DNA of 64,000 bases, taken from assembly GCA_040219085.1 (NCBI GenBank), contig JAVJTC010000033.1:1-64000 (forward strand), in the 5' to 3' direction. Below are positions 1 through 64,000 of this stretch, piece after piece. The translations under genes and the position numbers were made by a program. A model generated the notes under the pieces. It made no database searches. It saw nothing but the letters and a program-made list of their open reading frames with translations, and had not been told where the DNA came from. The DNA comes from Acidimicrobiales bacterium (GTDB taxonomy: Bacteria; Actinomycetota; Acidimicrobiia; Acidimicrobiales; JAVJTC01). Position 1 is the stretch's first letter; every line of letters begins with the position of its first letter.

Positions 1-56
1 ACTCGGCGACCTCGTCGGCCAGTCGTCGAAGCCTCCGGGCGATGCCGACCCGGCTG
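1..56. repeat. 56-bp exact inverted repeat, left arm
   Basis: Bases 1-56 are the exact reverse complement of 265-320, which lies inside the vapB-like gene. The match stops at base 57, and base 1 is the window edge. A perfect fragment of a coding sequence, inverted and beginning exactly at the edge, is more typical of a contig-end artefact or fold-back chimera than of a biological repeat. A true inverted partial duplication of vapB cannot be excluded without the upstream sequence. Confidence 0.9.
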
Positions 57-100
57 AGAGCGCACGGCACCCGACGGTGTCCACCGCCGATGTCCGGCCG

Positions 101-128
101 TTGTCTAGAAATCCGCCAGCGGTATAGA
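101..128 (+). promoter_or_regulatory. Probable promoter of the vapBC pair
   Basis: TTGTCT (101-106) and TATAGA (123-128) are spaced by 16 bases, which fits a housekeeping -35/-10 pair. The ATG of the antitoxin starts 9 bases after the -10 element, so the transcript would be leaderless or nearly so. No Shine-Dalgarno sequence is visible in the short gap. This is inferred from sequence only. Confidence 0.5.
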
Positions 129-136
129 CTATCGAG

Positions 137-388
137 ATGGCGTTGAGCATCAAGGACGAAGAGGCCGACCGGCTCGCCCGGGAGTTGGCCGCAGCCACCG
201 GCGAGACGCTCACCGATGCTGTGACCGTCGCCCTACGTGAACGCCTGGACCGCGAGCGGAGCCGCAGCCGGGTCGGCATCGCCCGGAGGCTTCGACGACT
301 GGCCGACGAGGTCGCCGAGTTGGAGGTCGTCGACGGGCGGGCCGCCGATGAGATCATCGGCTACGACGATGCAGGGCTCCCCACGTGA
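137..388 (+). CDS. vapB: VapB-type antitoxin
   Basis: This 83-residue protein resembles the short VapB antitoxins of the PSK/Rv0623 type. It opens with [20 protein letters not shown], followed by a TGETLTDAV segment and an Arg/Glu-rich stretch ([12 protein letters not shown]). The N-terminus probably forms the DNA-binding part and the C-terminal tail wraps the toxin. Its stop overlaps the GTG start of the PIN-domain gene by four bases (GTGA), the usual translational coupling of toxin-antitoxin pairs. Expected role: neutralise the toxin and repress its own promoter. A 56-bp piece of this gene is repeated in inverted orientation at the window start. Confidence 0.85.
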
Positions 389-792
389 CCGCGGTAGTGG
401 TCGACACATCCGCCGCGGTGGCAATCATCAATGATGAGCCCGGCGGTGAGGACCTCGCGCTGCTGCTGGAGGGTGCCGGCGAACGGATCATGTCCGCAGC
501 CGGTCTCGTCGAGCTGGGGATCGTGCTCGAGGCGCGCTTCGGAGTGCCGGGGGCAGCGCTTGCCGACCGATTCGTACGCGATGGCGAGATCGACGTCGTC
601 CCGGTGGACAGGCGGGTCGCCGAGGCGGCTCTGGCCGGCTGGCGGCGCTTTGGAAAGGGCCGTCATCGGGCTGCCTTGAACTTCGGCGACTGCTTCACCT
701 ACGGACTCGCGGTCGACGCCGACGCTGCAGTCATGTGCGTGGGCGACGACTTCGCCGCCACCGACATCGAGGTCATCCGGCCGACGGGGTAG
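385..792 (+). CDS. vapC: VapC-type PIN-domain ribonuclease toxin
   Basis: This 135-residue single PIN domain starts [16 protein letters not shown], where the first acidic residue (Asp in VDTS) is conserved. A glutamate follows in the [17 protein letters not shown] segment, and the C-terminal acidic cluster lies in [11 protein letters not shown] and [11 protein letters not shown]. These fit the Mg-dependent RNase site of the family. The start is GTG, overlapping the antitoxin stop. VapC toxins cleave tRNA or rRNA when released from VapB. The specific target here cannot be read from the sequence. Confidence 0.88.
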
Positions 793-813
793 CACCAGTC
801 GGCGGCGCCCGCC

Positions 814-1443
814 TCAGTAGAGGCCGTTGCGGTAGTCCTCGGCCAGGGCGGCGTCGGCCTCGGCGACGAAGTCGTCGTCGAGCGCGAGCTGGTCGGCGAT
901 CACCCGACCGATCGACGGCACAGCGGAGCGGTCGACGTGACGCCCGGGGTCCCAGAGTTTCGAACGGATGAGAGCCTTGCCGCAGTGCAGGAAGGCCTCG
1001 GTCACCGTGACCACCATCGCCAGCTTCGGCTCGCGACCGTTGACGGAGAGAGTTCTCAACAGCTCGGGGTCGGTCGTCAGCGTCGCTGTCCCGTTCACCC
1101 TCAGCGTCTCGGTCAGACCGGGCACGACGAACAACAGACCCACCGATGGATTCGCTATGACATTGGCGAACGTGTCGGTGCGGTTGTTGCCCGGCCGGTC
1201 CGGGATGACGATCGTCGTGTCGTCCAGCACGGCCACGAACCCCGCCGGATCGCCCTTCGGACTCACGTCGCCGCGACCGTCGACGGACTGCGTTCCGATC
1301 AACACCAACGGCGACAGCGCGATGAACCGCCGGGAGTGCTCATCGAGGGTCGGGCGGGTCTTCGCCACCGCCACCTCGACCGGTTCGGGGATCACCTCCC
1401 GTAGTTGGGCGAGCGTCGTGATGCGGTGGGCGTCGTCGGCCAT
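814..1443 (-). CDS. PPOX-fold flavin-binding family protein (MSMEG_1061-like)
   Basis: This 209-residue protein resembles the pyridoxamine 5'-phosphate oxidase-like split-barrel family. The core (residues about 40-120) contains RFIALSPLVLIGTQS, DVSPKGDPAGFV and IPDRPGNNRTDTFANV. The family binds FMN or deazaflavin F420, but the substrate is unknown. It stands alone, divergent from the beta-propeller gene that follows. The length is normal and there is no signal peptide, so it is probably cytoplasmic. Annotation as PdxH itself is unlikely because the PLP-binding C-terminal segment of PdxH is absent. Confidence 0.75.
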   Translation of the reverse strand: MADDAHRITTLAQLREVIPEPVEVAVAKTRPTLDEHSRRFIALSPLVLIGTQSVDGRGDVSPKGDPAGFVAVLDDTTIVIPDRPGNNRTDTFANVIANPSVGLLFVVPGLTETLRVNGTATLTTDPELLRTLSVNGREPKLAMVVTVTEAFLHCGKALIRSKLWDPGRHVDRSAVPSIGRVIADQLALDDDFVAEADAALAEDYRNGLY

Positions 1444-1513
1444 CGCCCCAGCATGACACCCGCTGCGCCCGATGGCGCGAGGATGGGACCCGGCCGACCA
1501 GGGGGACCGTCAG

Positions 1514-2503
1514 ATGCGCACCTTCGCGAGCGAACCGCACTTCATCACAGGGCTCTACAACTCCGAGGATCTCGCGCCGATCCCGGACACCAGGTGGATG
1601 ATCGCCAGCGGGATGGACAGCATCGGTCATCCGGCCGGACACCTCTACATGGTCGACGTCGACGCCAAGACCGCGAGCGAGGTGTTCCCGGAGCGAACCG
1701 CCTGGGAGCCCGACGTCGCGACCTACGGCGACGTCGCTCGCCCCGACATCGACACGTTCTGCGGCCACGGTGTCGCCCTGCGGCCCGGCGCCGACGGTAC
1801 CCACACCCTCTACGTGGTCAACCATGGCGGCCGCGAGTCGATCGAGGTCTTCACCGTGGACGCTTCCGGCGACGGTGAGCCCACGCTCACCTGGGTCGGC
1901 GCTGTCATTCAGGACACCGGCGTGTGGGGCAACGCTGTCGCCCCGCTGCCCGACGGCGGGATCGTCGTCACCAACTACCTGGACCTGGGTGACCCGACCG
2001 CGGCCGACAAGGTCCTCGCCGGCGAGGTGACCGGGAACCTCAAGGAGTGGCACACGGGGGAGGGGTGGACCGACGTTCCCGGCAGCGAGATCTGCGCCCC
2101 CAACGGCGTCGAGGTCTCCCCGGACGGCCGGTGGTACTTCGTGTGCTCGTGGTCGCCCAAGCAGTTCGCCCGTATCTCGCGTGGGATGGAGCCGGTCCAG
2201 CGCGACGTCATCGACGTCGACTTCCTCGCCGACAACGTCAAGTGGAGCGCGGATGACACCCTGCTCGTCGCCGGGCAGCGCAGCACCGCCGAAGAGGTAT
2301 TCCTGACCTACACCGACATCGATATCGGCAACTTCCCGGTTGCTGTCGTCGAGATCGACCCGGAGACGCTCGCGGTGCGCGACCTTGTCCGTCTCGAGCA
2401 CGAGATCTTCGGATGCGCATCGACGGGGATCTACGTGGGCGACGACCTCTGGGTCGGCTCGGCCCGTTCGGACCGCATCGCCTGGTTCACCCCGGCGCCC
2501 TGA
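1514..2503 (+). CDS. SMP-30/paraoxonase-like beta-propeller protein
   Basis: The ATG at 1514 is preferred over an in-frame ATG at 1472 because AGGGGGA lies about 7 bases upstream. The product is 329 residues with repeated blade-like segments such as HGVALRPGADGTHTLYVVNH, GNAVAPLPDGGIVVTNYLD and APNGVEVSPDGRWYFVCSW. These resemble the six-bladed lactonase, SMP-30 and paraoxonase superfamily, in which Asn/Asp/Glu in the central channel hold calcium. No signal peptide is evident. Lactonase or esterase activity is possible, but the substrate is not predictable. The gene is monocistronic, followed by a lipoprotein gene with its own ribosome site. Confidence 0.6.
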   Translation: MRTFASEPHFITGLYNSEDLAPIPDTRWMIASGMDSIGHPAGHLYMVDVDAKTASEVFPERTAWEPDVATYGDVARPDIDTFCGHGVALRPGADGTHTLYVVNHGGRESIEVFTVDASGDGEPTLTWVGAVIQDTGVWGNAVAPLPDGGIVVTNYLDLGDPTAADKVLAGEVTGNLKEWHTGEGWTDVPGSEICAPNGVEVSPDGRWYFVCSWSPKQFARISRGMEPVQRDVIDVDFLADNVKWSADDTLLVAGQRSTAEEVFLTYTDIDIGNFPVAVVEIDPETLAVRDLVRLEHEIFGCASTGIYVGDDLWVGSARSDRIAWFTPAP

Positions 2504-2591
2504 ATGCTCGGGGTCGTCGCCCGAGCGGTTCGGCGCTGAGCCGTCCGCCCACGCGTTAGTGTCTGGCTCCGCTCGGGTTGGGAGTCGAATC

Positions 2592-3989
2592 GTGCTGAAG
2601 TTCCGTGTTGTGGCGTTGCTGGTGGTGGCCGCGTTGATCGCCGCCGCATGTGGTGGTGGCGGCGACGAGTCGGCCGATGAGGCCACGCCGACGCCCACCG
2701 AGGAGTCGACCCCGGAGCCGACCCCCGAGCCCACCCCCGAACCGACGCCCGAGCCCACGGAGGAGCCGACCCCCGAGCCCACCCCCGAACCGACGCCCGA
2801 GCCCGAGCCGCTGTGGTGGGACCTGCTCGAAGTCGGCTCCTGCTTCGACGACCCGTTGGACTTCGACTACGGAGCGCAGATCATCGAACCTGTCGACTGC
2901 GCCCAGCTCCATGACAACGAGATCTTCCACACGGTCGAATACCCGGCCGATTCGGACACCTTCCCCGGCCTCGACGTCCTGTTCGAGTACGCCGACGAGG
3001 ACGTGTGCGTGGACCCCTACGAGGAGTTCACCGGCTTCACGCTCGAGGAACAGCCGATTCCCTACTTCTCCATCGTCCCCAACGAGGAGACGTGGCCCGC
3101 TGGTGACCGCCGCATCACGTGCGCCGTCTACGAGGTGGAGGGACTCATCGGTTCGGTCGCCAGCGCCGGACTGTCGGCTCCCGAGTTGGTCGCTCTCTAC
3201 GTCGCCCGGGTCGACGACCAGGTGGACCTCTTCCTGGCGGTCCCCGGTCAGGAACCTGTCAACATCACCAACACCCCCGAAGAGGAGGACAACGTCCCGC
3301 CGTCGGTCTCCGAGGCCAGCCTCGCCGTGTTCGGTCGTGCGTTCGACGAGGAGGGCACCGACACCGACATCTGGTCGATCGACCTGCTCACCGGTGAGCA
3401 GACCAACATCTTGGACTCGACCGCGGATGAGGCGATCCCGAGGATTCGCAACGACGGCAGCCGCATCGCCTACATCTCCGACGAGGGCACCGACGAGTAC
3501 GACGTCTGGTCGATGAATCCGGACGGGTCGGACCGCGTGCGGCTGACCGACAACCCCGACCGGGACTCCAACCCCAACTGGTCGCCCGACGGCTCACAGA
3601 TCGTCTACCGGGCCCGTGTCGAGGGGAACTCCGACATCTGGATCATGAACGCCGACGGGTCGGACCCGCAGCGGCTGACCGACGACCCCGGCGGCGACTA
3701 CGACCCGGTCTTCTCGCCCGACGGGACGAAGATCGCCTTCACTTCGGACCGCACCGGGGACTTCGAGATCTGGGTGATGGACCTCGACGGGTCGAACCAG
3801 ACGAACCTGACCAACCACCCCGCAGACGACGAGCACCCGAACTGGACGTCGGACTCCAACGGCATCGGATTCACCTCCGACCGCTGGAGCACCAGCCTCT
3901 GGCTCATGCGCGCCGACGGATCGGACCAGACCCTGTTCCTACCGCAGCCCCTCGCGGGATACGGCGTCTTCAGCGGACCGCTTCCCTGA
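2592..3989 (+). CDS. Lipoprotein with septum-formation-like domain and TolB-like beta-propeller
   Basis: The GTG at 2592 follows a GGGAG motif and gives a lipoprotein signal: a hydrophobic run, then LIAAAC with lipid-attachment Cys20. A Pro/Glu/Thr-rich linker (residues about 32-68, TPEP repeats) follows, likely spanning the wall. Next is a domain with paired cysteines (GSCFDDP, EPVDCAQLHDNEIFHTVEYP) resembling the actinobacterial septum-formation domain. The C-terminal half carries four or five PD40 repeats, for example IWIMNADGSDPQRLTDDPG and WSPDGSQIVY. It is probably an extracytoplasmic binding or scaffold protein. Its last 20 bases overlap the convergent nuclease gene. Confidence 0.8.
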   Translation: MLKFRVVALLVVAALIAAACGGGGDESADEATPTPTEESTPEPTPEPTPEPTPEPTEEPTPEPTPEPTPEPEPLWWDLLEVGSCFDDPLDFDYGAQIIEPVDCAQLHDNEIFHTVEYPADSDTFPGLDVLFEYADEDVCVDPYEEFTGFTLEEQPIPYFSIVPNEETWPAGDRRITCAVYEVEGLIGSVASAGLSAPELVALYVARVDDQVDLFLAVPGQEPVNITNTPEEEDNVPPSVSEASLAVFGRAFDEEGTDTDIWSIDLLTGEQTNILDSTADEAIPRIRNDGSRIAYISDEGTDEYDVWSMNPDGSDRVRLTDNPDRDSNPNWSPDGSQIVYRARVEGNSDIWIMNADGSDPQRLTDDPGGDYDPVFSPDGTKIAFTSDRTGDFEIWVMDLDGSNQTNLTNHPADDEHPNWTSDSNGIGFTSDRWSTSLWLMRADGSDQTLFLPQPLAGYGVFSGPLP

Positions 3990-4938
3990 GGCCCGGGTGC
4001 CGGGGGCACCCCGACGCAGGCTCCAGCAGTTCCTCTGTGGGTATGAGGTAGCGGCGGCGGAACTCGTCCACCCAACCGTCGTCGGTGGACCAGCCGACGA
4101 AGTCGACGAACCGCTCCAGGGTGAACGCGGCGAACGTGGAGCGGTCGCGCAGCCGGCTCTGGTAGTCGAGGGCCGTCGCTGCGCAGACTTCATTGCCCGC
4201 CGGGTGCAGTAGCACGAACAGGCCGCTGTCCCAGCCGTCGTCGGCCGCCAGCATGGACAGGGCCAGCAGGTGGTCCAGCCACATCTGCTGGAGCGGTTGG
4301 TGGCGCAGGAGCGCGTCGGCGGGATCGTCGAACACGCGCGAGCGGAGAGCCACCTCGTCGTAGCGGTCCTTGTGCTGCGCCGCCTTCCCGGCGAGGTCCT
4401 CGTGGTACTTCACCTCGATGCCGATGAAGCCGCGACCGCCGTCGGGGGTCGAGTGGTGCACGAACACGTCGAACGCGGACCGGTTGGCGAGATACCGGGC
4501 GTCGCCGCGTCCCGGAGACCACTCGAAGTCCAACCTCGCCACGCGGTGAACTCGCCCGGGAAAGGCCCTGGCGAAGACAGCGGACGCCGCGTCCAGGTCC
4601 GCAGATAACTCGCCGAAAAGGTTGAAGCACAGCGGTTGGGACGACAGCAGGTTGTCGAAGATGCGGGGCTTGCCGAACAGCTTCCCCCGGGCCCGCTGTG
4701 GGTCGAGCACCTCGTGGCGCACGACGTCACGGATCTGAGGCGTGAGGTAGTTGGCGAGGGTCTCGCGGGCGTAGGGCATCGGGAGGCGTGATCCCAGCGG
4801 GCGCCCCCGGTTGTCACCACAAGGAAGCCCGGCGGCCTCGCGCCACAGAGCCTGCCGCAGCCGCAGCTCGGCCTGGAAGTCCGAGTCGGTCCGCACGGCC
4901 ACATGGTGAGCTACGAGAAGAGCCGGGTCGATCGTCAC
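3970..4938 (-). CDS. PGN_0703-type putative PD-(D/E)XK endonuclease
   Basis: This 322-residue protein resembles the PGN_0703 family of putative restriction-like endonucleases. The likely catalytic residues are Asp157 in SAFDVFVHH and Glu175/Lys177 in GIEVKY, the order expected for a PD-(D/E)XK fold. The preceding region contains RQALWREAAGLPCGDNRG and LDPQRARGKLFGKPRIFDNL, which may contact DNA or partners. It is the last gene of a three-gene operon. Its GTG start overlaps the XRE-like gene by four bases (GTGA). The family is annotated as putative nuclease, with no activity demonstrated that I know of. A defence or genome-maintenance role is inference. Confidence 0.75.
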   Translation of the reverse strand: MTIDPALLVAHHVAVRTDSDFQAELRLRQALWREAAGLPCGDNRGRPLGSRLPMPYARETLANYLTPQIRDVVRHEVLDPQRARGKLFGKPRIFDNLLSSQPLCFNLFGELSADLDAASAVFARAFPGRVHRVARLDFEWSPGRGDARYLANRSAFDVFVHHSTPDGGRGFIGIEVKYHEDLAGKAAQHKDRYDEVALRSRVFDDPADALLRHQPLQQMWLDHLLALSMLAADDGWDSGLFVLLHPAGNEVCAATALDYQSRLRDRSTFAAFTLERFVDFVGWSTDDGWVDEFRRRYLIPTEELLEPASGCPRHPGLREAVR

Positions 4939-5315
4939 GGCTCATCATCGTCGTCGGAGAGTTCCATCATGCGTAGGGCCAACAGGCCTTCTGCGAACGG
5001 TCGGCCCGATGCGAACGGTCGCAGCTGCGTGTCGAGTCGTTCGATCTGCACGAGGTCGAGGCCGGGATGGTCGACGACGATGACCAGCACCGGTTCCGGA
5101 AGTTCGTTGAGCGGCACGGCGCCGGACTCGGCTGCGTCGACGACGGCCGGGTCCAGCCCGTGCGCCGACGCGAAGTCGCTCTGGTTCACGCCTTCGTGGC
5201 CGCGGGCGGTCAACGCCGTAGCGGCGGCAACGGGGTGACGTGCCCCCTCGTGGGCGAGGCGGACGGCGACCCTCTCGAGCAGGCCCATGAGATCAGCCGG
5301 CTCGTCGTCGCTCAT
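4935..5315 (-). CDS. Small XRE-like helix-turn-helix protein
   Basis: This 126-residue protein is encoded between the sigma-like gene and the nuclease, with 4-base overlaps on both sides. The middle segment (ALTARGHEGVNQSDFASAHG, then LDPAVVDAAESGAVPLNELP) has the spacing of an XRE-type helix-turn-helix. The C-terminal half (VLVIVVDHPGLDLVQIERLD) is unlike common regulators and ends in an acidic tail (SDDDDEP). It could repress the operon, or bind and control the neighbouring nuclease. The ATG at 5315 is chosen from the ATGA overlap with the upstream stop. The assignment rests on pattern only. Confidence 0.6.
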   Translation of the reverse strand: MSDDEPADLMGLLERVAVRLAHEGARHPVAAATALTARGHEGVNQSDFASAHGLDPAVVDAAESGAVPLNELPEPVLVIVVDHPGLDLVQIERLDTQLRPFASGRPFAEGLLALRMMELSDDDDEP

Positions 5316-6316
5316 GTCTTCAGTATCGCCAGACTCCGCAGCTCTGTGAACCTCTCGTCTTCGCGGGCCAGGTGTTCCAGTCCCTGACGGACCCGCTGGC
5401 TGATCTTTCGGACGTTGGCCGACGACAGGCCGGTCATGGCGGCCACGGTGTTGGCGGGGGAGTGGTCGTCGTTGGACTGTTGGATGACGTACTGACGCCA
5501 CACCTCGCGGTCGCGTTCGCTCGCGACGACTTCGAGGGCACGGTCGACGAGTGCGATTCGTTCGTCGTTCGCACGGGCGATGTCCCATGTGTCGCCTGTA
5601 CCGCGGCGATGTGACACCGGACCGTCCGGCTCGGGGATCTGCCCGAGGGTCTCGTCGTCCACCGGCACGCGGGCATGACCGATCCGGGCGACAATGAGCT
5701 GACGGATCGCCTTCTCGGCCCACACCCACGGCAGCGCGCCACCGTCGGGTCGCCACGACGACGCCTTCTCGAATATGACGTCGAGGGCGACCTCCCCGAC
5801 GATGTCGGTCACTTCCCGGTGGTCGTCGGCGATGTGGGCCTGGCCGATGCCCCGCAGGACTCGACGTACCGTCGCGGCGATGCGTGCGCCGTGATGGTCG
5901 ATCAGCGTCGTCACGAAGGCGATGTCGCCTCCGGCGAGGTGTGCCATGACCACTGCGATGTCGCCGGGGTCCTGCGATCCCACGTGGCTCTGCGACGCCG
6001 TGTCGGGACCGCAGGTCGCCCGGGATCCACCCGAGACGCCCTCCGGACCCGACACCACGTCATCCACCGTGGTCTCGACCAGTTCCCGTGCGCCACCAAC
6101 CCAACCGGCGGCCCGGTCGAACACCTCGACGGCCACGTCGGCCACGAGACGGTTGCCGGCGCCGGCGAGGTCTGCGCCGCGCGTCGCGGCGAGGCCCCGG
6201 ACGTCGGCACCGAACCTCTCGGCGAAGGTGACGATGAAGGCGCGGTCGCCCGCTGCCATGGCGGCCACGCACCGGGCGAGTTCCTCCTCGTCCATGTCGA
6301 TCTCGAACTCTTCCAT
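5312..6316 (-). CDS. Sigma-70-like protein with duplicated region-2-like segment
   Basis: The ATG at 6316 is preceded by AGAGAGGA at good spacing and gives 334 residues. The C-terminal part (about 265-325) looks like sigma region 4: DERIALVDRALEVVASERDR, then NTVAAMTGLSSANVRKISQR. Upstream, two segments resemble one another and sigma region 2. Residues about 13-75 contain MAAGDRAFIVTFAERFGADV and ADVAVEVFDRAAGW. Residues about 120-195 contain HLAGGDIAFVTTLIDHHGAR and GEVALDVIFEKASSW. The first copy appears degenerate. It is probably a divergent ECF-like factor or DNA-binding regulator, and the first gene of the operon with the XRE-like protein and nuclease. Confidence 0.62.
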   Translation of the reverse strand: MEEFEIDMDEEELARCVAAMAAGDRAFIVTFAERFGADVRGLAATRGADLAGAGNRLVADVAVEVFDRAAGWVGGARELVETTVDDVVSGPEGVSGGSRATCGPDTASQSHVGSQDPGDIAVVMAHLAGGDIAFVTTLIDHHGARIAATVRRVLRGIGQAHIADDHREVTDIVGEVALDVIFEKASSWRPDGGALPWVWAEKAIRQLIVARIGHARVPVDDETLGQIPEPDGPVSHRRGTGDTWDIARANDERIALVDRALEVVASERDREVWRQYVIQQSNDDHSPANTVAAMTGLSSANVRKISQRVRQGLEHLAREDERFTELRSLAILKT

Positions 6317-6405
6317 TTCGGTCCTCTCTGTCGGACGAGCAGCGCCACCCCGACGCCGTGATCCTGATGATGACAGCGGGGTGTGACAGTTGGTGCGAAG
6401 GTAAA

Positions 6406-6430
6406 TACATGTCGTGTAATTACATCTATG
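6406..6430. promoter_or_regulatory. AT-rich palindromic element in divergent region
   Basis: An unusually AT-rich patch in the 6317-6504 gap contains the perfect palindrome TGTAATTACA (6415-6424). It is nested within ACAT...ATGT half-sites. It lies about 100 bases upstream of the sigma-like gene start and about 85 bases before the first diguanylate cyclase. It looks like a promoter with an operator for the sigma/XRE/nuclease operon. Nothing else was recognised in this gap. Confidence 0.45.
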
Positions 6431-6504
6431 TGGGCGAACGTCGGGTCTGGGAGGAAGCGAAGAGATTGCCTTGATACTCGCGCCGTCCATGCCGATGGAA
6501 CGAC

Positions 6505-8523
6505 ATGAGGTCCGCCCGTTCCGCCACGGGCCGATCGGCGACGGCGCCCATCTCCAGTCGGGCTGCTCTGCGTAGGTTCGTGCCACTCGCCGCGGTCATC
6601 GTCGTTCTCATCGCAGCCGCCGCGGTGTTCTTCCATCGCGTCGAGGTCGACAGTCGCGTCGACAGCGTCGCTTCCGACGAGGGCGCCGTCGTCGAGACGC
6701 TCGACTCGCTGGTCATCGGTGCGCTCAGCCCGGTGGTCACCGACCTCGGGGTGTTCGCGTCATTGCCGCCGTGGACCATGTCCATCGATGCCGAGGCGCG
6801 CGACGAGATGGTGACGAAACTGTTCGTCATCGCCTCGGACCGCAAGGGCCGCTACGACCAGGTCCGCTTTCTCGACGTGGACGGCCAGGAGCGGGTGCGT
6901 GTGGATCGCATCGACGGGGAGTCGGTGGTCGTCGCGGGGTCAGGTCTTCAGAACAAGGCCGACAGGTACTACTTCGTGGAGACCATGGCGCTCGACAGGG
7001 ACGAGGTGTTCATCTCACGGCTGGATCTGAACGTCGAGCGCGGGGAACTGGAGATCCCCTACCAGCCGATGATCCGCGCGGGCACACCGGTCTTCGATGC
7101 CGCCGGAGATCCGCTGGGCGTCGTCATCATCAACTTCGACGCGACCGGCCTGCTCGATCTCGTCGAGGACTTCGACCAGCGGGCCGACGGTGAGGTCGCT
7201 CTCGTCGACGGCGAGGGCTACTGGCTCGCGGCCCCCGACCCCGCGCTGGAGTGGGGGTGGATGACGGGAGCGACGGACACCACCTTCGCGGCAGTCAACC
7301 CCGACGAGTGGGCGGTCGCAGGCAGTGAGGGCGGCGGGCAGTTCGAGACGGATCTGGGCTTCGTGACGTTCAGCACCTTCGATCCGACCAACCGGCTCGC
7401 CGATGCTCTCGCTGAAGCCGACGGGGTGACCCTGGAGCCGGTGCGTTCACCATCGGGTCTCGGCACCTGGACGGTCGTTTCGGTCGTCCCGGCTTCGGAG
7501 ATGGGCGCCATCCGTGCCGATGTCGCGTGGACCGTGACCGCCGTGGCCGGGCCGGTCGGCCTGGTTCTGTTGCTGGCGGCCTGGTTCATCGCCCGGAGCC
7601 GCGTCCGCGACGAAGATGCCCGCCGTGAGCGCTCCCAGGCGGCGGCGGTCTTCGACGCGACATCGGAAGGCATCATCGTCACCACTCCCGAAGGGACCAC
7701 GACGAGGGTGAACCGTGCCTTCGAGGAGGTGACCGGGCTCGTCCACGGCGACGTCATCGGCGAGCGGCCGGAGGTGTTCGTTGCCGATGGTTCCTGGCTG
7801 GATTTCGCTGCTGTCGCCGGTGCCATCGCCACAGACGGCGAATGGCACGGCGACGCCTGGGTGCGCGGGACCGATGGCGAGCCGCGGCCCATATCGATCG
7901 CCGTGTCACCCATCACCGATGCCGACGGCACCGTGCAGAGCTACGTGGGAATCGTCAGCGACATCAGCTCACGCCACGTGCGTGAAGCGAGACTGCGCAA
8001 CCGTGCCTTTCGAGACGAGCTGACAGGCCTACCCAACCGCGCCGCGCTCGTCGACGCTCTCGATCTCGCCGCCGTGGTGGCGGGCGGCGAGACCGCCGGT
8101 GTCGGCGTCCTGTTCCTCGACCTCGACGGCTTCAAGGAGGTGAACGACAGCCTCGGGCATAAGGCCGGCGACGAGCTCCTCGTCGCGATGGGTGATCGAA
8201 TCCGCAGTGCGGTCCGTGACGCCGACATGCTCGCCCGCCTCGGTGGGGACGAGTTCGTCGTCCTGCTCGCCGACATCGCAGCTCCCGAGATGGCGGAGCG
8301 GGCCGCCGAGCGAATCATCGACGCCCTCGGCACACCCTTCGACCTGACTGCAGGCGCCGCTTGCGTGTCGGCCAGCATCGGTATTGCGATGGGGGTGGGG
8401 GAGGTGACCGATCCCGACGAGCTGCTCGACCGCGCGGATCGGGCGATGTACGAAGCGAAGAGGGCGGGCAGGGCCACCTACCGCTTCGACGCCGGCTCTC
8501 CCGGGGAGGACGTGGAGGTCTGA
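6505..8523 (+). CDS. Membrane sensor diguanylate cyclase (PAS-GGDEF), copy 1
   Basis: This 672-residue protein has a transmembrane helix near residues 25-45 and an extracytoplasmic sensor of about 290 residues resembling double-Cache domains. A second helix (about 345-365) leads to a PAS domain (about 380-490, FDATSEGIIVTTPEG) and a GGDEF domain. The active motif RLGGDEF is intact (GGDEF at 580-584). An RDAD inhibitory-site motif lies five residues before it, so it should make cyclic di-GMP under product feedback. No EAL domain is present. The neighbouring gene is a full-length paralogue starting 51 bases downstream. The signal sensed is unknown. Confidence 0.9.
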   Translation: MRSARSATGRSATAPISSRAALRRFVPLAAVIVVLIAAAAVFFHRVEVDSRVDSVASDEGAVVETLDSLVIGALSPVVTDLGVFASLPPWTMSIDAEARDEMVTKLFVIASDRKGRYDQVRFLDVDGQERVRVDRIDGESVVVAGSGLQNKADRYYFVETMALDRDEVFISRLDLNVERGELEIPYQPMIRAGTPVFDAAGDPLGVVIINFDATGLLDLVEDFDQRADGEVALVDGEGYWLAAPDPALEWGWMTGATDTTFAAVNPDEWAVAGSEGGGQFETDLGFVTFSTFDPTNRLADALAEADGVTLEPVRSPSGLGTWTVVSVVPASEMGAIRADVAWTVTAVAGPVGLVLLLAAWFIARSRVRDEDARRERSQAAAVFDATSEGIIVTTPEGTTTRVNRAFEEVTGLVHGDVIGERPEVFVADGSWLDFAAVAGAIATDGEWHGDAWVRGTDGEPRPISIAVSPITDADGTVQSYVGIVSDISSRHVREARLRNRAFRDELTGLPNRAALVDALDLAAVVAGGETAGVGVLFLDLDGFKEVNDSLGHKAGDELLVAMGDRIRSAVRDADMLARLGGDEFVVLLADIAAPEMAERAAERIIDALGTPFDLTAGAACVSASIGIAMGVGEVTDPDELLDRADRAMYEAKRAGRATYRFDAGSPGEDVEV

Positions 8524-8573
8524 CGCAGCCACGGGTCCGTTCGGCCCGCGGAAGCTCCGAACGGCAGTGACGG

Positions 8574-10622
8574 ATGGCCCTCTCCAACGTGTGTGGGAGC
8601 GACGATCCTGTGAGTGTGAATATCAGCGGGCGCCGGCCCGCCGAGGCCGGGAAGGCTGTGCGTGTCCCGATCCGGGACGTCGCACGACGTTTTGTGCCAC
8701 TCGCAGTCCTGGCGGTCGCCCTCGTGGTGCTCGTGTCCATCATCGTGTACCGCGCGAAGTCGGACGAGGCGACCGCGGACATCGCGGCGACAGAAGCCGC
8801 CACCGTCGAGTCGGCCGCCGTGCTGCTCGCCGACGCGCTGCGCCCGGTGGTCGCCGACGTCGGTGTCGCCGTGTCCATGGTGGCGCCCCATGAGGCGGTC
8901 AGCGTCGCGGCGTTGCAGGAGGCCTACTCGGTGCTCATCGCACAGAGGGGTGTGTACGCGGCCATCACCCTCATCGGTCCCGACGGCGCGGAGTTGGTCC
9001 GGATAGAAGATGGAACGTCGGGGCCCGAGGTCGTCGACCGGGCCGATCTGGTCCGTCGCGCCGACGACACCTTCTACAGGGCGGGCATCAGCCTGGCACG
9101 CAACGAAGTCTTCCTGTCCGCGCTCGACATCGCGGTCGAGGCCGGGCAGAACCGGGCGATCGTCACCCCGACGCTGCGGTTCGCGGCTCCGGTGACGGGG
9201 CCTGATGACCGACTGACAGGTCTCGTGGTGGTCGACTACCGCGCGGCGGATCTGTTCCGTTCGCTCGCCGCGGTCAAGGGGGTCGCGGGCCCCGTGACAG
9301 TTCTCGGGGAGGACGGTCGGCGGTTGAACGATCTCGATGCTCTCAGCCGCGTCGAGGTCTTCGGGGTCTCCGACTCGTCGTTCGCTGAAGATCATCCCGA
9401 GGAGTGGGCCGCGGTGTCCGCTCAGCCTGGAGGGCACAACGAGTCCGACCTCGGGACGTTCACCTGGGCGACCGTCGACATCCTCGCGGCGCTCGAGGTC
9501 GAACTAGAGGACATGGGCGGGACAGCGCTGCGTCCCGTGGCGGCTCCTGGAGACGTGGGGAGCTGGACGATCCTGTCGGTCACCCCCGCCGCGGAGATAG
9601 CGGCGGCGCGTAGTGGTGCCCTCGGCGAGGTCGTCGCCGTCGCGCTCCCAGTCGGTGGGGTCCTGTTGGCAGCGGTCGGCGCATTCGCGCTCGGCCAGGC
9701 CCGACACGATGCCGCAAGTCAGGACCGGGCTCTGGCAGACCTGGTCATCGATGCCACTTCCGAGGGGATCGTGATCACCGACCCCGAAGGGCGGACGGTC
9801 GACGCGAACCAGGCCTACCTGGACATGGGCGGCCATCACCAGAGTGACGTGCTCGGTGCACTGCCCCGTTTCCTCGATGCAGACGGCCAGCCGATCGACT
9901 TCTCGGTGATCGGCGACGGGATCCACCGCCACGGGCGGTGGCACGGCGACCTGTGGATGCGTGACCGGCGCGGCGCGCTGCGTCCGGTGGCCGTCGGAGC
10001 GTCGGCGGTCAAGGGCCGAGGAGGGCGTATCGAGCGCTACGTCGGTGTCGTCAGCGACATCGCCGAGCGACAGCAGCGCGAGCAGCGTCTGCGCTATCGC
10101 GCATCTACCGACGGCCTGACGGGTCTGACCAACCACGAGGGTCTCGTCCGGGCGATGGCGGAGGTTGCGGACCGCCCCGACGCTGATGACATCGAGGTCG
10201 CGGCGCTGTTCTGCGATCTCGACGGCTTCAAGTACGTCAACGACCAGTTCGGCCACGCTGTCGGCGACGAGGTCCTGGTCGCGGTCAGCCGCCGCATCGA
10301 ACACACCATCCGCGATGCAGATGTGGCTGCGCGCTTCGGTGGCGACGAGTTCGTCGTCCTGCTCGTCGACGTGGAAGGTCTCGCCACGGCCGATCGGACG
10401 GCCCGCCGTATCGTCGAGCGGCTGAGTGAGCCGATCATCGTGTCGGCCGGCGAGGTGCAGGTCTCCGCGAGTGTCGGCGTCGCCATCTGTCGCGGATCAC
10501 AGGTACGGCCCACGATCCTGCTCGAACGCGCCGACGACGCCATGTACGAGGCCAAGCGGGCCGGGCGGAACACCTGGCGCATCTTCGGCGTTCCCGACAG
10601 ACAATCACCCGGGGCCTGCTGA
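8574..10622 (+). CDS. Membrane sensor diguanylate cyclase (PAS-GGDEF), copy 2
   Basis: A 682-residue paralogue of the preceding gene with the same order: one N-terminal helix, an extracytoplasmic sensor, a second helix, PAS (FVIDATSEGI-like, about 395-500) and GGDEF (589-593, ARFGGDEFVVLL). It also has an RDAD inhibitory site. The sensor regions are more diverged than the catalytic domains (compare FYRAGISLARNEVFLSALDI with the corresponding part of copy 1). This suggests an old tandem duplication with signal specialisation. The ATG at 8574 lacks a strong ribosome site, and a GTG at 8611 is possible. The gene ends 64 bases before the convergent protease gene. Confidence 0.9.
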   Translation: MALSNVCGSDDPVSVNISGRRPAEAGKAVRVPIRDVARRFVPLAVLAVALVVLVSIIVYRAKSDEATADIAATEAATVESAAVLLADALRPVVADVGVAVSMVAPHEAVSVAALQEAYSVLIAQRGVYAAITLIGPDGAELVRIEDGTSGPEVVDRADLVRRADDTFYRAGISLARNEVFLSALDIAVEAGQNRAIVTPTLRFAAPVTGPDDRLTGLVVVDYRAADLFRSLAAVKGVAGPVTVLGEDGRRLNDLDALSRVEVFGVSDSSFAEDHPEEWAAVSAQPGGHNESDLGTFTWATVDILAALEVELEDMGGTALRPVAAPGDVGSWTILSVTPAAEIAAARSGALGEVVAVALPVGGVLLAAVGAFALGQARHDAASQDRALADLVIDATSEGIVITDPEGRTVDANQAYLDMGGHHQSDVLGALPRFLDADGQPIDFSVIGDGIHRHGRWHGDLWMRDRRGALRPVAVGASAVKGRGGRIERYVGVVSDIAERQQREQRLRYRASTDGLTGLTNHEGLVRAMAEVADRPDADDIEVAALFCDLDGFKYVNDQFGHAVGDEVLVAVSRRIEHTIRDADVAARFGGDEFVVLLVDVEGLATADRTARRIVERLSEPIIVSAGEVQVSASVGVAICRGSQVRPTILLERADDAMYEAKRAGRNTWRIFGVPDRQSPGAC

Positions 10623-10628
10623 CAGCGC

Positions 10629-10667
10629 CGTGGCCGGCCCCGCAGCGGGCGGGCAGGACCGGCCGCG
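10629..10667. terminator. Hairpin between convergent cyclase and protease genes
   Basis: CGTGGCCGG (10629-10637) can pair with CCGGCCGCG (10659-10667), with one G-T wobble and a GC-rich loop. It sits in the 64-bp gap between two convergent genes, where a bidirectional terminator would be expected. There is no T-run, so strength is uncertain. Confidence 0.4.
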
Positions 10668-10686
10668 TCCATGCAGGCTCCGTCGG

Positions 10687-12321
10687 TCAGACGAGAGCGA
10701 TGAACGTGGCGAGCGCCTCGTCAGCGGCTTCGAGATCACGCTGCTCCACGGCCTGTACCTCCACGCGCACGAGGTAGTCACCGCCCTCGACGGGTGTGGC
10801 GGCGAGGATCACATAGAAGGTGTCGGTGCCCCCACACGAGCCGTAGATCTGCAGAACGCCCGTGTAGAAGCCATCGTCGTAGTCAGAGGCCCCCAGGTCC
10901 TCACAGACGTCACCGAAGCCGCTGCGTTCCTCCAACAGCACGGGGATGTCCGAGGCCGGCCGGGTGGAGGACTCGACGATGATGCCCGGCACGGTCCAGG
11001 TGTCCCGCCAGCCGGCGATGTCCGGCGAAGCCCAGATGCTCGGGCCGAAGTTCGAGTTCTCGCTGCCGTCGATGTCGTCCCACGCAGTCGGGATGGACAC
11101 CGAGATGAGGCCCGAGTCGTCCTCGACGAACGTGTAGGTGTACGCCTCGCCGCCCTGGTCGGGTGCCGGCCCGCCGCTGTCGCCGGCCTGTTCGTTCACC
11201 TGGTCGCTGATGTCGGGCAGGGCGATCGGGGCGCCGTTGATCTGCCCGGTCAGGATCGCGTCGAGTGCAGGCCGGTAGACCTCGAAGTCCATCACCGAGT
11301 CCGACCCCTGGGTCCGCAGTACGTCGCAGTACTGGCTCATGGTGCCGTCGGTGGCCAGGAGCAGGTCCTCGAGGGTGACGAGGATGTCGCCGGGCTCGAT
11401 TCCGGCCACGTCGGCCGGCGAGCCGCTCTCAACGCTGGAGACGAAGATGCCGCCCTGTGAGCCTCCGAGCGCCTGGCCGTTGATGCCGATGAAGTCTACG
11501 TTCTCGCCGGCTGCGAGGCGGTCGATGATCGGCTGCGCGTCGAAGGCCGCTATGGCGAAGTTCTGATCGGCGCCGTCGACGCCGGCGTAGTTGACGCCCA
11601 CGACGTCGAGGTTTTCGTCCACGAGGGGCCCACCGGAGTTGCCACCGCGGATCCGGGCGTCGTGCTCGAGTACCTCGTCGATGGAGGCCCAGTTGGTCTC
11701 ACCGTCCGCGGTGACCGAGCTGACGATGCCGGCCGTGAGGGTGTAGTCGACGTCCTCGGGGGTGGCCTCGAGTACCCAGGGGTAGCCGGCGGCGAACACG
11801 TCGAGGCCCGTCGTGGCCGCCTCGTCGCGGAACTCGAGCGGCGTGTAGCCGTCGCCGACAAGCTGGATGACCGCCAGGTCCCAGCACTCGCTCGCACCGA
11901 GCAGTCGCGCGTTCACCGGGTCGGGATCCCCCGCGAGGAACACCTCGAGCAGCGCCGCGCCGGTGGTGACGTGGTTGTTGGTGACGACGATGCCGTCCGA
12001 GCTGATGATGAATCCGGTGCCGACGCCGGCGATGTTGAAGGCGGCCGTCCCGTCGGGCTGGGCGAAGCTGCCCTCGGCCTTGATCTTGACGACGGACTGC
12101 TCGAGGTCCGCGATGTCCGGGGACTCCCCGCCGTCATCGCCCGTGTCGGCCGGTGTCGGCTCGGGTGTCGGATCCGGCGTCGGCTGGACGCTGTCGACGA
12201 CGGAGGTCGTGGTCGTGTCGCCGGTGGCCTGATCACCGGCGCCGTCGTCACCGCCGCCACACGCTGCCGCGACAAGGCTCAGGATCGCCACCATCGAAAG
12301 AGTTCGGAGCAGGTGGCGCAT
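10687..12321 (-). CDS. HtrA/DegP-like serine protease lipoprotein with PDZ and extra C-terminal domain
   Basis: This 544-residue lipoprotein has lipobox LVAAAC with Cys21, followed by a Thr/Pro-rich linker. The trypsin-like domain (about 70-270) has all three catalytic residues: His117 in VTNNHV, Asp148 in CWDLAVIQL and Ser229 in GGNSGGPLV. A PDZ-like domain follows (about 275-355, GIFVSSVESGSPADVAGIEP). The last 150 residues form an extra domain with several cysteines, absent from standard HtrA. A good ribosome site (GGAGGAA) lies 9 bases before the ATG. Expected role: envelope protein quality control or regulated proteolysis on the outer face of the membrane. Confidence 0.87.
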   Translation of the reverse strand: MRHLLRTLSMVAILSLVAAACGGGDDGAGDQATGDTTTTSVVDSVQPTPDPTPEPTPADTGDDGGESPDIADLEQSVVKIKAEGSFAQPDGTAAFNIAGVGTGFIISSDGIVVTNNHVTTGAALLEVFLAGDPDPVNARLLGASECWDLAVIQLVGDGYTPLEFRDEAATTGLDVFAAGYPWVLEATPEDVDYTLTAGIVSSVTADGETNWASIDEVLEHDARIRGGNSGGPLVDENLDVVGVNYAGVDGADQNFAIAAFDAQPIIDRLAAGENVDFIGINGQALGGSQGGIFVSSVESGSPADVAGIEPGDILVTLEDLLLATDGTMSQYCDVLRTQGSDSVMDFEVYRPALDAILTGQINGAPIALPDISDQVNEQAGDSGGPAPDQGGEAYTYTFVEDDSGLISVSIPTAWDDIDGSENSNFGPSIWASPDIAGWRDTWTVPGIIVESSTRPASDIPVLLEERSGFGDVCEDLGASDYDDGFYTGVLQIYGSCGGTDTFYVILAATPVEGGDYLVRVEVQAVEQRDLEAADEALATFIALV

Positions 12322-12472
12322 CTGGTTGGTTCCTCCGCTGTGATCGGGCGGGTGGTCCGCCGTGGGGGCCGGACATGGGCGACCGGCCGTGGCGACGACA
12401 CTAGTCGCGGCGCGATGGCCCGTCAGACCCTGACCGCCACCGCGCTCGAAGCCAATTGCGGCCTGACCGGGA

Positions 12473-12727
12473 TCAGGCGAGCTTGAGGAACAACTCCTCG
12501 AGCTCCGCGGTATCTACCTCGCCGTCGGAGGTGGCGCACTCACGCAGGCCGGCGGCCATGAGCTTGAAGCCCACGCGGTCGAGTGCCGAGCCGGTGGCGG
12601 CGAGCTGGATCACGATGTCGCGACATTCGGCCCCTTCGGTCACCAGCCGCTGCAGGCCGCGGACCTGGCCCTCGATGCGGCGCAATCGGGTGAGGACGTC
12701 TCTGTCGAGCTCTTCGGGGAACCTCAT
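12473..12727 (-). CDS. cstR: CsoR-family repressor, CstR-like (persulfide sensor)
   Basis: This 84-residue all-helical protein of the CsoR/FrmR (DUF156) family has the typical LTRLRRIEGQVRGLQRLV start. It keeps the two cysteines of the family (Cys35 in ECRDIV, Cys64 in LRECA). The copper-binding histidine of true CsoR is Gly60 here, the pattern seen in CstR proteins that react with persulfides. It is divergent from a rhodanese/persulfide-dioxygenase operon across an 18-bp perfect palindrome, consistent with control of that operon. Its ATG lies 7 bases after a TATAGT motif on the minus strand, so the mRNA may be leaderless. Confidence 0.85.
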   Translation of the reverse strand: MRFPEELDRDVLTRLRRIEGQVRGLQRLVTEGAECRDIVIQLAATGSALDRVGFKLMAAGLRECATSDGEVDTAELEELFLKLA

Positions 12728-12729
12728 GG

Positions 12730-12757
12730 TTGCACTATATACCCCTAGGGGTATAAT
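12730..12757 (+). promoter_or_regulatory. Promoter and 18-bp CstR/CsoR operator
   Basis: TATACCCCTAGGGGTATA (12738-12755) is a perfect palindrome of the C4/G4 class bound by CsoR-family repressors. It overlaps a consensus -10 TATAAT (12752-12757) for the rightward operon, with TTGCAC (12730-12735) as a possible -35 at 16-base spacing. On the other strand it overlaps the probable -10 (TATAGT) of the repressor gene. One bound repressor could therefore silence both directions. Confidence 0.88.
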
Positions 12758-12785
12758 GTACGGACATACGGAGAGGAAGAGCACC

Positions 12786-13439
12786 GTGATAACGACCATG
12801 AACCTCACCGACGAGGGAGTCGGAGACGGCACCCGACCTGCAACGGACCGCGTCGACCCCGGGGCCCTGTGGGCCGACATGGTGGCCCGCCATGACGTGG
12901 TCACGGCCCGCGACCTCCCGGTGGGGACACCCGCCCACGTCCCCGAGGTCGCCCTGCTCGCGTGCTCCGACGCACGGGTCCCTCCCTCTGTCCTCTTCGA
13001 CGCTGCGGCCGGCTCCCTGTTCGTGGTGCGCCACGCAGGCAACACGGCTTCACCGGCGGCGGTCGCCAGCCTCGACTACGCCGTCGAGCGCCTCGGTGTC
13101 CAACTCGTCGTGGTCCTCGGCCACACGAGTTGCGGCGCCGTCGAGGCCGCCCTCGCCGGTTCGCGCGACCCCGACCTCGTCGAGGTTGTGGATCCGATCG
13201 CCGCGGTCATCGCCGCCTGCGGACACTGCGACACCGTCGACGAGGCCGTTTCAGCCAACGTCGCCGCCACGGTGGCCGCGCTCGCGGACCATGACGGCGC
13301 CGTCGGGCGTGGGGCACGCAGCGGCGCCGTCGTCATTCGCGGCGTCGTCCATGACCTCGCCACCGGCGAGTTACGACCAGTCGCCACCCGGCCCGACCCT
13401 GAGAACCCCGGAACCCACGACACCACGGAGACACCATGA
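12786..13439 (+). CDS. Beta-class carbonic anhydrase
   Basis: The GTG at 12786 follows a GAGAGGAAG ribosome site. An in-frame ATG at 12798 is an alternative. The product is about 217 residues with the zinc and dyad residues of beta carbonic anhydrases: CSDARV (Cys, Asp, Arg) and GHTSCGAVEAAL (His, Cys). It would interconvert CO2 and bicarbonate in the cytoplasm. It is the first gene of an operon with two sulfurtransferase-type genes, joined to the next by an ATGA overlap, and transcribed from a CstR-type promoter. That placement is unusual. It may serve local pH or bicarbonate supply, or act on a related small molecule such as COS or CS2 (inference). Confidence 0.88.
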   Translation: MITTMNLTDEGVGDGTRPATDRVDPGALWADMVARHDVVTARDLPVGTPAHVPEVALLACSDARVPPSVLFDAAAGSLFVVRHAGNTASPAAVASLDYAVERLGVQLVVVLGHTSCGAVEAALAGSRDPDLVEVVDPIAAVIAACGHCDTVDEAVSANVAATVAALADHDGAVGRGARSGAVVIRGVVHDLATGELRPVATRPDPENPGTHDTTETP

Positions 13440-14029
13440 CCACGACCATCGCCGCTGCTGAACTCCGCGAGCTTCTCGCAACGGACCCGGACACGCGTCT
13501 GCTCGACGTGCGCACCGGCGGAGAGTTCGAGACGGCGCACATCCCCGGCTCCTACAACGTCCCGCTCGACACGCTGGCCGAGCACGCCGACGAACTCGCC
13601 CACCTCCAGCACCCTGTCGTCCTCGTCTGCCAGTCAGGCGGGCGTGCGGGTCAGGCATGTGAGCGCCTCACCGCCGCGGGCGGGGAGGGTCTGACCGTCC
13701 TCGACGGCGGCGTCAACGCGTGGACCGCCGCCGGAGGCGATGTCGCGCAGGGCCGTCAGCGCTGGTCCATGGAACGCCAGGTGCGCTTCAGCGCCGGCTC
13801 CATCGTCCTGGGCGCCGTCCTCGCCAGCACCATCGCCCCGAAAGCCAGGTTCGTGGCCGCCGGAATCGGCGGCGGGCTCATGTTCTCCGCCGCAACCGAC
13901 ACCTGCGGGATGGCGATGGTGCTCGCCAGGGCGCCGTGGAACCGAACGCCTGCAGTCGACGTGTCCGAGGTGATCGACGCCCTGGGCGCCCGTTCCCCAT
14001 CCACCCACTCCACCGGGGAGGCCGCATGA
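13436..14029 (+). CDS. Rhodanese fused to DUF2892-like membrane segment
   Basis: This 197-residue protein has an N-terminal rhodanese domain (about 5-105) with the DVRTGGEFETAHIPGS motif. Its active-site loop CQSGGRA supplies the sulfur-carrying cysteine. A C-terminal part (about 110-170) with two short hydrophobic stretches (FSAGSIVLGAVLASTIAP and FVAAGIGGGLMFSAAT) resembles the YgaP/DUF2892 membrane domain. It probably transfers sulfane sulfur at the inner membrane face. It overlaps the carbonic anhydrase gene and the persulfide dioxygenase gene by four bases each, so the three are translationally coupled. Confidence 0.85.
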   Translation: MTTTIAAAELRELLATDPDTRLLDVRTGGEFETAHIPGSYNVPLDTLAEHADELAHLQHPVVLVCQSGGRAGQACERLTAAGGEGLTVLDGGVNAWTAAGGDVAQGRQRWSMERQVRFSAGSIVLGAVLASTIAPKARFVAAGIGGGLMFSAATDTCGMAMVLARAPWNRTPAVDVSEVIDALGARSPSTHSTGEAA

Positions 14030-15405
14030 AGTTCACGCAGTACTACCTCGACTGTCTCAGCCACGCCTCGTACCTCATCGGTGACGAGACCAGCGGCCGG
14101 GCCGTCGTCGTCGACCCCCGTCGCGACGTCGACGAGTACGTCGCCGACGCGGCGGCCGCCGGGTTGAGCATCGAGCTCGTCATCGAGACCCACTTCCACG
14201 CCGACTTCCTGTCCGGGCACCTCGAGCTCGCCGAGGCCACCGGCGCCGAGATCGGCTTCAGCTCGGTCGCGCAACCCGAGTTCGACCACCGTCCCCTCGC
14301 CGACGGCGAACGCCTGGAGCTCGGCGACGTGGTCCTCGAGTTCCGTCACACGCCCGGTCACACACCGGAGTCCCTGTCGATCGTGGTCTACGAGCACGCG
14401 GACGACGAAGTCCCCTGGGGTGTGCTCACCGGGGACACGCTGTTCATCGGCGACGTCGGACGCCCGGACCTGTTGGCCTCCATCGGTCACACGCGCGAGG
14501 AGCTCGCGACGCTGCTCTACGACTCCCTGCACACGAAACTGATGACCCTTCCCGACTCCACGCGCGTGTTCCCGGCCCATGGCGCCGGCTCGGCATGTGG
14601 GAAGAACCTGTCGACGGAGCTCACGTCCACCATCGGCGAACAGAAGAAGACGAACTACGCCCTGCTCGCCGGGGACCGTGACACGTTCATGGAGCTCGTC
14701 ACCGAGGGGCAGCCCCCCGCGCCCGCCTACTTCATCCACGACGCCGTGTTGAACCGCTCTGATCGGGAGCTGCTCGACGAGACCGAGCCGCCGACGCCAC
14801 TGGGCTGGGACGAACTCCAGCGGGCGCTCGAAGCGGGAGCCATGCTCGTCGACGGCCGCAGCGCCGAGGAGTTCGCCCGCGGTCACCTGCGCAGAGCCGT
14901 CAACGTGGGCCTCGAAGGTCGCTACGCGGAGTTCGCCGGATCCGTCATCCCCGCTGACGTCGACATCGTCGTGTTCGTGGACCCCGGGTTCGAGACCGAG
15001 GCCCGCAACCGCCTCGCCCGTATCGGTTTCGACCGCGTCCTCGGCTACGTCGAGTACCCGCTCACCGTCCTCGCGGAGCATCCCGACCAGGTGCAGATCG
15101 GCTCGCGGTTGACAGCGTCGGAGTTCGAGGAACGCCGAGGTGAGGTCGACGGCCTCCAGGTTGTGGACGTCCGCAACCCGGGAGAGTTCGCGCTGGGTTC
15201 GATCCCCGACGCCGTGTCGGTCCCCGTCGGTCAGCTACCGGCCCGCCTCGACGAACTGGACCGCGATGCGCCGACGGTCGTCTTCTGCGCCGGCGGCTAC
15301 CGCTCCTCGGTCGCGGCGAGCGTGCTGCGCCAGGCCGGCTTCGTTGACGTGTCCGACATCGTCGGCGGCTACGGCGCCTGGCAGGAGATCCTCCAGCCGG
15401 CCTGA
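14026..15405 (+). CDS. CstB-like persulfide dioxygenase with two rhodanese domains
   Basis: This 459-residue protein starts at the ATG overlapping the previous stop. The N-terminal metallo-beta-lactamase domain (1-255) has the ETHE1 pattern THFHADFLSGH and a later GHTPES plus GDTLFIGDVGRPDL for the mononuclear iron site. A central rhodanese homology domain (about 270-365) has lost its cysteine (VVFVDPGFETEA). The C-terminal one (about 370-459) keeps it in CAGGYRSS. This order matches CstB, which oxidises low-molecular-weight persulfides to thiosulfate. With the CstR-like repressor it defines a sulfide/persulfide detoxification operon. Confidence 0.88.
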   Translation: MKFTQYYLDCLSHASYLIGDETSGRAVVVDPRRDVDEYVADAAAAGLSIELVIETHFHADFLSGHLELAEATGAEIGFSSVAQPEFDHRPLADGERLELGDVVLEFRHTPGHTPESLSIVVYEHADDEVPWGVLTGDTLFIGDVGRPDLLASIGHTREELATLLYDSLHTKLMTLPDSTRVFPAHGAGSACGKNLSTELTSTIGEQKKTNYALLAGDRDTFMELVTEGQPPAPAYFIHDAVLNRSDRELLDETEPPTPLGWDELQRALEAGAMLVDGRSAEEFARGHLRRAVNVGLEGRYAEFAGSVIPADVDIVVFVDPGFETEARNRLARIGFDRVLGYVEYPLTVLAEHPDQVQIGSRLTASEFEERRGEVDGLQVVDVRNPGEFALGSIPDAVSVPVGQLPARLDELDRDAPTVVFCAGGYRSSVAASVLRQAGFVDVSDIVGGYGAWQEILQPA

Positions 15406-15514
15406 ACCTGAAGAGTCCGTGCGCCTCCGTGGCGCCACAGTTCGACCCCGGTCTCTCTACCGCCCACCTCGGGAGGCCGGGGTCGTCACGCGCCGCTGGC
15501 CGAGATCTGCGCCG

Positions 15515-15536
15515 CCCGCCGCTGGCCGGCGGCGGG
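15515..15536. terminator. Strong hairpin between convergent genes
   Basis: CCCGCCGC (15515-15522) pairs perfectly with GCGGCGGG (15529-15536) around a 6-base loop. It sits in the 132-bp gap directly after the minus-strand YceI stop and downstream of the persulfide operon. It probably terminates both, although no T-run follows. Confidence 0.5.
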
Positions 15537-15537
15537 T

Positions 15538-16044
15538 TCAGGCGGGGATGAGCGTGACGTCGAGATCGATCTTCACGGTCCGGCCGACGATTGGCATCGC
15601 CCGCCCGACACCGAACAGGGAGCGGTCGATCGACGCCTCACCGGCGAGCCGCACACGGGAGGTGTCGGCGGCGTCGACGGTCACGTTGACGACGATCGGC
15701 TGGGTGACACCCCGGACGGTGAGTTCGCCACCGACCGCCCACCGGCCGGCCGACGCCGTCGAACCGACCGACGAGGTGCGGAACGAGATCGACGGGTGCC
15801 GCCGTGCGGACAGGAACTGCCGGGAACGCAGGTGGCGGTCCCGCGCGTCGTGGCCGGTTGTGACCGAGGAGGAGGCGATCGTCCCCGATGCCGAGGAACG
15901 GGTCACATCCGCGGCGATGTGCGCGGACCCGCCGAACTCCCCGAAGCTCCCCGTCACCTTGATGACGCCCAGCAGGCGGGCGGTGAAGCCGAGGCGGCTC
16001 GCGGCGGCGTCGACCTTCCATTCTCCGGGCGTGGGTGTGTCCAT
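15538..16044 (-). CDS. YceI-family protein 1
   Basis: This 168-residue protein has the YceI lipocalin-like barrel layout: GEWKVDAAASRLGFTARLLG at the start, a RDRHLRSRQFLS segment, GGELTVRGVTQPIVV in the middle and an FGVGRAMPIVG loop near the end. The family binds isoprenoid chains or other amphiphiles. There is no signal peptide, so a cytoplasmic location is likely, unlike E. coli YceI. A second, diverged YceI gene lies at 50625-51206. It is not in an obvious operon. Confidence 0.85.
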   Translation of the reverse strand: MDTPTPGEWKVDAAASRLGFTARLLGVIKVTGSFGEFGGSAHIAADVTRSSASGTIASSSVTTGHDARDRHLRSRQFLSARRHPSISFRTSSVGSTASAGRWAVGGELTVRGVTQPIVVNVTVDAADTSRVRLAGEASIDRSLFGVGRAMPIVGRTVKIDLDVTLIPA

Positions 16045-16078
16045 GGCCCCGATCCTTACAGATAGCGGGGAGGTCGGC

Positions 16079-16480
16079 TCAGCGGTGCCAGAATAGGGCG
16101 AGCGCGATGCCGTCCGGGTCCTTGAAGTTCAGGATCGTTCCCGGTGGCACGTCGATGGCCCCGGAGTGCTCGACGCCGTTCGCCTCGAGATGGGCGGCCC
16201 AGTCGTCGAGGTCGTCGCGATCCGCGACGGAGAACGCGAAGTGGTCGAGTCCCGTGCGGGCCGGGTCGAAGGCGCCGGCCTCGCCGGTCTCGTGGGTGGT
16301 GAGGGCCACGAGCAGAGAAGTACCCGAGAGCGAGAGGATCACGGCGTCACGTCCGCCCGGTCGCTCATCGAGGTACATCTCCGCACCGAGCACCTCGCGG
16401 TACCACCACAGGGACTGTTCGAGGTCTGTCACCGTGAATGCGACGTGGCTTGCGCCGGTGATCGTCGGAACGGCCATCAA
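16079..16480 (-). CDS. VOC-superfamily (glyoxalase-like) protein
   Basis: This 133-residue single VOC domain has paired beta-alpha-beta modules: SHVAFTVTDLEQSLWWYREV at the start, then LDHFAFSVADRDDLDDWAAH and a closing KDPDGIALALFWHR. His in SHVAF, His in LDHFAF and a distal Glu are candidate metal ligands. Dioxygenase, lyase or resistance functions all occur in the family, so no substrate is assigned. It is coupled to the upstream cupin gene by an ATGA overlap, so the pair probably acts together. Confidence 0.8.
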   Translation of the reverse strand: MMAVPTITGASHVAFTVTDLEQSLWWYREVLGAEMYLDERPGGRDAVILSLSGTSLLVALTTHETGEAGAFDPARTGLDHFAFSVADRDDLDDWAAHLEANGVEHSGAIDVPPGTILNFKDPDGIALALFWHR

Positions 16481-16962
16481 TGGCCGTCGGTGAGGCCGAG
16501 GGTGAGGGCAAGCGGAGGGCCGACGAAGGCCATCTTGTGGCGCTCCGAGAGCTCAGCGAGCATTTCGGGGTCGGGAGGCCCCGGTGGGATCCCCACCACC
16601 TCGGCCAGCACCTTGTCGAACCCGCCCGGCGTCACGACGTTGATAACCCGCACCGGTGGCTGGTCGGGATCGGCGTTCGTGTAGGTGTGGGGTGTCCCCG
16701 GCGGGGCCGTCGCGAAGTCGCCCGGCGCGAGCTCGATCACCTCGTCGCCGATCTGCACGGTGAGCGTCCCCTCGAGGACGTAGAAGGTGTCGGACTGCTC
16801 GTGGTGGACGTGCAGCGGCGCGCCCTGCGCGTAGCTGACCGTCCCTTCGATGAAGTCGAACTGACCCCCGGTCTGATCGCCGACGGCCTTGAACACCCAG
16901 TCGTCACCCTGGAGCGTGTAGGTCGTGCCCTGACCGCTCTTGACTACCTGTCCGTCGCTCAT
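16477..16962 (-). CDS. Cupin-domain protein
   Basis: The ATG at 16962 has a strong ribosome site (GAGGAGGG) and gives 161 residues. The cupin core shows the two conserved motifs: GAPLHVHHEQSDTFYVLEG (metal-binding histidines) and PGDFATAPPGTPHTYTN. The C-terminal helix region (PEMLAELSERHKMAF) is longer than in minimal cupins. It could be a small dioxygenase, an isomerase or a sensor. Shared translation with the VOC protein suggests a common metabolite. It is transcribed away from the divergent PPOX gene. Confidence 0.82.
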   Translation of the reverse strand: MSDGQVVKSGQGTTYTLQGDDWVFKAVGDQTGGQFDFIEGTVSYAQGAPLHVHHEQSDTFYVLEGTLTVQIGDEVIELAPGDFATAPPGTPHTYTNADPDQPPVRVINVVTPGGFDKVLAEVVGIPPGPPDPEMLAELSERHKMAFVGPPLALTLGLTDGH

Positions 16963-17034
16963 CTCGAACCCTCCTCGTGATGTCGCGACCCTACGCCTGA
17001 CGGGGCGGCGGCGCATCAGGATCCAGGCGCGCGA

Positions 17035-17071
17035 GCGGGACGGCCGCCACCCCCATGGACAGCCGTCCCGC
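17035..17071. promoter_or_regulatory. 10-bp inverted repeat in divergent gap
   Basis: GCGGGACGGC (17035-17044) and GCCGTCCCGC (17062-17071) are perfect reverse complements separated by 17 bases. They lie in the 265-bp gap between the minus-strand cupin and plus-strand PPOX genes. It may be an operator or an RNA hairpin. Apart from this I see no gene or element in the gap. Confidence 0.4.
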
Positions 17072-17227
17072 GAGCGTGCCACCTCCGTGGGGACCAGACG
17101 ATGCCGATCGCGGGTCCTCCCCGTCGGTGTGGTGCGCTGGACTACAGGGTGCAACGGCATGGAGGCGCTGCAACAGGGACGATGGTCGGTATTCCCCGCG
17201 ATCGACCCGTCTGGAAGACTCGGTCGG

Positions 17228-17701
17228 GTGACTACCGCCATGACGATCCGCTCCGGGCCCTGGGACGCCGCCACGATCGCCGACTTCTGTCGCTCCGTGA
17301 CCATCCCGATCCGTCTCGCCACCGTCGGAGGTGACGGCGCACCGCTCGTGCAGTCGCTGTGGTTCGTCGCCGACGTGGGCGGGAGCGACGGGGACCGGAT
17401 CTGGTGTGCGACGCAGGCCGACGCGGTCGTGAGCTCCCGGATCCGTCAGGACCCCAGGGTCGCCTTCGAGATCGGCGCCGACACGATGCCGTACCGGGGC
17501 GTGCGAGGCACCGGCACGGCCCACATCGACCCCGAACACGGGCTCCCCGTTCTGCGACGCCTCCTGGCGCGCTATGACATCGACACCGGGACCGGACTGG
17601 GCGCCTGGCTCCTGTCGCGTGCGGCCACCGAGGTCGCCATCGAGATCACCGATCTCGAGGTCTCCACGTGGGACTACGCCGGACGCATGGACGACGCGTG
17701 A
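17228..17701 (+). CDS. PPOX-class flavin-dependent family protein
   Basis: This protein of about 157 residues (GTG at 17228; an ATG at 17240 is possible) has the split-barrel fold of pyridoxamine-phosphate-oxidase-like enzymes: IPIRLATVGGDGAPLVQSLW, IWCATQADAVVSSRIRQDPR and GVRGTGTAHID. Such proteins bind FMN or F420 and reduce small aromatic or heterocyclic substrates. It is the first gene of a set, its stop overlapping the GTG of the epimerase-like gene. The natural substrate is unknown. Confidence 0.7.
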   Translation: MTTAMTIRSGPWDAATIADFCRSVTIPIRLATVGGDGAPLVQSLWFVADVGGSDGDRIWCATQADAVVSSRIRQDPRVAFEIGADTMPYRGVRGTGTAHIDPEHGLPVLRRLLARYDIDTGTGLGAWLLSRAATEVAIEITDLEVSTWDYAGRMDDA

Positions 17702-18579
17702 CCGACGCGAACCCATCGGCCGGCGAGACGCACCTGATAGTCGGGATCGGCGATGTGGGGACCGCTCTCGGTCGGCTCCTGGTCGCTGCAGGGCACCGTG
17801 TCGTGGGATTGCGACGCGACGCCGCGCGGATCCCGGCGCCCATCGAGGCGCTCGCCGGCGACGTAGCCGATCCCGCCGGCATTCCGCCGCTCCCCGGCGA
17901 CGTCGACGTCGTCCACTATCTGGTTGCCGCCGGTGGCCGGGATCCCGAGCTGTACCGGCGCGCCTACGTCACCGGGGTCGCCAACACCCTGGCCGCGCTC
18001 AGCGCGGCGGGCGCGAGTCCGCGTCGGTTCGTGTTCGTCTCCTCCACGGCCGTGTACGGGCAGGCCGACGGTGGGTTCGTGGACGAGTCGAGTCCCACCG
18101 AGCCGGCCGATCACCGGGGTGAGGCGCTCCTCGAAGGCGAGCGACTCGTCGCGGAGTCGTCCGCGTCGTCGTGTTCGGTGCGATTCGCCGGTATCTACGG
18201 ACCCGGTCGTTTCCGCCTGATCGAGTCACTCGTCGAGGGTCGGGCGACGTGCCGCGCCGATCCGCCGGAGTGGACGAACCGGATCCATCGCGACGACTGC
18301 GCAGGCCTGCTCGCCCACGTCGCCGATCTCGAAGAGGCACCGCCGGTTCTGGTCGGCGTGGACGACGAACCCGCTCCACGGTGCGAGGTGCTCGACTGGC
18401 TCGCCGCCGAGATCGGGGCTGCGTCCCCGGGGCGCCGCACCGATGCCACCGTGGGGCGTGCGAACAAGCGGTGCGACAACACGCTTCTGCACGGGATCGA
18501 CTACGAGTTGATCCACCCGACGTACCGTGAAGGCTTCGTGGGGGTCATCGAGGACTGGAGACACAATGGCACGCGATGA
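17698..18579 (+). CDS. NAD(P)-dependent epimerase/dehydratase-like protein (YeeZ-like)
   Basis: This 293-residue protein starts at the GTG overlapping the previous stop. The Rossmann motif GIGDVGTALGRLL is a GxGxxG variant. An SSTAVYGQADGGFVDE segment provides Ser and Tyr of the catalytic region. The typical YxxxK lysine is not obvious, as in YeeZ-like members. It may act on sugar nucleotides or simply bind NADP. The end overlaps the following methyltransferase gene by 14 bases. Confidence 0.72.
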   Translation: MTDANPSAGETHLIVGIGDVGTALGRLLVAAGHRVVGLRRDAARIPAPIEALAGDVADPAGIPPLPGDVDVVHYLVAAGGRDPELYRRAYVTGVANTLAALSAAGASPRRFVFVSSTAVYGQADGGFVDESSPTEPADHRGEALLEGERLVAESSASSCSVRFAGIYGPGRFRLIESLVEGRATCRADPPEWTNRIHRDDCAGLLAHVADLEEAPPVLVGVDDEPAPRCEVLDWLAAEIGAASPGRRTDATVGRANKRCDNTLLHGIDYELIHPTYREGFVGVIEDWRHNGTR

Positions 18580-19129
18580 CACAGGGGGCCGGCCGCCCTC
18601 GGAGGACTACTGGGACGGCGGCTACGCCGAGCAGGGGACCGGTGTACGGCCCGTGCCGGCCGACCTGCCGGCGGGACTCGTCGAAGCCCTGGGCGACGTC
18701 GATGGCCGCCACGTCCTCGACATCGGTTGCGGCGAGGGCGATCTCGCCATCTGGCTCGCACGACACGGCGCGTCGGTGGTGGCCGTCGACCGCTCCTCCT
18801 CGTCGGTCGAGGTCACGGGCCGCAACGCCGCGATGTCCGGCGTCGGCGAGCTGGTGGACCCCAGGGTCCTCGCGGCGGCGGACCTGGACCGTCTCGATTC
18901 GCTGTTCGACCTCGTCGTCGGCCGGTTCGTCCTCGAGACGGTCGAACCCTTCGACCTGTTCGTCGACGCGCTCGCCGGCCTACTCGGCGCAGACGGCCGC
19001 GGGGTGTTCTATGTGAACCGCCCGGCCAATCCGGCCGTGCCCTTCGCTCCCGATCGGATCGCCGCGCTCAAGAAGCGGTTCGACGTCACCCAGCGCAACG
19101 AGATCGTCGAGGTCCGGCGCACTCTCTGA
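18566..19129 (+). CDS. Class I SAM-dependent methyltransferase
   Basis: The ATG at 18566 follows a GGAG ribosome site. The product is 187 residues with the SAM-binding motif HVLDIGCGEGDLAIWLARHG (about 50-70) and an acidic strand end AVDRSSSS, then DLVVGRFVLE. It is shorter than most such enzymes, and the C-terminal strands may be incomplete. Substrate unknown. A truncated relative lies at 20710-20913 and matches the N-terminal third of this protein. Confidence 0.75.
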   Translation: MARDDTGGRPPSEDYWDGGYAEQGTGVRPVPADLPAGLVEALGDVDGRHVLDIGCGEGDLAIWLARHGASVVAVDRSSSSVEVTGRNAAMSGVGELVDPRVLAAADLDRLDSLFDLVVGRFVLETVEPFDLFVDALAGLLGADGRGVFYVNRPANPAVPFAPDRIAALKKRFDVTQRNEIVEVRRTL

Positions 19130-19223
19130 ACGGAGTCGTCGAGTCGGCCCGCCGGGAACGACCCGGTCGGGGCAGCCCGGTGGGGGCGACGCCGCTAGAC
19201 GACTGGTCAACTATGGTGAGGTC

Positions 19224-19817
19224 GTGACGAACACCGAAGAGCGACTCCTCGACGCCGCGGACGACCTCATGCGGGCACGGGGGTACGAGGCGGTGGGTCT
19301 CGCGGAGATCTGCCGGGTGGCCGATGCCCGAAAGGGCAGCTTCTACCACTACTTCGGATCGAAGGAAGTGCTTGCGATCGCCATGCTCGACCGTGCGTGG
19401 CGGCGTCGTCGTGACACGACCTTCGAGGCGGCGTTCTCGGACCGCACCCGCCCCGTCGTCGAACGCTTCACGGTGTACGCCGAGGCGATGGCCGAGGACC
19501 TCCGCCGCAACGGGATCGAAGCGATCGGTGTCGTGCCGGGTTGCCGGTTCGGCAACTTCGCCGCCGAGATCTCCTCGTCACACCCCGCGATACGGGCGAA
19601 GCTCGTCGAGGTTCTCGACGAGATGAAGCTCTGGTTCGCGAACGCCCTGCGAGACGGCGTCGAGTCGGGAGAGTTGCGATCCGACATCGACATCGAACGC
19701 GAGGCGGGACGGGTTCTGGCCCAGATGGAGGGCCTGATGCTCCTCGCCAGGGCCCACGAGGATCCCGACACCATCCTGGTGCTACCCGACTCCGTCTCGG
19801 CCCTGAGGCGCACCTGA
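19224..19817 (+). CDS. TetR-family transcriptional regulator
   Basis: This 197-residue protein has an N-terminal helix-turn-helix (about 5-50) in the canonical form: EERLLDAADDLMRARGYEAV, then ICRVADARKGSFYHYFGSKE. The C-terminal ligand-binding part contains GCRFGNFAAEISSSHPAIRA, common in TetR proteins that control efflux or degradation genes. It starts with GTG. The downstream transporter gene begins 106 bases later on the same strand and is a likely target. Confidence 0.9.
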   Translation: MTNTEERLLDAADDLMRARGYEAVGLAEICRVADARKGSFYHYFGSKEVLAIAMLDRAWRRRRDTTFEAAFSDRTRPVVERFTVYAEAMAEDLRRNGIEAIGVVPGCRFGNFAAEISSSHPAIRAKLVEVLDEMKLWFANALRDGVESGELRSDIDIEREAGRVLAQMEGLMLLARAHEDPDTILVLPDSVSALRRT

Positions 19818-19923
19818 CCCGTCCGCCGCTGGGGGCCCCGACGCCGGCGACCTCGCGAGGTGGTTCGCCGGAGGCCCGGGGTGCGGGGGATACGGTTCCG
19901 GCCGTGTCCAGTGGCGTCGCACG

Positions 19924-20664
19924 TTGAGCACCGGCGAGATCATCCTCGCGCTGGCAGCGATCGTCGCCGGAGCGCTGGTGAAGGCCGTGACGGGTGTCGG
20001 ATTCCCGTTGCTGGCGGTGCCGGTCATCGCCGCGTTCACGTCGATCGAGGCCGCCGTGGTCGTGATCGCCCTGCCGAACCTGGTCGCGAACCTGGTCCTC
20101 ACGTTCCGCGAACGCGATCACCACGGCGCGAATCCGGACCTGCCCGTACTCGTCGTCACGTCGCTGGCCGGCGGTGTGTCCGGGACGTTCCTGTTGACCC
20201 GCGTGCCCTCGGCGCCGCTCACACTCGCGCTCGCGGCCATGGTGATCGTCTACGTCGTCACGATCTTCGTCACGCCCGACTTCACGCTGCCCCGCCGCGC
20301 CGCCCGCAGGGGCTCCCCGGTCGTCGGCGCGGTCGCCGGGGTCGCGCAGGGTGCGACCGGGGTGTCCGGTCCGCTCGTCGTGACCTGGACGACCGTCTAC
20401 CGACTGCCACGGGATGCATTCGTCGCATCGGTTACGGCGATGTTCGCCGCCTCGGGCCTCGGTCAGATCATCGGCATCGTCGCCGACGGGAGCTACGACC
20501 GTGGCCGTATCACGGCCACCCTCGCGGGCATCGTCGTGGTGTTGGTGACGCTGCCGCTCGGCGCGCGCCTGCGGCGTCGGATCCCGCTGGAAGCCTTCCA
20601 GGTGCTCGTCATGGCGGTGCTCGTCGTCTCGGCCGTGACTCTCGTGATCCAGGTGGCGACGTGA
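19924..20664 (+). CDS. TauE/SafE-family membrane permease
   Basis: This 246-residue polytopic protein has about seven to eight helices. It carries the twin family motifs VKAVTGVGFPLLAVPV at the start and GVAQGATGVSGPLVVTW in the second half. TauE/SafE proteins export sulfite, sulfoacetate or related anions. The start is a TTG without a clear ribosome site, so the first residues are uncertain. It follows a TetR gene and lies 4.5 kb from the persulfide operon, whose product thiosulfate/sulfite could be a substrate (inference). Confidence 0.8.
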   Translation: MSTGEIILALAAIVAGALVKAVTGVGFPLLAVPVIAAFTSIEAAVVVIALPNLVANLVLTFRERDHHGANPDLPVLVVTSLAGGVSGTFLLTRVPSAPLTLALAAMVIVYVVTIFVTPDFTLPRRAARRGSPVVGAVAGVAQGATGVSGPLVVTWTTVYRLPRDAFVASVTAMFAASGLGQIIGIVADGSYDRGRITATLAGIVVVLVTLPLGARLRRRIPLEAFQVLVMAVLVVSAVTLVIQVAT

Positions 20665-20709
20665 CCGGCCCCCATATTGGCCGCTCCGGGTCCAATGGAG
20701 GGCAGGTCG

Positions 20710-20913
20710 ATGCAGGGGTCGCCCGAACGTCCGTCGGCGCGCTACTGGGAAGAGGTCTACTCCGATGGCGGCGAAGGGACAGACCTCGCAGGGACCCGTC
20801 TCGAGCAGGGTCTACCGGAGGTCATCGGCGACGTGGCCGGCACGCGCGTGCTGGACCTCGGCTGTGGCGAGGGCCACCTGGCTGTCTGATTGGCGAGCCG
20901 TGGCGCGTCCTCG
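20710..20913 (+). pseudogene. Truncated SAM methyltransferase remnant
   Basis: From an ATG with a GGAGGGCAGG ribosome site, the reading frame matches the N-terminal third of the methyltransferase at 18566: ARYWEEVYSDGGEGT, then TRVLDLGCGEGHLAV. A TGA at 20887-20889 then falls exactly where the relative has Trp. The frame continues as LASRGAS, again matching the relative, before similarity ends. So there is both a nonsense change and a 3' deletion. It sits at the left edge of the polysaccharide locus and probably marks where that block was inserted. Confidence 0.75.
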
Positions 20914-20992
20914 GCCGGATTCCGGCCATCCGCCGGCGGTCGTACCACCAGATCGTCGAACTACGTCCGAGGGTGTGAGCCGGCGCCCGGTT

Positions 20993-21985
20993 TCAGTCGG
21001 TGGCGGAGAAGCGGGTGCTCCGCCGGCGCCGCGTAGCCGCGTGAGCTCTCTGGTAGCCGTCGACGAGCCGGCGGGCCGGAGAGGCCGGCAGTTGCAGGAC
21101 CACGAGAGCCCGCAGGGACCGGAACGTCGGGTCGAGTCGGACGGCTTCACGCATGTCACGGCGCGCCTGGCGGAGCTCGGTCTCGTTCGAGAAGGCCAGT
21201 GCGCGGCTCTCCAGTTGGCGGGCGAGGCGTCTCGACAGGCCGTCGTGCCATGGCGACAGCTGCTCGTCCCTCAGATAGGAGCGGTAGGTCGACACACGCG
21301 ATGACAGCGTCGGTGTCTCAGCGCTCATGGCCACGTCGTGGATCCGGTAGGAGGACAGAGCGGTGGGCTCGTACCAGGCCGCACCGGGGCGTCGGCACAG
21401 CTGGTGTGCGAGCCTGTTGTCCCAGCAGGGTCCGGCGGTCTTCAGGAACGACCAGTCGACGTCGCGTGTGTCCACGACCGCTGACTGAGCGACGCTGATC
21501 ACGGGGTCGACGAGGGCCTCGTGGACGAAGGGCTCGATGGCTCCCCGTGCCTCCGGCCAGCGCAGCCGGTCCTCCCAGTTCCGGGGATCGCCGACGCCGA
21601 TCGTGGCGCCGTCGACGTCGATGATCCGGCGACGGCAGAAGGCGACCACGACCCCTTCATCGCGGGAGAGCGGTTCGACGAGTGTCGCGAGGAAGGTCGG
21701 GTCCCACAGGTCGTCGTCGTCGAGGAAGGCGAGGAATCGACTTCGGGCCGCTTCGGCACCGCGCAACGTGGCTGGCCCGACCCCGCAGCTGACCTCGTTG
21801 CGCAGGACGCGGATCCTGGCGTCGCCGATCTCCGCGGCGATGTCCGCGGCGTATTCGGGGCCACCGTCCTCGACGACCACGATCTCGATGTCGCGTAGTG
21901 TCTGGGCTCGCGCCGAAGCCAGCGCTGCGCGGAACAACCGCGCCCGGCCGTGGGTCCTGATCACAACGGACACGCGGGGGGTCAT
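20993..21985 (-). CDS. Family 2 glycosyltransferase
   Basis: This 330-residue protein starts at ATG 21985 (MTPRVSVVIRTHGRARLF), the usual first strand of GT-A enzymes. The nucleotide-sugar site includes IEIVVVEDGG and the DXD-like FLAFLDDDDLWDP. A C-terminal part with several arginine-rich helices (RRLARQLESRALAF) may contact the membrane. It probably adds one sugar to a lipid-linked polysaccharide precursor. It is divergent from the fused glycosyltransferase and forms the left edge of the locus. Confidence 0.85.
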   Translation of the reverse strand: MTPRVSVVIRTHGRARLFRAALASARAQTLRDIEIVVVEDGGPEYAADIAAEIGDARIRVLRNEVSCGVGPATLRGAEAARSRFLAFLDDDDLWDPTFLATLVEPLSRDEGVVVAFCRRRIIDVDGATIGVGDPRNWEDRLRWPEARGAIEPFVHEALVDPVISVAQSAVVDTRDVDWSFLKTAGPCWDNRLAHQLCRRPGAAWYEPTALSSYRIHDVAMSAETPTLSSRVSTYRSYLRDEQLSPWHDGLSRRLARQLESRALAFSNETELRQARRDMREAVRLDPTFRSLRALVVLQLPASPARRLVDGYQRAHAATRRRRSTRFSATD

Positions 21986-22125
21986 GTCATGACCCCTTTG
22001 CGTGGAGGCCGCCCGGCTGTTCGGAACTCGTGGGCATCCGCTCGCTCGTCGAGGGGGGTGGGACGCAGGCGAATGTACCGCCGATCCGCCCTCCGCCGCG
22101 GGGAGGGCCGGTAGCCTCCGGGGGT

Positions 22126-24225
22126 GTGTGCGCCATCGACGTCGTGATAGCGACCCTTCGACGGCCGGAGGCGCTCTCGGCGTGTCTCGACGGGCTCGCA
22201 GCACAGACCCGGCCGTACCGAAAGCTCGTCGTGGTCACCCGCGACGACGACGACGCGACCCGTGCGCTACTGGGCGCCCGGTCCGACGAGCGGCTCGAAG
22301 TCGTGGTCGTCCACAGGCCGGGCCTTGACGTCGCGCTCCGGGCCGGTGTCGCGGCGACGACCGCCGACGTCGTCGCTTTCATCGACGACGACGCCGTGGC
22401 GGGTCCCGACTGGATCGCCCGGATGATGGACATGTTCTCTGATCCGTCGGTGGGCGCGGTCGGTGGCCGGGACCGGATTCCGGGTGCCGACCGACCCGAT
22501 GCCGACCTGGTGGTCGGACGGTGGACCCGCGGTGGGGTGCGAGCCGTCGGTAATCATCACCGGGGAGCGGGACCAACCCGCGACGTCGATTTCCTGAAGG
22601 GCGTGAACATGGCGGTGCGGGCCGACGTCTTGACGGTCGGACGCGGCGACGGACTGCGCAGCCGCGGCGCACAACCGGGATGGGAGCTCGTCACCGGAGC
22701 CGCCGTACGGGCTGCAGGTCTACGCGTCGTGTATGACCCCGGCCTGGTGGTGGACCACGCTCCCGCCCGCAGGGTCGGCGTCGCCCGAGGGGAGCCTGAC
22801 GGCCCTGCAGTGTCAGATGACGTGGTGCACCAGATCGTTGCGAGGGCAATCGTTGCCCGGTGGCGCGCTGTGGCTGCGGCGCTGTATCTCCTGTTGATGG
22901 GGTCTCGGGCCACTCCGGGATTCGGGCGGACAGCACTTGCGAAGATCACGCGTGACACCGACACGGCAGGGCTTCTCACGGCCACGGCGCGCGGGGTCGT
23001 CTCCGGGCTCGCCATGGTGGCCCGTCCGCGTCGCCGTCTCGTCGCGGCGGCCGAGTTGCGCGCCGACTCTCGGCGGCCGCGGCCCGCGGTCGTGGTGGTG
23101 GGTCACGGTATCGATGACTCCGGTGGGCAGGAGCGGGCGACAGCAGAGATCATTCGTCGTACCTGCGGCGACGTGGACTATCAGGTCGTCGCAGGGACAC
23201 TTGCCCCGGATCTTGTCGGGGCTGTCGATTGGCACCGGGTGCGAATGCCCCCGGGCCCTTTCTTGATCCGATATGTCTGGTTCGCGGTGGCCGCCGGCGT
23301 CGTCGTGCGGCGCCTGCGGCGGCGGTCGGTCCTCGTCCATACGGTCGGTGCCGTTGTGCCGGGACCGATAGACGTGTGTTCGATTCACTACTGCTGGGCC
23401 GAAGCCGAGGCACAGGGAGCCCGGCCGGCGGCAGCTGGGCGTCTCCGCAGATGCGTGCAACGGTTAACTGCCTCGGTGGCACTCTCCGCGGAGCGCCGTG
23501 CCCTTCGTCCGGGGCGTGTGCGGTTTGCAGCGGCCGTCTCCGAGCGGACAGCGCAGGCCGTGCGGTCCCACCATGAGGTACCGGAGGTGGTCGTGGTCCC
23601 CGACGGTGTGGACGTCGACCACTTCTTGCCCGACCCTGTGGCCCGTGCGGGGCTGCGCAATGAGATGGGTGTCGCCGATGGCACTCTTGTCGTGCTGTTC
23701 GTGGGGGGGGACTGGCTCGCCAAGGGGCTCGACGTCCTCATCGGGGCGTTCGCTCGTTTCGATGACGGCGACGGCCCGCCGGCTGAACTGTGGATCGCGG
23801 GGCGAGGCGACCCGGCGGTGGCAGCGGCACTGGCTGACGAGGCAGGTTGTAGTGGGCGGGTCCGTGCCCTCGGCTTTCGTCCCGACATCCAGCGCGTCTA
23901 CGCAGCCGCTGACGTCCTCGTGCATGTGAGCAGGTACGAGACGTTCGGAATGGTCGTGGCCGAAGCGGCAGCCAGCGGTCTACCCATCATCACGGGACGC
24001 AGTGTTGCGCCCGACGTGATCGTCGACGCCCTGCCAGGATGGCTCCTGGTGGACGGGACTGTGACGAGTGTTTCGACGGCCCTGCGCCGCGTCGCCGTGG
24101 ATCCGGCTGATGCCCGGACGGTGGGCCGGGCCTTGCGGGAATCGGCGCGACTCCTGTCCTGGGACGTGGCTGCGGCGGAGACCCTCGCGCTGTACGAGAG
24201 GTGCGTCCGCGGGGTCGACCCTTGA
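22126..24225 (+). CDS. Bifunctional glycosyltransferase, GT2 fused to GT4
   Basis: The GTG at 22126 puts the first GT-A strand at the N-terminus (IDVVIATLRRPEAL). An upstream in-frame start at 22030 is possible. The product is about 699 residues. The N-terminal GT2 domain (1-220) has VVAFIDDDAVAGPDW as its metal-binding DDD and a later PGWELVTGAAVRAAG. The C-terminal GT4 domain (about 330-695) has VVVPDGVDVDHFLP, VLFVGGDWLAKGLDVLIGAF and the EX7E-like ETFGMVVAEAAASGLP. It probably adds two successive sugars. Its stop overlaps the TTG start of the polymerase-like gene. Confidence 0.82.
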   Translation: MCAIDVVIATLRRPEALSACLDGLAAQTRPYRKLVVVTRDDDDATRALLGARSDERLEVVVVHRPGLDVALRAGVAATTADVVAFIDDDAVAGPDWIARMMDMFSDPSVGAVGGRDRIPGADRPDADLVVGRWTRGGVRAVGNHHRGAGPTRDVDFLKGVNMAVRADVLTVGRGDGLRSRGAQPGWELVTGAAVRAAGLRVVYDPGLVVDHAPARRVGVARGEPDGPAVSDDVVHQIVARAIVARWRAVAAALYLLLMGSRATPGFGRTALAKITRDTDTAGLLTATARGVVSGLAMVARPRRRLVAAAELRADSRRPRPAVVVVGHGIDDSGGQERATAEIIRRTCGDVDYQVVAGTLAPDLVGAVDWHRVRMPPGPFLIRYVWFAVAAGVVVRRLRRRSVLVHTVGAVVPGPIDVCSIHYCWAEAEAQGARPAAAGRLRRCVQRLTASVALSAERRALRPGRVRFAAAVSERTAQAVRSHHEVPEVVVVPDGVDVDHFLPDPVARAGLRNEMGVADGTLVVLFVGGDWLAKGLDVLIGAFARFDDGDGPPAELWIAGRGDPAVAAALADEAGCSGRVRALGFRPDIQRVYAAADVLVHVSRYETFGMVVAEAAASGLPIITGRSVAPDVIVDALPGWLLVDGTVTSVSTALRRVAVDPADARTVGRALRESARLLSWDVAAAETLALYERCVRGVDP

Positions 24226-25895
24226 GGGCCTTCGCGGATCGGAGCCAGTCGCCGCTCTTCGCCTTCTGGGAGCGGCTCGTGTCGATGATCGAGAAGGGAC
24301 TCGAGCCCATCGAGTCCAGGATCGTGTCGCTGCAGGGGGACGGGATGTCGACCTCGCTGCGGATCGTCGTCGGGGAGATCATGGTTGCCGGGTTCCTCCT
24401 GGCGGCTTTCGTCGGTGATTCCATGGCCGGGCGCTCCCTGGTACTCGTCGGGGTGGTCGCAGGACTCTCGGTGGTGGCAGTGCGCGATCGCCGTGAAGCC
24501 GTTGTCTGGCTGATTGCCTGGCTTCTGGTGTTGGGAACCACGCGTCGCGTAGTGTCCCTGGTCCAGCTCGACCCGTTGCGTGACCCCCTCCTCGCGGCGG
24601 CACCCGCGATCGCGGTGTTGCTCGCGATACGCGCCGTTGCAACCGGTGGGATGCGGCGGCTCACACCGCTCGCAGGTCTGACCGCGCTCACGATGGGTGT
24701 GGTCGCGGTGGCGGCGCTGAATCCCCGCCAGCCGTCCGCGGGTTCCGCAGTGGCGGGCGTGGTGCTGTGGGGAGGGCCGCTGCTCTACTTCTGGATCGGG
24801 CGCGAGCTCGACGACGCGCACGCCGTGAAGATCGCCCGCGTCGTGGCTGGCGTGGGAGTCGTCGCTGCCGGATACGGCATCTGGCAGTACTTCGTCGGTC
24901 TGCCGCCCTGGGACCTCGCGTGGCTCGAACTACGTGACCGTGGCACGGACAACGCCTACGCATCGCTGTACGTCGGACCGGACACCATCAGGCCGTTCGG
25001 CATGTCCACGTCAGCGTCCGGTTTCGCGGTTCTCATGGGCCTCACCGTCACCGGTGCCGTGGCGGCCGCGGTGAGGTCTCAGAAGACCCTCCACACGAGA
25101 CCGGCCGCGGCCTGGACGGTCGTGGCCGGTCTGGCGGGCACGGCCCTGGTGCTCAACGGCACCAGGACGGTGATGATCGTCGTGATTCCGGCGATGATCG
25201 TGGTCGTCAGTGCAGTCAAGGGCTGGTCGCTGCTGAAGCCGGTCCTCGCCGTCGTCGTGATCGGTCTGTTCGCCGGCCTCGCAATGAATCAGATCGACCC
25301 GTTGTCGCTGGATCGAGACGGTGTCGAGGGGAACCTGCGACGCATCGTCATCGCGTTCGGCCACCCGACCGACGATCAGTACTACGAGAACACCACGGAC
25401 CAGCACCTCCGCCTGCTCTCCGATGGTGTCGAGCGCGGTTTCACAGACCCCCTCGGTCGGGGACCGGGATCGGTCGGGCTGGCCGGCGACCGCTTCGGGG
25501 GCCCCGGACTGAACTTCGAGACGGACATCGCCAACGCCGCTGTGGCGTTCGGTGTCATCGGCTTCTTCGTCTTCACCGCGGGCGTGATCGCCGGTCCGTG
25601 GACGGCCTGGCGCGCACGGGCCCTTCCGGCGCGTGGTCCCACCGACCCGGCGCCGCTCATCTGCATCCTCATCCTCGGATTCACCATCGTCTCGTTGCGG
25701 TTCACCTTCAACGGTCAGCACTGGGCGATGTCGGCTCTGCTGTGGCTGGGTCTGGGCTGGGCGGACCGACGAGCGCTCCTCGCTCGCGGGCGTGCAGTAA
25801 AGTTGCCTCGCTCAGCCACCGGTGGCCGACGGCCGGCCGCCGGACTTGAGTCGGCGGCGATGGCGCCGCCATCTGGCTCTCACTACGCCCGGTAG
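24222..25895 (+). CDS. O-antigen ligase/polymerase-like membrane protein
   Basis: This protein of about 557 residues has around ten to twelve hydrophobic segments and a large hydrophilic loop (QIDPLSLDRDGVEGNLRRIV to DPLGRGPGSVGLAGDRFGG), the layout of Wzy/WaaL-type proteins. The loop contains GRGPGSVG-type residues common in the Wzy_C family. It would polymerise or attach polysaccharide units on the outer membrane face of the bilayer. A TTG start overlaps the preceding stop. Its last 84 bases overlap the convergent nucleotidyltransferase gene. Confidence 0.78.
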   Translation: MRAFADRSQSPLFAFWERLVSMIEKGLEPIESRIVSLQGDGMSTSLRIVVGEIMVAGFLLAAFVGDSMAGRSLVLVGVVAGLSVVAVRDRREAVVWLIAWLLVLGTTRRVVSLVQLDPLRDPLLAAAPAIAVLLAIRAVATGGMRRLTPLAGLTALTMGVVAVAALNPRQPSAGSAVAGVVLWGGPLLYFWIGRELDDAHAVKIARVVAGVGVVAAGYGIWQYFVGLPPWDLAWLELRDRGTDNAYASLYVGPDTIRPFGMSTSASGFAVLMGLTVTGAVAAAVRSQKTLHTRPAAAWTVVAGLAGTALVLNGTRTVMIVVIPAMIVVVSAVKGWSLLKPVLAVVVIGLFAGLAMNQIDPLSLDRDGVEGNLRRIVIAFGHPTDDQYYENTTDQHLRLLSDGVERGFTDPLGRGPGSVGLAGDRFGGPGLNFETDIANAAVAFGVIGFFVFTAGVIAGPWTAWRARALPARGPTDPAPLICILILGFTIVSLRFTFNGQHWAMSALLWLGLGWADRRALLARGRAVKLPRSATGGRRPAAGLESAAMAPPSGSHYAR

Positions 25896-27002
25896 TTCGC
25901 CGAGGCGCTCGACACCGAGCATCATGGTGAGGAACTCCGACAGGTCGCCGGGTAGGGCGCGTGTGCCCTGCCCGCGCCTGGTCCGCGCGAAGTGCGACAC
26001 GAGCCCGGGCACATTGCCGAAGGTCGGCCCGAGGTATGAGGTCATCGACACCCGGTACAGCAGACGGGCACGCAGACCCACGTGGCGCGCGGCAAGTCCA
26101 TCGAAGACTGCGCCGGGAACGGGCGCGTCGAAGGTCTCCGCGAGATAGCTCAGTCCGGCGTCGACCAACGGGATCGCCGGCCCGTCGAGACCCGCGACCA
26201 GGCGATCCCAGTCGACGTCACCGCCGCGTTCGCGCAGAATCGCGAGCGCATCGACGATCCAGCGCAGGTTCACCGGCCAGGCGGGGCGTATCCCGTGCAC
26301 CACGACATGGGTGAGGAGGTCGGTGGGCGACGGGACGTGCACCTGATTCCCGAGGATCGAGATGGTCTCGCTGTGGCTCCACAGTCCGTCCTCGTCGAGG
26401 TCGAGCCACGATGACATGAGGTGGTGGACGTCGAGCGAAGCGGCACCGTCGGTCACGCCGACGCCGTGGCCCATGCGCAAGAGCATCGCCGTGTCCTCGT
26501 CGGTGTCGAGTCCGCGGGCAGCGAGCAGGTCCAGGGCACGCATGAAGTCCCGCCGACGCACCAGGATGTCGACATCGACCGACGATCGTGCCCCCAGGTC
26601 GCCGTGGTAGGCCTCGAGAAGGACGGCGCCCTTGAGGACGAGTGGCTCCATCCCGGCGTCGGCCAGCGCCATCACATGGGGCAGCGTGACGCCCAGCATC
26701 CGCACGTTGGCCGCCCATGTCGCGCGGTGCAGAGTGCGGAGCGTCGCAACATCCTCATCGTCGGGGGCTAGCCGGGCGAGTCGTCGGCCGATCATCGACA
26801 ACAGCCGCGAGGACGATCCCTGGAGCTCGCGGAGGCTGTGCCGGGCGCGGACCCTCCGCCATGCGGCCACGGCGTCGTCGTCGCTGTGGGCCACCACCGC
26901 GCGGATTAGGTCCTCCTGCCACGGCTCGGGCCAGACCCGCAGCCGGGGGAGGAGTTCGTCGGACTGCGAGTTGGCCCCGGCGGCGCCGCCCGTGTCTGTC
27001 AC
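25812..27002 (-). CDS. Nucleotidyltransferase-fold protein (NTP_transf_5-like)
   Basis: This 396-residue protein from GTG 27002 contains PLVLKGAVLLEAYHGDLGAR, then SSVDVDILVRRRDFMRALDL. That arrangement, with an acidic pair in a strand after a Gly-containing helix, is typical of the uncharacterised NTP_transf_5 family. A DVHHLMSSW segment may supply the third acidic residue. Members often sit in polysaccharide gene clusters, but their reaction is unknown. The C-terminal 40 residues are strongly basic. The 84-bp overlap with the convergent ligase-like gene is unusual. Confidence 0.72.
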   Translation of the reverse strand: MTDTGGAAGANSQSDELLPRLRVWPEPWQEDLIRAVVAHSDDDAVAAWRRVRARHSLRELQGSSSRLLSMIGRRLARLAPDDEDVATLRTLHRATWAANVRMLGVTLPHVMALADAGMEPLVLKGAVLLEAYHGDLGARSSVDVDILVRRRDFMRALDLLAARGLDTDEDTAMLLRMGHGVGVTDGAASLDVHHLMSSWLDLDEDGLWSHSETISILGNQVHVPSPTDLLTHVVVHGIRPAWPVNLRWIVDALAILRERGGDVDWDRLVAGLDGPAIPLVDAGLSYLAETFDAPVPGAVFDGLAARHVGLRARLLYRVSMTSYLGPTFGNVPGLVSHFARTRRGQGTRALPGDLSEFLTMMLGVERLGELPGVVRARWRRHRRRLKSGGRPSATGG

Positions 27003-27228
27003 CGCGTCAACCCGTCGACGAGGCCTCGGATGGCTGTGTTGAGGGCGTCGGGTGACACGGCTTCGGCGTTTCTTGGCAGGACATGTTCGCCCGGGAGACC
27101 GGCGAGCCTCGTCCTCCACAGAAGATCACATGGCAGGCCGCCGCCTGGATCTGGTTCCATCGGGTCCAAGTGTGGCAGCTCGCACGGACCGGCGGGGCCG
27201 ACGGTCCGATTGTCGGTAGCGTCGTCGT

Positions 27229-28488
27229 GTGTCCGCCGCTCGAGTCGAGGGAGACGTCACGGGTCCCGGTGTCCGGCGGCTGGGACACGACCCGGTCAGC
27301 TGGCCGCGAACCCCTGACGATCGCCGCCCCCGTGTGTTGCACGTGACCGGGATCAACGTCGGAGGTATCGCTGTGCACCTCGAGACGTTGCTCCGCGCGC
27401 TCGGGACGGAGGCATTCGACCTCGCCATTGCATTCGTGTCGTCAGGACACGACGACCCCCTCGTAGAGGGGCTCGGCATCGCCCGATTCGACTACTCGGT
27501 TCTCGACCGGCGGCCGGCCTTCACACAGTCCTTCGGCTCCCCGCTCACTCTCGCTACCCAGCTCCTTCGGCTGCGGCGCCTGATCGCGAGCACCCGCCCC
27601 GACATCGTTCACACCCACACCGCCGTCGCCGCCGCGCTCGGGAGGCTGGCGGCCCGGACGGTGCCGGACACCGTCGTCGTCAATACGGTCCACGCGTTCG
27701 CCGGTCACCGTCACCAACCCGCCTACCGGCGCGTGCCGCTCGGATTGGCCGAGCGGGTACTGGAACGCCTGACTGACCACACGATCGTGCCGAGTCGCGC
27801 CATGCGCGATCTCGGCGTCGAGAGTGGCGTCCTGCGTCCCGACCGTGTCGACGTCATCCCCCACGGCCTCCGGTCCGCGCCGACGGACGACGACCCGGTA
27901 GAGCTCCTGCGCCGTGAGGTCGGGATCGGGGTCGATGTGCCCCTCGTCGGCTTCTTCGGCCGCCTGGTGCCCCAGAAGGGCGTGGAGGATTTGGCCCCGA
28001 TGATCGCCGGGATCGCCGAGGAGGTGCCAGACGTCGAGTTGCTCGTGGTAGGTGATGGGTCCGAGATGGGGGAGTTGAGGCATGCGGTCGCGAGCCTGGG
28101 TGCCGGCTCCCGCGTTCATTTTCTCGGGTGGCGCCGTGACGCGCGTCGACTCATGGGCGCCGTCGACGTCGTCGTCATACCGTCGCGATGGGAGGCCTTC
28201 GGTTTAGTAGGGGTCGAAGCGATGGCCGCCGGCAAGCCCGTGGCGGCTTACGCGGTGGAGGGGATTCCCGAGGTCGTCGTCGACGGCGAGACGGGTGTTC
28301 TCGTCCTCCCCGGTGACGTCGACCGGCTGTCGGAGGTGGTAGCCGGCCTTTTGTCGAGCCCAGCGCAGCGGACCCGGATGGGAGCTGCCGGTGTGGTGAG
28401 GTTCCAGAACCGCTTCGACCACACGGCGATGGCCGACGCGACAGCCGATCTCTACCGTCGTCTTCTCGACTCCGCAGCGCGCCGGTAG
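27229..28488 (+). CDS. Family 4 glycosyltransferase
   Basis: This protein of about 419 residues has the two Rossmann halves of GT-B enzymes. The acceptor half begins PRVLHVTGINVGGIAVHLET and includes RPDIVHTHTAVAAALGRLAA. The donor half has LVGFFGRLVPQKGVEDLAPM and the EX7E motif EAFGLVGVEAMAAGKPV. The GTG at 27229 leaves about 33 extra residues before the fold, so a later start is possible. The 226-bp gap upstream, divergent from the nucleotidyltransferase, shows no gene. The last 37 bases overlap the convergent fused GT4. Confidence 0.85.
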   Translation: MSAARVEGDVTGPGVRRLGHDPVSWPRTPDDRRPRVLHVTGINVGGIAVHLETLLRALGTEAFDLAIAFVSSGHDDPLVEGLGIARFDYSVLDRRPAFTQSFGSPLTLATQLLRLRRLIASTRPDIVHTHTAVAAALGRLAARTVPDTVVVNTVHAFAGHRHQPAYRRVPLGLAERVLERLTDHTIVPSRAMRDLGVESGVLRPDRVDVIPHGLRSAPTDDDPVELLRREVGIGVDVPLVGFFGRLVPQKGVEDLAPMIAGIAEEVPDVELLVVGDGSEMGELRHAVASLGAGSRVHFLGWRRDARRLMGAVDVVVIPSRWEAFGLVGVEAMAAGKPVAAYAVEGIPEVVVDGETGVLVLPGDVDRLSEVVAGLLSSPAQRTRMGAAGVVRFQNRFDHTAMADATADLYRRLLDSAARR

Positions 28489-30803
28489 ACCTCGACGACA
28501 GCGCCCGCGTTCGAGCCGGGCGCGAAGTCGGCCGCTCGCCGCTCGCCGGCGGCGGCTAGGCGCATTCGCAGTTGCTGGTCGTTGACGAGGCGACGCAGGG
28601 CGTCTGCCAGTGCGTTGACATCTCCGGGGTCGACGAGGGTCCCGTCGATGCCGTCGGTGATGATCTCCGGAACGCCTCCGTGGGCAGTCGATATCACTGC
28701 ACGTCGGGCGGCCATCGCCTCGATGACCACCTGACCGAAGGGCTCCGGGTCGGTGGATGCGTGGACGACGATCGAAGCTGCGTCGTAGACGGCGTCGACG
28801 TCGTCTACGAAGCCCGTGATCGTGACGCGCCCGGCAAGATCCGGTTCCGATGCGCGTGCGCGGACTGCGTCGAGGTAGGGGTCCTCTCCGAACAGCGGCG
28901 CTCCTACGATCGCGGCGCGAGGTCCCTCGCCGTCGTCGCGGGGGAAGGCGCGAGCGAGGGCCTCGAGGAGGACGAGTTGACCCTTCCACGGAGATATCCG
29001 GCCGACCATCGCGATGGTCGGCCGCCCGATCGGTTCGGGCACGGCTGACCGGGTCCGCCCGTGGACCGGGTGCACGACAACGTCGACGTCGCGATCGAGT
29101 CCCCAGGACATTCGCGTGAAATCCGAGTTCGCGATGGTGGCCGTGGTGAGCGCGGCGAGCGAGCGCAGGACGCGGCGACCTGTGGGGTGCATCGAGGGGT
29201 CCTCGAGATCGACGTGGAGGTGCCACACGACGGGGAGGCGCATCAGCGCCGCAGCAGGAATCACGAGGCCCCCGGACTTGAAGCCGTTCGCTGCGACGAC
29301 ATCGGGGCATAGGGAGCGGAGGCGACGGAGTAGGCGGAGTCCTCCCGTCGCGAGGGCGGGCCCCAGAGCCGCCGCTGTGGCCGAATCCGCCGCGCTGCGA
29401 TCCAGGTCCAGAGCTCGTCGCTCGACCTCGACGACTTCGTTGGAGATGCCCATGGCGTCGAGTGAACGGAGGAGGGGGCCGTCTTCGAAGGCGATCACAT
29501 GCACGTCGAGGGGCAGGCCATTCGCGCGCACGGCCGCCAAGGTCCGGGACAGAGCGATCTCGGCACCTCCGGCTGCCGCGGAATGGCTTACGATGACAGC
29601 CCTCGGCCTGGCGGTTGGATTCACAGCCTGGCGGTAGATCTCGGAATGTCGAAGGGCGACGCTGCTCCAGTCATAGGACCGTGCCCACGCCCGGACGATT
29701 CCGCGTTCGGGTGGTGGGGACGAACCGTCGAGGACGCCACGCAGGCGCACGGCCAGGGACCGGGGGTCCGCGCGGACGACGAGATCGGGACTGAGCCGAC
29801 CGACCACCTCGGGCAGTCCGCCGACGTCGGTCACGACGGACGCGGTGCCGTGGCAGCCCGCCTCGAGGAGCACGAGCCCGAAGCCTTCGAGTGCTCGTGT
29901 CGGTACGACTGCCACCTCGGCGGCGGCCCAGAGATCGGCCAGCACCGCGTCACTGACCCGGCCTGCGAAGGTCACCGTGGCCTCCACGCCCAGCTCGGCA
30001 GCGAGGTCGCGCAGCGACTTCTCCTCGGGCCCCTCACCCACCACGACGAGGTGCGCCGCCGGCTCGCTCTCGACGACGCCGACCCACGCCCGCAGGAGGA
30101 TGTCGACTCCCGTGCGCGCGACCAGGCGGCGTGCGACGACGACGACGGGGGTCCCGTCGTCGACGCCGATGAGGCTGCGCGCGCGGTGGGGATCCCCGGC
30201 CGGCGGGCATGTCACGCCCGGGGGGACTGTGACCACCCGCGCGGGAAACAGTCCGTGCCGGTCGATGACGTGGTCCCTGAACGCGTCGCTCAGCGTCACC
30301 ACCGTGTGGGCCCGACGCAGGACGAACCGTTCGATCAGGTCGCGTGCGCCGTATCTGGAGGGGGAGCCGCGTCCGGAGTGGCTCTCCTCGGCCCACGGTC
30401 CCTGGTGATGTGCGACGACAGGCCGTCGCGGTCTCAACAGGACGGGCAGCAGCCCGTAGAGGGCGAAGTGGACGTCGACGACGTCGGGATCGGCGCGCAG
30501 GACTTCGCGCGTCACTCGAGTGATCCGGTCCACGAGGGGCGCGTCGGGCCTCGAGACGCCGATGATTCCCGCGGGCGGGTCTCCCCGCCCGAGAACGATC
30601 AGCGTGATGGTCGAACTGGCGGCGGTGAGGTCCTGTGCGTAGCGGCCCAGGCCGCCCGGGCGGTCGGTGAATGCGTCGGCGCCGATCGCGACGACACGTG
30701 GTGCCCCGCCCTCCGGCGCCTGCGGTTCGGCGGTCTCGCAGCGAGCCTCACGGTCGACCATCAGCAACCAGGTCGACCGGGGCCGGTCGGGTCGATCGGG
30801 CAC
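28452..30803 (-). CDS. Tandem GT4-GT4 glycosyltransferase fusion
   Basis: This 783-residue protein (GTG at 30803) contains two complete GT-B enzymes. Domain 1 (about 35-385) has DRPGGLGRYAQDL, VVARRLVARTGVDILLRAW and EGFGLVLLEAGCHGTA. Domain 2 (about 395-780) has HSAAAGGAEIALSRTLAAV, AMVGRISPWKGQLVLLEALA and EPFGQVVIEAMAARRAV. Both keep the donor-site glutamates. It probably adds two sugars in sequence, matching the other fused enzyme of this locus. It is divergent from the polyprenyl-phosphate sugar transferase gene. Confidence 0.85.
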   Translation of the reverse strand: MPDRPDRPRSTWLLMVDREARCETAEPQAPEGGAPRVVAIGADAFTDRPGGLGRYAQDLTAASSTITLIVLGRGDPPAGIIGVSRPDAPLVDRITRVTREVLRADPDVVDVHFALYGLLPVLLRPRRPVVAHHQGPWAEESHSGRGSPSRYGARDLIERFVLRRAHTVVTLSDAFRDHVIDRHGLFPARVVTVPPGVTCPPAGDPHRARSLIGVDDGTPVVVVARRLVARTGVDILLRAWVGVVESEPAAHLVVVGEGPEEKSLRDLAAELGVEATVTFAGRVSDAVLADLWAAAEVAVVPTRALEGFGLVLLEAGCHGTASVVTDVGGLPEVVGRLSPDLVVRADPRSLAVRLRGVLDGSSPPPERGIVRAWARSYDWSSVALRHSEIYRQAVNPTARPRAVIVSHSAAAGGAEIALSRTLAAVRANGLPLDVHVIAFEDGPLLRSLDAMGISNEVVEVERRALDLDRSAADSATAAALGPALATGGLRLLRRLRSLCPDVVAANGFKSGGLVIPAAALMRLPVVWHLHVDLEDPSMHPTGRRVLRSLAALTTATIANSDFTRMSWGLDRDVDVVVHPVHGRTRSAVPEPIGRPTIAMVGRISPWKGQLVLLEALARAFPRDDGEGPRAAIVGAPLFGEDPYLDAVRARASEPDLAGRVTITGFVDDVDAVYDAASIVVHASTDPEPFGQVVIEAMAARRAVISTAHGGVPEIITDGIDGTLVDPGDVNALADALRRLVNDQQLRMRLAAAGERRAADFAPGSNAGAVVEVYRRAAESRRRR

Positions 30804-30890
30804 GCCATCACTGTGATCCTAGTTGGGCGGTTGTGGGGCCCAGGGGTCCACTGTTGGACATGTCGCGGGCCTTCGGCTGCAATCGCGCGG

Positions 30891-32333
30891 ATGCGTAACG
30901 TCGAGCGGCCCGTGTGGGAACGCACATACAGCGCGGGACTTTTCCTGACGGACTACGTCGTCGCAGGGATCGCCCTCATCGTCGTCTCGCTCCTTCGTGA
31001 CTTCCACTACCAGGCGGTGAGCAACGTCGAGCAGGCGGGTACAGGCCTGGGGCTCGTCCTCGTCTGGGTGGTGGCCGTCGCCTGGCTCGGGGGCTATCAC
31101 CGCCGCACGGTCGGTGTCGGAACCCGCGAGTACGCGGCCGTCGGCGGCGCCGTGTTGGTGTCGGTGGCGGCGACGTCGACCGGTGCCTTCTTCTTCAGGC
31201 GGAACATCGACCGGTTGGCGATCGTGCTCGTGTTCGTCCTGGCGGCGGGACTGTCGCTTGTTGTGCGCCACCTCGCGCGGAAGTGGGTCCACCGACGGCG
31301 CGTCGACGGCCGGTTCAACCGCCGGATACTTCTCGTGGGGACCCGCGCCGGGGTCGAACGTCTCATCGGGCACTTCGCGGCGACGCCCTACGTCGGGTAC
31401 CTCGTCGTCGCAGCTGTGGTACCCGAAGCCGAGGCTGTAGCCGGCGACGTCATGGTCGGTGACCGTTCCCACCCGGTTCGACCGATGCCGACCGACCTAC
31501 TGGAGGCCGTCGAGGAGTACGGGGCCGACACAATCGCCGTCGTCGACGCGGACGTCCTAGGCGACAAGTCGATGCGGCACCTCGGTTGGCAACTCGAGGG
31601 GACCGGTATCGAGATGTTGGTGGCGCCGTCGGTCACCGACGTCGCGGGGCCACGGATCTCTGTCACACCCGTGGCCGGTCTGCCCATGCTCTATGTGGAC
31701 GAACCGGCCTTCGTCGGTGCCGCTGCCGTGACCAAGGCCGCCTATGACCGCCTTCTTGCGGCCTTCTTCATCGCGGCGGCCGCTCCCGTACTGCTTGCGA
31801 TCAGCGTCGCAGTCGCATTCTCGAGCGGTGGTCCGGTCTTCTACCGCCAGAGGCGGGTGGGCCTCCTCGGTCGGGAGTTCACGATGGTGAAGTTCCGCAC
31901 GATGGTCGTCGACGCTGACCAGCGACGCGACGAGTTGGAGGCACACGACGAGGGTGCGGGGGTGTTGTTCAAGGTCCGGGATGATCCGCGCGTCACGCGT
32001 GTGGGGCGGGTGTTGCGGCGTTTCTCGCTCGACGAGTTGCCGCAGCTCGTGAACGTGCTCACCGGTTCGATGTCGCTGGTGGGGCCGCGTCCCCAGCTCC
32101 CGCGCGAGGTGGAACAGCTCACCGAGGAGGGCGCCGACGAGGGCGTGCACCGTCGACTCCTCGTCAAGCCCGGAATGACCGGGCTGTGGCAGGTCTCGGG
32201 TCGGTCGGATCTCACATGGGAGCAGTCGGTTCGCCTCGACCTCACCTATGTCGAAAACTGGACCCCGGTTCTCGACGCCCAGATCATGATCCGCACCGTC
32301 GGAGCCGTTCTGCGGGGCCGTGGCGCCTACTGA
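30891..32333 (+). CDS. Polyprenyl-phosphate sugar-1-phosphate transferase (WbaP/CpsE type)
   Basis: This 480-residue protein has four or five N-terminal helices (about 12-125), then a Rossmann-like middle domain (NRRILLVGTRAGVERL). After another helix comes the catalytic bacterial sugar transferase domain, with RRVGLLGREFTMVKFRTM, RRFSLDELPQLVNVL and SMSLVGPRPQLPREV. It starts polysaccharide assembly by moving a sugar phosphate from its nucleotide to undecaprenyl phosphate. It is therefore the initiating enzyme of the locus. Confidence 0.92.
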   Translation: MRNVERPVWERTYSAGLFLTDYVVAGIALIVVSLLRDFHYQAVSNVEQAGTGLGLVLVWVVAVAWLGGYHRRTVGVGTREYAAVGGAVLVSVAATSTGAFFFRRNIDRLAIVLVFVLAAGLSLVVRHLARKWVHRRRVDGRFNRRILLVGTRAGVERLIGHFAATPYVGYLVVAAVVPEAEAVAGDVMVGDRSHPVRPMPTDLLEAVEEYGADTIAVVDADVLGDKSMRHLGWQLEGTGIEMLVAPSVTDVAGPRISVTPVAGLPMLYVDEPAFVGAAAVTKAAYDRLLAAFFIAAAAPVLLAISVAVAFSSGGPVFYRQRRVGLLGREFTMVKFRTMVVDADQRRDELEAHDEGAGVLFKVRDDPRVTRVGRVLRRFSLDELPQLVNVLTGSMSLVGPRPQLPREVEQLTEEGADEGVHRRLLVKPGMTGLWQVSGRSDLTWEQSVRLDLTYVENWTPVLDAQIMIRTVGAVLRGRGAY

Positions 32334-32393
32334 TCGGTACTGGCGCCGCCCGCGGATGGTGATAGTGTTCATATTCAAGGTTCTGAAGTGAGA

Positions 32394-32420
32394 GTCCGAT
32401 ACTGTTACCGTTGTTCGGAC
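32394..32420 (+). promoter_or_regulatory. Inverted repeat upstream of the LAXTG protein
   Basis: GTCCGA (32394-32399) and TCGGAC (32415-32420) flank 15 bases in the AT-richer 113-bp gap before the cell-wall protein gene. It may be an operator or part of the promoter. The arms are short, so this is tentative. Confidence 0.3.
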
Positions 32421-32446
32421 GGTCAATCAGGTGGCAGGAGATACTT

Positions 32447-32929
32447 GTGAAGAAGATCATCGCAATCGTGGCGGCGACGGTGATGGCGCTCGGCCTCTTG
32501 GCCGTTGCCCCGGCGTCTGCTCAGACCGACGGTGACTATGTGACCGACTCGACGATCACCGTGGATGATTCCACCCCCGGTGCCGGAGATCCCGTGACGA
32601 TCACGGTCACGGGCTGTGAGGCCGGTGCCACGCTCGTGGCGACCATCGACGGTTCCGAGGTCGGCACAGCAACCGCCGACTCCGACGGCACCGGCGAGAT
32701 CGTCTTCAACGTGCCGGCCGGCATCGAAGGTGACGCCACCGTTCTCGTCACCGGCTGCGGCGACGTCCTCGCAGTGGTGCTGTCCGTGCAGGTCGCACCG
32801 GATCTCGCGTTCACCGGTTCCGACAGCCTCCCGACTGCGCTGATCGCAGTCGTGCTCATCGCCTTCGGTGCGGTGCTCGCCCTCGGCGCCCGTCGCTACC
32901 AGCTCGCGGCGGTCAACCGCAACGAGTAG
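32447..32929 (+). CDS. Small secreted protein with LAXTG sortase-type anchor
   Basis: This 160-residue protein (GTG with AGGAG upstream) has a signal peptide, KKIIAIVAATVMALGLLAV, with probable cleavage after ASA25. The mature part is a single beta-rich domain with two cysteines (VTGCEAG, VTGCGD) that could form a disulfide. The C-terminus has LAFTG (120-124), a hydrophobic helix and basic ARRYQ. This fits the LAXTG motif of class E sortases. It is therefore likely wall-anchored. No sortase gene is in the window. Confidence 0.8.
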   Translation: MKKIIAIVAATVMALGLLAVAPASAQTDGDYVTDSTITVDDSTPGAGDPVTITVTGCEAGATLVATIDGSEVGTATADSDGTGEIVFNVPAGIEGDATVLVTGCGDVLAVVLSVQVAPDLAFTGSDSLPTALIAVVLIAFGAVLALGARRYQLAAVNRNE

Positions 32930-32934
32930 TCCGC

Positions 32935-33002
32935 CGGGTCCTACGGACCCGCACTGACCTTCTGCACACCATGACACCGGCCCGTCTCGACAGAGGCGGG
33001 CC
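32935..33002. terminator. Double hairpin between LAXTG gene and ABC exporter genes
   Basis: CGGGTCC-TAC-GGACCCG (32935-32951) directly follows the LAXTG stop. A second stem, GGCCCGTCTC (32979-32988) with GAGGCGGGCC (32993-33002), has ten pairs including one wobble and a GACA loop. Together they probably terminate the two convergent transcription units. Confidence 0.6.
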
Positions 33003-33037
33003 GCTGTCGTTCAGTCGAGGTCACCGGGGCGGTGTCG

Positions 33038-34198
33038 TCATCTCCCGTCGTCCCAGTGGACGTCGATCGACACGGGCGCCGGTTGAGCGTTGAGCATCTG
33101 CACCGGTGGGTCCCCGGTGACGCCGACCCAGCCGACGGGCCGCCCGGTGAGTAGGGGTTCGTCGTCGGCACTGACGGCGACCCAGACCGAGTAGTCGCCG
33201 CCCGCCAGCGGGAGCGAGGCGATGGTGGCCGTGAGCACGTTGTCGCCCGCATCGAGACGGACCATGTGGTTCAGGGCCACGGTCGGTTCCGATCCACCGC
33301 GACCGAAGCCGATCGTGAGAGCAGCGTCTCGGGCCATGTCGGAGACCATCGTGACCCTCATGACCGCCGCGCCGTTCGAGCGAGGCGGCGCGCCGTCGAG
33401 CGACGCGATCGAGACGGTCACATTTGCCACGCCTTCACCGTCCACCGGGGACGCATCCGCCGCGGACACCTCGTGGCGGTAGCGCTCGATGACATCGGTG
33501 GTTGGGCCGTCGTCGACGACCACACCGTCGCCGAGTCGAATCGTGCGATCGCAGAAGCGGGCGACGGAGTCGAGGTCGTGGCTCACGTAGACGATCGTCG
33601 TGCCGTCTCTGTGCATCCGTCGCATGCGGTCGATGCTGCGGCGTTGGAACCACTCGTCGCCGACGGCCAGAACCTCGTCGACGAGGAGGACATCAGGCTG
33701 AAGCGCGGTGGCGGCGGCGAAACCGAGACGCATGCGCATGCCCGAGGAGTAGTGCTTGGTGAATCGATCCAGGGCATCGCCGATCTGGGCGAACTCGACG
33801 ATCTCGTCGAAACGCGACGCGACCTCCTGGCGGCGCATTCCGACCAGGGCGCCGGCGAAGTAGATGTTGTCCCGTCCGGTCAGATGGGGATGGATACCCG
33901 CATGGATCTCGATCAGCGCCCCCGGTCGACCCCACATCCTCGCGGTCCCCGCGGTCGGGAACATCGAACCGTGGATGATCTTGAGCAGGGTCGACTTTCC
34001 CGAGCCGTTCGGTCCGATGAGGCCTACCGACTCACCGGGTTCGAACGTGAGGTCGATGTCGCGCAGCGCCCAGCGGTAACCCCGGCCGCGGGCGTCGCGG
34101 ATGGCGCCGAGGCCCTCGTAGATGAGGCTGCCGGACCGTCGATCCTTGCGAAACCGTTTCCACAGTCGGTCGATGCGTACCGTGCCCTCACGCGACAT
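33038..34198 (-). CDS. Polysaccharide ABC transporter ATPase (Wzt/TagH type)
   Basis: This 386-residue protein has Walker A GPNGSGKSTLL, signature YSSGMRMRLGF and Walker B VLLVDEVLAVGDEW, followed by the H-loop VSHDLDS. The family-typical N-terminal RRSGSLIYEGLGAIRDARGR segment precedes them. Residues about 250-386 form a beta-rich C-terminal domain of the Wzt type, which in related exporters recognises the glycan chain end. It overlaps the permease gene by 11 bases. It powers export of a completed polysaccharide across the membrane. Confidence 0.92.
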   Translation of the reverse strand: MSREGTVRIDRLWKRFRKDRRSGSLIYEGLGAIRDARGRGYRWALRDIDLTFEPGESVGLIGPNGSGKSTLLKIIHGSMFPTAGTARMWGRPGALIEIHAGIHPHLTGRDNIYFAGALVGMRRQEVASRFDEIVEFAQIGDALDRFTKHYSSGMRMRLGFAAATALQPDVLLVDEVLAVGDEWFQRRSIDRMRRMHRDGTTIVYVSHDLDSVARFCDRTIRLGDGVVVDDGPTTDVIERYRHEVSAADASPVDGEGVANVTVSIASLDGAPPRSNGAAVMRVTMVSDMARDAALTIGFGRGGSEPTVALNHMVRLDAGDNVLTATIASLPLAGGDYSVWVAVSADDEPLLTGRPVGWVGVTGDPPVQMLNAQPAPVSIDVHWDDGR

Positions 34199-35054
34199 CG
34201 GCCATCTCCGGCTCGAGGCGCTTGAAGATGAGGTACCCGCCGGTGAGAAGGATCAGCGACGATGCGGACGCAATCGACAGGAGGCCCCAGTCCGGGGCTT
34301 CGCCTCCGAGGACGGCGGCACGATAGGTATCGATTACGGCAACCAGGGGATTCACCGCGGAATAGACCTTCTCCCAGCCCGGTGACAGGTCGATCGGGTA
34401 GGCGACCGGCGTCGCGAACAGGCCCATCTGGATGATGAGCGGAAGTGCCTGACCGAGGTCGCGGATGAAGACGACCACCCCGGCGACGATCAGGGTGACT
34501 CCGACCGTGAAGACGATCTGGACGACCAGTGCGACGAGCACCCAGTAGCTCTCCGGAGCGGGGGAGTTGCCGCTCAGGATGAACAGGAGTGGCAGCAGGG
34601 CCACTGCGATCGCGAAGTCGACGAGCGCGATGGCGATGTAGGTGAGGGGGAACACTTCGCGGGGAGCCCGCACCTTGTTGACCGACGCCGCCTCGAGGAC
34701 GAGTGACTGACCGCCGCGGGAGACCGACGAGGCGAAGAACGTCCACGGAAGCAGTCCGAGGTAGGTCGAGACGGCGTAGTCGGCGTCGGAGTCCCCGCCT
34801 AGGCCCGTGACCCGGTTGAACACGAAGACGAACACGACGAGGAGCAGGACCGGGGTGATGACGGCCCACAGGAGCCCGAGCCGGGTCTGGTGGTAGCGGG
34901 ACTGGAACTCGCGGCGTACCAGCGAACCTGTCAGCGGGCGTGCGGCCCACAGCTCGCCGAGCCACTCCCAGGTGAACCGCCGCTTGTACCACGTGCCGGG
35001 TTCCGGCTCGGCTCGGGTCACGCCGCCGCCCGGGGCGTGAGGGTCATCGGACAC
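34188..35054 (-). CDS. Polysaccharide ABC transporter permease (Wzm/TagG type)
   Basis: This 288-residue ABC-2-type permease has about six helices. The N-terminal REFQSRYHQTRLGLLWAVIT is the conserved amphipathic entry motif of the family. Helical stretches include LLLVVFVFVFNRV and ALVDFAIAVALLPLLFILSG, with YLIFKRLEPEMADV at the end. It pairs with the ATPase gene downstream (11-base overlap). Coexistence with a polymerase/ligase-like protein in the same locus means either two glycans or an unusual combined pathway. Confidence 0.92.
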   Translation of the reverse strand: MSDDPHAPGGGVTRAEPEPGTWYKRRFTWEWLGELWAARPLTGSLVRREFQSRYHQTRLGLLWAVITPVLLLVVFVFVFNRVTGLGGDSDADYAVSTYLGLLPWTFFASSVSRGGQSLVLEAASVNKVRAPREVFPLTYIAIALVDFAIAVALLPLLFILSGNSPAPESYWVLVALVVQIVFTVGVTLIVAGVVVFIRDLGQALPLIIQMGLFATPVAYPIDLSPGWEKVYSAVNPLVAVIDTYRAAVLGGEAPDWGLLSIASASSLILLTGGYLIFKRLEPEMADVA

Positions 35055-35117
35055 AGGCTGAGGCTACCGACGCGCCGGTGCCCTCCGGCGCATGTGCCCG
35101 GCGGGGTCGTGGGCCGG

Positions 35118-35660
35118 TCAGCGGAGCTCGGGAGCCATCCAGGCGACCTCGCCGTCGTCGTCGAAGTCGAAGAAGATCGGTTCGCCGTCGCGGGAGAGAT
35201 CGTCGTCGACGCGCAGGGTGACGTGGGCCTTCTGCGTGCTCCACTTGGCGATGTCACAGAGCAGCTCGACCACCTCGGCCGGAGTGAAGTGGCCGAACAC
35301 CTCCGCTCGCAGTTCGTCGTCGATGTCCGCCGGTCGGCTGAGGAACCGGTCGGCGAGACGTAGCGCGACGTCTGTGCGTGCGTCGAGGCCGGACTCACCG
35401 CGACGCTGCACCGTCGCGACCTCGTCCTCGCTCAGTCCGCTGTGCCTGGCGACCGCCAGGCGGATGGACATTCAGAGGTGACAGTCGTGATAACGGGCGC
35501 AGCGCAGGCGGACGAGCTCGGTCATCGCGGGGTCGATGGCGCGTAGGCGCACGACCGCCGCCTGGTAGTGGTCGAGCGCCTCGGTCATCTCGGGTTGGTA
35601 CGCGGCGCCCAGGGTCCGTTTCGAGAAACCCTCGGGGACAGGGATGCGGGCGCTGGTCAT
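35118..35660 (-). CDS. Predicted selenocysteine-containing CMD/AhpD-like protein
   Basis: Read from ATG 35660 (GGAGG ribosome site 6 bases upstream) to the stop at 35118, this is a 180-residue carboxymuconolactone decarboxylase (CMD) family protein with one in-frame TGA at 35472-35474. The TGA is codon 63 in CARYHDCHL-TGA-MSIRLAVAR. It is the second position of the CxxC redox motif, giving Cys60-His-Leu-Sec63. The reading frame and family similarity continue across it. A GGUC-loop hairpin follows at SECIS distance. Without readthrough the product would be two fragments of 62 and 117 residues, each lacking part of the helical fold. Expected role: thiol/selenol peroxidase or disulfide reductase. 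It overlaps the upstream paralogue by four bases. Sel machinery is not in the window. Confidence 0.8.
35444..35474 (-). promoter_or_regulatory. Predicted bacterial SECIS element downstream of in-frame UGA
   Basis: On the minus strand the UGA (35474-35472) is followed by 10 bases, then stem GCCUGGC (35461-35455), loop GGUC (35454-35451) and stem GCCAGGC (35450-35444). The seven pairs are perfect. The apical loop starts 17 bases after the UGA. The well-known E. coli fdhF SECIS also exposes GGUC at its apex at about this distance (18 bases by my count), the feature read by SelB. The element lies inside the coding sequence, as bacterial SECIS elements do. Confidence 0.78.
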
Positions 35661-36130
35661 GGGGGACCTCCGGAGGTGGCCGGGTCGGGCCCGAAGAGGC
35701 GTTCCGTGGCGACCCGGAGCCTCTGGGACTCGTCGAGTGCGAGTAGTGCGTGGATGAACCCGTAGAGCTCACCGGGGTTCATGTGTGCTGCCACAGCGGC
35801 CACCTGATCGTCGTTGGTCGTCGATACGTCGATCACGAACTGCTCGGCTAGGGCGAGACAGGCCCGGTCGCGTTCGTCGAAGTGATCCGAGCCGGGCCAG
35901 TCGCCGAGCGCGGCCATCTCGTCGGAGGAGACGGCGTCGGAGCCGGCGGCGAGTTCAGCGGCGCAGTCGTGGAGCATGGCGATGCGGAGGCGACAGAGCT
36001 CGGCGATCCGCCGCGGAACCGTCGCCGTCGCCGCGGCGCGGAATGCTCCCAGGTTCTGGTCCACCTCGGGCGCGTGCTCGACGAGCGCCGCGATACGCAG
36101 TGCTGAGCCCGTTGGATCCCCCGTGGTCAC
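35657..36130 (-). CDS. CMD-family protein lacking the second redox cysteine
   Basis: This 157-residue protein (GTG start) resembles the selenoprotein downstream. Its core helix reads AELCRLRIAMLHDCAAELAA, against ELVRLRCARYHDCHL-U in the neighbour. Cys56 aligns with Cys60, but the Sec position is Glu59. It is therefore not a classic CxxC enzyme and may be a non-redox or partner subunit. CMD-fold proteins assemble as oligomers, so a hetero-oligomer with the downstream protein is plausible. Its TGA overlaps the next ATG (ATGA). Confidence 0.7.
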   Translation of the reverse strand: MTTGDPTGSALRIAALVEHAPEVDQNLGAFRAAATATVPRRIAELCRLRIAMLHDCAAELAAGSDAVSSDEMAALGDWPGSDHFDERDRACLALAEQFVIDVSTTNDDQVAAVAAHMNPGELYGFIHALLALDESQRLRVATERLFGPDPATSGGPP

Positions 36131-36178
36131 GAGGCGACGCTATCAGTCGGTCGGGTGCTGGGACCTCACGGTCCGGCC

Positions 36179-36886
36179 TCAGGGTTCCAGGCGGCAGTTG
36201 ACCAGGAGTTCGGGGACGGTGGAGGTGTTGGGCAGGCTGAGAACCGTCGCCACCAGCGCGGAGACGTCTTCGGGCTGGCTCATCGTCGCGGGGTCGATGC
36301 CGAAGCCCTCACCCATTCCCGTCGCCATCCACGAAGGGCACAGGGCCGTCACGCGGACGCCGTCGTCCCAGCCCGCGAACCGCGCCGAAGCGGACAGGGC
36401 CATCATGGCGAACTTCGACATCTCGTAGGCGGTCGCGCGCCCGGACTTCACCCGCTTCCCCGACATCGAGGCGACGTTCACGATCCGACCCTCACCGTCG
36501 GCGCGCAGGTGGGGGAGCGCCGCCTGGATCGTGCGCAGCGGCGCCTTCACGTTCACTTCCCACATCTCGTCGAGCTGGTCCTCCGTCGTCTCCTCCAGGG
36601 GCGCGACCACCGCGGCGCCGGCGTTGTTGACGACCGCCGAGAGGCTCCCGAAGCGGTCCACGGTCGCCGCGACCCAGCTCGCGGGACACGAGCGGTCGTG
36701 GGCGTCGTAGCGGTGCCGGATCGTGCGTTCGTCGTCGAAATCGGCTGTCGCCGCCGCCAACGCGTCGAGGTCCCGGGCTCCCAGGCTGAGGAGGTAGCCC
36801 TCGGCTGACAGACGGCGGCTGATTGCCAACCCGAGCCCCCGGTTCGCGCCCGAGATCATCGCCACCCGGCCGGTCGGATCGAGCAC
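36179..36886 (-). CDS. Short-chain dehydrogenase/reductase
   Basis: This 235-residue SDR starts at GTG 36886 with AGGAGG upstream. Cofactor motif: ISGANRGLGLAISRRLS. NNAG occurs in AVVNNAGAAVV. Catalytic Ser and YxxxK fall in VNVASMSGKRVKSG and AYEMSKFAMM. The acidic residue favouring NAD is not clear after the second strand (SLGARDLD), so NADP is possible. It is divergent from a P450 gene, suggesting a shared oxidation pathway, and sits beside the CMD pair. Confidence 0.87.
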   Translation of the reverse strand: MLDPTGRVAMISGANRGLGLAISRRLSAEGYLLSLGARDLDALAAATADFDDERTIRHRYDAHDRSCPASWVAATVDRFGSLSAVVNNAGAAVVAPLEETTEDQLDEMWEVNVKAPLRTIQAALPHLRADGEGRIVNVASMSGKRVKSGRATAYEMSKFAMMALSASARFAGWDDGVRVTALCPSWMATGMGEGFGIDPATMSQPEDVSALVATVLSLPNTSTVPELLVNCRLEP

Positions 36887-36906
36887 TGGTGCCTCCTGGG
36901 TTCGCT

Positions 36907-36939
36907 GTCTGTCGGTCGTCGCGGTCTGTCGGTCGTCGC
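36907..36939. repeat. 16-bp direct repeat in SDR-P450 divergent region
   Basis: GTCTGTCGGTCGTCGC occurs exactly twice, at 36907-36922 and 36924-36939, with one base between. It lies 21-53 bases upstream of the SDR start and about 86 bases before the P450 start. Tandem exact repeats in a divergent promoter region suggest binding sites for a regulator, but replication slippage is equally possible. Confidence 0.6.
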
Positions 36940-36974
36940 TGTCCTCTGCCAAGATGGAGACGGACCTTCGACGT

Positions 36975-36989
36975 GTTGCGCTGTGCAAC
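36975..36989. promoter_or_regulatory. Short operator-like palindrome before the P450 gene
   Basis: GTTGC (36975-36979) and GCAAC (36985-36989) are separated by five bases, about 36 bases upstream of the P450 start. It could be a repressor site. The arms are short. Confidence 0.3.
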
Positions 36990-37024
36990 GCTAGGTCGAC
37001 CGGGCCGACCTGGGGGAGAGACCG

Positions 37025-38221
37025 ATGGCCGACCATGTTCTCACCGAGTACGACCACATCCGCGAGGCCTACCGCCAGAAGGCCCTGAAGCAGGCGCTCT
37101 ACGACGCCGGGGGCGTGGTGATGGCCGACACGCTCCTCACGCTGTGGGGCGACGACCACCGGCAGCGCCGGCGCCTCGAGAATCGCCTGTTCCGGCGTGA
37201 GACGTTCGAGTTCTACGAGAGCGAGCTCATGCCCGGCGCGATCAAGGAGGTGCTCGATCCCGCGCAGGCCCAGGGTGAAGGAGACGTCGTGCCGCTCTCC
37301 CGACGGATCGTCGTGAACCTGACGGCGATGGCGGCCGGAGTGGACCGGGTGGAGGGTACGCCCGAAGAGACCGACCGGATCTTCCGGTATGCGGTGAAGT
37401 TCTCCGAGGGGGCCACCGCGGTTCACAGCACCCGGGACCCCGAGGAGCTCACAGCCGAGGTCGCGACCGCACTCGAGGCGTGGGACGAGGAGTTCCTGGC
37501 GCCGTCGATAGCCCGGCGCGAGCGCCTGCTGGAGGGCCTGGAGGCCGGCGAGGTGGCGGAGAGCGATCTGCCGCCGGACGTGTTGATGATCCTGATGCGC
37601 AATCAGGACAACCTCGACCTGAGCCGTGACGTGATCCGCCGCGAGGTCGCGTTCTACATGCTGGCCGGGATGCATTCCACTGCGGCCGCCTCGACCCACG
37701 CCGTCCACGAGATCTTCGAGTGGCTCGATGCCGATCCCGGGCGGGCCGACCAGCTCCTCGGCGACGAGTTGCTGCTGCAACGGTGCGTGCACGAGTCCAT
37801 GCGGCTCCATCCGGCCAGCCCGGTCGCGATGCGTGAGGCGATCGAGCCCATCGACTTCTCGTGGGGACTGCACCTCGAGCCGGGGGACACGGTGACCCTG
37901 GACCTGATGTCGGGGAATCGCGACACAGCGGTGTTCGGTGAGGACGCTGCGGCGTTCAACCCCGACCGGAGCTTCCGTGATGACGTGCAGCCGTGGGGTC
38001 ACAGCTTCGGCGGTGGGCGTCACGCCTGCATCGGCATGGAGCTCGACGGCGGGATTCCGCCGGACCCCGACGGTGCCAAGTCGGTCCTGTTGGGCAGCGT
38101 CGCCCTCATCGTCGAAGGGCTGTTGCAGCGCGGTGCGCGCCGTGATCCTCAGGATCCTCCCACCCAGGACGAGACCACCACCCGCAAGTGGTGGGGGCGC
38201 TACCCGGTCCTGTTCAGCTGA
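37025..38221 (+). CDS. Cytochrome P450
   Basis: This 398-residue P450 has the I-helix region FYMLAGMHSTAAASTHAVHE, ExxR in CVHESMRLHP and the heme loop FGGGRHACIGMEL with proximal Cys335. The N-terminus begins within the usual B-helix area (DHIREAYRQKALKQALYDAG), so it is slightly short but complete. It is soluble, needing separate ferredoxin and reductase, which are absent here. The divergent SDR may process the same compound. Ribosome site GGGGGAGAG precedes the ATG. Confidence 0.9.
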   Translation: MADHVLTEYDHIREAYRQKALKQALYDAGGVVMADTLLTLWGDDHRQRRRLENRLFRRETFEFYESELMPGAIKEVLDPAQAQGEGDVVPLSRRIVVNLTAMAAGVDRVEGTPEETDRIFRYAVKFSEGATAVHSTRDPEELTAEVATALEAWDEEFLAPSIARRERLLEGLEAGEVAESDLPPDVLMILMRNQDNLDLSRDVIRREVAFYMLAGMHSTAAASTHAVHEIFEWLDADPGRADQLLGDELLLQRCVHESMRLHPASPVAMREAIEPIDFSWGLHLEPGDTVTLDLMSGNRDTAVFGEDAAAFNPDRSFRDDVQPWGHSFGGGRHACIGMELDGGIPPDPDGAKSVLLGSVALIVEGLLQRGARRDPQDPPTQDETTTRKWWGRYPVLFS

Positions 38222-38233
38222 GCCCCGGCGACT

Positions 38234-38629
38234 TCAGGCGTTGCGCATCGGAGCGGATCGCTCGAGCCACACGTGGTAGTCGAGGTAGTCGCGCACCGCT
38301 GTGATCGACGACGTGGCGACGTCGACATCCCACACGCCGTTGCACTCGATCGCGTACTCGACCCCGGCCACCCAGAACCGGTCGACGCGTTCGAGCCACA
38401 CCCGGTCCTCGCCGTCGGATTCGGTGACGATGTCCCAGCGGACCTTGTCGCACCGGCCGAGCGCGCGGCCGAATAGCTCGCGGATGGCCTCACGGCCCTC
38501 GTAGGGCGGATGGGGGACGTTCTGGTACGTCGCGTCGGGGGCGAAGCACTCCGCCACCGCGTCCACGTCGCGCGACTCCACGGCCCCGAGAAACCGGTCC
38601 ACCACCTCGCGAGCGGTCGACGCCGGCAT
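38234..38629 (-). CDS. NTF2-like (SnoaL/limonene epoxide hydrolase fold) protein
   Basis: This 131-residue protein starts at ATG 38629, one base after the encapsulin stop. The sequence REVVDRFLGAVESRDVDAVA, CFAPDATYQNVP and GREAIRELFGRALG is typical of the NTF2 cone fold. Trp and Asp/Glu residues in WDIVTESDGEDRVWLERVDR line a pocket. Possible activities are hydrolase, isomerase or simple binding. Its tight coupling to encapsulin genes raises the possibility that it is an accessory or second cargo, but I see no clear targeting peptide at its C-terminus (SAPMRNA). Confidence 0.72.
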   Translation of the reverse strand: MPASTAREVVDRFLGAVESRDVDAVAECFAPDATYQNVPHPPYEGREAIRELFGRALGRCDKVRWDIVTESDGEDRVWLERVDRFWVAGVEYAIECNGVWDVDVATSSITAVRDYLDYHVWLERSAPMRNA

Positions 38630-38630
38630 T

Positions 38631-39437
38631 TCAGTCGTCGTAGCGCAGGGCGATCGCCTGCTCCGGTGCGGGGTTGACGACGGTGAGGGACTCGGTGATG
38701 TACAGCTCGACGCTGTCGGACGTGTGCCCACCGAAGCCGACCGAATGGTCCTGGCCGCAGACGATCTTCTGGTCGCCGTCCATCGCGACGACCACCGCGC
38801 CGTCGACCATCGGGGCCCACACGACCGGGCCGCCGAGGATCAACTTGATGTGTTCGAGCACCGGATAGCCGCCGTGCTGGGTCGTTGCGATCACGCCGCG
38901 GTGACAGCGCGGGCCGAGTGCGATGCCGTAGGGGCCGTCGACGCCGGCCTCACGCATTGCGGCCACGGCCAGGGCGACCTTGTTCGGGTATGCCCCGAAG
39001 TCGTCGTCGAGGGTGATGGGCTCGTGGGGTGAAGCGGTGACCAGACCGGCGATGCCCGCGTCGTCGGATCCGTCGTAGACGAGCCGGTCTTCGGCCTCTG
39101 CGATCAGTCGGGCGGCCTTCTGGGCCGGGGCCAGATCCGGCGCGATCGCTCCCCGGGAGATGGCTTCGAGCTCGGTGAGCTGGAGGCTGAATGCGGCGCG
39201 TAGCTCGACCATCCGTTGGACGTCGCGCGACGAAACGGTCACGCCCTCCACCGGCGATCCGCCCAGCGGCGAGACCCGACCGGTGCCGACGGCGGCGTGG
39301 TCCCAGCCGTGTGGGCCCGAGAACGAGACGAGGCGGCGGGCGCTGAGGAAGAGCCTCAGAGCCGAACTCACTTCTTCGTCGACCGCCCCCCAGGCCTCGT
39401 CGTCGATGGGGGCTCTCTCTCGTAGCAGCCAGTTCAC
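38631..39437 (-). CDS. Encapsulin shell protein (linocin M18 family)
   Basis: This 268-residue protein has the HK97-fold family start MNWLLRERAPIDDEAWGAVD, then SARRLVSFSGPHGWDHAAVG, GTGRVSPL, GRPLHRG-like GPRCHRGV and YPVLEHIKLILGGPVVWAPM. The ending SVELYITESLTVVNPAPEQA is also characteristic. It self-assembles into a protein nanocompartment, probably T=1 for this length (family 1). It overlaps the upstream cargo gene by four bases, a conserved operon arrangement. Confidence 0.93.
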   Translation of the reverse strand: MNWLLRERAPIDDEAWGAVDEEVSSALRLFLSARRLVSFSGPHGWDHAAVGTGRVSPLGGSPVEGVTVSSRDVQRMVELRAAFSLQLTELEAISRGAIAPDLAPAQKAARLIAEAEDRLVYDGSDDAGIAGLVTASPHEPITLDDDFGAYPNKVALAVAAMREAGVDGPYGIALGPRCHRGVIATTQHGGYPVLEHIKLILGGPVVWAPMVDGAVVVAMDGDQKIVCGQDHSVGFGGHTSDSVELYITESLTVVNPAPEQAIALRYDD

Positions 39438-39841
39438 AGTGACTCCTCTCCTCGCAGGCTTCCGATACCGAGGTCAGCGCGGGGTGCGTCTGCCTCGTCA
39501 TGTCCGTCGCCGTCACCGTCGCCGTCAGCGTCAGCGCCGCCGGTGGCGTGGTCCTCGACCTCGGTGACGGGGCGATCGGTGAACAGATACGTGCGGAGGA
39601 CCTCGTCGAAGCCGGCATCGTTGCGCCGCAGCCACTCGAGGTTCATCGCGGCGTGTTCCTTCTCCTCGTCACGGTTGTGGGCGAGGATCTCGGCCAGAGC
39701 GGGGTCCGCGGTGGCGGCGACCCGCTGGTCGTACCAGTCGACCGCCTCGAGTTCCTCCATGAGTGAAACGATCGCCCGGTGGCGATCGATCACGGTCTCG
39801 GGGAGCCCGGAACGCTCTTCGTGCAGACCTTCCGATCCCAA
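39434..39841 (-). CDS. Encapsulated ferritin-like cargo protein (EncFtn type)
   Basis: A TTG start at 39841 with AGGAGGT upstream gives 135 residues. Two helices carry the ferroxidase-type residues: Glu32, Trp36 and Tyr37 in ELEAVDWYDQR, then Glu60, Glu62 and His63 in DEEKEHAAMNLEWL. A flexible Asp/Gly/His-rich linker (about 98-122) leads to the cargo-loading peptide LGIGSLRG (124-131), close to the LxVGSLxR consensus. It should dock inside the encapsulin and oxidise Fe(II) for storage. The two proteins form an iron store or oxidative-stress compartment. Confidence 0.9.
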   Translation of the reverse strand: MGSEGLHEERSGLPETVIDRHRAIVSLMEELEAVDWYDQRVAATADPALAEILAHNRDEEKEHAAMNLEWLRRNDAGFDEVLRTYLFTDRPVTEVEDHATGGADADGDGDGDGHDEADAPRADLGIGSLRGEESL

Positions 39842-39997
39842 GACGTGACCTCCTCGTCGTTGACGTCTCCGTTCGACCAGGTTGCCAGGCTGCGGGGCCC
39901 GGGTCGACTCGGCGGACGCGACACGTGTCGCGACGCGCGGATCGTACCCCCGTCGTCGTCGGGGGAAACTGTGGGAACCCGACCGAGGAGGCGGCCC

Positions 39998-40636
39998 GTG
40001 CCCTTCGACGACGACACCCGACTCACCGTCAGCCAGGTCGATGACAACCGTTGGCGACTCGAGCGTGAGCTCGTCTACCACGGTCGGTCAGACACCTTCC
40101 GCGTCCCCGCCGGATTCACGACCGACTTCGCGTCGGTTCCGAGGCCGCTGTGGTGGCTCGTCCCCCGCTATGGCCGGTTCACCCGTTCGACCGTGCTCCA
40201 CGACCACCTCTGGGGTCTCGCCGACGCCGGCCGGATCAGCCGCTGTGACGCGGACGGCATCTTCCGCCGATCGATGAACGAGTTGGGTGTGCCCTTCCTG
40301 CAACGCTGGATCATGTGGGCGGCCGTGCGACTCGGCGGGGTCAGAGTGCGCTGGACCGAACCGCTGCGATGCGGGCCGGCGTCTGCGCTGGCCTTCGTGG
40401 TCATCGCCGTGCCGACCTTCGCCTTCGTGCTCCCCGTGGCGCTGGCGACGGCGGTCTTCCTGGGGCTGTTCTGGCTTCTCGAGGGCATGACTGCACTCGT
40501 CGTGAGGTTGGTGGCGCGGCGACCGGTCAACATGCCGCGCCGGACCTGGTATTCGGAGAGCACGCGGTTCCCCGAGCCCTTCCCCTCTCCCGCGTCCGAG
40601 GATGCTCCGACGCTGTGGCAGGATCGATCACCGTGA
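39998..40636 (+). CDS. DUF1353-domain protein with C-terminal membrane segment
   Basis: The GTG at 39998 follows GAGGAGG and gives 212 residues. The DUF1353 signature is clear: FRVPAGFTTDFASVPRPLWW (about 30-50) and HDHLWGLADAGRISRCDADG. This domain is also found in phage-associated proteins and its function is unknown. A hydrophobic region (about 128-165, ALAFVVIAVPTFAFVLPVAL) adds one or two helices. Its stop overlaps the thioesterase start (GTGA). Confidence 0.78.
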   Translation: MPFDDDTRLTVSQVDDNRWRLERELVYHGRSDTFRVPAGFTTDFASVPRPLWWLVPRYGRFTRSTVLHDHLWGLADAGRISRCDADGIFRRSMNELGVPFLQRWIMWAAVRLGGVRVRWTEPLRCGPASALAFVVIAVPTFAFVLPVALATAVFLGLFWLLEGMTALVVRLVARRPVNMPRRTWYSESTRFPEPFPSPASEDAPTLWQDRSP

Positions 40637-41097
40637 ACACCGATGACTGGAACGCGCTCGGCCTCGGCCACATGGCGCCGCGGCTGGATCCGGAGAAGTC
40701 GATCCTTTCGGTCCTGGGGATCGAACTCGAGCCCGTCGACGACGAGACGATCCGCGCCGTCGTGCCGGTGACCGACCGGATCCGCCAACCGATGGCACTC
40801 GTACACGGTGGGGTGTACGGACTCATCGCCGAGACGGTCGCGTCGGTCGCCACCGCCCGGTTGGTGTATCCCGATGGTCTGCATGCCTTCGGTGCGGGCT
40901 ACAGCACGAACCTCCTGCGGCCGATATCTGTCGGATCGATACATGCGTTGGGGACCCTGCGACACCGTGGGCGAACTACCCTCGTGTGGAACGTCGACAT
41001 GAGCGACGACGAGGGACGGCTGTGTGCCGTCACACTGATGACGATGGCCGTGCGCCCCGACCAGGCCCCGCGACCGGAACAAGGAGACCCCCGATGA
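40633..41097 (+). CDS. PaaI-type hotdog thioesterase
   Basis: This 154-residue hotdog-fold protein has the PaaI-family loop MALVHGGVYGLIAETVASVA and the strand pair GYSTNLLRPISVGSIHALGT. The HGG motif and the following Glu (in AETVAS) fit the catalytic site for acyl-CoA hydrolysis. It is linked to its neighbours by four-base overlaps on both sides. The acyl substrate, often phenylacetyl- or other aromatic-CoA, is not defined. Confidence 0.83.
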   Translation: MNTDDWNALGLGHMAPRLDPEKSILSVLGIELEPVDDETIRAVVPVTDRIRQPMALVHGGVYGLIAETVASVATARLVYPDGLHAFGAGYSTNLLRPISVGSIHALGTLRHRGRTTLVWNVDMSDDEGRLCAVTLMTMAVRPDQAPRPEQGDPR

Positions 41098-42446
41098 CCC
41101 GAATTCTGACAGCCATGCTCCTCGCTGTGGCCCTCGTCGCCGCCGCATGCGGTGGGGGCGACGACGACGCCGAACCAGAAGGGGCCGACGGCACAGCCGA
41201 CGCCGGTGCCGACGGTGTCGATGGTGACGTCGCGGCCGGCGACGACGACGGGTCCACGCAGGGACAGGGAGCCGGCGACGGTGCGTCCGGCGGAGCTGTC
41301 GACGGGGCGGTCATCATCGTCTCGGGGCTCGGATCGTACGGCGTCAGCGCCGACGCCACGGAGGGGACGCCCATCGAGTTCGCCGACATGGACGGCGTGA
41401 GCGTGGGCACCGAACCGGTGACCGACGGTGAAGGGGCATACGTGTTGACCTTCCGGACTCTGGAAGGCCAGTCGTTCGCTGCGGAGGCGTTCGTCGGTCG
41501 CGTCGATCTCGCGACGGGCGAGACCTCGACCGTCGCCCGCATCGGGGTGGACCGTGAGTCCGATGACGCCGAGGAGCTGACCGAGTACGGGCCGATGGTC
41601 GCGATCGACGGAGAGGTATGGGTCTACTCGCAGGTCTTCGGCGAGTCGACCGGCGAATTGCTGCGTCTGTCCCCCGACTCACCGGACGGCCCGGTCGCGA
41701 GCGTGACGCTGTCGCGCCCGCAGGCGCTGCACACCGACGGCGAGATGATCTACGTCTGGACCGAGTCGGGCCTCACCGTGATCGACCCCGCGACCGGTTC
41801 CACGTCGGTCCTAGTGCCGACCGGTGTCGTCATCGCCGAAGCCGCACCGGATGTCGACCTGGGGTCGCTGGTCATCAGCCGCTCCGGGGCCGCACCGGCG
41901 GCGGAGGATCTGGACTTCGTCGCCCGCAGCCTCGCCGTCGACGGGGGTTCCATCAACGGCACGACCCTCGGTGACGGCGTGTTCTGGGTGAGCATCGACG
42001 GCGTGTTGTCGACGTCGGCGGGCGACACGGTGCTGGCTGAGGCGCTGGTCGGCTTCGACGTCACCGACGGAACCGTGACCGCGGTGATCCCCACGATCGG
42101 CGACGGTGACTACTTTTTCGAGGAGAACAGCGTCGACGTCGGCGACTCCGAGATCGCGGCCTTCGACGGTGCCGTGTGGATCGTCGACCGCCAGGACAAC
42201 GGCGCACTGTTGCGGGTCGACCCCGCGTCGGGCGAGGTGGCGGTCACCTACGAGCCGTGTGCGCCTCCGCTCGAGTGCGAGGACGCCAGCTTCATCCTGA
42301 CCGACCCTGATGCCCTGTGGCTCGACGTCACCCGCTACGAGGTGACGGGAGAGGGGTCCCGGTCCGGCGAGATCTGGGTCGAACGCATCGACACGGGTAC
42401 CGGTGCGGTCGCCGCGTCGGCGTCGGTGCAGTCGCTGATCTTCTGA
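41094..42446 (+). CDS. Large lipoprotein with beta-propeller-like repeats
   Basis: This 450-residue protein has a lipoprotein signal (LLAVALVAAAC, Cys19), then an acidic Gly/Asp linker (20-65). The rest shows repeating strands such as GEVWVYSQVFGESTGELLRL, EMIYVWTESGLTVIDPATG and GAVWIVDRQDNGALLRVDPA. These resemble irregular beta-propeller blades. A single pair of close cysteines occurs in CAPPLECED. It may be an extracellular binding protein. It has no recognised enzymatic motif. The start overlaps the thioesterase stop. Confidence 0.68.
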   Translation: MTRILTAMLLAVALVAAACGGGDDDAEPEGADGTADAGADGVDGDVAAGDDDGSTQGQGAGDGASGGAVDGAVIIVSGLGSYGVSADATEGTPIEFADMDGVSVGTEPVTDGEGAYVLTFRTLEGQSFAAEAFVGRVDLATGETSTVARIGVDRESDDAEELTEYGPMVAIDGEVWVYSQVFGESTGELLRLSPDSPDGPVASVTLSRPQALHTDGEMIYVWTESGLTVIDPATGSTSVLVPTGVVIAEAAPDVDLGSLVISRSGAAPAAEDLDFVARSLAVDGGSINGTTLGDGVFWVSIDGVLSTSAGDTVLAEALVGFDVTDGTVTAVIPTIGDGDYFFEENSVDVGDSEIAAFDGAVWIVDRQDNGALLRVDPASGEVAVTYEPCAPPLECEDASFILTDPDALWLDVTRYEVTGEGSRSGEIWVERIDTGTGAVAASASVQSLIF

Positions 42447-42452
42447 GCCGAC

Positions 42453-42470
42453 GGGACGGCGCCGCGTCCC
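42453..42470. terminator. Hairpin between convergent lipoprotein and NYN genes
   Basis: GGGACG (42453-42458) pairs with CGTCCC (42465-42470) around a 6-base loop, filling the 27-bp gap between two convergent stops. No T-run is present. Confidence 0.45.
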
Positions 42471-42473
42471 CGG

Positions 42474-43487
42474 TCAGCCGTTGACCGTGAGGATGTAGTC
42501 CGACGCGTCGTCGTCCCACTCGAGCTCGATCAGCCCACGGGAGCGGGCCGCCTTGGTGAACTGCAGGAAGCCCCCGTAGCCGAGCCGGCGCTCGTCGAAG
42601 CTGCGGTCCCGGCTCTTGAGGATGTCCTTGAGTCCCGAGAGCTGCGCCGACCCGGACTCCGCGACCACCTCGGCGAGGAGAGCCATCGCCGAGGCCTCCG
42701 CGTCGCTGGTGTCGGGCAGACGAACGAGCGGGTCCCCGGAGCCGTCGAGTTCGACCACGCCCTCGCTCTCGAGCGCGCGCAGGAGCTCGCCGAACGCCCG
42801 GTACCCGTGGTCGGCCTCGGAGAACGTCGGGTCCTTGCGGAGGAGCGCACGCTTGAGCGAGGAGGACCGGATGGTGCTGCCGTCGCTCGCCTGGACCAGA
42901 CCCGTGAGGGTGCGGACGACCTGCACCGCGACGTCGGCCGGCTCGGCCCGGGTCGTCGTCTCCTCGCCGTCGCCCTGGTCCTTGGACCGGCTGGCGCGTT
43001 CGCGGCCGCCGCCGTCGTCGCCTATCAGGCGCTCGTAGAACAGGAACTCGTCACACGCCGGTGGAAGCAGTTTCGAGGTCGAACCCGAGATGCCGAAGCC
43101 GATCACCCGCTTGTCGAGCTCACGCAGCTTGTGCACCAGGGGGGTGAAGTCGCTGTCGCCGGTGCCGATCACGAAGGTGGTCACGTAGGAACGCTCGAAT
43201 GCCAGCTCGAGGGCATCCACCGCGAGCTTGATGTCGGCGGCGTTCTTGCGGGCGCCACCCATCTTCTGGGGGATCTCGAGCAGTTCGACGTGCTGGCGGG
43301 TCAGCGCCCGGCGGTCCTCGCTGAAATAGGACCAGTCGGCGTAGGCCCGCCGCACCACCACCCGGCCACGTTCGGCCATCGCGTCGGCCACGGGCCCGTA
43401 GTCGAAAGCACGGCCGAGGTTCTCGCGCGCACCGATCGCGAGGTTCTCGTAGTCGAGGTACACGGCAAGTCGTTCTTCACTGATCAC
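42474..43487 (-). CDS. NYN-domain protein with two OST-HTH/LOTUS domains
   Basis: This 337-residue protein starts with an NYN (PIN-like) nuclease domain: LAVYLDYENLAIGARENLG, then GGARKNAADIKLAVDALELA and VIGTGDSDFTPLVHKLRELD, which supply the acidic residues for metal-dependent RNA cleavage. After a charged linker come two winged-helix OST-HTH repeats (about 195-260 and 270-337): SSLKRALLRKDPTFSEADHG and GLKDILKSRDRSFDERRLGY. This is the LabA/limkain-like architecture, probably an RNA-binding ribonuclease. It lies downstream of ftsH on the same strand. Confidence 0.87.
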   Translation of the reverse strand: MISEERLAVYLDYENLAIGARENLGRAFDYGPVADAMAERGRVVVRRAYADWSYFSEDRRALTRQHVELLEIPQKMGGARKNAADIKLAVDALELAFERSYVTTFVIGTGDSDFTPLVHKLRELDKRVIGFGISGSTSKLLPPACDEFLFYERLIGDDGGGRERASRSKDQGDGEETTTRAEPADVAVQVVRTLTGLVQASDGSTIRSSSLKRALLRKDPTFSEADHGYRAFGELLRALESEGVVELDGSGDPLVRLPDTSDAEASAMALLAEVVAESGSAQLSGLKDILKSRDRSFDERRLGYGGFLQFTKAARSRGLIELEWDDDASDYILTVNG

Positions 43488-43542
43488 ACCCGCACCCTAA
43501 CGGGAGCCACGCGGTACCGAGAGGGCAATCGTCGCCAGCGGG

Positions 43543-45348
43543 TCAGGGGTCGACGACGACGACCATCGCATCGTCGGGGATCTCGTCGACCACGCCGGCC
43601 ACCTCGTAGGCGGCGTCCTGGTCGAGGGTCTCCGCCGCGAGGAGAGCTTCAGCCAGCCGGTCGAGGCGGTCGCGGTTCCGCGCCAACAGGCCATGGGCCG
43701 CCTCGTAGCACTCGGTGATGATGCGCCTCACGGCAGCCGTGGCCGGGTCGGAGAGCTCCGCGTCGACCGGGTGGCTGACCGGCCCGATCTCACTCGACAT
43801 GCCCCACCGTGCCACCATCATCCGGGCGAGACGGGTGACGTGTTCGAGATCGTCCTCGGCGCCGGTCGTCACCTCGTCGAAGACGAGTTGCTCGGCCGCC
43901 CGCCCACCGAGGAGGCCCATCATCCGACCGCGGAGGTAGGCCTCCGTGAAGACGTAGCGGTCGCTGTCGGGGCTCTGGTAGGTCACTCCCAGGGAGCGAC
44001 CGCGGGGGATGATGGAGATCTTGCGGACGGGGTCGGCACCCGGTTGCAGCATCCCCACGAGGGCGTGCCCGGCCTCGTGGTAGGCGGTGCGGCGTCGTTC
44101 CACGGGGGTGATGACCACGGCGCGTTCGGTACCGAGGACGATCTTCTCGAGGGAGCGCAGGAAGTCGTCGCCGCGGACCCGGTCGCGGTCGTCGCGGGCC
44201 GCGGTGATGGCAGCCTCGTTCACGAGATTGCGCAGATCGGCCCCCGCCATGCCGGGGGTCGTCGCTGCGACACGTTGGAGATCCACGTCGGCGGCCAGTG
44301 GCACCTCGCGGGTGTGGAGCTCGAGAATCGCCCTGCGCCCGGCGAGGTCCGGTGGGCTGACGACGACGTGGCGATCGAAGCGGCCGGGCCGCCGCAACGC
44401 GCTGTCCAGCACGTCGGGACGGTTCGTGGCGCCGATGACGATCACGCCGTCGGTGTTCGAGAAGCCGTCCATCTCGGTCAGGATCTGGTTGAGCGTCGTC
44501 TCACCCTCACGTTCACCGGAGGAGCCCTGGGCCGCGCGGGCGCGGCCGATGGCGTCGAGTTCGTCGATGAAGATGATCGCCGGAGCAGCCTCCTTGGCCT
44601 TTCGGAACAGGCTGCGGACCCGGCTCGCTCCCACGCCGACCAGCATCTCGGTGAACTCCGACGCGGACATCGAGAAGAAGGGCACGCCGGCCTCGCCTGC
44701 GACGGCACGCGCGAGGAGGGTCTTGCCGGTGCCAGGTGGGCCCGACAGCAGCACCCCACGCGGGACGTCGGCGCCGAGCCGGCTGTAGCGCTCAGGGTTG
44801 CGGAGGAAGTCGACGAGCTCTACGAGCTCGGCCTTCGCCTCGTCGATGCCGGCGACGTCGTCGAACGTGGTGGATCGGCCGCGTCCGTCCCATGCCTGGG
44901 CGTCGGATCGCCCGAAGCGCATCCCCATCGAGGAGCGGCTGAAGATCCAGACGAGCACGGACACGAGCAGAACGACGGGGACGAGCGTCAACAGGAGCTG
45001 TTGCCACAGGGGGTTGCGGTTCGAGGGAACCCGGGCCTCGACCTCGACGCCCTGGTCCACCAGATCACCCAGGAGGTCGTCGTCGGCGAAGCTGGGACGC
45101 ACGGTGGTGAACTCGAGGACCGTCCCGTCGTCCCCGGCGTCGACGGGCGAGACGAATACGCCGCTGACGCTGTCGCCGCTGGTCTCGACGCGAACCACGT
45201 TGCCGCTGGCAACCTCCTCACGGAACACCGAGTACGGGATCTCGGCGCCGGGGGAGTCGTCGCCCAGGAGTTGGAGCGCGAGGACGGAGTACGCCGCCGC
45301 CACGGCGACGATCGCGACCGACAGGAACATCCGGCGACTTCGAGTCAC
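43543..45348 (-). CDS. ftsH: ATP-dependent zinc metalloprotease FtsH
   Basis: With the GTG at 45348 the product is 601 residues. Two transmembrane helices (about 8-28 and 117-137) flank a short extracytoplasmic domain. The AAA+ module has Walker A SGPPGTGKTLLARAVAGEAG (203-210 for GPPGTGKT), Walker B IIFIDELDAIG and an SRH region NRPDVLDSALRRPGRFDRHV. The protease site is YHEAGHALVGML, with a later acidic ligand in the EVTTGAEDDLEHVT helix. It degrades misfolded membrane and regulatory proteins. The C-terminal tail is short. An in-frame start at 45438 is possible. Confidence 0.9.
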   Translation of the reverse strand: MTRSRRMFLSVAIVAVAAAYSVLALQLLGDDSPGAEIPYSVFREEVASGNVVRVETSGDSVSGVFVSPVDAGDDGTVLEFTTVRPSFADDDLLGDLVDQGVEVEARVPSNRNPLWQQLLLTLVPVVLLVSVLVWIFSRSSMGMRFGRSDAQAWDGRGRSTTFDDVAGIDEAKAELVELVDFLRNPERYSRLGADVPRGVLLSGPPGTGKTLLARAVAGEAGVPFFSMSASEFTEMLVGVGASRVRSLFRKAKEAAPAIIFIDELDAIGRARAAQGSSGEREGETTLNQILTEMDGFSNTDGVIVIGATNRPDVLDSALRRPGRFDRHVVVSPPDLAGRRAILELHTREVPLAADVDLQRVAATTPGMAGADLRNLVNEAAITAARDDRDRVRGDDFLRSLEKIVLGTERAVVITPVERRRTAYHEAGHALVGMLQPGADPVRKISIIPRGRSLGVTYQSPDSDRYVFTEAYLRGRMMGLLGGRAAEQLVFDEVTTGAEDDLEHVTRLARMMVARWGMSSEIGPVSHPVDAELSDPATAAVRRIITECYEAAHGLLARNRDRLDRLAEALLAAETLDQDAAYEVAGVVDEIPDDAMVVVVDP

Positions 45349-45470
45349 CTCTGCAGTATCGGCAACTTCGCCCGAACCGTGAGTCGCGAACCGGTCCGAG
45401 GTCCCCCATGACGGCCGTCGGAGGCAGGAATCGCTCAAAGACCGACCCGAATCGGCCGACAGTTGACAAG

Positions 45471-46409
45471 GTGAGGACCAGCTCGACCAGATCCAGGACG
45501 GCTGTCGTGGTGGCGCTGGTCGTCGCCATCGCGGCCGCGGCGTGCTCGGGGGGATACCCCGACGACCTCGACGAACAACTCGCGTCGTTCAGCGACAGCC
45601 ACGAGCGGCGCCAGGCCGTTCTCGAGGCGAACGGCATCGCCGCGCCCGCCGAGGGCGACCGCGGCTCGGGACCGACGGGTGACGATTCCGTCGACGGCCT
45701 CGGGGACGCAGCGGTCGACGGCACATCGCGCGACGGGACGGACGACCTCACCGAACAGCAGCGGGCCCTTCGCGACGGGAGCATCGTCGCCACGGCCCTC
45801 CCGGCCGCCGTCGATCTGGGCGAGGACTGGTGGACGTCGTCGTTCGACCCCGCGTCAGAGGTGGACGGCACCGTCCGGAGCTACGACACCATCAGGTCGT
45901 GTCGGGTGCTCGTCGACCTCACCAAGGAGAGCGACCATGTGGCCCTCGCGGGTGCCTGGTACGGCGACCAGCGCCAGACGTCCAACGTGCAGATCTGGAC
46001 CCGACTCTTCGACACGCCCACCGCGGCGGCGGCCTGGTTCGTGACCGAGTCGAGCGCCACGGCGATGACGTGTGTGCGCAATCTCTACCTCGTCACCTAT
46101 GAGATCGACGAAGCCCAGATCGAGGGTCTCGTGTACGACGACGTGGTCCTGACCCGCGCCGAGGTCGGGGTCGCGGTTCCTGACGACGTCGAGATCGCCG
46201 TCTTCCGCTCCGACACCCCCGGCCGGATCGACGGCGAGATCCACCTTGTCGACTCGGTCGCCGAGGTACGGATTCTCATCGACCGGATGGTCGTCGCGAT
46301 GCGCGTGCTGACGACCGACGCCGTTGCGACCTCGGTTCTCGTCGACAGCGTCGTACCCATGGCCATCGAGGCGGCCCGTACGGCCCTCGCCGGCGGCGCT
46401 GCCATCTAG
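45471..46409 (+). CDS. Putative lipoprotein of unknown function
   Basis: The GTG at 45471 gives 312 residues. A lipobox-like AAAACSGG places Cys25 after a hydrophobic run. An Asp/Gly-rich linker (about 60-100) is followed by a compact domain with WWTSSFDPASEVDGTVRSYD and FDTPTAAAAWFVTESSATAM. The latter resembles sensor-type PknH/LppA-like extracellular domains of actinobacteria, but the match is weak. Three cysteines occur in the domain (RSCRVL, MTCVRN). An in-frame ATG at 45408 is also possible. Function unknown. Confidence 0.6.
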   Translation: MRTSSTRSRTAVVVALVVAIAAAACSGGYPDDLDEQLASFSDSHERRQAVLEANGIAAPAEGDRGSGPTGDDSVDGLGDAAVDGTSRDGTDDLTEQQRALRDGSIVATALPAAVDLGEDWWTSSFDPASEVDGTVRSYDTIRSCRVLVDLTKESDHVALAGAWYGDQRQTSNVQIWTRLFDTPTAAAAWFVTESSATAMTCVRNLYLVTYEIDEAQIEGLVYDDVVLTRAEVGVAVPDDVEIAVFRSDTPGRIDGEIHLVDSVAEVRILIDRMVVAMRVLTTDAVATSVLVDSVVPMAIEAARTALAGGAAI

Positions 46410-46459
46410 TCCGCTCCGCGGCGTCGGGGCGCATCGCCGATCGCTGCGACAATGGGGCG

Positions 46460-47356
46460 GTGCCCGAACTGCCCGACGTCGTCGTCTACCTGGAAGCCCT
46501 CGAGCGCCATGTCGTCGGGCACACCCTGGACAAGGTGCGGGTGAGCGGCATCTCGGCTCTGAAGTCCTTCGATCCGCCGTTGGGAGCCATCGAGGGCCGG
46601 GTCGTCGCGGGGACCCGTCGGTTGGGGAAGCGGCTCGTGTTCGACTTCGGTGACGACCTCTTCTGTGTCATCCATCTCATGGTCTCGGGTCGCCTCCACT
46701 GGCGGGACAGGGGCGCGAAGGCCGGCCGCAACGGCCTCGCCGTGTTCGACTTCGCCACGGGGTCACTCGTCCTGACGGAGGCGTCGAAGAAGAAGCGGGC
46801 GTCGATCTGGGTCGTGGCCGGATCCGACCAGCTCGCCGCGGACCACGACCGGGGCGGCGCAGAGCCACTCGAGGTCGACGCGACGACGTTCGCAGAGGTG
46901 CTCCGTGCCCGGAACCGCACCCTGAAGCGGGCTCTGACCGATCCGACGATCTTCTCGGGGATAGGCAACGCCTACTCCGACGAGATCCTCGTGCGGGCCG
47001 GCCTGTCACCGGTGCGTCGCACGGGTCAACTCGACGACGCCGAGGCTGCCCGGCTCCACGGCGCGGTGGTCGCCACCCTCGAGGAGTGGACCGATCGCCT
47101 GCGCGCCGAGGTCGGCGAGGGTTTCCCCTCGAAGGTGACCGCCTTCCGACCCGAGATGGCGGTCCACGGTCGTCACGGTGAGCCGTGCGGGCTGTGCGGG
47201 ACGACGGTCCAGCGGATCGTCTACGCCAGCAACGAGGTCAACTACTGCCCGGCGTGTCAGACCGAGGGGCGGATCCTCGCCGACCGGTCGCTCTCACGGC
47301 TGTTGAAGGACGACTGGCCGACGACGATCGAGGACCTCGAAGACCGGGGGCCGTGA
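46460..47356 (+). CDS. Formamidopyrimidine-DNA glycosylase family protein
   Basis: This 298-residue protein (GTG start) has the catalytic N-terminus PELPDVVVYLE (Pro and Glu next to the initiator). The H2TH helix region (LTDPTIFSGIGNAYSDEILV) is present, as is a C-terminal zinc finger CGLC...CPAC near residues 241-264. A Lys-rich loop (ASKKKRASIW) sits where strand-opening residues lie. It should excise oxidised bases and nick DNA. PELPD rather than PELPE and the long middle loop suggest a subfamily distinct from MutM. Confidence 0.88.
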   Translation: MPELPDVVVYLEALERHVVGHTLDKVRVSGISALKSFDPPLGAIEGRVVAGTRRLGKRLVFDFGDDLFCVIHLMVSGRLHWRDRGAKAGRNGLAVFDFATGSLVLTEASKKKRASIWVVAGSDQLAADHDRGGAEPLEVDATTFAEVLRARNRTLKRALTDPTIFSGIGNAYSDEILVRAGLSPVRRTGQLDDAEAARLHGAVVATLEEWTDRLRAEVGEGFPSKVTAFRPEMAVHGRHGEPCGLCGTTVQRIVYASNEVNYCPACQTEGRILADRSLSRLLKDDWPTTIEDLEDRGP

Positions 47357-47383
47357 GAGCGCAGGCCCGACCCGCGGCGGGGA

Positions 47384-48871
47384 TCAGTCCACCCGCTGGT
47401 GGATGACGGCGATGTCGTCGGTGTAGACGCGTTCCCAGTCTCCGGAGAGGTCCAGCAGACTGACGACGGCGGTGTCGGGTTTCACGAGGGTCCACGAGAT
47501 GTCGAAGTCGTCGAGGATCGTGGCCCACGAGGACCCGCCGGCGGACACCTCGTGGTGGGCCCTCAACATGTCGGCCCCGTACACGTCGGCCCGGCCGTCG
47601 ATGAAGACGTCGATGTCGCGCCACACGAGGTATCCGCCGTAGCTGTAGGTGTTGAAGACGTTGCCCGAGTCGAGTCCGGTGGCGACGGCGACGTCCACGG
47701 CGGTCACCGGAAGGTTGGCGTCGATGGCGTCGTCGTTGGCTGCGACGTTCCGGACGACGGAGATGGCCGTCGCGGCGCACAATCCGGCCACCAGGATGAC
47801 GACGAGACCCCGCGACCGGAAGGTGAGGTCGCGCTCGCCTGTCGCCGTCGGGCCGGCGGGGGTCCGTTCCAGCGCCGACACGAGGTGCCGCAGGACGGCT
47901 GGTGCCGCGATCACTGCGAACAGCGAGATGTGGCGCAGCGAGGTGAGGCCCGCGGCGGCCGTCCCGACGAAGAGGAACAGGTCGGTCGCCGTCACCCGCA
48001 GGCTGCTGTAGGCGAAGCCGACGAGTCCGGCCACGAGCATCAGCGCGAAGGGCCACCACATTCTCTCGCCGAGGTCTGGCGCGAGCCACTCCCTGATCAG
48101 TTCCTGCTGAGCGTCGCTCCCGAGCGTCTCGAACGGGTAGAGCCACAGACGCGGACCGCTGGGATTGACGACGGCGACGACGAGCATGGCCCCGGCGATG
48201 CCGAGCAGACGTTTCGCTGTCGCTATGTCGAATCGGGAGCCCGTGGCGGCGAAGCGCGCGTCGATGAGATCCCCGATGGCGTACGTGCCCACGATCGCCA
48301 CGCCGGCGTAGAAGCCGCTGTGGAGATTCGCCCAGACGACGGCGAGCGGGACGAGCAGCGTCAGCCGCGAAGCGGGCACGCGCCCACGCCGTACCGACTC
48401 GATCAACCACACCGTCGTGGCGGCGAGCAACACGTTGAACAACTGCGGACGGGCCCCCCAGGCGACCAGCGAGGTGCGGGCGACGAGGTAGGTGAACGCC
48501 GCCGCCATGAGCGGCCCCGCCCCGACCATGCGGCTCGTGCGGTAGACGATGCCGCAGATCGCAAGGCCGATGATGCCGAAGAAGACCATCAGCCCGACGA
48601 ATCCCCCCGCGCGGTGCACGAGTTCCATCACGACCTGCGACAGCCATTCGTGGGTGACCCATTCGCGGCCGGGCACGCTGTGGGAGAAGACGTCGCTGTC
48701 GGGCCAGCCGCCCGAGAGGATCAGCTCTCCCGTCGGGAGATGCCACCAGAGGTCGGGGTCGACCGTGGGGCGCAGCGACATCCCGACCACGAGGGTGCCG
48801 ATCGCAAAGGCGCCGAGTCTCTGCGCGGTGAGTGCGGGGCGCGTCTTCACGGGAAGACTCGTCGTCGTCAT
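47384..48871 (-). CDS. Polytopic membrane protein, GT-C-like
   Basis: This 495-residue protein has about ten helices. The first loop, RPTVDPDLWWHLPTGELILS, contains an acidic pair (DPD) at the position where GT-C glycosyltransferases carry catalytic residues, followed by FSHSVPGREWVTHEWLSQV. A C-terminal soluble part (from about 400) includes FNTYSYGGYLVWRDIDVFID. Similar proteins are annotated as hypothetical membrane proteins. Together with the divergent dolichyl-phosphate-type GT2 gene it may glycosylate lipids or proteins outside the cell (inference). Confidence 0.6.
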   Translation of the reverse strand: MTTTSLPVKTRPALTAQRLGAFAIGTLVVGMSLRPTVDPDLWWHLPTGELILSGGWPDSDVFSHSVPGREWVTHEWLSQVVMELVHRAGGFVGLMVFFGIIGLAICGIVYRTSRMVGAGPLMAAAFTYLVARTSLVAWGARPQLFNVLLAATTVWLIESVRRGRVPASRLTLLVPLAVVWANLHSGFYAGVAIVGTYAIGDLIDARFAATGSRFDIATAKRLLGIAGAMLVVAVVNPSGPRLWLYPFETLGSDAQQELIREWLAPDLGERMWWPFALMLVAGLVGFAYSSLRVTATDLFLFVGTAAAGLTSLRHISLFAVIAAPAVLRHLVSALERTPAGPTATGERDLTFRSRGLVVILVAGLCAATAISVVRNVAANDDAIDANLPVTAVDVAVATGLDSGNVFNTYSYGGYLVWRDIDVFIDGRADVYGADMLRAHHEVSAGGSSWATILDDFDISWTLVKPDTAVVSLLDLSGDWERVYTDDIAVIHQRVD

Positions 48872-48964
48872 GACGCTCCAATCGGCCCCACGGCCCCGCG
48901 ATTCAAGTTGAGTCGGGCGACTCATGGGCACTAAATGCGGGCGGCACGATGCCGATTGAGAACT

Positions 48965-49795
48965 ATGGCGATGACGCTGCCGCTCGACTGGCCGGTCTCC
49001 ACCGGGGACGAGAGCCTGACACCGCCGCCGGCGAAACGTCCGGTGGCCCCGGCGCTGAGCGTCGTGGTCCCGCTGTACAACGAGGAGCGCAGGGTTCCCG
49101 CGCTCTGCGACGCGGCCCGTCGTTGGGACACCCCCTTCGGTGCGGCCGAACTGATCCTCGTCGATGACGGCTCCACGGACCGCACGGTCCGCATGCTCGA
49201 CGGTGGCCTTGTCGACTGCGAGGTGCCACACCGCGTCATCTCCCATGATCACAACCGTGGGAAGGGCGCCGCCGTTGCGACGGGGATGCGTCAGGCGACC
49301 GGCGACTTCGTCGCGTTTCTCGACGCGGACCTCGCGGTCACCTTCGAGGACCTCGCCCGCGCGATGTCGATGATGGAGTCCGCAGGAGCGCCGATAGCGG
49401 TCGGTTCACGTCGCCACCCCGACTCCGAACTTCCCGACCCCCAGCCCGTGCTACGCCGCACCCTCGGCCGATGCTTCAACCTCGCCGCCCGGTCGATGGG
49501 CCTCGCGTCCATGAGTGACACGCAGTGTGGGATGAAGATCTTCCGGCGGATGGCGGCAGCCCAGATATTCCCGCACGTCAAGTCAGAAGGTTTCGCGTTC
49601 GACGTCGAGGTCCTGCGGGTCGCGGAACTCTATGGCCACAAGGTGATCGAGGTCCCGGTCACGTGGCACCACCGGGGTGAGTCGAAGGTACGCCCCGTGC
49701 GCGACGGCATGGCCATGTTGCGCAGTCTGGTCGCCATCCGCCGCCGGTGGGGCAAGGGTTCCGAGGTGCGGCTGATGAGCAGCCACATCCGCTGA
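48965..49795 (+). CDS. Dolichyl-phosphate sugar synthase-like GT2
   Basis: This 276-residue GT-A enzyme has ALSVVVPLYNEERRVPALCD, AELILVDDGSTDRTVRML and the metal site VAFLDADLAVTFEDLAR, followed by SDTQCGMKIFRR and EVPVTWHHRGESKV. It matches polyprenyl/dolichyl-phosphate beta-glucosyl- or mannosyltransferases (ALG5/DPM type). No long membrane anchor is present. It would load a sugar on polyprenyl phosphate for a GT-C enzyme, possibly the divergent membrane protein. ATG 48965 is chosen over an upstream start at 48935. Confidence 0.85.
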   Translation: MAMTLPLDWPVSTGDESLTPPPAKRPVAPALSVVVPLYNEERRVPALCDAARRWDTPFGAAELILVDDGSTDRTVRMLDGGLVDCEVPHRVISHDHNRGKGAAVATGMRQATGDFVAFLDADLAVTFEDLARAMSMMESAGAPIAVGSRRHPDSELPDPQPVLRRTLGRCFNLAARSMGLASMSDTQCGMKIFRRMAAAQIFPHVKSEGFAFDVEVLRVAELYGHKVIEVPVTWHHRGESKVRPVRDGMAMLRSLVAIRRRWGKGSEVRLMSSHIR

Positions 49796-49860
49796 CCTGC
49801 CACACTCTGCACCCACGAAGGTCGCACCGGGACGCGGTGCGGAGAGGGGTGTGATCGGGG

Positions 49861-50628
49861 ATGGAACTCGCAGGGCGCAGCGCGCTGGTCTCGGGTGGCG
49901 CAGGCGGTCTCGGCGCCGCCGCGGTTCGTGAACTCGTCTCGGCCGGGATGTCCGTCGTGGTCTTCGACCGTGACACGGAGCGGTCCGCGGCCCTGGTCTC
50001 CGAGATCGGGTCCGCTGCGGTCGCCGTGGCCGGAGACGTCGGCGCCGACGAAGATGTGGGCGCCGCGTGCGACGCGGCCGAGGCGCTGGGGACGCTCTCG
50101 CTGGTCGTGAACGTCGTGGGCATCGGCTGGGCCGAGCGGACCGTGAACCGCGACGGTCACCCCCACGACCTCGATCGCTACCGCCAGGTGATCGAGGTGA
50201 ACCAGATCGGAACCTTCAACGTCGCACGTCTCGGCGCGGCCCGCATGGCGGCCAACGACCCCGACGACGGTGGCGAACGCGGCGTCATCGTCAATACGGC
50301 GTCGGTGGCGGGCTACGAGGGCCAGACCGGTCAGATCGCCTACTCGTCGTCCAAGGCGGCGATCATCGGGATGAGCCTGCCGATGGCCCGGGATCTGGCG
50401 CCGATCGGGATCAGGGTCAACTGCATCGCGCCGGGGATCATGAACACCGATCTCATGATGACCGCGAGCGAAGAAGTGCGGGCCGGACTCGTGGCCAACG
50501 TCGTGCACCCGAAGCGCTTCGGGGAGCCTGCTGAGTACGGTCTGCTCGTGCGCCAGATCGCGGAGAACGCCTATCTCAACGGCGAGTGCATCCGTCTGGA
50601 CGCGGCTCTGCGGTTTCCACCCAAATGA
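49861..50628 (+). CDS. SDR dehydrogenase, 3-hydroxyacyl-CoA dehydrogenase type II-like
   Basis: This 255-residue SDR has [20 protein letters not shown] for cofactor binding with Asp in VVFDRD, which favours NAD. Its NNAG position reads NVVG. The catalytic motifs are [16 protein letters not shown] and YSSSKAA. An insertion around [20 protein letters not shown] is typical of HSD17B10-like enzymes in fatty-acid or steroid oxidation. The stop overlaps the ATG of the YceI gene, so the two are cotranslated. Confidence 0.87.
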
Positions 50629-51206
50629 GCGACGAGGCCGCCCTCACGAGAGTGGTCGACGGCCGGCCGGTACCCGCGCCCGGTCGGTGGGAGATAGATC
50701 CCGGTTTCACGCGTGTGGCCTTCGTGGTGCGGCGGCTGTTGACCCGGATGCGGGGCGACTTCGCCGACGTGGAGGGCACCGTCGTCATCGCCGAGGATCC
50801 CACCGGGTCGAGCGCCACCATCACCATTCCGGCGGCCACCGTTCGCACCGGCCATCCGGGGACCGACGAGGCGGCCCGGGAGATGCTCGGTGTCGAGGAC
50901 TTCCCGACCATCACGTTCACGTCCACGGCGGTGGCGCCCGGGGAGGCGGACCTTTGGACGATCACCGGTGACCTCACCATCCGGGGCGTGACGCGGCCGG
51001 TGGACCTGGCCACGCGGTTCGTCGGTGCCGCAGAGCACCCCTTCGGTGGGATGCGCAAGGCGACCTTCGAGGCGACCGCCACTGTCGACCGCCGTGACTT
51101 CGGTGTCGATCAGTACCAGGTCCCGGCTCCGGGCACCGCCGGCGCCGTCGTGGTGGGCAACGCGATCTCCATCACCCTCGACGTCGAGGTGGACCTGGGG
51201 GACTGA
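50625..51206 (+). CDS. YceI-family protein 2
   Basis: This 193-residue YceI barrel includes GRWEIDPGFTRVAFVVRRLL, VRTGHPGTDEAAREMLGVED, TGDLTIRGVTRPVDLATRFV and RRDFGVDQYQVP. It is closer to the canonical family than the protein at 15538, and like it lacks a signal peptide. Coupling to an SDR suggests a hydrophobic substrate or carrier role, since YceI proteins bind polyprenoid chains. It ends seven bases before the convergent oxidoreductase stop. Confidence 0.88.
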   Translation: MSDEAALTRVVDGRPVPAPGRWEIDPGFTRVAFVVRRLLTRMRGDFADVEGTVVIAEDPTGSSATITIPAATVRTGHPGTDEAAREMLGVEDFPTITFTSTAVAPGEADLWTITGDLTIRGVTRPVDLATRFVGAAEHPFGGMRKATFEATATVDRRDFGVDQYQVPAPGTAGAVVVGNAISITLDVEVDLGD

Positions 51207-51213
51207 CCGGCGC

Positions 51214-52830
51214 TCAGGCGACGCTGACCGAGACGGTGTGCCAGCCGGTCGCGCCGTCCGGGGCGGGGCTGGAACGATCCTCGATCTGGGTGTCGCCGTC
51301 GCCGTCGGTGGCGCGCACCCGGATGCGGTGGTCGCCCGGCGTCGCGTCCCAGGCCAGCATCCACTGGCGCCACGAGTTGTCCGACAGCTCTTCGGACAGT
51401 TCCGCCTCGCGCCACGGCCCGTCGTCCACCTGGACCTCGACCTTCTCGACGGAGCGACTCGGCGCCCAGGCCACACCGGCGATCGGCTGGGCCCCGGCCA
51501 CGAGATCGCGCCCGTTGCGGGGCACGTCGATCCGTGACTGGGTCTTGATCGGCCCGAACTTGGACCAGCCGCGTGGCACCCAGTAGCCGTCGAAGTCCTC
51601 GAGGGTCGTCAGTTCGATCTCGCTCAGCCACTTCGTCGCCGAGACGTAGCCGTAGAGCCCTGCGACGACGAGGCGGGCCGGGAACCCGTGCTTCACGGGG
51701 AGGGGTTCGCCGTTCATGGTCACAGCGACCATCGCGACCCGTCCGTCGGTGGCGACCTCCGTCGGGAACCCGGCGGTCCAGCCGTCCACCGACCGCCCGA
51801 CCACCTGCGTGGCCCCGTCGCGGACGCCGGCGCGGTCCAAGAGGTCCGCCAGGGGGACGCCCTGCCACACGGCGTTCCCGACGAGGCGACCGCCCACCTC
51901 GTTCGAGACGCACGACAGGGTCACCGGTTCCGTCACGAAGTCCATCGCCACCAGCTCGTCGAAGCTGATCTCGAAGGGCTCCTCCACCATCCCTGTGATC
52001 GACAGACGCCAGTTGGCCGGGTCGACCTGCGGCACGCTCAGTGCCGTGTCGATCCGGTAGAAGTCGTCGTTGGGGGTTACGAGCGTCGAGATCCCGTCGA
52101 GGTCGTCGAAGCTTCCGGGCAGCGGTGCGGATGCGACGTCGGTGGACGAACCGAGTCGGGCGGCGACCTCCTGGCGGGCGGCGCCGACATCGCCACGTCC
52201 GCGCAGCAGTGAGCCGAGGCCGGAGGCGAACAGGGCGGTGAGGGCGGTGCCCCCGGCGAGGCCCAGGAACCAGCGGCGTTCCGACACGGCCGCCGCGATG
52301 CCCTTCGTGTCGCCCCACGTGGGGGAGCGCCGGGCGAGGGCCTCGAGGAGCAGGTGCAGGGTGGCTGCCCCCGCCACGGCGGCGACGATCGCAGTGGTCC
52401 AGGCCCACCCGTCGGAGATGAGCGGGTTGTCCGACGACGCGATCGCGCCGATGAGCGCGAACAGGGCGAAGACGACGGGCACGATCCAGCGGCGTGCCGG
52501 TTTCCGGGCGAGGATGCCGACCACCGCGCCGAGCAGGACCGAGACCACCGTCACGCCTGCGATCAGCGCCGGCTTCTGAGAGGTCCCGAGAGTGTCGATA
52601 CTCCACCGGCGGACCCAGGTGGGGACGTTCTTCGAGTCCACCACGGCCTCTGCCACACCGACCACGAGCGACGGCACGCTCTCCGAGAACCCCGAGAACA
52701 GCTCACCGACGGAGAGTGCGACGCCCGCACCGAGAATCCCGGCGACGGCCGCGAGCGGCCGGTCGAGTCTGCTCGGCGGGGGCGAGGCGCCAGGTTCGGT
52801 GTCGGTCGGTTGTGCGGTGACGGTGGTCAT
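51214..52830 (-). CDS. Membrane-anchored sulfite-oxidase-like molybdopterin enzyme
   Basis: This 538-residue protein has five helices in the N-terminal 215 residues. A molybdopterin-binding domain follows with the Mo-ligand cysteine in VTLSCVSNEVGGRLVGNAVW. Other conserved parts are GVPLADLLDRAGVRDGA, PLPVKHGFPARLVVAGLYGY and SATKWLSEIEL. A C-terminal Mo-co dimerisation domain (about 430-538) starts AGVAWAPSRSVEKVEVQVDD. It oxidises or reduces small molecules at the membrane. There is no heme domain, so electrons probably pass to a separate carrier. Confidence 0.88.
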   Translation of the reverse strand: MTTVTAQPTDTEPGASPPPSRLDRPLAAVAGILGAGVALSVGELFSGFSESVPSLVVGVAEAVVDSKNVPTWVRRWSIDTLGTSQKPALIAGVTVVSVLLGAVVGILARKPARRWIVPVVFALFALIGAIASSDNPLISDGWAWTTAIVAAVAGAATLHLLLEALARRSPTWGDTKGIAAAVSERRWFLGLAGGTALTALFASGLGSLLRGRGDVGAARQEVAARLGSSTDVASAPLPGSFDDLDGISTLVTPNDDFYRIDTALSVPQVDPANWRLSITGMVEEPFEISFDELVAMDFVTEPVTLSCVSNEVGGRLVGNAVWQGVPLADLLDRAGVRDGATQVVGRSVDGWTAGFPTEVATDGRVAMVAVTMNGEPLPVKHGFPARLVVAGLYGYVSATKWLSEIELTTLEDFDGYWVPRGWSKFGPIKTQSRIDVPRNGRDLVAGAQPIAGVAWAPSRSVEKVEVQVDDGPWREAELSEELSDNSWRQWMLAWDATPGDHRIRVRATDGDGDTQIEDRSSPAPDGATGWHTVSVSVA

Positions 52831-52917
52831 CTGGTGGGTCCCGGTGTCGGATCGGCCGTCGCGGGGCGCACGACCGTGGTGTGGTTCGTAGTGGATCAAC
52901 GCCGGGGACGGCCGCAT

Positions 52918-52959
52918 GGTTCCCGACCACCGTCGCGAGGTTCCCGACTACCGTCGCAG
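52918..52959. repeat. 21-bp imperfect tandem repeat before rsgA
   Basis: GGTTCCCGACCACCGTCGCGA (52918-52938) and the following 21 bases (52939-52959) differ at three positions. If translation begins at the ATG at 52916 the repeat would encode VPDHRRE-VPDYRRR. If it begins at 52964 it lies in the leader. Confidence 0.7.
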
Positions 52960-52963
52960 GGCG

Positions 52964-54004
52964 ATGACGCCGATCGACCTCACCACCCTCGGCTATGACG
53001 ACGAGTGGGCGGCTCTCGCCGCCTCCCACGGTGACGGGTCGGGCACGGTCGGGCGGGTCGGTCGGGTCGAGCGCGGCGAGTGCGTGGTCGTGACACAGGG
53101 TGGCACCGTCACGGCGGCGTCGGACGAGTTGCGCTCCCAGGATGCGGTCGCGCCCGTGACAGGGGACTGGGTGATCGTCAGCGACGATCCCGACATGGGC
53201 GCCGTGGTCGACACCATCCTGCCCCGCCGCAGGGCACTGGTGCGGCGGGACCCGGCTGAGGCCGTGACCGAGCAGGTTCTCGCCGCGAACGTCGACGTCG
53301 TCGGAGTGGTGCACGGCCTCGACCGTCCCATCAGCCTGGGGCGCATCGAACGTTTCCTCGTCATCGCGGCCGATGCCGACGCCGAGCAGATGGTCGTGTT
53401 GACCAAGACCGACCTCGTCGACGACCTCGAGTCGCTCGTGGCGTCCCTCGAGGGGGTGGCGGACACCGTCATCGCCGTGGGTCAGGGCCACGACGGGGGG
53501 TTGGAGCAGTTGCACCGTCTCCTCGCCCCGGCGCGCACGATGGCGCTGCTGGGCCCCTCCGGCGTGGGGAAGTCGACCCTGGTGAACCGCCTCGTCGGCG
53601 AGGACATCCAGGACACGGCTGACGTCCGCGATGTCGATGCCAAGGGCCGCCACACCACGACGACGCGTGATCTCGTGGTGGTGCCGTCGGGTGGTGTCGT
53701 GGTCGATACGCCCGGGATCCGTGCCGTGGGCCTCTGGGACGCCGAGGCGGCTCTCCACACCGTCTACGACGATGTCAGCGGGGTGGCCGCCGCGTGTCGC
53801 TTCCGCGACTGCGGCCACGAGACCGAACCCGGGTGCGCCGTGCGCGCCGCGGTCGAGTCCGGCGAACTCGACGCCGGCAGGGTCGACCGGTTCCGGGCTC
53901 TGCGCGATGAACTCGCCGAACAGGCCGAGGCGATCGTCGAACGTGACCGTGAGGCCGGCCGCGGCCGGCGTCGGAGAAGAACCCCCCGCCACCGTCGTCG
54001 CTGA
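52964..54004 (+). CDS. rsgA: Ribosome small-subunit GTPase RsgA
   Basis: This 346-residue circularly permuted GTPase has an OB-like N-terminal domain (LRSQDAVAPVTGDWVIVSDD), then G4 VVLTKTDLVDD before G1 GPSGVGKSTLVNRL and G3 VDTPGIRAVGL. A zinc motif CRFRDCGHETEPGC follows. The order of motifs is diagnostic. It checks late 30S assembly. The C-terminal tail is very basic (GRGRRRRRTPRHRRR). An alternative start at 52916 would add 16 residues containing the tandem repeat. Confidence 0.92.
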   Translation: MTPIDLTTLGYDDEWAALAASHGDGSGTVGRVGRVERGECVVVTQGGTVTAASDELRSQDAVAPVTGDWVIVSDDPDMGAVVDTILPRRRALVRRDPAEAVTEQVLAANVDVVGVVHGLDRPISLGRIERFLVIAADADAEQMVVLTKTDLVDDLESLVASLEGVADTVIAVGQGHDGGLEQLHRLLAPARTMALLGPSGVGKSTLVNRLVGEDIQDTADVRDVDAKGRHTTTTRDLVVVPSGGVVVDTPGIRAVGLWDAEAALHTVYDDVSGVAAACRFRDCGHETEPGCAVRAAVESGELDAGRVDRFRALRDELAEQAEAIVERDREAGRGRRRRRTPRHRRR

Positions 54005-54021
54005 CCGGCCACAATGAGGCG

Positions 54022-54828
54022 ATGATCGAACTCTGGCAGGTCGACGCGTTCTGTGACCGACCTTTCGCGGGGAACCCGGCGGCGGTGGCCGTCGGAGCTC
54101 TCGACGTCGATGACGTGATGCGACAGGCGATCGCCTCGGAGATGAATCTCTCGGAGACGGCTTTCGTGGTGCCGGGCACGGCCGCTGACGGGGTCGCCTC
54201 GCTGCGGTGGTTCACGCCTGCGACCGAGGTGGACCTCTGTGGACACGCCACGCTCGCCGCGGCCCATGTGCTGTGGAACGAGCTCGGCCACGACGCCGAC
54301 ACCTTGCGATTCGCCACCCGCAGCGGCGAGCTGAGGGCCCGGCGCGAGGCGGCAGGGATCGTCCTGGACTTCCCCGCGCTTCCTGCGGTGGAGATCGAAC
54401 CACCGGCGGGTCTCGTCGATGCGCTCGGCGTGGACCCTGTAGAGGTCCACACCGGTGGTGACGATCTCTTCGTCGTCCTCGCCGACGCCTCGACGGTCAC
54501 GGCTCTCGCCCCCGACATCGCAGCCCTCGGCCGCCTCACCGTGGCGGGCCGCGTACCGCGTGGCGTCATCGTCTCCGCCGAGGGTGGCGTCGAGGCCGAC
54601 GTGACGTCGCGCTTCTTCGGGCCGGCGGTCGGCGTGGACGAGGATCCGGTCACCGGTTCGGCGCACTGCGTCATAGGTCCGTTCTGGGCGCGCCGTCTGG
54701 GGCGGGGGGAGATCCGGGCCCACCAGGCATCGGCCCGCGGTGGGCGTCTCCTGGTGCGTGAGCTGGGGGAACGGGTGGAGCTCGTCGGATCGGCGGTGAC
54801 AGTCGCGCGCATCGAGCTCCTCGTCTGA
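54022..54828 (+). CDS. PhzF-family isomerase
   Basis: This 268-residue PhzF fold has LWQVDAFCDRPFAGNPAAVA with a catalytic Glu in SEMNLSETAFVVPG. VDLCGHATLAAAHVLW and DEDPVTGSAHCVIGPFW mark the two halves. The family catalyses isomerisation or epimerisation of small acids. The true substrate is unknown because no phenazine genes are present. It begins 17 bases after rsgA, probably in the same transcript. Confidence 0.88.
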   Translation: MIELWQVDAFCDRPFAGNPAAVAVGALDVDDVMRQAIASEMNLSETAFVVPGTAADGVASLRWFTPATEVDLCGHATLAAAHVLWNELGHDADTLRFATRSGELRARREAAGIVLDFPALPAVEIEPPAGLVDALGVDPVEVHTGGDDLFVVLADASTVTALAPDIAALGRLTVAGRVPRGVIVSAEGGVEADVTSRFFGPAVGVDEDPVTGSAHCVIGPFWARRLGRGEIRAHQASARGGRLLVRELGERVELVGSAVTVARIELLV

Positions 54829-54838
54829 GGCCGGCACT

Positions 54839-54858
54839 GGCGGACCCGCCGGTCCGCC
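54839..54858 (+). terminator. Perfect 8-bp hairpin after phzF-like gene
   Basis: GGCGGACC (54839-54846) pairs with GGTCCGCC (54851-54858) around CGCC, starting 11 bases after the PhzF stop. It has no T-run. It could be a terminator or a leader hairpin for the transporter gene that starts at 54893. Confidence 0.45.
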
Positions 54859-54892
54859 GACCGTCGGCGGGGCTGGGTAGGTTTGTCACACG

Positions 54893-55648
54893 ATGAGCGA
54901 CGAGACCCGGGATCAGGCCGCAGCAGGAGGCGCAGGTGAGGGACAGGGCGCGCACGTCCACCACGACGACCACCGCAACCTCAACTCGGGGATGGCGCGT
55001 GCCGCCGTGTTCGGGGTGTCCGACGGGTTGGTCTCCAACGCCTCGCTCGTGCTGGGAATCGCCGGCGCGGACGATGCACAGGGATTCGTGCGCCTCGCCG
55101 GGGTCGCCGGGCTGATCGCCGGTGCGGTCTCGATGGCCGCGGGTGAGTACGTGTCCATGAGGGCCCAGCGCGAGCTCGTCGAACGTGAGCTCGAAGTCGA
55201 ACGCCGCGAGCACCGCCGGAACCCCCACCACGAGATCGCGGAGCTCGCGAAGACCTACGAGCAGCGAGGCGTCGACGCCGACGTCGCCCGGGAGATGGCC
55301 GAAGGCCTGATGGAGGATCCCGAACAGGCGCTCGAGGTCCATGCGCGCGAGGAGATGGGCATCGACCCCAACGAACTCGGCTCGCCGTGGCTCGCCGCCG
55401 TCTCGTCGTTCCTGGCCTTCTGCGTCGGAGCGCTCCTGCCGCTGTTCCCGTGGTTCTTCGGCGGTGGTGGCGGTGCGGTCGTCGCGTCGATCGTGCTCGC
55501 CGTGATCGGCGCCGCCGGGGTAGGCGCCGCCCTGGCACGTTTCACCGGCCGCTCGGTCTTCTGGTCGTCGGGCCGCCAGGTCCTGATCGCCTCCGGCGCC
55601 GCCGTCGTGACCTATGCGATAGGCACAGCGGTGGGAACAGGCGTCTAG
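54893..55648 (+). CDS. VIT1/CCC1-family metal transporter
   Basis: This 251-residue protein has a His/Asp-rich N-terminus (GAHVHHDDHRN), the family helix ARAAVFGVSDGLVSNASLVL and the helix with GLIAGAVSMAAGEYVSMRAQ. A cytosolic, charged metal-binding domain (about 90-155) follows with ELEVERREHRRNPHHEIAEL. Three more helices end the protein. It probably moves Fe(II) or Mn(II) out of the cytoplasm by proton exchange. It may relate functionally to the encapsulin iron store elsewhere in the window. Confidence 0.9.
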   Translation: MSDETRDQAAAGGAGEGQGAHVHHDDHRNLNSGMARAAVFGVSDGLVSNASLVLGIAGADDAQGFVRLAGVAGLIAGAVSMAAGEYVSMRAQRELVERELEVERREHRRNPHHEIAELAKTYEQRGVDADVAREMAEGLMEDPEQALEVHAREEMGIDPNELGSPWLAAVSSFLAFCVGALLPLFPWFFGGGGGAVVASIVLAVIGAAGVGAALARFTGRSVFWSSGRQVLIASGAAVVTYAIGTAVGTGV

Positions 55649-55666
55649 CGCGCCTCGAAGTCAGCG

Positions 55667-57339
<1,673 letters not shown>

Positions 57340-57438
57340 TCAACTATGGCGCCTGGGGACGGCGATCGGAACCGGGTTGGGTCGGCCGCGGCGATATGCG
57401 GTCGTCGTCGCGCCCGGGAGATGCGACACTGTCGGATC

Positions 57439-58638
57439 GTGAACACCGAACTGTCCCGACTCATCACCGCGATCCAGCCCTCGGCGACCCTGGCCGTCAG
57501 CGCGAAGGCCAAAGAACTGAAGGAGGCCGGCGAGCCGGTCATCGGCTTCGGCGCGGGCGAGCCCGACTTCGCGACCCCCGACTACATCGTCGAAGCAGCC
57601 GTCGAGGCGTGCCGTGATCCCAAGAACCACAAGTACACCCCGGCGCCGGGTCTCCCCGCGCTGCGCGAGGCCATCGCCGCGAAGACGCAGCGGGACTTCG
57701 GATTCGCCTGCAGCGCAGCCGACGTCGTCGTCACCAACGGCGGGAAACATGCCGTCTACAACGCCTTCCAGGCGCTGTTGAACCCCGGCGACGAGGTGAT
57801 CCTGCCCGCGCCGTACTGGACGACCTACCCCGAGCCGATCCGTATCGCCGGTGCGACGCCCGTAGTGATCCGTGCCGGTTCCGACGCGGGATTCAAGGTC
57901 ACCGTGGAGCAGTTGGAGGCCGCGAGGACACCGAACACGAAGGCGCTGGTGTTCGTGTCCCCGTCCAACCCGAGCGGCGCCGTCTACACACGGGCCGAGA
58001 TCGAGGCGATCGGTCGCTGGGCGGTCGAGCACGACGTCTGGGTGGTGACCGACGAGATCTACGAACACCTCACTTACGGCGACGCCGAGCACCACTCGCT
58101 TCCCGTCGTGGTCCCCGAGGCCGCCGGGCGCACCGTCATCCTCAACGGTGTCGCCAAGACCTACGCGATGACGGGTTGGCGTGTGGGCTGGTTGATCGGC
58201 CCGCCCGCCCTCGTGAAGGCGTGCTCCACGCTGCAGTCCCATCAGACCTCGAACGTCGCGAACGTGTCGCAGATCGCCGCGCTGGCCGCCGTCTCGGGCC
58301 CCCTCGACGCGGTGGTCGAGATGCGCGCCGCCTTCGACCGTCGTCGCCGCACGATGCACACGATGCTCAACGAGATCGACGGCGTCACCTGCCTCGAACC
58401 CGAGGGCGCCTTCTACGCCTTCCCGTCCTTCGAGGGCGTGCTCGGGCGTGACATCCGCGGGCGCAGCGCCGCGACCACATCGGAACTGGCACTCATCCTC
58501 CTGGAGGAGGCGAAGGTTGCGATCGTCCCCGGTGAGGCGTTCGACGCACCCGGGTACGCCCGCATGTCCTTCGCCCTCGGCGACGAGGACCTGGCGGAGG
58601 GCGTCGGACGCATCGCCGACCTCCTCGGGCGTTCTTGA
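57439..58638 (+). CDS. Class I aspartate-type aminotransferase
   Basis: This protein of about 399 residues begins [20 protein letters not shown] and has [57 protein letters not shown] and the PLP lysine in [19 protein letters not shown]. It is typical of bacterial aspartate/prephenate aminotransferases (AspC/AspB subgroup Ib). GTG 57439 is likely. An in-frame ATG at 57421 follows CGGGAG and is possible. Its stop overlaps the TTG start of the peptidase gene. Confidence 0.9.
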
Positions 58639-60587
58639 GACTCCCGTACGGCTCCTGGCCGTCACCGATCTCGGCGGCCTCGCTGGTCGAGGGCTCCGTC
58701 GGTCTGGGTGAGGTGGTCGTCGACGAGTCCGTCGACGGGGGAGCGGTCTGGTGGGCGGAGACACTGCCGTCGGAGCGCGGTCGGGTCCGACTCGTGCGTC
58801 GCTCGGCGAACGGGACGGTCGCGGAGATGACCCCCCCGGATGCGAATGTCCGTACCCGTGTCCACACCTACGGCGGCGGCGCCTGGTGGGTCCGCGGGGG
58901 AGTGGTCGTCTACTGCGACGACGCCGACGGCCAACTGCGGCGGCTCGACCCGCAGACCGGCGATGTCGTCGTGCTTACCGACACCGCTCTGGCACGCTAC
59001 GCCGACGGTCGCATCGTCGGTGATCCCCCGGACGGTCTCTACGTGTGTGTCCGAGAGAGACACGACGCGGACACCACCGGCGGAGGAGAGGCGGTCAACG
59101 ACCTCGTGGCGGTGGCACTCGACGGCAGCGGCGAGGTCACCGCGCTGGTGGGCGGGTCGGACTTCTTCGCCGAGCCGCGGCCCTCCGCTGACGGGACACG
59201 CCTCGCCTGGCTCAGCTGGAACCATCCGAACATGCCGTGGGACGGGACCGAGCTGTGGGTCGGTGATTTCGACACCGCCGGGGCGGCCGTGTCGGGTTCC
59301 CGCCGGCTGGCCGGGGGTCCCGACGAGTGGATCGCGCAGCCGCGCTGGATCGACGGCGACCACCTCGGATGGGTGACCGACGCAGGGGGGTGGTCCCGGA
59401 TCCGGCGCGTCGACGTCACCTCCGGCGACACCGCGGCCACCTGGGTGGATCTCGACGGCGCGGAGATCGCAGCGCCTCCCTGGGTCTTCGGACGGGGGCG
59501 CTGGGGTGTCACCGGGGCCGGCCAGGTCGTCCACGCCTCGTCGCGTCCCGCCGGCGACGTCGTGGCTGTCGGCCCGGCCACCTCGGATGCCGACACCGCT
59601 GTGTCCGCCCTCGACGTCGGTGCCGGGAGCGTGGTGTTCGTCGGCGGTGCGTTCGATCGCGCGTCGCAGATCGTCGAGATCGACCTGGACGGGGATCGCC
59701 GGGTACTCGCCTCGCCCAATGACGGCGCGCCGGGCGCGGCCCTCGACCCCGGGTTCCTCGTGGCGCCCGAGCCGGTCGCCGTGCCGACCGACCGGAGCGA
59801 GACGACCCACGCGCTGCTGTACCGACCTGCGAATCCGGGCGTGACGCCGCCGGACGGTGAGGCGCCGCCGGCGCTCGTCCTCGCCCACGGCGGTCCCACC
59901 GGGGCAGCCCGCCGCGAGCTCCAACTCACGATCCGGTACTGGACGAGCCGCGGTTGGGCGGTCGTGGACGTCGACTACCGCGGGTCGACCGGTTACGGCC
60001 GTGAGTACAGGGACGCGTTGGTGGGCCGGTGGGGCGAATCCGACGTGATCGACCTCGCCGCCGCGGTGCGGCACCTGGGCGCCACCGGCGAGATCGACCC
60101 GGCCCGCGTGGTCACCCGCGGTTCGTCGGCGGGTGGCCTCACAGTCCTCGGGGCGCTGCTGGCCGCTCCCGAGGTCTTCGCCGCCGGGGCCATCCGCTAC
60201 GGCGTGACGGACCTCGAGATGCTCGCCCTCGACACCCACAAGTTCGAGGCCCGCTACCTGGACCGCCTCGTCGGGCCCTACCCGGAGGCCATCGACGTGT
60301 ACCGGGAGCGTTCACCCATCCACCACCTGGACCGCCTCACGCGACCCATGCTGGTGATGCAGGGCGCCGACGACGAGATCGTCCCCCCGTCGCAGGCCGA
60401 GGCCCTGGTGGCGGCGCTGGCCGACAAGGGCCTGCCGCACGCGTACCTCGTCTTCGAGGGCGAGGCCCACGGCTTCCGGCGCGCCGAGTCGATCGTGCGG
60501 GCGCTGGAGGCCGAGCACGCGTTCTTCGCGTCGATCCTCGGTCTCGAACCGGCCGACGATCTTCCGCCGGTGGACATCGTCTCCTGA
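58635..60587 (+). CDS. S9-family prolyl oligopeptidase-like peptidase
   Basis: This 650-residue protein has an N-terminal seven-bladed propeller (about 20-380) and a C-terminal alpha/beta-hydrolase. The catalytic triad is Ser in [14 protein letters not shown], Asp in [13 protein letters not shown] and His in [28 protein letters not shown] forms the oxyanion strand. It lacks a signal peptide, so it is cytoplasmic. TTG start overlapping the aminotransferase stop (TTGA). It may trim peptides and supply amino acids. Its position between amino-acid genes is unexplained. Confidence 0.87.
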
Positions 60588-60610
60588 GTCCCGCCGTACG
60601 CTTGTCCGCC

Positions 60611-62176
60611 GTGCCACGTGTACTCGTCACCGAGAAGATCGCCGAGGCCGGCCTCGACAGGCTCCGCGCCGCCGGCCATGACGTCGACGTCCGTCTGGGG
60701 CTGGAACCCGACGAGCTGATCGAGGCGGTCAAGGGTGCCGCCGCACTGGTGATCCGCTCGGCCACACAGGTCACCCCCGAGGTCCTCGCCGCGGGCACCG
60801 ATCTCGTCGTCGTCGGTCGTGCCGGTATCGGCCTCGACAACGTCGACGTGGACGGTGCCACCCGCCAGGGCGTCATGGTGGTCAACGCGCCGCAGTCCAA
60901 CACCCTGTCAGCCGCGGAGCACACGATCGCTCTGCTGCTCGCCCAGGCCCGCAACGTCCCGCAGGCTCACGCCGCGCTCGTGGCAGGTCGTTGGGAGCGG
61001 TCGCGCTGGGAGGGTGTCGAGCTGTCCGAGAAGACCCTCGGCATCATCGGTCTCGGGCGTATCGGCAAGCTCGTCGCGCAGCGTGCGCTCGCATTCGGGA
61101 TGCGTCTCGTCGCCTTCGACCCCTTCGTGTCGGTCGAGCGGGCCCGCCAGCTCAGCGTCGAACTGCTCGAGCTCGACGAGCTCATGGCCCGGTCGGACTT
61201 CATCACCCTGCATGTGGCCAAGACGCCCGACACCGTCAACCTCATCGACGCCGACCGCCTGGCCAAGGCCAAGCCGGGTCTGCGGATCGTGAACGTCGCC
61301 CGCGGCGGAATCATCGACGAGGCCGCGTTGGCCGAGGCCATCCGCTCCGGCCACATCGGCGGCGCGGCCATCGACGTGTTCGAGACCGAGCCCACCACGG
61401 AGTCGCCGCTGTTCGGACTCCCCGAGGTCGTGGTCACCCCGCACCTCGGCGCCAGCACGCGTGAGGCCCAGGACAAGGCCGGGATGACGATCGCCGAACA
61501 GGTACAGCTCGCCCTGGACGGTGACTTCGTCCCGTTCGCCGTGAACGTCAACGCCACGGAGGCGGCCGAGGCGCTCCGCCCGTTCCTGCCGCTGTGCGAA
61601 CAACTCGGCGGCCTGTTCGCGTCGCTGTGCGGCACGCTGCCGGACCGTCTCGACGTCGAGTTCCACGGCGACATCGGCGGGTACGACACCGAGATCGCCG
61701 TGCTGTCGACGGTGAAGGGCCTGTTGAAGGCCATCAGCGACCAGCCGATCTCCTACGTCAACGCGCTCGACATCGCCCGTGAGCGCGGTGTGGACGTCCA
61801 CCGGGTCAACTCGGCGACCACCAAGGACTACGTCAACTCGGTGATGATCCGCGGCGGCGAGACCGTCGTGGGCGGCACCGTCACCGGACTGAACGCGGAG
61901 CCGCGCATCATCTGGGTGGACGACCACAGCGTCGATCTCCCGCCGGCGCGTCACATGCTCGTCGTGCGCAACGCGGACCAGCCCGGGATGATCGGCGTCA
62001 TCGGCAACGCCCTCGGCGAGGCCGGGATCAACGTCGACGACATGGACGTCGGCCGCTCACCGCAGGGTGCGGCGCTGATGGTCCTCTCCGTGGACCGGCC
62101 GGTACCCGAGGACGTCGTGGCTTCGCTGGCCGCGGCCGACGGGATCGTCTCGGTGCGCGCGATCGACCTCGGCTGA
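60611..62176 (+). CDS. serA: D-3-phosphoglycerate dehydrogenase SerA
   Basis: This 521-residue protein starts PRVLVTEKIAEAGLDRLRAA. The NAD site is LGIIGLGRIGKLVAQRALAF, the catalytic Arg lies in VNVARGGIIDEAAL, and HLGASTREAQDKAG carries His. An intervening domain (about 315-440) and a C-terminal ACT domain (about 445-521, HMLVVRNADQPGMIGVIGNA) are present, as in mycobacterial SerA. It starts serine synthesis and is probably feedback-inhibited by serine. Confidence 0.94.
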   Translation: MPRVLVTEKIAEAGLDRLRAAGHDVDVRLGLEPDELIEAVKGAAALVIRSATQVTPEVLAAGTDLVVVGRAGIGLDNVDVDGATRQGVMVVNAPQSNTLSAAEHTIALLLAQARNVPQAHAALVAGRWERSRWEGVELSEKTLGIIGLGRIGKLVAQRALAFGMRLVAFDPFVSVERARQLSVELLELDELMARSDFITLHVAKTPDTVNLIDADRLAKAKPGLRIVNVARGGIIDEAALAEAIRSGHIGGAAIDVFETEPTTESPLFGLPEVVVTPHLGASTREAQDKAGMTIAEQVQLALDGDFVPFAVNVNATEAAEALRPFLPLCEQLGGLFASLCGTLPDRLDVEFHGDIGGYDTEIAVLSTVKGLLKAISDQPISYVNALDIARERGVDVHRVNSATTKDYVNSVMIRGGETVVGGTVTGLNAEPRIIWVDDHSVDLPPARHMLVVRNADQPGMIGVIGNALGEAGINVDDMDVGRSPQGAALMVLSVDRPVPEDVVASLAAADGIVSVRAIDLG

Positions 62177-62190
62177 ACTGGTTCTCGGCC

Positions 62191-62206
62191 GAGCTGTCGT
62201 CAGCTC
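62191..62206. terminator. Short hairpin between serA and sunset-domain gene
   Basis: GAGCTG (62191-62196) pairs with CAGCTC (62201-62206) around TCGT, in the 28-bp gap of two convergent genes and touching the minus-strand stop. It is weak, with no T-run. Confidence 0.35.
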
Positions 62207-62579
62207 AGCGGCGCGAGGCGCGGAAGCCGTCGGCTTCGGCGTCGGCCGCGTTCGCGTAGCACCGCTCGGCCTTCGTGCGGGCGTAGAACTGGCCGTCGGG
62301 CACGTGGAAGATCCCGCTCGGCTCGTTGAGCTTGATGGGATGCGACAGCGGGCACGACCCGTCGGGCTCCGGGTCGACCCAGGTCCGCGGCCGGTCTTCG
62401 GGGTCGCTGTCGGGCGCGTCGGGCGAGGCCGGGGTGTCGGTGCCGGTCGGGAGGTCCAGCGGCGGCCAGCTCGCCGATCCGGCCGGGGCGGCGGGCGCGG
62501 GCTCGGGTCGACGCGCCCGGATGACGGCCACGACCGCGGCGAGCACGGCGAGAAGGAGGGTCAAGCGCTTGGTACGCAC
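62205..62579 (-). CDS. Sunset-domain membrane-anchored protein
   Basis: This 124-residue protein (GTG at 62579) has one N-terminal helix (RLTLLLAVLAAVVAVI), a Pro/Asp-rich linker (about 24-72) and a C-terminal domain. The domain reads CPLSHPIKLNEPSGIFHVPD, then GQFYARTKAERCYANAADAE and ADGFRASRR. This matches the small sunset domain found near C-termini of actinobacterial surface and nuclease-related proteins. It probably faces outward with two cysteines able to pair. Function unknown. Confidence 0.72.
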   Translation of the reverse strand: MRTKRLTLLLAVLAAVVAVIRARRPEPAPAAPAGSASWPPLDLPTGTDTPASPDAPDSDPEDRPRTWVDPEPDGSCPLSHPIKLNEPSGIFHVPDGQFYARTKAERCYANAADAEADGFRASRR

Positions 62580-62633
62580 GTCGCCGATGGTAGTTGGCCG
62601 CCGCCGCCTGCGTCGTGGACCGGGCCCGCGGGG

Positions 62634-62660
62634 TTGACTCCGGCCGGCAGGTCCTACACT
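62634..62660 (+). promoter_or_regulatory. Probable promoter of the leuA leader
   Basis: TTGACT (62634-62639) and TACACT (62655-62660) are separated by 15 bases, slightly short. Transcription would start near 62667, only a few bases before the leader-peptide ATG at 62670, so the leader would be translated leaderlessly. Confidence 0.5.
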
Positions 62661-62669
62661 GTGGTCGTG

Positions 62670-62705
62670 ATGACCGAGACGACCCGGAACCTTCTTCTCG
62701 AGTAG
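62670..62705 (+). CDS. Leucine leader peptide (leuL-type)
   Basis: This 11-residue open frame, [11 protein letters not shown], has three consecutive leucine codons (CTT CTT CTC) just before the stop. It lies directly after a promoter and before two hairpins and leuA. This is the standard design of a ribosome-mediated leucine attenuator: scarcity of charged leucyl-tRNA stalls the ribosome and changes RNA folding. There is no Shine-Dalgarno site, consistent with a leaderless start. Confidence 0.85.
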
Positions 62706-62731
62706 GCGAGCGCCCACAATTGGCGCTCGCC
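62705..62731 (+). promoter_or_regulatory. Leader hairpin 1 of the leuA attenuator
   Basis: GGCGAGCGCC (62705-62714) and GGCGCTCGCC (62722-62731) form a perfect 10-bp stem with a 7-base loop. The left arm begins in the leader stop codon, so a ribosome at the leucine codons or the stop would cover it. It is the pause or competing hairpin of the attenuator. Confidence 0.75.
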
Positions 62732-62735
62732 GGAC

Positions 62736-62763
62736 ACCTCCTGCCTCTGGGCAGGAGGTTTTT
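62736..62763 (+). terminator. Intrinsic terminator of the leuA attenuator
   Basis: ACCTCCTGCC (62736-62745) pairs with GGCAGGAGGT (62750-62759) around TCTG, followed by TTTTT (62759-62763) and further T-rich sequence. This is the clearest rho-independent terminator in the window. It lies 73 bases upstream of leuA, so it must be conditionally bypassed. Confidence 0.9.
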
Positions 62764-62835
62764 CGTTTCCGGGGAGGGCATCCGATCCGGACCGGGGAAG
62801 GTTCCGGTGACGAGTACAGACAAGGGAGTGCCGTA

Positions 62836-64000
62836 ATGGCCGAACACGTCAAGATCTTCGACACGACACTGCGCGACGGCGAGCAGTCGCCGGGCATCTC
62901 GCTCGACCAGAGCGAGAAGCTCGAGATTGCCGAGCAGCTGGCGCGCCTCGGCGTCGACGTCATCGAGGCCGGCTTCCCCATCGCGTCCGAAGGTGACTTC
63001 GAAGCGGTCCACGTCATCGCGCAGGCCGTGCGCGGACCGGTGATCTGCGGGCTGTCCCGCACCGCTGCCAAGGACATCGACCGGTGCTGGGAGGCGATCG
63101 AACCCGCCGAGAAGCGTCGGATCCACACGTTCATCGCCACGTCCGAGACCCATATGAAGCACAAGTTGAAGATGACGCCCGAACAGGTGAAGAAGGAAGC
63201 GGCCCAGGCGGTCACCCGGGCCCGGACCTACACCGACGATGTGGAGTTCTCGCCCGAGGACGCGTCCCGCAGCGACTTCGACTTCATGGTCGAAGTACTG
63301 AGGATCGCCGTCGACAGCGGCGCCACCACCCTCAACATCCCCGACACGGTCGGGTTCGCCTACCCGGCGGAGTACGCGGCCCGATTCACGAAGATCCGCG
63401 AGCTGATCCCCGGCGACTACGTGCTGTCGGCGCACTGCCACAACGACCTCGGTCTGGCAGTCGCCAACTCACTCGCCGCAGTCCAGGCCGGCGTCCGCCA
63501 GATCGAGTGCGCGGTGAACGGGATCGGCGAGCGCGCGGGCAACGCCGCCCTCGAGGAACTCGTCATGGCGGTCCGCACCCGGCCCGACGTGTTCGGCGAC
63601 ATCGAGGTGGGTGTCGACACGAAGGAACTCGCCCGAACGAGCCGCCTCGTGAGCCGACTGACGGGCTACCCGGTCCAGTACAACAAGGCGGTCGTCGGGC
63701 GCAACGCGTTCGCCCACGAGGCTGGCATCCACCAGCACGGTGTGCTCGAGGAGCGCACGACCTACGAGATCATGGATCCGGCCGCCGTCGGTCAGGGCGA
63801 GTCGAAGATCGTCCTCGGCAAGCATTCGGGGCGCCACGCGTTCGTCGACCACATGGCGAAGATGGGGATCGAGATCCACGGCGACGCCCTGAACGCCGCG
63901 TTCGCCCGGTTCAAGGAACTGGCGGACCGCAAGATCGACGTGAGCGACGCGGACCTCGAGGCGATCGTCGCCGACGAGGTGGGTTCGTCCGCGGAGAAGG
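62836..64000 (+). CDS. leuA: 2-isopropylmalate synthase, partial (runs off window)
   Basis: The frame opens at ATG 62836 (GGGAG upstream) and stays open to the window end: 388 codons, 3' truncated. [20 protein letters not shown] is the catalytic signature. The metal-binding HxH is in [13 protein letters not shown], and [18 protein letters not shown] and [20 protein letters not shown] follow. The later [16 protein letters not shown] motif is typical of LeuA type 1. The C-terminal leucine-sensing domain lies beyond the edge. It makes the first committed intermediate of leucine synthesis. The attenuator with leucine codons upstream supports LeuA over citramalate or homocitrate synthase. Confidence 0.93.

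What the first reader, a model, noticed from the sequence alone, without database searches (positions are those of the whole stretch)
35118..35660. A CMD/AhpD-like gene with an in-frame TGA at the CxxC position: probable selenoprotein
Seen: one TGA (35472-35474) divides an otherwise continuous frame of 180 codons. The residues around it read HDCHL-TGA-MSIRLA, so translation as Sec gives Cys60-x-x-Sec63, the redox pair of AhpD/CMD proteins. The two pieces alone are half-domains. Established: Sec replaces Cys in several bacterial AhpD/CMD-type proteins. Inference: this is a true selenoprotein that ordinary gene callers would split or truncate.
Basis: partly seen in the sequence, partly recalled or inferred. 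Interest (0 to 1): 0.9.

Follow-up and report, generated by a model that had tools for sequence, protein, structure and literature searches.

The report
Selenocysteine CMD/AhpD protein with inactive partner
The gene that looks broken by a stop codon almost certainly encodes an intact redox protein carrying the rare amino acid selenocysteine; this kind of protein is already known, but here it is made together with an inactive sister protein, a pairing kept across distant bacteria.

Summary
Confirmed. The gene lies on the minus strand (35660 to 35118; 180 codons) and one in-frame TGA (35474-35472) sits exactly at the second position of a CxxC motif. The genome has tRNA-Sec (UCA), selA, selB and selD. 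Of 66 relatives found in public genomes, 44 have TGA at that position and 22 have Cys (21 TGC, 1 TGT). A hairpin meeting the published bacterial SECIS criteria follows the UGA. It shows compensatory changes, is stronger than synonymous recodings in TGA forms, and is absent in Cys forms. TGA forms occur in genomes with a clear tRNA-Sec (23 of 26), Cys forms mostly do not (2 of 21). So it is a real CxxU selenoprotein.

CxxU CMD/AhpD-like selenoproteins are a known kind, so this is a new member. No NCBIfam model reaches its cut-off for it, so a caller relying on those models would probably truncate it. The extra finding is its partner. A CMD-fold paralogue without the CxxC lies directly upstream in 58 of 66 genes checked (51 overlapping by ATGA), including Chloroflexota. 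Active and inactive domains are fused elsewhere, even in this genome. I infer a heteromer of one Sec-active and one redox-dead subunit that reduces peroxides or disulfides. Substrate and assembly are untested.

The parts
35118..35660 (-). Sec-containing CMD/AhpD-fold protein, 180 residues, ATG start, TGA stop at 35118-35120. Catalytic set by spacing: Glu48, Cys60, Sec63, Arg67
   Evidence: structure, fold matches
35472..35474 (-). In-frame UGA codon 63, read as selenocysteine (second position of CxxU)
   Evidence: TGA or Cys in all 66 relatives
35444..35461 (-). Bacterial SECIS hairpin: 7-bp stem GCCUGGC/GCCAGGC, loop GGUC (35451-35454), 17 nt after the UGA, -15.0 kcal/mol
   Evidence: covariation
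35657..36130 (-). Partner gene, 157 aa: CMD-fold paralogue without the CxxC pair (HDCAAE in its place), predicted redox-inactive subunit
35657..35660 (-). 4-nt stop/start overlap (ATGA) coupling partner and Sec gene; the same overlap in 51 of 58 pairs

Best explanation
The gene encodes a selenoprotein of the CMD/AhpD fold. During translation the UGA at codon 63 is decoded as selenocysteine by SelB and tRNA-Sec, guided by a SECIS hairpin 17 nt downstream inside the coding sequence (shown by comparative evidence; not shown biochemically). Sec63 replaces the second Cys of the AhpD-type CxxC, so the active site is Cys60-x-x-Sec63 with an invariant Glu48 12 residues upstream of the Cys, as Glu118/Cys130/Cys133 in M. 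tuberculosis AhpD. Inferred mechanism: the selenolate attacks a peroxide or disulfide, Cys60 resolves it as a selenenylsulfide, and a thiol reductant regenerates it. Translated with it through a 4-nt ATGA overlap is a CMD-fold paralogue that has lost the CxxC. I infer that the two assemble into a mixed dimer or ring, one subunit catalytic and one structural or regulatory. The stated confidence is for the selenoprotein with its SECIS; I put about 0.7 on the heteromer and about 0.5 on peroxide or disulfide reduction.
For: Sec machinery in the same genome: tRNA-Sec 64.9 bits with anticodon UCA, selB 283.8 bits, selA 382.8 bits, selD 341.5 bits, itself carrying an in-frame TGA. TGA/Cys exchange at exactly one column: 44 TGA, 21 TGC, 1 TGT among 66 loci. 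SECIS: 34 distinct TGA forms have mean z -2.59 against synonymous recodings (28 of 34 p<0.05), 21 distinct Cys forms +0.07 (1 of 21); 36 cells with both sides changed against 10.2 shuffled, 0 of 500 shuffles as high. All constraints of the published bSECIS model are met (PMC13188914). A clear tRNA-Sec (>=60 bits) in 23 of 26 genomes with TGA forms and 2 of 21 with Cys forms, Fisher p 3.8e-8. Median dN/dS downstream of the SECIS 0.11. The codon after the TGA is ATG in only part of the family (AAA/AAG, CGN, CTN elsewhere), so no restart. Partner upstream in 58 of 66 genes checked, 51 with exact ATGA overlap; active and dead domains fused in one ORF in L029, L032, L033, L039, L043, L046 and, in reverse order with its own in-frame TGA, in this genome at contig C22. 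Both subunits give AhpD/CMD folds.
Against: No experiment. The reaction is inferred from fold and motif only: the AhpD His137 position (CxxC+4) is an invariant Arg67 here, so the proton relay differs. Nearest solved structures are only about 20% identical. Peroxidase activity of the closest biochemically tested relative, PA0269, is weak (PMC3141380). Heteromer formation is inferred from gene order and fusions; 8 genes lack a detected partner. No other neighbour is conserved across lineages to name a pathway. The window protein sits on a long branch whose placement is unsure.
Confidence: 0.95

Rival explanations
1. Pseudogene or assembly error: the TGA is a nonsense mutation or a wrong base in a dead gene.
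For: A single TGA in a draft genome of 45 contigs could be an error.
Against: The same TGA occurs in 44 independent public loci; dN/dS downstream stays low, median 0.11; a covarying hairpin follows it.
Confidence: 0.01
2. Two genes, or stop-and-restart: the TGA is a true stop and translation re-initiates at the ATG that directly follows it (TGA-ATG).
For: In the window the codon after TGA is ATG, and each piece is an ORF.
Against: The next codon is AAA/AAG, CGN or CTN in most TGA relatives. The Cys relatives are one continuous protein over the same site. The fold needs both pieces: the CMD match spans residues 23-90.
Confidence: 0.02
3. UGA is read through as another residue (for example Trp) rather than Sec.
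For: Sequence alone cannot name the residue.
Against: Exchange is only with Cys; SECIS and Sec machinery are present; UGA is also this gene's own terminal stop.
Confidence: 0.01
4. Real selenoprotein, but its reaction is not peroxide or disulfide reduction. For example a reductive dehalogenation like the CMD-fold debrominase Bmp8, or a decarboxylation or isomerisation, with the upstream protein as a substrate-binding subunit.
For: Bmp8 (6ohi, 6ohj) is among the sequence and fold matches. The AhpD relay His is replaced by Arg67. Cytochrome P450 and SDR genes stand next to the pair in the window.
Against: Bmp8 is a remoter match (E 0.0013) than the AhpD-like PA0269 (E 2.4e-10). The P450 and SDR neighbours are not conserved across lineages.
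Confidence: 0.3

Closest known systems
CMD-like / AhpD-like CxxU selenoproteins (Sargasso Sea and GOS families: AhpD-like 1 COG2128, AhpD-like 2 pfam02627, CMD-like PF02627 CxxU)
   Same: Same fold family, same CxxU motif, same kind of SECIS after the UGA
   Different: The reports I read do not describe a translationally coupled CxxC-less CMD partner. I could not fetch their example proteins to test whether they belong to this subfamily
NCBIfam NF053654 YciW-related (seleno)protein
   Same: Best-scoring curated family; aligned over residues 41-150
   Different: 35.6 bits against a cut-off of 310: not a member
AhpD-like protein PA0269 (2o4d, 2ijc, 7xw1) and Atu0492 (2gmy)
   Same: Best solved sequence and fold matches; Glu-x11-Cys-x2-Cys spacing kept
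   Different: Cys instead of Sec, His instead of Arg67, about 20% identity; PA0269 is described as a homo-oligomer (hexameric ring)
Fused AhpD-like two-domain proteins with one Cys-less domain (Corynebacterium ureicelerivorans, Comamonas aquatica; sestrin in eukaryotes), PMC11429811
   Same: One active and one inactive AhpD-like domain
   Different: Fused and Cys-based; here two separate coupled genes with Sec, and a fused Sec version elsewhere in the genome

Membership tests
Bacterial selenoprotein | In-frame UGA aligned with Cys in homologues | tested here: met
   44 TGA and 22 Cys codons at the column in 66 loci
Bacterial selenoprotein | bSECIS: 3-9 nt loop, 4-16 bp upper stem, G in first two loop positions, 16-37 nt from UGA, MFE <= -7.5 | tested here: met
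   4-nt loop GGUC, 7 bp, 17 nt, -15.0 kcal/mol; criteria from PMC13188914
Bacterial selenoprotein | selA, selB, selD and tRNA-Sec in the genome | tested here: met
   all over curated cut-offs
Bacterial selenoprotein | Selenium found in the protein | not testable with these tools
   needs 75Se labelling or mass spectrometry
CMD family PF02627 | Pfam score over gathering cut-off | tested here: met
   32.2 against 23 bits
AhpD-type peroxidase | Glu, Cys, Cys/Sec and His proton relay (Glu118, Cys130, His132, Cys133, His137) | tested here: not met
   Glu48, Cys60, Sec63 in place; the His137 position is invariant Arg67 and the His132 position is Leu62
AhpD-type peroxidase | Peroxidase or AhpC-reducing activity | not testable with these tools
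   biochemistry needed
NCBIfam NF053654 and other curated (seleno)protein models | Score over the curated cut-off | tested here: not met

The most novel reading that the evidence does not exclude
A widespread, so far unnamed two-subunit enzyme in which a Sec-containing (or Cys) CMD subunit works only in complex with a redox-dead CMD sister translated from the same overlapping message, a bacterial split counterpart of the active/inactive domain pair seen in sestrins.
Probability: 0.5. Interest if true: 0.6.

Novelty: new member of a known kind. Interest (0 to 1): 0.45.

Why it matters
The gene would probably be annotated as two fragments or one truncated protein, because no curated NCBIfam model reaches its cut-off; the same holds for the relatives tested from Acidimicrobiia, other Actinomycetota and Chloroflexota. 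The SECIS also fixes protein sequence: all TGA forms listed keep a Val codon (GTN) where the GU loop lies, while Cys forms mostly have Asp, Glu, Ala, Ser or Pro there. The conserved dead partner gives a concrete test of whether CMD-fold redox enzymes work as active/inactive pairs.

Tried and rejected
Rfam and ARAGORN on the window gave no SECIS or tRNA-Sec there; the machinery is elsewhere in the genome. A conserved pathway neighbourhood was sought and not found: apart from the partner, neighbours are lineage-specific. Cytochrome P450 and SDR next to the pair were considered as functional partners and set aside for the same reason. Plasmids hold only remote homologues. No paper in the library couples selenoproteins with Acidimicrobiia in a relevant way, and none was found for Bmp8. 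Tree: Sec and Cys forms need at least two switches, but direction and the window's place are unresolved. The tRNA-Sec threshold of 60 bits was chosen after seeing the gap between about 63 and 53 bits; at the Rfam cut-off of 47 the counts are 23 of 26 against 4 of 21.

Full report
Observation. The finding is real and the coordinates are correct, with the strand added: the gene is on the minus strand, ATG at 35660, stop TGA at 35118-35120, one in-frame TGA at 35474-35472 = codon 63. Read through, the 180-residue protein matches Pfam CMD over its cut-off, with a match that spans the TGA. Long spurious ORFs are common in this DNA, so the frame alone would not have been convincing.

Sec machinery. 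The genome that holds the window (3.77 Mb, 45 contigs, 96% complete) has a tRNA-Sec with anticodon UCA at 64.9 bits, selB (283.8 bits) next to selA (382.8 bits), and selD (341.5 bits). selD itself has an in-frame TGA in GAG-U-ACK.

Relatives. A search in the same order found the nine next-best homologues (37-46% identity) all with one TGA, aligned exactly at U63, while several remoter ones have Cys there. A scan of one genome per species found 66 relatives: 44 with TGA, 21 TGC, 1 TGT at that column and nothing else (L107, which contains an N, is counted from its reading). They include Acidimicrobiia, other Actinomycetota and Chloroflexota (Dehalococcoidia, Tepidiformaceae). The codon after the TGA is ATG in only part of them, which excludes a conserved restart. 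Selection on the part downstream of the hairpin is purifying (median dN/dS 0.11). A tRNA-Sec of at least 60 bits is present in 23 of 26 genomes with TGA forms and 2 of 21 with Cys forms (Fisher p 3.8e-8); the three TGA exceptions are draft genome bins, where a missing tRNA gene is easily explained.

SECIS. Seventeen nt after the UGA the window has a 7-bp stem with loop GGUC, -15.0 kcal/mol, z -3.1 against synonymous recodings. Across 34 distinct TGA sequences the mean z is -2.59, and 28 have p<0.05; across 21 distinct Cys sequences it is +0.07 with one p<0.05. On an alignment of 34 sequences (including five from remoter subfamilies) four of the seven pairs have compensatory changes, 36 cells against 10.2 in shuffles and 0 of 500 shuffles as high; sliding the partner strand destroys the signal. 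The loop keeps GU (AGUU, GGUC, CGUU) in the 34 distinct TGA sequences. In the Chloroflexota forms the register shifts by one, with a GUU loop (read by eye). The published bSECIS constraints are met (PMC13188914). The loop GU is the start of a Val codon, so all TGA forms have Val70, while the Cys forms mostly have Asp, Glu, Ala, Ser or Pro there.

The partner. Directly upstream (36130-35657) lies a paralogue of the same fold. Profile comparison of the two families gives 97.5% probability, E 5.6e-12; its model has mean pLDDT 90.2 and matches the same AhpD-like structures. It has lost the CxxC: the window has HDCAAE, Chloroflexota QADDRE or similar. Its stop overlaps the Sec gene's start as ATGA. 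Of 66 genes checked (65 loci and the window), 58 have the partner and 51 have the exact overlap, including 15 with Cys forms. In six remoter Cys loci the inactive and active domains are fused in one ORF. In this genome a second CMD gene with an in-frame TGA (contig C22, 312 aa, VDCGWU) carries the Sec domain followed by an inactive partner-like domain. Gene coupling across phyla plus fusions is good evidence, though not proof, that the two proteins form a complex.

Mechanism. Literature spacing for AhpD is Glu118, Cys130, Cys133, His137, and for PA0269 Glu36, Cys48, Cys51, His55 (PMC3141380). Here Glu48, Cys60 and Sec63 keep the spacing and are invariant (Sec or Cys at 63) in 46 sequences, while the His is an invariant Arg67. 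I infer selenolate attack on a peroxide or disulfide with Cys60 resolving; this step is not shown. The strict AhpD proton relay is not met, so I do not file it as an AhpD peroxidase. A different reaction, such as the dehalogenation of the fold relative Bmp8, remains possible.

Novelty. CxxU selenoproteins of the CMD and AhpD-like families have been known since the Sargasso Sea survey. No NCBIfam model reaches its cut-off for this subfamily. Active/inactive two-domain AhpD proteins are described for Cys forms (PMC11429811). I therefore call it a new member of a known kind, with the coupled inactive partner as the part that deserves work. Whether published CxxU CMD proteins already have such a partner could not be tested here. 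The library of papers is partial, so absence of a report is weak evidence.

Noticed in passing
G000 contig C22:2736-3035 region, locus L119: A second CMD gene with an in-frame TGA (312 aa, VDCGWU) in the same genome, with a fused CxxC-less CMD domain at its C-terminus.
   Followed up: partly
L018 (G000:C17:51915-52877): selD itself carries an in-frame TGA (GAG-U-ACK), a known type of SelD selenoprotein.
   Followed up: partly
34889-34971: ARAGORN calls a tRNA-Cys inside the ABC-2 type permease gene; Rfam finds no tRNA there, so it is probably a false positive.
   Followed up: partly
Order-level search, (for example L030, L031, L034, L035, L038, L045, L048): Many CMD-family matches across the order carry one in-frame TGA, in several separate subfamilies: CMD selenoproteins seem to have multiplied in these bacteria.
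   Followed up: partly
37025-38221: Cytochrome P450 gene divergent from the SDR/CMD/CMD-Sec genes; not conserved next to the pair in most relatives.
   Followed up: partly
L088, L108: Amycolatopsis pithecellobii and Solirubrobacter soli have a strong tRNA-Sec yet the Cys form of this protein.
   Followed up: no
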